Counted from the first letter of the stretch, positions 1 to 9,785 are shown. The stretch is DNA of 9,785 bases from a bacterium (GCA_030603495.1 JAUVXR010000051.1:1-9785), one strand, 5' to 3'. Translations and numbers: made by a program. Notes: a model not told the origin generated them from the sequence alone.

Positions 1-542
1 ACACCAGCTACGAACACGTCTATCTCCCCGCCCGTGTCCCGCCAGATCTCTTCGGCAGTAGTCTCCTGGTGGATGCGGGGATTAGCCGGGTTTTTGAACT
101 GCTGGAGCATAAAAGCGTCAGGAGTCTGCGTCACCAGCTCCTCGGCTTTGCGTACTGCCTCAGTCATTCCCCCCTCGGCAGAGGTGAGCACTGTCTCAGC
201 TCCATACGCCTCCAGCAGCCGCCGTCGCTCTATGCTCATAGTCTCGGGCATAGTCAGCACCAGAGAGTATCCGCGAGCTGCGGCTATCATCGCCAGGCCG
301 ATGCCTGTATTGCCACTGGTCGGCTCTACGATCGTTGTTTTCCCCGGCTCGATCAGACCCTCGCGCTCGGCGGCGTCTATCATTGCCAGACAGATCCGGT
401 CCTTGACACTGCCGCCCGGGTTGAAGGCCTCGAGCTTAGCCAGAACAGTCGCCTCGACGCCGCCAGTCACCGCCCGCAGACGAACAAGCGGCGTGTTTCC
501 GATCAGTCGGTCTATGCTTTCGGCAATTCTCGGCTGAGACAT
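1..542 (-). CDS. cysK: Cysteine synthase (O-acetylserine sulfhydrylase), N-terminal 180 codons
   Basis: PLP-dependent cytoplasmic enzyme that makes cysteine from O-acetylserine and sulfide. The visible part begins [20 protein letters not shown], the usual family opening. It contains the PLP-lysine motif NPGGSVKDR (Lys47) and the substrate loop TSGNTG at about residues 75-80. It breaks off inside DVFVAG, just before the glycine-rich phosphate loop, so roughly the last 120 residues of a normal protein of about 300 residues lie outside the window. The ATG at 542 is preceded by GAGAGGAG about 10 nt upstream. The gene follows a long leader with a consensus promoter and a structured element. The fold-type II PLP family also includes cystathionine beta-synthase and O-phosphoserine sulfhydrylase, but the opening motifs fit CysK/CysM best. 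Its product cysteine could supply the sulfur-transfer enzymes encoded upstream; that link is inference. Confidence 0.95.
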
Positions 543-584
543 GTATAGACAGCTCCTCTCGGCACAAACGTTGCTCCCCATGCC

Positions 585-590
585 ATTATA
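585..590 (-). promoter_or_regulatory. Possible proximal -10 box for cysK
   Basis: The minus strand reads TATAAT here, which would put a transcription start about 36 nt before the cysK ATG. No convincing -35 lies 16-18 nt upstream (the best is AATGAT) and there is no extended -10, so this would be a weak or activator-dependent second promoter at best. Confidence 0.3.
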
Positions 591-732
591 TGGTTCACGA
601 CCAGTCTATCATTATCCTCTGTCAGATGGAAATCAGCCTATTGCGAAAGTCACGGCAGCACGGGGAAAGACGCAGGGACACTGAGAAGAGATGTGAGGGG
701 GTCAAACAAGCCCAAACACGCCAACTTCAGGC

Positions 733-837
733 CTCGGTCTTATCCCGCCTGCCCTATGGGCCGCTGGGTACGTCCACGCCGAGCGTGGCGCACCAGCGGC
801 TAGTGCATAGCCATACAGCAACAGGATTGTGACCGAG
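733..837 (-). ncRNA. Structured leader RNA element upstream of cysK, family unknown
   Basis: Read on the minus strand, this folds into one long nested arm. The closing stem P1 is CTCGGTC (831-837) with GACCGAG (733-739), a perfect 7 bp. Next comes a small asymmetric internal loop (ACA/AA) and a second stem, ATCCTG/CGGGAT with one G-U pair. A TATGG/CCATA helix follows. The distal stem is GCCGCTGG (793-800) with CCAGCGGC (760-767), a perfect 8 bp, topped by CCACG-CTCGG-CGTGG (774-788). The apical loop CTCGG repeats the 5' strand of P1, so it could compete for the same CCGAG strand, giving a possible switch or pseudoknot. It lies about 40 nt downstream of the predicted start and about 190 nt before the cysK ATG. 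It matches no riboswitch that I recognise. A palindromic mobile repeat is an alternative. Confidence 0.5.
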
Positions 838-885
838 TATGGTTGATCATTGTTGCTCCACTATCTTTACCTTAAAGACACACTA

Positions 886-914
886 ATCATAGCACATCGC
901 ACGAATTATGTCAA
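886..914 (-). promoter_or_regulatory. Consensus sigma-70 promoter for the cysK leader
   Basis: The minus strand reads TTGACA (909-914), a 17-nt spacer, then TATGAT (886-891). This is a near-perfect promoter with a predicted start near 879. It precedes the structured leader element and points at cysK. Confidence 0.8.
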
Positions 915-920
915 GGCCGC

Positions 921-937
921 TTGCAGATTATCTGTAA
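921..937. promoter_or_regulatory. Palindrome upstream of the cysK -35 box, possible activator site
   Basis: TTGCAGATTATCTGTAA is an imperfect palindrome whose core CAGAT-T-ATCTG is exact. It is centred about 50 bp upstream of the predicted start, where a class I/II activator would bind. There is no independent evidence that it is bound. Confidence 0.3.
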
Positions 938-1010
938 CCAAAGGCAGTGCTGAGCTTAACGGGTTTGTGGAACCCTCTATGGAATGCGTCTCAGTGGCCT
1001 GCTGGCGCCG

Positions 1011-1832
1011 TCACGCAAGCACCGGGGCCGTGGTCGCGGTACGGGACTCTGTGAGTAAGCCTATGGCTACCTGGGCAGCCTTTCTACCTGATTCGAGCAT
1101 GCCGCCAAAGGTCGGTCCCATCCGAGGCAGCCCATAGGTGGTAGCTACAGCCATGCCGCAGACTATCACGCCCGGGTATGCCACGCCAGTCCTTGCGACC
1201 ACTTCGTCTTCGGAGCGGCCTACGTCCATGGCACCGTAACCGGGCAATTCCACCAGACCACGTTCCTCCAGTTTCCTCATCACACACGCGTCGTGGCCCG
1301 TAGCATCTATAACCAACTCCGCCTCAATGGCCACTGGATCCACACAGGTAATCTGGCGGGGCAACGCCTCCACCGGCGTCCAGTTAATCACCGCGCCGTT
1401 GACTCTGCCGGGCTGTTGGGTCACGACATCTTCAAACGATGTCATATTGACCACAAACACTCCGGCATCGCAGGCTGCGGCGATCAGCTTCGAGCAGGCG
1501 TGTGGTCCGTCGGCTGTGCATAGGCCCTCGGTTACCTCCTGGTATGGGATACCGAGGTCTTCCAGAATAAGATGCGCCGGCTTGCGAATCGTCACCTTAT
1601 TCATCAAGTAGCCGCCTATCCAAAAGCCGCCGCCCAGATAGTTATTGCGCTCGACTATAACAACTTTGCGGCCGGCATCAGCCAATTCCTTCCCGGCCAT
1701 CAGGCCGCTGGGCCCGGCGCCAACAATAATGACATCGCTCTCGACATAGTCATCGAACTGACGCGTGAACCCCTGGATAATGGCCCGCGTTACGTCCTTC
1801 TCGCGCACTGGGCTAAAGGTAATGCTGTCCAA
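1011..1832 (-). CDS. thi4: Thi4-family thiazole synthase (ADP-thiazole synthase) with cysteine at the sulfur-donor position
   Basis: Makes the thiazole half of thiamine from NAD and glycine, in the cytoplasm. The 273-residue protein opens with a typical Thi4 N-terminus (REKDVTRAI), then the dinucleotide-binding loop VGAGPSGL (37-44). Next come [13 protein letters not shown] (67-79), INWTPVE (149-155), IDATGHDA (175-182) and the C-terminal [17 protein letters not shown] (237-253). Cys163, in TCVDP, aligns with the position that is the sacrificial cysteine of yeast Thi4 (Cys205) and histidine in archaeal sulfide-using enzymes. Single-turnover chemistry is therefore possible. The start is TTG at 1832, preceded by a perfect AGGAGG (1843-1848) with a 10-nt gap; no in-frame ATG fits better. 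It has its own promoter at 1951-1979. No TPP riboswitch core is visible in its roughly 110-nt leader. Family assignment is firm; sulfur source is inferred. Confidence 0.92.
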
Positions 1833-1842
1833 GATATCTCTT

Positions 1843-1848
1843 CCTCCT
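1843..1848 (-). promoter_or_regulatory. Shine-Dalgarno AGGAGG for thi4
   Basis: A perfect AGGAGG on the minus strand, 10 nt before the TTG at 1830-1832. It decides the TTG start. Confidence 0.8.
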
Positions 1849-1950
1849 ATGTTCTGGTTCTGGTTGTGCCGACATGGTTCACCGGAAGTATGTTTACACT
1901 GGTGCTAGACCCACTGCTCCTTCGCTCTGTTCAGAGCCATTTGCAGATAA

Positions 1951-1979
1951 AGTATAACTGGCGAGTGCGGCTATGTCAA
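1951..1979 (-). promoter_or_regulatory. Consensus sigma-70 promoter for thi4
   Basis: The minus strand reads TTGACA (1974-1979), 17 nt, then TATACT (1951-1956), with a predicted start near 1944. The resulting leader of about 110 nt has a short hairpin (GCTCT-GAAC-AGAGC) and a tandem GTTCTG repeat (plus-strand sense) at 1851-1866, but no known riboswitch. Confidence 0.8.
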
Positions 1980-2210
1980 GGGCCCACGAAAATGAACCAA
2001 AAGTCGGTAGGTCAAGAGGAGACAGATAAGGCTACGTCAGGACGTTCACGAATATTGGCGAGGAGTTAGGCGAGGGATTGGCGCAGGCCATGGAGACTCA
2101 CTTTGTCCCTGGTGTACCGCCTGAGTCAGACACTTCACTGCTTCAGCTTGGCTGCGCCACAGGAGCTGCACGAGAGCCCGGACCGGGGTGATAGCAAGCT
2201 CGCACGCCAG

Positions 2211-2969
2211 TCAACTCTCGGTCAGTCCAATAATACCACCATCGTAGCGTTCGGTGGTCTGCTTGCCAGGCGGCACGATCAGAAAGTCCTGCTCAGGCCA
2301 TGGACCGCCCAACAATGCCCGCAGCAGCCGGTCGCTGCCCGCTATCTCTACGTACTGCCAGCCGCGCAACTCTGCCATTTCACAAGTGAAGCGCCGGTAG
2401 GCGGGGATATCCCCGACACCCTCGTTGATGAATGCGGCGCGGTCGTAGTGCTGCTCCCAGGTCGACTCGACCTCCATGAGATACCGCGCGTTATCCTCCC
2501 CGTACTTCTGCACGTACTCTTCGAAGCGCGCCCGGTGGGCCGCCTCCTGCCGCGAGCGCATCATACTCTCTTCCTCTTCCTGGTAGCTCTCCTTGTCTTC
2601 GATCCACCCGCAAGTATAGTAGTACGTCCCGGGATGCTGGGTGAATTCTTCCTGATACCGCTCCCTGGAGCCTAAGAAAAAGGTGATGCAGTCGTGCGCA
2701 CGGGGTATGATCAGCGGGACGTCGCGCGCAACAATCCCTGCCAGCCCGTTGCTGCATATTCCGTAGGCCAGCAGAATGTAGTCGAAACCCGCCTCGGTCG
2801 CGTCTATTGCCCTTTGGACCTCTTCGTGAAGTTTTTCGGGTTTCTCATGCAGGCCGACCTCAAGAGTCTGCACTTCGACTTCATGTTCTGCGCGAGGCCC
2901 GCCAGCCTCGGCCAGGAGCGCCTCGACCTCCATCCTGACAACTTCACAAGCTATGACCTTAAGTCGCAT
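2211..2969 (-). CDS. DUF1638 family protein, last gene of the sulfur-transfer operon
   Basis: A 252-residue protein of a family of unknown function, found mainly in methanogens and strict anaerobes. Visible family hallmarks are ACEV near the N-terminus (Cys8), LLAYGICSNG (66-75, Cys72), PRAHDCITFFLGS (89-101, Cys94) and YYTCGW (117-122, Cys120). The middle (about 125-175) is highly charged and probably helical. No signal peptide or membrane segment is seen, so it should be cytoplasmic. Conserved cysteines next to His/Asp suggest metal or thiol chemistry, but the reaction is not known. I chose the ATG at 2969 because the protein then begins MRLKVIACEV, the usual family start. That start overlaps the end of larE by 11 nt, which implies translational coupling. 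AAGG lies about 9 nt upstream. An in-frame start at 3002 would add 11 unlikely residues. Confidence 0.85.
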   Translation of the reverse strand: MRLKVIACEVVRMEVEALLAEAGGPRAEHEVEVQTLEVGLHEKPEKLHEEVQRAIDATEAGFDYILLAYGICSNGLAGIVARDVPLIIPRAHDCITFFLGSRERYQEEFTQHPGTYYYTCGWIEDKESYQEEEESMMRSRQEAAHRARFEEYVQKYGEDNARYLMEVESTWEQHYDRAAFINEGVGDIPAYRRFTCEMAELRGWQYVEIAGSDRLLRALLGGPWPEQDFLIVPPGKQTTERYDGGIIGLTES

Positions 2970-3816
2970 GTCTGGGGCCTTGACTCTGGGCCTGTTCGGC
3001 AACAGTGTTGGACAACACCTCGTTCATACTCCCTGAGCGGTACCCGTGCAGGTCAACTGTGACGTAGGTAAATCCTGCTGCCCGCAGCTTATCCACTATC
3101 TGAGTGCGCTGAGGTTCCTGGAGCAGGTGGGACAGCTCCTCGGCCGGGAGCTCGATTCGGGCAACCTGTCCATGGTGACGCACGCGAAATTGCCGGAAGC
3201 CCATCTGTCGCAAGGCCTGTTCGGCCACCGCCACCTGCTGGAGTTTGGACGCGGTAATACGGTCGCCATAGGGAAACCGTGAGGCCAGACAGGCCATGGC
3301 CGGTTTGTCCCAGGTCTCCAGGCCCCATTCCTCGGATATAGCCCGGATGTCGTCCTTGGTTAGGCCAGCTTCTATTAACGGTGCTCGCACACTCAGCTCG
3401 TCGGCAGCCCGAAATCCGGGGCGATGGTCAGAAAGGTCGTCCATCTGGGCAGCATGGACTACCCACGCCAGCCCCTCCTGTTGTGCAATCTGCTGCAGTT
3501 TGCCGAACAGCTCCTTCTTGCAGTAGTAGCATCGGTCGGGCGGGTTGTCGGCAAAGTTAGGGGCGGTAAGTTCGTCGCTTTGAAATATAATATGGCGTAC
3601 CCCGAGCTGCTTTGCTATGGTGCGAGCCTGCTCCAGCTCTTCCTCAGGATATAGTTCTGACTGAGCTGTGGCGGCTACCGCCTTCCCACCCACGGCCTCA
3701 ACCGCAGCGGCCAGCAGAAAACTACTATCCACTCCTCCCGAAAAGGCCACCAGCACGCTGCCCATTTCCTTGAGGGCCTTGCTCAATTTCCCCACCTTTG
3801 CGTTCCTGTCGTTCAC
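2959..3816 (-). CDS. larE: LarE-type ATP-dependent sacrificial sulfur transferase
   Basis: PP-loop enzyme that adenylates a substrate and then inserts sulfur. In the lactate racemase pathway LarE thiolates the LarB-made pyridinium precursor of the nickel-pincer cofactor, giving up its own cysteine sulfur. The 285-residue protein has the PP-loop FSGGVDSS (25-32), the RCYYCK motif (95-100) and KPAMACLASRFPYG (171-184). Cys176 has the same number and motif as the sacrificial cysteine of Lactobacillus plantarum LarE. Some other LarE proteins instead hold a [4Fe-4S] cluster for catalytic sulfur transfer; the sequence alone does not settle which applies. The GTG start at 3816 overlaps the upstream TGA (GTGA), with GAAAGG just before it. 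No larA, larB or larC is in the window, so the acceptor may not be the lactate racemase cofactor. Other PP-loop sulfurtransferases are less likely given the motif set. Confidence 0.88.
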   Translation of the reverse strand: MNDRNAKVGKLSKALKEMGSVLVAFSGGVDSSFLLAAAVEAVGGKAVAATAQSELYPEEELEQARTIAKQLGVRHIIFQSDELTAPNFADNPPDRCYYCKKELFGKLQQIAQQEGLAWVVHAAQMDDLSDHRPGFRAADELSVRAPLIEAGLTKDDIRAISEEWGLETWDKPAMACLASRFPYGDRITASKLQQVAVAEQALRQMGFRQFRVRHHGQVARIELPAEELSHLLQEPQRTQIVDKLRAAGFTYVTVDLHGYRSGSMNEVLSNTVAEQAQSQGPRHAT

Positions 3817-4484
3817 AGACTACCTTTCCTCTCAGGTGCTTCGACTTGTGCCACCACGGCAGATAGATGTGCTGGCTTGCAACTGCCGATACCTCTACAG
3901 TCAGTACCAGGCTCGTCGCACGGATCCTTCACGGGGCATAGGGGGTCCGACTCATTGAGAATGGATATATTTCGGCAACCATGCTTGCGCAAAAGCTCGA
4001 CACACTTCGCCGCATCGGAGGCTGCCATTGTGGACGTCTGCGCACCTGCAGACTGGCAACCAGTAAGAGGAGGTTGCAGTGCTGCCACTAGGCCTCCGGG
4101 CCGGACACAGCGAACCAGGCTCTGGACGACGGCATCCAGCATTCGAGTAGTGGGAACAAGGCCCAGGACAGCTATGTCAAAGGTCCCATCCGCGGCGGCA
4201 ATCTCACCGTTGTCTGTGATGGGCACGTGTACAGCATGAAAACCTGCCTGGGTCGGTGAGACTATTAACTGCCTTAGCTGCTCCCAGGACCAACAGCAGG
4301 GATCATAGAAACGGCGGCTACGCTCAGGGTCTGCTGCCACCAGCCCGCAAATTGACTGCGATGCGGCTAAATCAGCGGCGCCACAACACAACCCGCATCC
4401 GCCAGGGCAACTCCATTGAGTGGCACACGCCGGTCCTGATCGGGCCCTGCCAACAGCACCGGGGCATGTCTCTTTCAATTCCAC
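3813..4484 (-). CDS. Very cysteine-rich protein with a divergent class I methyltransferase-like core
   Basis: I do not recognise a named family. The 223-residue product has 17 cysteines (about 8%). They include CPGGCGLCC (26-34), CC at 63-64, and a C-terminal cluster with Cys183, 189, 196 and 202. The spacing resembles a class I SAM methyltransferase: GLCCGAADLA (31-40) in place of the glycine-rich motif I, GLVAADPERS (47-56) as the acidic strand, ADGTFDIAVLGL (98-109) as motif IV, and CVRPGGLVAAL (126-136) as the post-IV motif. The motif I glycines are partly replaced by cysteine, so SAM binding is uncertain; a metal, Fe-S or sulfur-carrying role is possible. The proposed GTG start at 4484 overlaps the mnmA stop by 10 nt, with only GGGAG/GAGAA upstream, and a TTG at 4478 is an alternative. 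Its TGA overlaps the larE start. Its position between two sulfur-transfer genes suggests a shared pathway. Confidence 0.7.
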   Translation of the reverse strand: MELKETCPGAVGRARSGPACATQWSCPGGCGLCCGAADLAASQSICGLVAADPERSRRFYDPCCWSWEQLRQLIVSPTQAGFHAVHVPITDNGEIAAADGTFDIAVLGLVPTTRMLDAVVQSLVRCVRPGGLVAALQPPLTGCQSAGAQTSTMAASDAAKCVELLRKHGCRNISILNESDPLCPVKDPCDEPGTDCRGIGSCKPAHLSAVVAQVEAPERKGSL

Positions 4485-5554
4485 GCTTTCTCGATCACTC
4501 CCCCGGCCACCACCACATCACCCTGATAGAGGACCAGGGACTGGCCAGGCGTCAAGGTGTTCGAGTTGTTCGGCAAATGCACGCGCGCAGTGCTATCGGA
4601 TATCATTGTCAGCGACCCAGACGTGGGCGCTGACCGATAACGGACTTCGGCCTCGCCTTCCACGGACTGGCCGGTGCGCGGCGCAGCCAAACCAACCCAA
4701 TTGACATCTCTGAGCACACACCAATGGCGCGGCAGCTCTTCCCTGGGTCCTACTGTCACTGTGTTGTTTCCTGGATCCAAGTCGATCACGTAAAGTGCCT
4801 GTAGAGAGTTTACCCCCAGACCACAGCGTTGCCCCACTGTGTAGTTGTGCAAACCATCGTGATGACCGATTGTCCGGCCCGTCTGATCATATATTAGTCC
4901 GGGGCTCGGCTCAATGCGCTCGATGAGAAAGTCTCGATAGTTGCCATCGGGAACAAAGCACAAGTCCTGGCTTTCGGGGGTTTCCGCAGCTGGCAGACTA
5001 TGTTGGTGAGCGAGTTTCCGGACCTCCTTCTTGGTAAGCCTCCCCAAAGGGAACAGTGCATGAGAAAGCTGGTCCTGGGTTAGACCATACAACGCATAGG
5101 ACTGGTCTTTAGTGCCGTCAGCCCCCCGCAACAGGGACACTCGGCCATTGCTGTGCTGACAGACTGCATAGTGTCCGGTGGCTACATACTCAACTCCGCA
5201 CGCTGTCATTAGTAGCCGGAGTAGAGCGCCGAATTTCACCTTTTCATTGCATCGCAGGCACGGATTAGGGGTTCTGCCGTTGGCATAGGCCTCACGGAAA
5301 TCCCGGACAACATCCTGCTCAAACTCCCTTACAAAGTTAAGGGTATAGTGGGGAATGCCCAGGTGGTGGCAAGTAGTCCGAGCCCGGTATATTGCCTCGC
5401 GTGAACAGCACCCTGTCTGCGGATACTCTCGGGCACAACCCGCCTCGATCAACTTCATTGTCACACCGATGACCTGATGGCCCTCTTGAGTTAGCAGCCA
5501 GGCAGCTACTGAAGAGTCAACTCCGCCACTCATTGCCACGGCTATGCGATTCAT
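4475..5554 (-). CDS. mnmA: tRNA-specific 2-thiouridylase MnmA
   Basis: Adds sulfur to U34 of the tRNAs for Lys, Glu and Gln in the cytoplasm, after ATP activation of the uridine. The 359-residue protein starts MNRIAVAMSGGVDSSVAAWL, with the PP-loop at 9-15. It carries NPCLRCNEKVKFG (97-109), ATGHYA (125-130), KDQSYALYGL (149-158), the catalytic SQDLCF (195-200), GQRCGLG (241-247) and the C-terminal barrel with AEVRYRSAP (302-310). Cys99, Cys102 and Cys199 are all present. This CXXC-plus-Cys arrangement is compatible with [4Fe-4S] cluster-dependent thiolation as well as the persulfide route. Length is normal. I chose the ATG at 5554, with AAGGGAAG just upstream; it begins 8 nt after the regulator's stop. 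Longer in-frame starts run into the regulator gene. An additional GCAREYPQTGCCS segment (39-51) makes the N-domain unusually cysteine-rich. Confidence 0.95.
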   Translation of the reverse strand: MNRIAVAMSGGVDSSVAAWLLTQEGHQVIGVTMKLIEAGCAREYPQTGCCSREAIYRARTTCHHLGIPHYTLNFVREFEQDVVRDFREAYANGRTPNPCLRCNEKVKFGALLRLLMTACGVEYVATGHYAVCQHSNGRVSLLRGADGTKDQSYALYGLTQDQLSHALFPLGRLTKKEVRKLAHQHSLPAAETPESQDLCFVPDGNYRDFLIERIEPSPGLIYDQTGRTIGHHDGLHNYTVGQRCGLGVNSLQALYVIDLDPGNNTVTVGPREELPRHWCVLRDVNWVGLAAPRTGQSVEGEAEVRYRSAPTSGSLTMISDSTARVHLPNNSNTLTPGQSLVLYQGDVVVAGGVIEKAWN

Positions 5555-5562
5555 AACTTCCC

Positions 5563-5988
5563 TTATTGCGTATCCCTCTCGGTGGCAATGCGATAGATCT
5601 GACAAGTAGAGCAGTTGGGAAACCGGCCCTGTTGCTTGGCAACCTCCCAACATTGCTTGCCGGGTGACTCAGTAACGGGGCAATCTGTCCGGAGGTTTTC
5701 CGGACAATTCTTCAATTGCCAGCACGCGGGCAGTGATATAAGACGGCCGATCTCGTCTATATCATAGCCTTCTTCATTTATGAATTCGCGAATGCGGGCG
5801 AGCCAGCAAACATCGTTGAAACTGTACAGGCGCTGATTGTTCTTGCGTTTGGGTCGAACCAGTCCCCTCTCCTCGTAGATTCTCACCATTCTTACACACA
5901 CGCCTAGCAGCTCGGCCACAGCCCCAATGCGCATCACTGGTTTGTCCATGTCAGGCGCATATTGATTTGCTACAGCACACAGTGTCAT
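5563..5988 (-). CDS. MerR-family regulator with C-terminal two-CW cysteine domain
   Basis: A 141-residue DNA-binding regulator, probably controlling its own operon. A MerR helix-turn-helix runs from MRIGAVAELLGVCVRMVRIYEERGLV (about 19-44), followed by the wing segment RPKRKNNQRLYSFNDV (45-60), then a helix (REFINEEGYDIDEIGRLI, 67-84). The C-terminal 55 residues hold CWQLKNC (89-95), DCP (102-104), CWEV (113-116) and CSTCQIY (126-132). This pattern of two Cys-Trp pairs with further cysteines resembles the so-called two-CW domain and could bind metal or an Fe-S cluster or sense redox state. The ligand is unknown. The ATG at 5988 is chosen because GGAGGT (5995-6000) sits 6 nt upstream; a longer frame from 6042 runs through this site. 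mnmA starts 8 nt after the stop. Transcribed divergently from the marR-arsM operon. Confidence 0.85.
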   Translation of the reverse strand: MTLCAVANQYAPDMDKPVMRIGAVAELLGVCVRMVRIYEERGLVRPKRKNNQRLYSFNDVCWLARIREFINEEGYDIDEIGRLISLPACWQLKNCPENLRTDCPVTESPGKQCWEVAKQQGRFPNCSTCQIYRIATERDTQ

Positions 5989-5994
5989 GATACT

Positions 5995-6000
5995 ACCTCC
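5995..6000 (-). promoter_or_regulatory. Shine-Dalgarno GGAGGT deciding the MerR start
   Basis: GGAGGT on the minus strand, 6 nt before the ATG at 5986-5988. It rules in this start over the in-frame ATGs at 6042 and 5949. Confidence 0.8.
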
Positions 6001-6049
6001 CGCGAAACAGCAGTGCCACACCGAAGCGATTCCCGACTTCAAACGCTAG

Positions 6050-6075
6050 ACTGGCCGACATCAGTGCGGGCCAGT
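6050..6075. promoter_or_regulatory. Inverted repeat at the start of the merR-mnmA transcript
   Basis: ACTGGCC (6050-6056) and GGCCAGT (6069-6075) are perfect 7-bp arms separated by 12 nt. They lie at about the predicted +1 of the minus-strand promoter. They could be an operator or a 5' hairpin in the mRNA; the sequence cannot tell which. Confidence 0.4.
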
Positions 6076-6082
6076 TATATAT

Positions 6083-6111
6083 ATTCTATAATTCCGCCTG
6101 CCATTTGTAAA
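6083..6111 (-). promoter_or_regulatory. Promoter for the merR-mnmA-larE-DUF1638 operon
   Basis: The minus strand reads TTTACA (6106-6111), a 17-nt spacer, then TAGAAT (6083-6088), in an AT-rich stretch. Overlapping TATATA sequences nearby would also allow a longer spacer of the kind MerR activators use. Confidence 0.6.
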
Positions 6112-6137
6112 GGGGGTTTGGCGTACAGGGCGCAATT

Positions 6138-6151
6138 GCTTTGACCAAAGC
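6138..6151. promoter_or_regulatory. Inverted repeat between the divergent promoters
   Basis: GCTTTG-AC-CAAAGC is a perfect 6-bp inverted repeat with a 2-bp centre. It lies upstream of both -35 boxes and shares CTTTG/CAAAG half-sites with the repeat around the marR -10. It is a candidate operator. Confidence 0.35.
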
Positions 6152-6184
6152 GCCACGACCTCCGCTCATCATCAGTCATAAGAC

Positions 6185-6213
6185 TTGGCAAGCAGGCCTT
6201 TGTAGTGTATAAT
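6185..6213 (+). promoter_or_regulatory. Sigma-70 promoter for the marR-arsM operon
   Basis: TTGGCA (6185-6190), 17 nt, then a perfect TATAAT (6208-6213); predicted start near 6220, about 40 nt before the marR ATG. CCTTTG (6197-6202) and CAAAGG (6225-6230) form an inverted repeat flanking the -10, a plausible place for a repressor. Confidence 0.8.
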
Positions 6214-6259
6214 CATTGCATAGTCAAAGGATATTACGCGCGCCTGAGGAGTAACGGCA

Positions 6260-6763
6260 ATGAGGGCAACTACACTTGGCGAAGCCAAGGTTGGTGGCGC
6301 CCTGCTTCTTAGACTGGTACGCTCGCTGGGCATTGTGGAGAACAGCGAGATGAGATGTTGCGGAGTCACCACCGGGCAGGGCCTCGCCCTGCTCGCTCTG
6401 AAGACAGCGGAGCCGCTAGCGATGCGTCACGTGACAGAGGCGCTCGGCGTTTCCGCGGGGACGGCTACGCGTGTTATTGACAACTTGGTGCGGGATGGCC
6501 TGGCCGAGAGGACGACAAACCCAGCCGACCGGCGCAACGTCTGCGTGCGGCCAACGGTGCGGGGTGAGGAGAAGGTCAAAGAGCTCGAAGAATGCTACCA
6601 GCGTTCCTGGAACAGCGTCTTCGGAGCTATTCCAAAGAAGCGGCTGCCAGAGGTCATCTCTACACTTGAGCTGCTGGTTGACGCTGTCGAGATGACAAGA
6701 GAAAAGTGCTGTGCTACCAACCAAACAGCCCGTGCGCAAGCAACGGAGGGAGTAAGGGCATGA
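6260..6763 (+). CDS. MarR-family transcriptional regulator, first gene of the ars-like operon
   Basis: A 167-residue winged-helix regulator, probably dimeric and autoregulatory. Dimerisation helices lie at about 8-30, the core wHTH at about 42-105 with the recognition region GVSAGTATRVIDNLVRDGL (63-81), and the wing AERTTNPADRRNVCVRPT (82-99). The C-terminal helix follows at 105-150. Cysteines occur at 33-34, 95, 112 and 150-151. The two CC pairs in the N- and C-terminal dimerisation arms could form a soft-metal site, so arsenite or a thiol oxidant is a reasonable guess for the inducer; this is inference. The ATG at 6260 has GAGGAG about 8 nt upstream. The stop overlaps the arsM start (ATGA), which implies translational coupling. 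Arsenic operons more often use ArsR, which makes MarR here somewhat unusual. Confidence 0.88.
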   Translation: MRATTLGEAKVGGALLLRLVRSLGIVENSEMRCCGVTTGQGLALLALKTAEPLAMRHVTEALGVSAGTATRVIDNLVRDGLAERTTNPADRRNVCVRPTVRGEEKVKELEECYQRSWNSVFGAIPKKRLPEVISTLELLVDAVEMTREKCCATNQTARAQATEGVRA

Positions 6764-7671
6764 GTTGGATAAAGAAGTTGGTCAGGAGAATCGTCGGCGG
6801 GGGAAGCTGCTGTTTAGACACCGGCGCGACCTGTTGTCCGCAGACAGACCCGGGTGAGGTCATCAAGGAGGCGGTCAAGAAGAACTACGCCGAGCTGATC
6901 ACAACAGCGGGCACCGGCTGCTGCGGCTCCACCGGGACCATTGAACAATTGGCAGGCTACACTGACGAGCAACTCGAAGGGCTTCCTGACGGGGTGCGAG
7001 AGACCACCTTCGCATGCGGCAACCCCGTCGCATTCGCCGAGATGAAGGAGGGCGAAGTGGTTCTCGACATCGGCTCAGGAGCCGGGCTTGACGCGCTCCT
7101 GGCCACAAAGAAAGTCGGCCCGAACGGAAAGGTCATAGGGCTTGACATGACGCCAGAGATGATTGAAGCTGCCCGCGCCAATGCCAGGCGTACTGGGGTG
7201 GAGAACGTCGAGTTCCGCCGGGGGGACGCTGAACAGATGCCGGTAGAGGACGACTCATGCGACTGGATCATATCAAACTGTGTCATCAACCTTGCCCCGA
7301 ACAAGCGCAAGGTCTTCGGCGAGGCGTACCGTGTCCTGAGGCCCGGTGGAAAACTGATGGTCTCAGATATCGTGACGCACGGGTTGCCCGCCGAGATTCG
7401 GCAGGATATGGCCGCGTGGGCCGGATGCATCGGTGGTGCTCCCGAGGAGCAAGAGTACTTGGAAACGATCCGGGCCGCCGGATTCCGGCAGGTCGAGATA
7501 GCGGAGAAGCTGACATATGACGAGGACACAATCAGGGGCATGAGTGGCGAGTGCTGCTCGCCCGAGGGCGCTAGCGATGTCGCTTTGGCACTCGCGGAAC
7601 GCGCCCCCCAGCTAGCCGGACGCGTAAGCTCGGTGCGGATCTCAGCCGTGAAACCGTCGCGAGAGGAGTGA
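6760..7671 (+). CDS. arsM: Arsenite S-adenosylmethionine methyltransferase ArsM
   Basis: Cytoplasmic enzyme that methylates trivalent arsenic using SAM, giving methylarsenicals. The 303-residue product has motif I VVLDIGSGAGLDALLA (100-115), the acidic strand VIGLDMTPEMI (125-135), GDAEQMP (155-161) and RVLRPGGKLMVSDI (191-204). The three arsenite-binding cysteines are present: Cys86 in FACGNP, Cys174 in SNCVINL and Cys223 in WAGCIGG. These match Cys72, 174 and 224 of the algal ArsM by motif. Extra cysteine pairs occur at 17-18, 25-26 and 54-55 in an N-terminal extension, and GECCSP lies at 263-268. They may help deliver or hold arsenic. The ATG at 6760 overlaps the marR stop and follows GGAGG. 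A longer in-frame start at 6706 lies inside marR and is unlikely. The UbiE/COQ5-type fold is shared with many methyltransferases, but the cysteine triad is specific. Confidence 0.93.
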   Translation: MSWIKKLVRRIVGGGSCCLDTGATCCPQTDPGEVIKEAVKKNYAELITTAGTGCCGSTGTIEQLAGYTDEQLEGLPDGVRETTFACGNPVAFAEMKEGEVVLDIGSGAGLDALLATKKVGPNGKVIGLDMTPEMIEAARANARRTGVENVEFRRGDAEQMPVEDDSCDWIISNCVINLAPNKRKVFGEAYRVLRPGGKLMVSDIVTHGLPAEIRQDMAAWAGCIGGAPEEQEYLETIRAAGFRQVEIAEKLTYDEDTIRGMSGECCSPEGASDVALALAERAPQLAGRVSSVRISAVKPSREE

Positions 7672-7678
7672 GACGACC

Positions 7679-8266
7679 TTGCAAAAGGTGAAAGTGGCAG
7701 TTTTGGCCAGCGTGCTATTGGTAGCAGTAGGGCTTACGGTGCGTTCTTCTCTCTTGAGCGGGGCCCCTTCGGAAGGTGCCCCAACCCAACAATTCGCTGC
7801 TGCCCCACGAACAGACGGCACAGATGCTGCTCCAACGAGCTCTGCCGGGAGCGAACAACCACACGAGGCCTCCCCGGTGGTGTGCGGCACAGCCTTGAAT
7901 TCTCTGTCGGCTCTCAATGAGGTCGCTGCCGACCAGGATGCCGTGTTCATCCTCCTGCCCGGCAAGAGCCAGGATGCGGCAGAGCAAGCTAGCGGGCAAG
8001 TTGAAGAAGCGCTGAAGAAGATTTCGGCAGGAGGCGCACGAGTTGCGGCCTTCACCCTGCAGGACGAGGCACCCGAACGGGCCCAGCTGATCGAAGCCCT
8101 CTCAATCGAGACGCTTCCCAGCATCGTTGTTATGGGCCGGGGTTCTGGTGTGGCGGAAGTGTCGGGCGAGATCACCGAGGGCAGACTACTTGGGGCGTAT
8201 GTTCAGGCATCGACGCCGTCTTCTTGCGGAGTGACACCTGGTGCATCGTCCGGCTGCTGCCCGTAG
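7679..8266 (+). CDS. Exported thioredoxin-fold protein lacking CXXC, in ars operon
   Basis: A 195-residue protein. An N-terminal hydrophobic segment (about 5-21, after a short basic start) acts as signal peptide or membrane anchor. A low-complexity Ala/Ser/Pro/Thr linker follows (about 28-66), then a thioredoxin-like domain (about 67-178). The domain has a strand DAVFILLPGK (87-96), an amphipathic helix (98-116), a strand VAAFTLQD (122-129) and TLPSIVVMG (145-153) with a likely cis-proline at 147. Where thioredoxins have CXXC there is PGKSQD. Cysteines are instead at 69, just before the domain, and at 183 and 193-194 in the tail. It probably works outside the membrane with the next gene's CcdA-like protein; ArsE/ArsF-type partners of ArsG are the closest known idea, though not confirmed. 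The TTG start at 7679 has AGAGGAG (7662-7668) 10 nt upstream, lying over the end of arsM. Confidence 0.75.
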   Translation: MQKVKVAVLASVLLVAVGLTVRSSLLSGAPSEGAPTQQFAAAPRTDGTDAAPTSSAGSEQPHEASPVVCGTALNSLSALNEVAADQDAVFILLPGKSQDAAEQASGQVEEALKKISAGGARVAAFTLQDEAPERAQLIEALSIETLPSIVVMGRGSGVAEVSGEITEGRLLGAYVQASTPSSCGVTPGASSGCCP

Positions 8267-8281
8267 GCGAGGACTGCGAAG

Positions 8282-8977
8282 ATGCAGGAATGGATCAGAC
8301 AGACCGTGGAGTCGTCCCAGGTTACGATCGTTGTCTTGCCCGTCTTCTCACTTGTTGGCATGCTCGCAGCAGTGACTTCCTGCTGCAACATCGCCGCGCT
8401 TGGCGCGATTGCCGGATACTCTGCCTCCCGCGAGGATGCCGACCGCCGCACCACACTGTTTGCCGGGCTTTTCTTCATGGTCGGGACCATTATTGCCCTT
8501 GTCGTTCTTGGCGCCGTGGCTGGTTTCATCAGTCAGGTCGCGGGCACGATGATGGGAAGATACTGGCAGATCTTCGCGGGCGTAGCCGCGATCCTCTTGG
8601 GTCTTGCGGCACTCAACCTGCTGCCGTTTAGACTACCCACCCTGCCTTCCAAGGAGCGGGCCAGGCCCGCCGCAGGGCTGCTTAGCGCGGCCGTGTTTGG
8701 CCTGGTGGTCGGGGGGGCCGCGACTGGCTGCTCGGTGGGCTGTAGTCCTTTGCTCCCCGTAGCTCTGGGAGTCGCCGTTTTGCAGGGCCACACGTTGTGG
8801 GGAGCAGCGATCCTGGGCGCCTTTGCGATCGGGTACAGTTTACCGCTGACGGCTATTCTCATGGGATTGTCTTTGGGGAAGTCGGGTCTGAAGACGAACA
8901 AAGTGGCCACAGTTGTTAGAATCTCAGGCGGCATAGTCCTTATGGGAGTTGGCTTTTACCTCTTGGCTACAGTCTAA
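8282..8977 (+). CDS. CcdA/DsbD-like six-helix membrane protein, ArsG-type
   Basis: A 231-residue integral membrane protein with about six hydrophobic helices: roughly 15-46, 58-85, 95-115, 130-168, 172-196 and 208-230. It has the CcdA layout of two three-helix repeats, each with cysteine near its first helix: TSCCNIAALGAIAGY (32-46, Cys34-35) and ATGCSVGCSPLLPV (147-160, Cys150 and 154). CcdA/DsbD proteins carry thiol electrons across the membrane to exported thioredoxin-like partners. ArsG relatives are linked to efflux of reduced aromatic arsenicals. The first motif lacks the classic SPC-P pattern, so the exact subfamily is uncertain. It starts 15 nt after the thioredoxin-like gene, with GCGAGGA about 9 nt before the ATG. 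Neighbouring arsM and the thioredoxin-fold gene favour an arsenic-related thiol or efflux role over cytochrome c maturation. Confidence 0.85.
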   Translation: MQEWIRQTVESSQVTIVVLPVFSLVGMLAAVTSCCNIAALGAIAGYSASREDADRRTTLFAGLFFMVGTIIALVVLGAVAGFISQVAGTMMGRYWQIFAGVAAILLGLAALNLLPFRLPTLPSKERARPAAGLLSAAVFGLVVGGAATGCSVGCSPLLPVALGVAVLQGHTLWGAAILGAFAIGYSLPLTAILMGLSLGKSGLKTNKVATVVRISGGIVLMGVGFYLLATV

Positions 8978-8989
8978 CAGAGAACAAGC

Positions 8990-9250
8990 ATGGAACGCAG
9001 CCCGACAGCCAACGATGTGAGAACACTGATGGAGCGGCTCAGGCAGTCGGTACACAAAGAAGAATGCTGGTCCTGCGATTGCCTGCAGGGATTTCTCACG
9101 CAGCTCGAGATGGATGCCGCCCAGGATGTGACAAGCCTGACGGCCTCGCTCAAGGTCATGCAGGACGAGATGCACGGATGCCTGGGCTGTTGCCCCTGCC
9201 CGCCGGGCGCGCTTTTCGCGGAGTACATTCGTCCCCAGGCGAACCCATGA
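8990..9250 (+). CDS. Small cysteine-rich protein, last gene of the ars-like operon
   Basis: An 86-residue protein with seven cysteines in two clusters, CWSCDC (26-31) and CLGCCPC (64-70), separated by a predicted helix (LQGFLTQLEMDAAQDVTSLT, about 32-51, and on to about 62). Each cluster ends a helical stretch, so the protein may fold as a helical hairpin bringing the clusters together around zinc, an Fe-S cluster or arsenic. There is no signal peptide or membrane segment. I do not recognise a named family. The ATG at 8990 lies 12 nt after the upstream stop with only a weak purine-rich AGAGAA before it, so translation may depend on coupling. Coding quality is supported by ordered cysteine spacing and operon position. 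A metallochaperone or arsenic-binding accessory role is inference. Confidence 0.72.
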   Translation: MERSPTANDVRTLMERLRQSVHKEECWSCDCLQGFLTQLEMDAAQDVTSLTASLKVMQDEMHGCLGCCPCPPGALFAEYIRPQANP

Positions 9251-9365
9251 CGTGAACGACCAGGAAACGGCATAGCGAAGCTCGCCTTTCGTCAGAATAT
9301 GTTGCACTGTGGATAGTACTCTGCGTCATTCTGGGCATCCCTTTCGGCAGCGCAGCGCCCGGCGA
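9251..9365 (+). other. Gap after the ars-like operon
   Basis: About 115 nt without a convincing gene or promoter. A short GCGA-AGC-TCGC hairpin (9275-9285) followed by CTTTC is at most a weak terminator. The frame ending at TAG 9379-9381 encodes a hydrophobic stretch (WIVLCVILGIPFGSAAPG) that looks like a signal peptide but has no start codon. Confidence 0.4.
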
Positions 9366-9755
9366 ATGTGTGTGGTAGAGTCAACAGCGCCCTATTTGTA
9401 CGACACCCCTCCGGAATCTATCAAGCGCTTTCGCCGCCAGATCCGCATGATAGACCTGCTAAACGAAGGTGATGCGAAACTGGTGCAGGATGCCGTTTGG
9501 TCGTGCTACCAGGAGGAGCCTACCCGGTTCAAGGAGTACGAACTATTCGACCCGGGTGCCTTCCGCGCTGAGCCTATCTGTGCGACTATCACCTGGAAGG
9601 TACGCCAGCCGTGGTATGCCCCGCGCAACACCCAAGAGCAGGCGGCGCTTGACAGAGCTCATGCCCTTATGGAAGAGATACGTCGCAAGACGGCCCAGAA
9701 AAGAGACCCCTCGTCCGCAGGCACCGAAGACGACACTAGGAGTTTAGAACGTTGA
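9366..9755 (+). CDS. Unrecognised small protein
   Basis: From the ATG at 9366 the product is 129 residues; a GTG at 9309 would give 148, and an ATG at 9447 would give 102. None has a good ribosome binding site, so the start is unsettled. The sequence is hydrophilic and mixed helical, with a basic patch (IKRFRRQIRM) and then IDLLNEGDAKLVQDAVWSCY. A more strand-like segment follows around ICATITWKVRQPWYAP, then a charged helical tail (ALDRAHALMEEIRRKTAQKR). It has few cysteines, unlike its neighbours. No membrane segment or known motif is seen. It is on the same strand as the ars-like operon but 115 nt away or more, so it may be a separate unit. Length and amino-acid composition favour a real gene, but I cannot assign a function. 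Confidence 0.5.
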   Translation: MCVVESTAPYLYDTPPESIKRFRRQIRMIDLLNEGDAKLVQDAVWSCYQEEPTRFKEYELFDPGAFRAEPICATITWKVRQPWYAPRNTQEQAALDRAHALMEEIRRKTAQKRDPSSAGTEDDTRSLER

Positions 9756-9762
9756 CACGTTC
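9747..9762 (+). terminator. Hairpin at the end of the last gene, possible weak terminator
   Basis: GAACGT-TGAC-ACGTTC is a perfect 6-bp stem whose loop holds the TGA stop. The nearest T-rich stretch (TGTCTTTTC, about 9777-9785) is 15 nt further on, after a second small palindrome, and the window ends there. Termination is possible but not shown. Confidence 0.3.
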
Positions 9763-9785
9763 AGTGGCAAGAAGACTGTCTTTTC

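Follow-up and report, generated by a model that had tools for sequence, protein, structure and literature searches.

The five tightly packed genes for a MerR-type regulator with two CW motifs, MnmA, an orphan protein with 17 cysteines, LarE and DUF1638 make up the leading part of a longer island for sulfur assimilation. That they form the first transcription unit of an island controlled by the two-CW MerR, operating by the mechanism proposed below, is the explanation we favour and consider reasonably probable. The strongest result in its support is the linkage of this regulator to sulfur genes in every one of its seven carriers. The parts of the island are known; their combination is new.

The window, by which we mean the whole 9,785-nucleotide stretch analysed, is one complete contig of a 2.67-Mb genome (G000) and ends within cysK. 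Its source is an uncultured, probably anaerobic bacterium of the Armatimonadota. The class Candidatus Zipacnadia consists mostly of fermentative anaerobic sediment bacteria, for which anaerobic sulfite reductase (Asr) and sulfide production have been predicted (PMC10290634). The features on the minus strand are as follows.

6083..6111, minus strand: predicted promoter of the five-gene operon, TTTACA-17-TAGAAT (10/12 matches)
5563..5988, minus strand: MerR regulator; most likely start ATG 5988, preceded by GGAGG and kept in G005
4475..5554, minus strand: MnmA; most likely start ATG 5554, after an 8-nt gap from the MerR gene
3813..4484, minus strand: orphan protein of 223 aa; most likely start GTG 4484, overlapping the MnmA gene by 10 nt
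2959..3816, minus strand: LarE; most likely start GTG 3816, overlapping the orphan gene by 4 nt
2211..2969, minus strand: DUF1638 (PF07796); most likely start ATG 2969, overlapping the LarE gene by 11 nt
1951..1979, minus strand: predicted Thi4 promoter, TTGACA-17-TATACT, kept in G006
1011..1832, minus strand: Thi4 thiazole synthase of the Cys type (ITCVDP)
886..914, minus strand: promoter-like site before cysK, TTGACA-17-TATGAT, its -35 region kept in G006
3..542, minus strand: cysteine synthase CysK, incomplete at the contig edge

A first-pass annotation of this DNA had described five genes on one strand behind one promoter, separated by an 8-nt gap or overlaps of up to 11 nt. All five reading frames were indeed found on the minus strand at that place, with measured spacings of +8, -10, -4 and -11 nt, behind a single promoter-like site (6111-6083) whose -35 and -10 regions are kept before the MerR gene in four genomes (G000, G003, G005 and G006). 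The proposed identities were likewise borne out by family models (those for MnmA, LarE and DUF1638 above cut-off), by the motifs ACWQLKNCP and QCWEVAK in the regulator and by a count of exactly 17 cysteines in the 223 residues of the orphan. The annotation's description of three proteins as cysteine-rich suits DUF1638 poorly, as it has only five cysteines. The customary contexts of larE and mnmA are absent, as had been noted: larB and larC are not adjacent, larC lying on another contig, and the operon mnmA is away from iscS. The same five-gene order occurs on a 46-kb contig of an independent MAG (G006), and an assembly chimera is thereby excluded. The orphan gene begins with ATG in G006 and G003 where G000 has GTG. 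Between G000 and G006, dN/dS (NG86) was 0.18 for MnmA, 0.36 for the orphan, 0.15 for LarE, 0.16 for DUF1638 and 0.13 for Thi4, and values so well below 1 mark the orphan gene as encoding a real, constrained protein. On the plus strand, a divergent operon (6260-8977) encodes MarR, the arsenite methyltransferase ArsM, a small protein resembling thioredoxin and a membrane protein resembling DsbD. Two short ORFs come next, at 8990-9755; the second has a match to NF002126 (E 4e-11) that falls short of the curated cut-off and resembles MtrA, the corrinoid subunit of the methyltransferase of methanogens.

Downstream of the operon, Thi4 and then CysK continue on the same strand, each behind its own conserved promoter-like site; they are thus probably separate transcription units. 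In G006 the series runs further, as MerR-MnmA-orphan-LarE-DUF1638-Thi4-CysK-DUF39-NIL/ferredoxin. G000 itself has two near-identical DUF39-NIL/ferredoxin pairs, L142 (contig C22) and L141 (C56), both at contig ends, and one of them probably continues the window's cysK across a junction absent from the assembly. DUF39 and the NIL/ferredoxin protein together transfer sulfur to aspartate semialdehyde, which yields homocysteine (PMC5764234). The gene order is therefore not unique to one genome, being complete in G006 and partial in G003, but its spread is narrow, with the complete MerR-MnmA-orphan-LarE-DUF1638 order in two of the seven genus genomes and LarE, MnmA and DUF1638 located elsewhere in most relatives.

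The regulator is constant in its company. It matches MerR_1 with 63.9 bits and has an N-terminal winged HTH, and its C-terminal segment holds the two CW motifs and six cysteines; against the NCBIfam metal and redox sensor models all scores fell far below cut-off, and a literature search for two-CW domains returned nothing. Found at high identity in seven of 61 genomes (G000, G003, G005, G006, G027, G030 and G032), it adjoins Thi4, DUF39 or CysK in all seven. By a crude estimate, such adjacency would arise by chance with a probability of about 5e-7 when the three lineages alone are counted. Beyond G000 and G006, the arrangements are:

G003: MerR-MnmA-truncated orphan-CysK-DUF39
G005 (L118): MerR, remnants of the mnmA and orphan genes, Thi4
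G027: MerR-Thi4-DUF39-NIL/ferredoxin
G030: MerR-Thi4, with DUF39, NIL/ferredoxin and CysK a few kb off
G032: MerR-orphan-Thi4-DUF39

The Thi4 of G005 lacks its N-terminal part and its gene runs into other sequence, by deletion or through an assembly join. In G006 the regulator (L114 11230-12100) has lost the HTH and one CW motif with the promoter retained directly upstream, so regulation is dispensable in that genome.

A second grouping, from another family of the phylum, offers the best evidence that the genes have been selected to stand together and are not the product of a rearrangement accident. In G058 (L171 4645-12014), NIL/ferredoxin-DUF39-CysK faces Rrf2-LarE-ThiF-Thi4-DUF6775-TtuA, and the jobs of the two islands match: sulfide to cysteine and homocysteine, thiazole, LarE and tRNA thiolation. 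DUF6775 is a metallopeptidase-like protein. In G053, LarE follows directly after Thi4.

In every MerR-linked Thi4 protein examined, Cys occupies the suicide position (RQITCVDP), and the Cys in the window's protein aligns with the plant active-site Cys; the Thi4 of G004, a genome without the two-CW MerR, has His instead (HVDP). With Cys in this position, Thi4 is predicted to spend its own cysteine sulfur. The NCBIfam name 'sulfide-dependent' is, judging from the motif, probably wrong for the window's Thi4, and the reading of a sulfide-dependent (non-Cys) THI4 taken from that name was dropped since the active-site Cys is present. A scan of the window and its relatives with Rfam matched no family, and there is thus no known TPP switch before Thi4.

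The operon MnmA (NF001138, 411 bits against a cut-off of 284) has the P-loop SGGVDSS and the full CC-CxxC-C set (C49, C50, C99, C102, C199) that defines the C type (PMC11784392); the CC part is missing from the canonical enzyme of the genus. C-type MnmA is reported to be Fe-S dependent, and the matter is disputed for the D type of E. coli (PMC11784392). The operon type is limited to G000, G006 and G003, and reads GQRCG where most others read GQRKG, GQRHG or GQRRG. In the MnmA tree it stands alone on a long branch, separate from the canonical genus enzymes, a split with support of only 86/87. A search of viral contigs for it gave no match. G000 has two MnmA, the operon copy and one beside an IscS/NifS gene on contig C40. 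The operon copy is the sole MnmA of G006, where the iscS locus is intact and the start of mnmA survives there as a VMRAVMIAMSGGV-type stub followed by unrelated sequence; in that genome the operon MnmA has replaced the iscS-linked one. This replacement indicates that it most likely thiolates tRNA U34 as usual (s2U34). Both G000 and G006 retain IscS, which could supply persulfide to MnmA and LarE.

A similar exchange took place for LarE (TIGR00268, 345 bits against a cut-off of 150), which contains SGGXDS and a CXXC-C set (C96, C99, C176). This gene is single-copy in nearly every genome, and the operon copy is the only one in G000 and G006. Other genus members have an intact larE beside pgi, and G000 retains a remnant upstream of pgi covering residues of about 136-157 and 224-272 (tblastn E 8e-11); no remnant was found at the pgi locus of G006. 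The operon LarE has thus replaced the resident copy in both genomes. The LarE tree did not separate a moved genus gene from one acquired from outside as its origin. Both genomes have LarC and LarA (on C21 and C14, respectively, in G000), which makes the customary nickel-pincer cofactor the most likely client of LarE. In the Thermotoga enzyme, the CXXC-C cysteines bind a [4Fe-4S] cluster, and an extra sulfide bound to the cluster has been proposed as the sulfur donor (PMC9283937).

DUF1638 (PF07796, 151.8 bits against a cut-off of 27) is a stand-alone protein and the sole copy in G000, and has the residues invariant across 25 relatives (C8, C72, H92, D93, C94). Its closest relatives outside the genus, among those compared, are stand-alone genes of G041 (57%) and G050 (51%), both from outside the order, which suggests import. 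Relatives within the order commonly have a fusion protein of about 930 aa that combines DUF1638 with a hydantoinase-type ATPase (L128 3691-6477, L066, L067, L072, L080, L088); in G012 the gene for a fusion has nearby what, by eye, reads as a gene for a DHPS-like methyltransferase. The predicted structure (pLDDT 87.9) had no PDB match below E 0.03, its best VIA score (Z 8.1, to an asparaginase-like fold) was within background, and the neighbourhoods of stand-alone DUF1638 genes gave no guidance. Methionine synthesis in Phaeobacter inhibens requires a DUF1638 gene, which probably acts in B12 reactivation (PMC5764234), and by analogy such a role would fit an island that makes homocysteine.

The orphan protein matched nothing in Pfam or NCBIfam. 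A scan of genome contigs, with hits made by one short pattern, found it in three relatives only; it is clear in four of the 46 genomes of the class, counting the truncated copy of G003, and a fifth match in the class (E 5e-4) was taken as chance. In its predicted structure (mean pLDDT 58.8, core 70-88, residues 1-42 unresolved) strands and helices follow each other, from the second strand onward, as in a class-I methyltransferase. Its closest structural neighbours are methyltransferases and anamorsin's methyltransferase-like domain, which is SAM-less (best Foldseek E 2.6e-4; VIA Z 8.8, rmsd 4.9 over 131 residues), with weak sequence similarity, and an invariant GCGLCCG stands at the place expected for the glycine-rich SAM loop. 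The protein looks like a putative, degenerate class-I methyltransferase-like fold, which we offer as a lead and not as proof.

In the mechanism that we propose, sulfide would be turned into cysteine by CysK and into homocysteine by DUF39 with the NIL/ferredoxin protein, DUF1638 would support methionine synthesis by B12 reactivation, and Thi4 would supply the thiamin thiazole. Two ATP-dependent PP-loop sulfur insertases, MnmA for s2U34 of tRNA and LarE for the nickel-pincer nucleotide, would come under the same control. Each may take up sulfide onto a [4Fe-4S] cluster bound by three of its cysteines, as shown for the cluster itself in Thermotoga LarE (PMC9283937), and with sulfide so loaded neither would need a dedicated IscS/Tus relay. 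The MerR protein may sense sulfur or redox state through its two-CW cysteines and switch the operon, and the orphan would be an accessory that binds metal or Fe-S and not an active SAM methyltransferase. The predicted chemistry of the Cys-type Thi4 counts against a uniformly sulfide-dependent version of this scheme, and the separate promoters of Thi4 and CysK count against taking their co-regulation with the five genes as given.

The confinement of the complete order to two genomes speaks against our reading and for an operon formed by chance, in which housekeeping genes were rearranged behind a promoter, old copies happened to be lost and neither control nor biochemistry ties the genes to sulfur assimilation. 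The broken regulator of G006, the truncated orphan of G003 and the dispersal of LarE, MnmA and DUF1638 in most relatives point the same way. We nevertheless judge such an accident unlikely: by family, four of the five genes are connected with sulfur transfer, with the control of sulfur genes or with methionine synthesis, they share an island with further sulfur genes, the regulator keeps a sulfur context in three lineages, and LarE has Thi4 as a partner independently in G058 and G053, in the former along with DUF39, CysK and a tRNA thiolase. As for the sulfur-transfer or thiol-cofactor module envisaged in the first-pass annotation, coordination around sulfur is upheld by the adjoining Thi4, CysK, DUF39 and NIL/ferredoxin genes, by the MerR link in seven genomes and by the analogous island of a distant family. 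The thiol-cofactor half is not needed, because LarC and LarA are present and the operon MnmA took the place of the ordinary one in G006. A new thio-cofactor or tRNA thiolation pathway, with this second MnmA, LarE and the methyltransferase-like orphan working on a new acceptor, is accordingly very improbable, even though the orphan always lies beside the operon MnmA in the genus and that MnmA has its long branch and GQRCG motif; the enzyme keeps its catalytic and other family motifs as the sole MnmA of G006, LarE is the sole LarE of its genomes, and the orphan occurs with neither MnmA nor LarE beside it in G032.

We consider a metal or arsenic stress operon, with MerR answering metal stress and the divergent MarR-ArsM operon as its partner, the least credible of these alternatives. 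In the window MerR does have ArsM as a divergent neighbour, and a gene that by eye looks like ArsM adjoins the DUF39-NIL/ferredoxin copy on C22 of G000; however, no ArsM was seen beside the island in G006, G003, G027, G030 or G032, and MerR scored above cut-off for no metal-sensor model. Doubtful, if conceivable, is a bolder form of the sulfur reading, a sulfide regulon bypassing the cysteine-desulfurase relay, in which a sulfur-sensing two-CW MerR would co-induce two [4Fe-4S] insertases using free sulfide, with the orphan as their dedicated Fe-S or sulfide carrier. If true, this regulon would couple tRNA thiolation and nickel-pincer cofactor synthesis directly to sulfide assimilation.

The sulfur-assimilation island that we favour bears on a disputed point, namely whether a bacterial MnmA works from sulfide on a [4Fe-4S] cluster (PMC11784392). 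In closely related genomes a full C-type enzyme, within a sulfide-assimilation island and beside LarE, accompanies the iscS-linked MnmA or has taken its place, and G000 (with both MnmA types) and G006 (with the operon type only) make a clean test pair. The two-CW MerR, DUF1638 and the 17-Cys protein gain a sulfur context, and two unlike islands in one phylum group LarE, Thi4, homocysteine synthesis and tRNA thiolation.

Among known systems, the IscS-linked MnmA, such as the other copy in G000, belongs to the same enzyme family as that of the operon; the latter differs as a separate lineage of full C type that carries the CC motif and lies apart from iscS, and as the copy that took over in G006. 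The nickel-pincer operons of the larE-larB-larC type, apparently found in G050 of the same phylum, have the same LarE family. The LarE described here is of the CXXC-C type, like that of Thermotoga maritima (PMC9283937), and is tied to sulfur genes, with LarC and LarA elsewhere in the genome. The RamA/DUF1638 system that reactivates B12 for methionine synthase in Phaeobacter inhibens (PMC5764234) involves the same PF07796 family as the DUF1638 described here, which has the cysteines invariant in our alignment (C8, C72 and C94) and stands alone in a sulfur operon. The DUF39 (COG1900)/NIL-ferredoxin route to homocysteine of Desulfovibrio and Methanosarcina (PMC5764234) is represented by both proteins, adjacent in the island, present as two copies of the pair in G000 and joined by CysK in G006, G030 and G058. 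The difference is that here Thi4, LarE, a tRNA thiolase and DUF1638 accompany the pair, with a two-CW MerR at the front. The Rrf2-led island of G058 likewise gathers LarE, Thi4, CysK, DUF39, NIL/ferredoxin and a tRNA thiolase, within 8 kb; it has Rrf2 in place of MerR and TtuA in place of MnmA, adds ThiF, and is without DUF1638 and the orphan protein.
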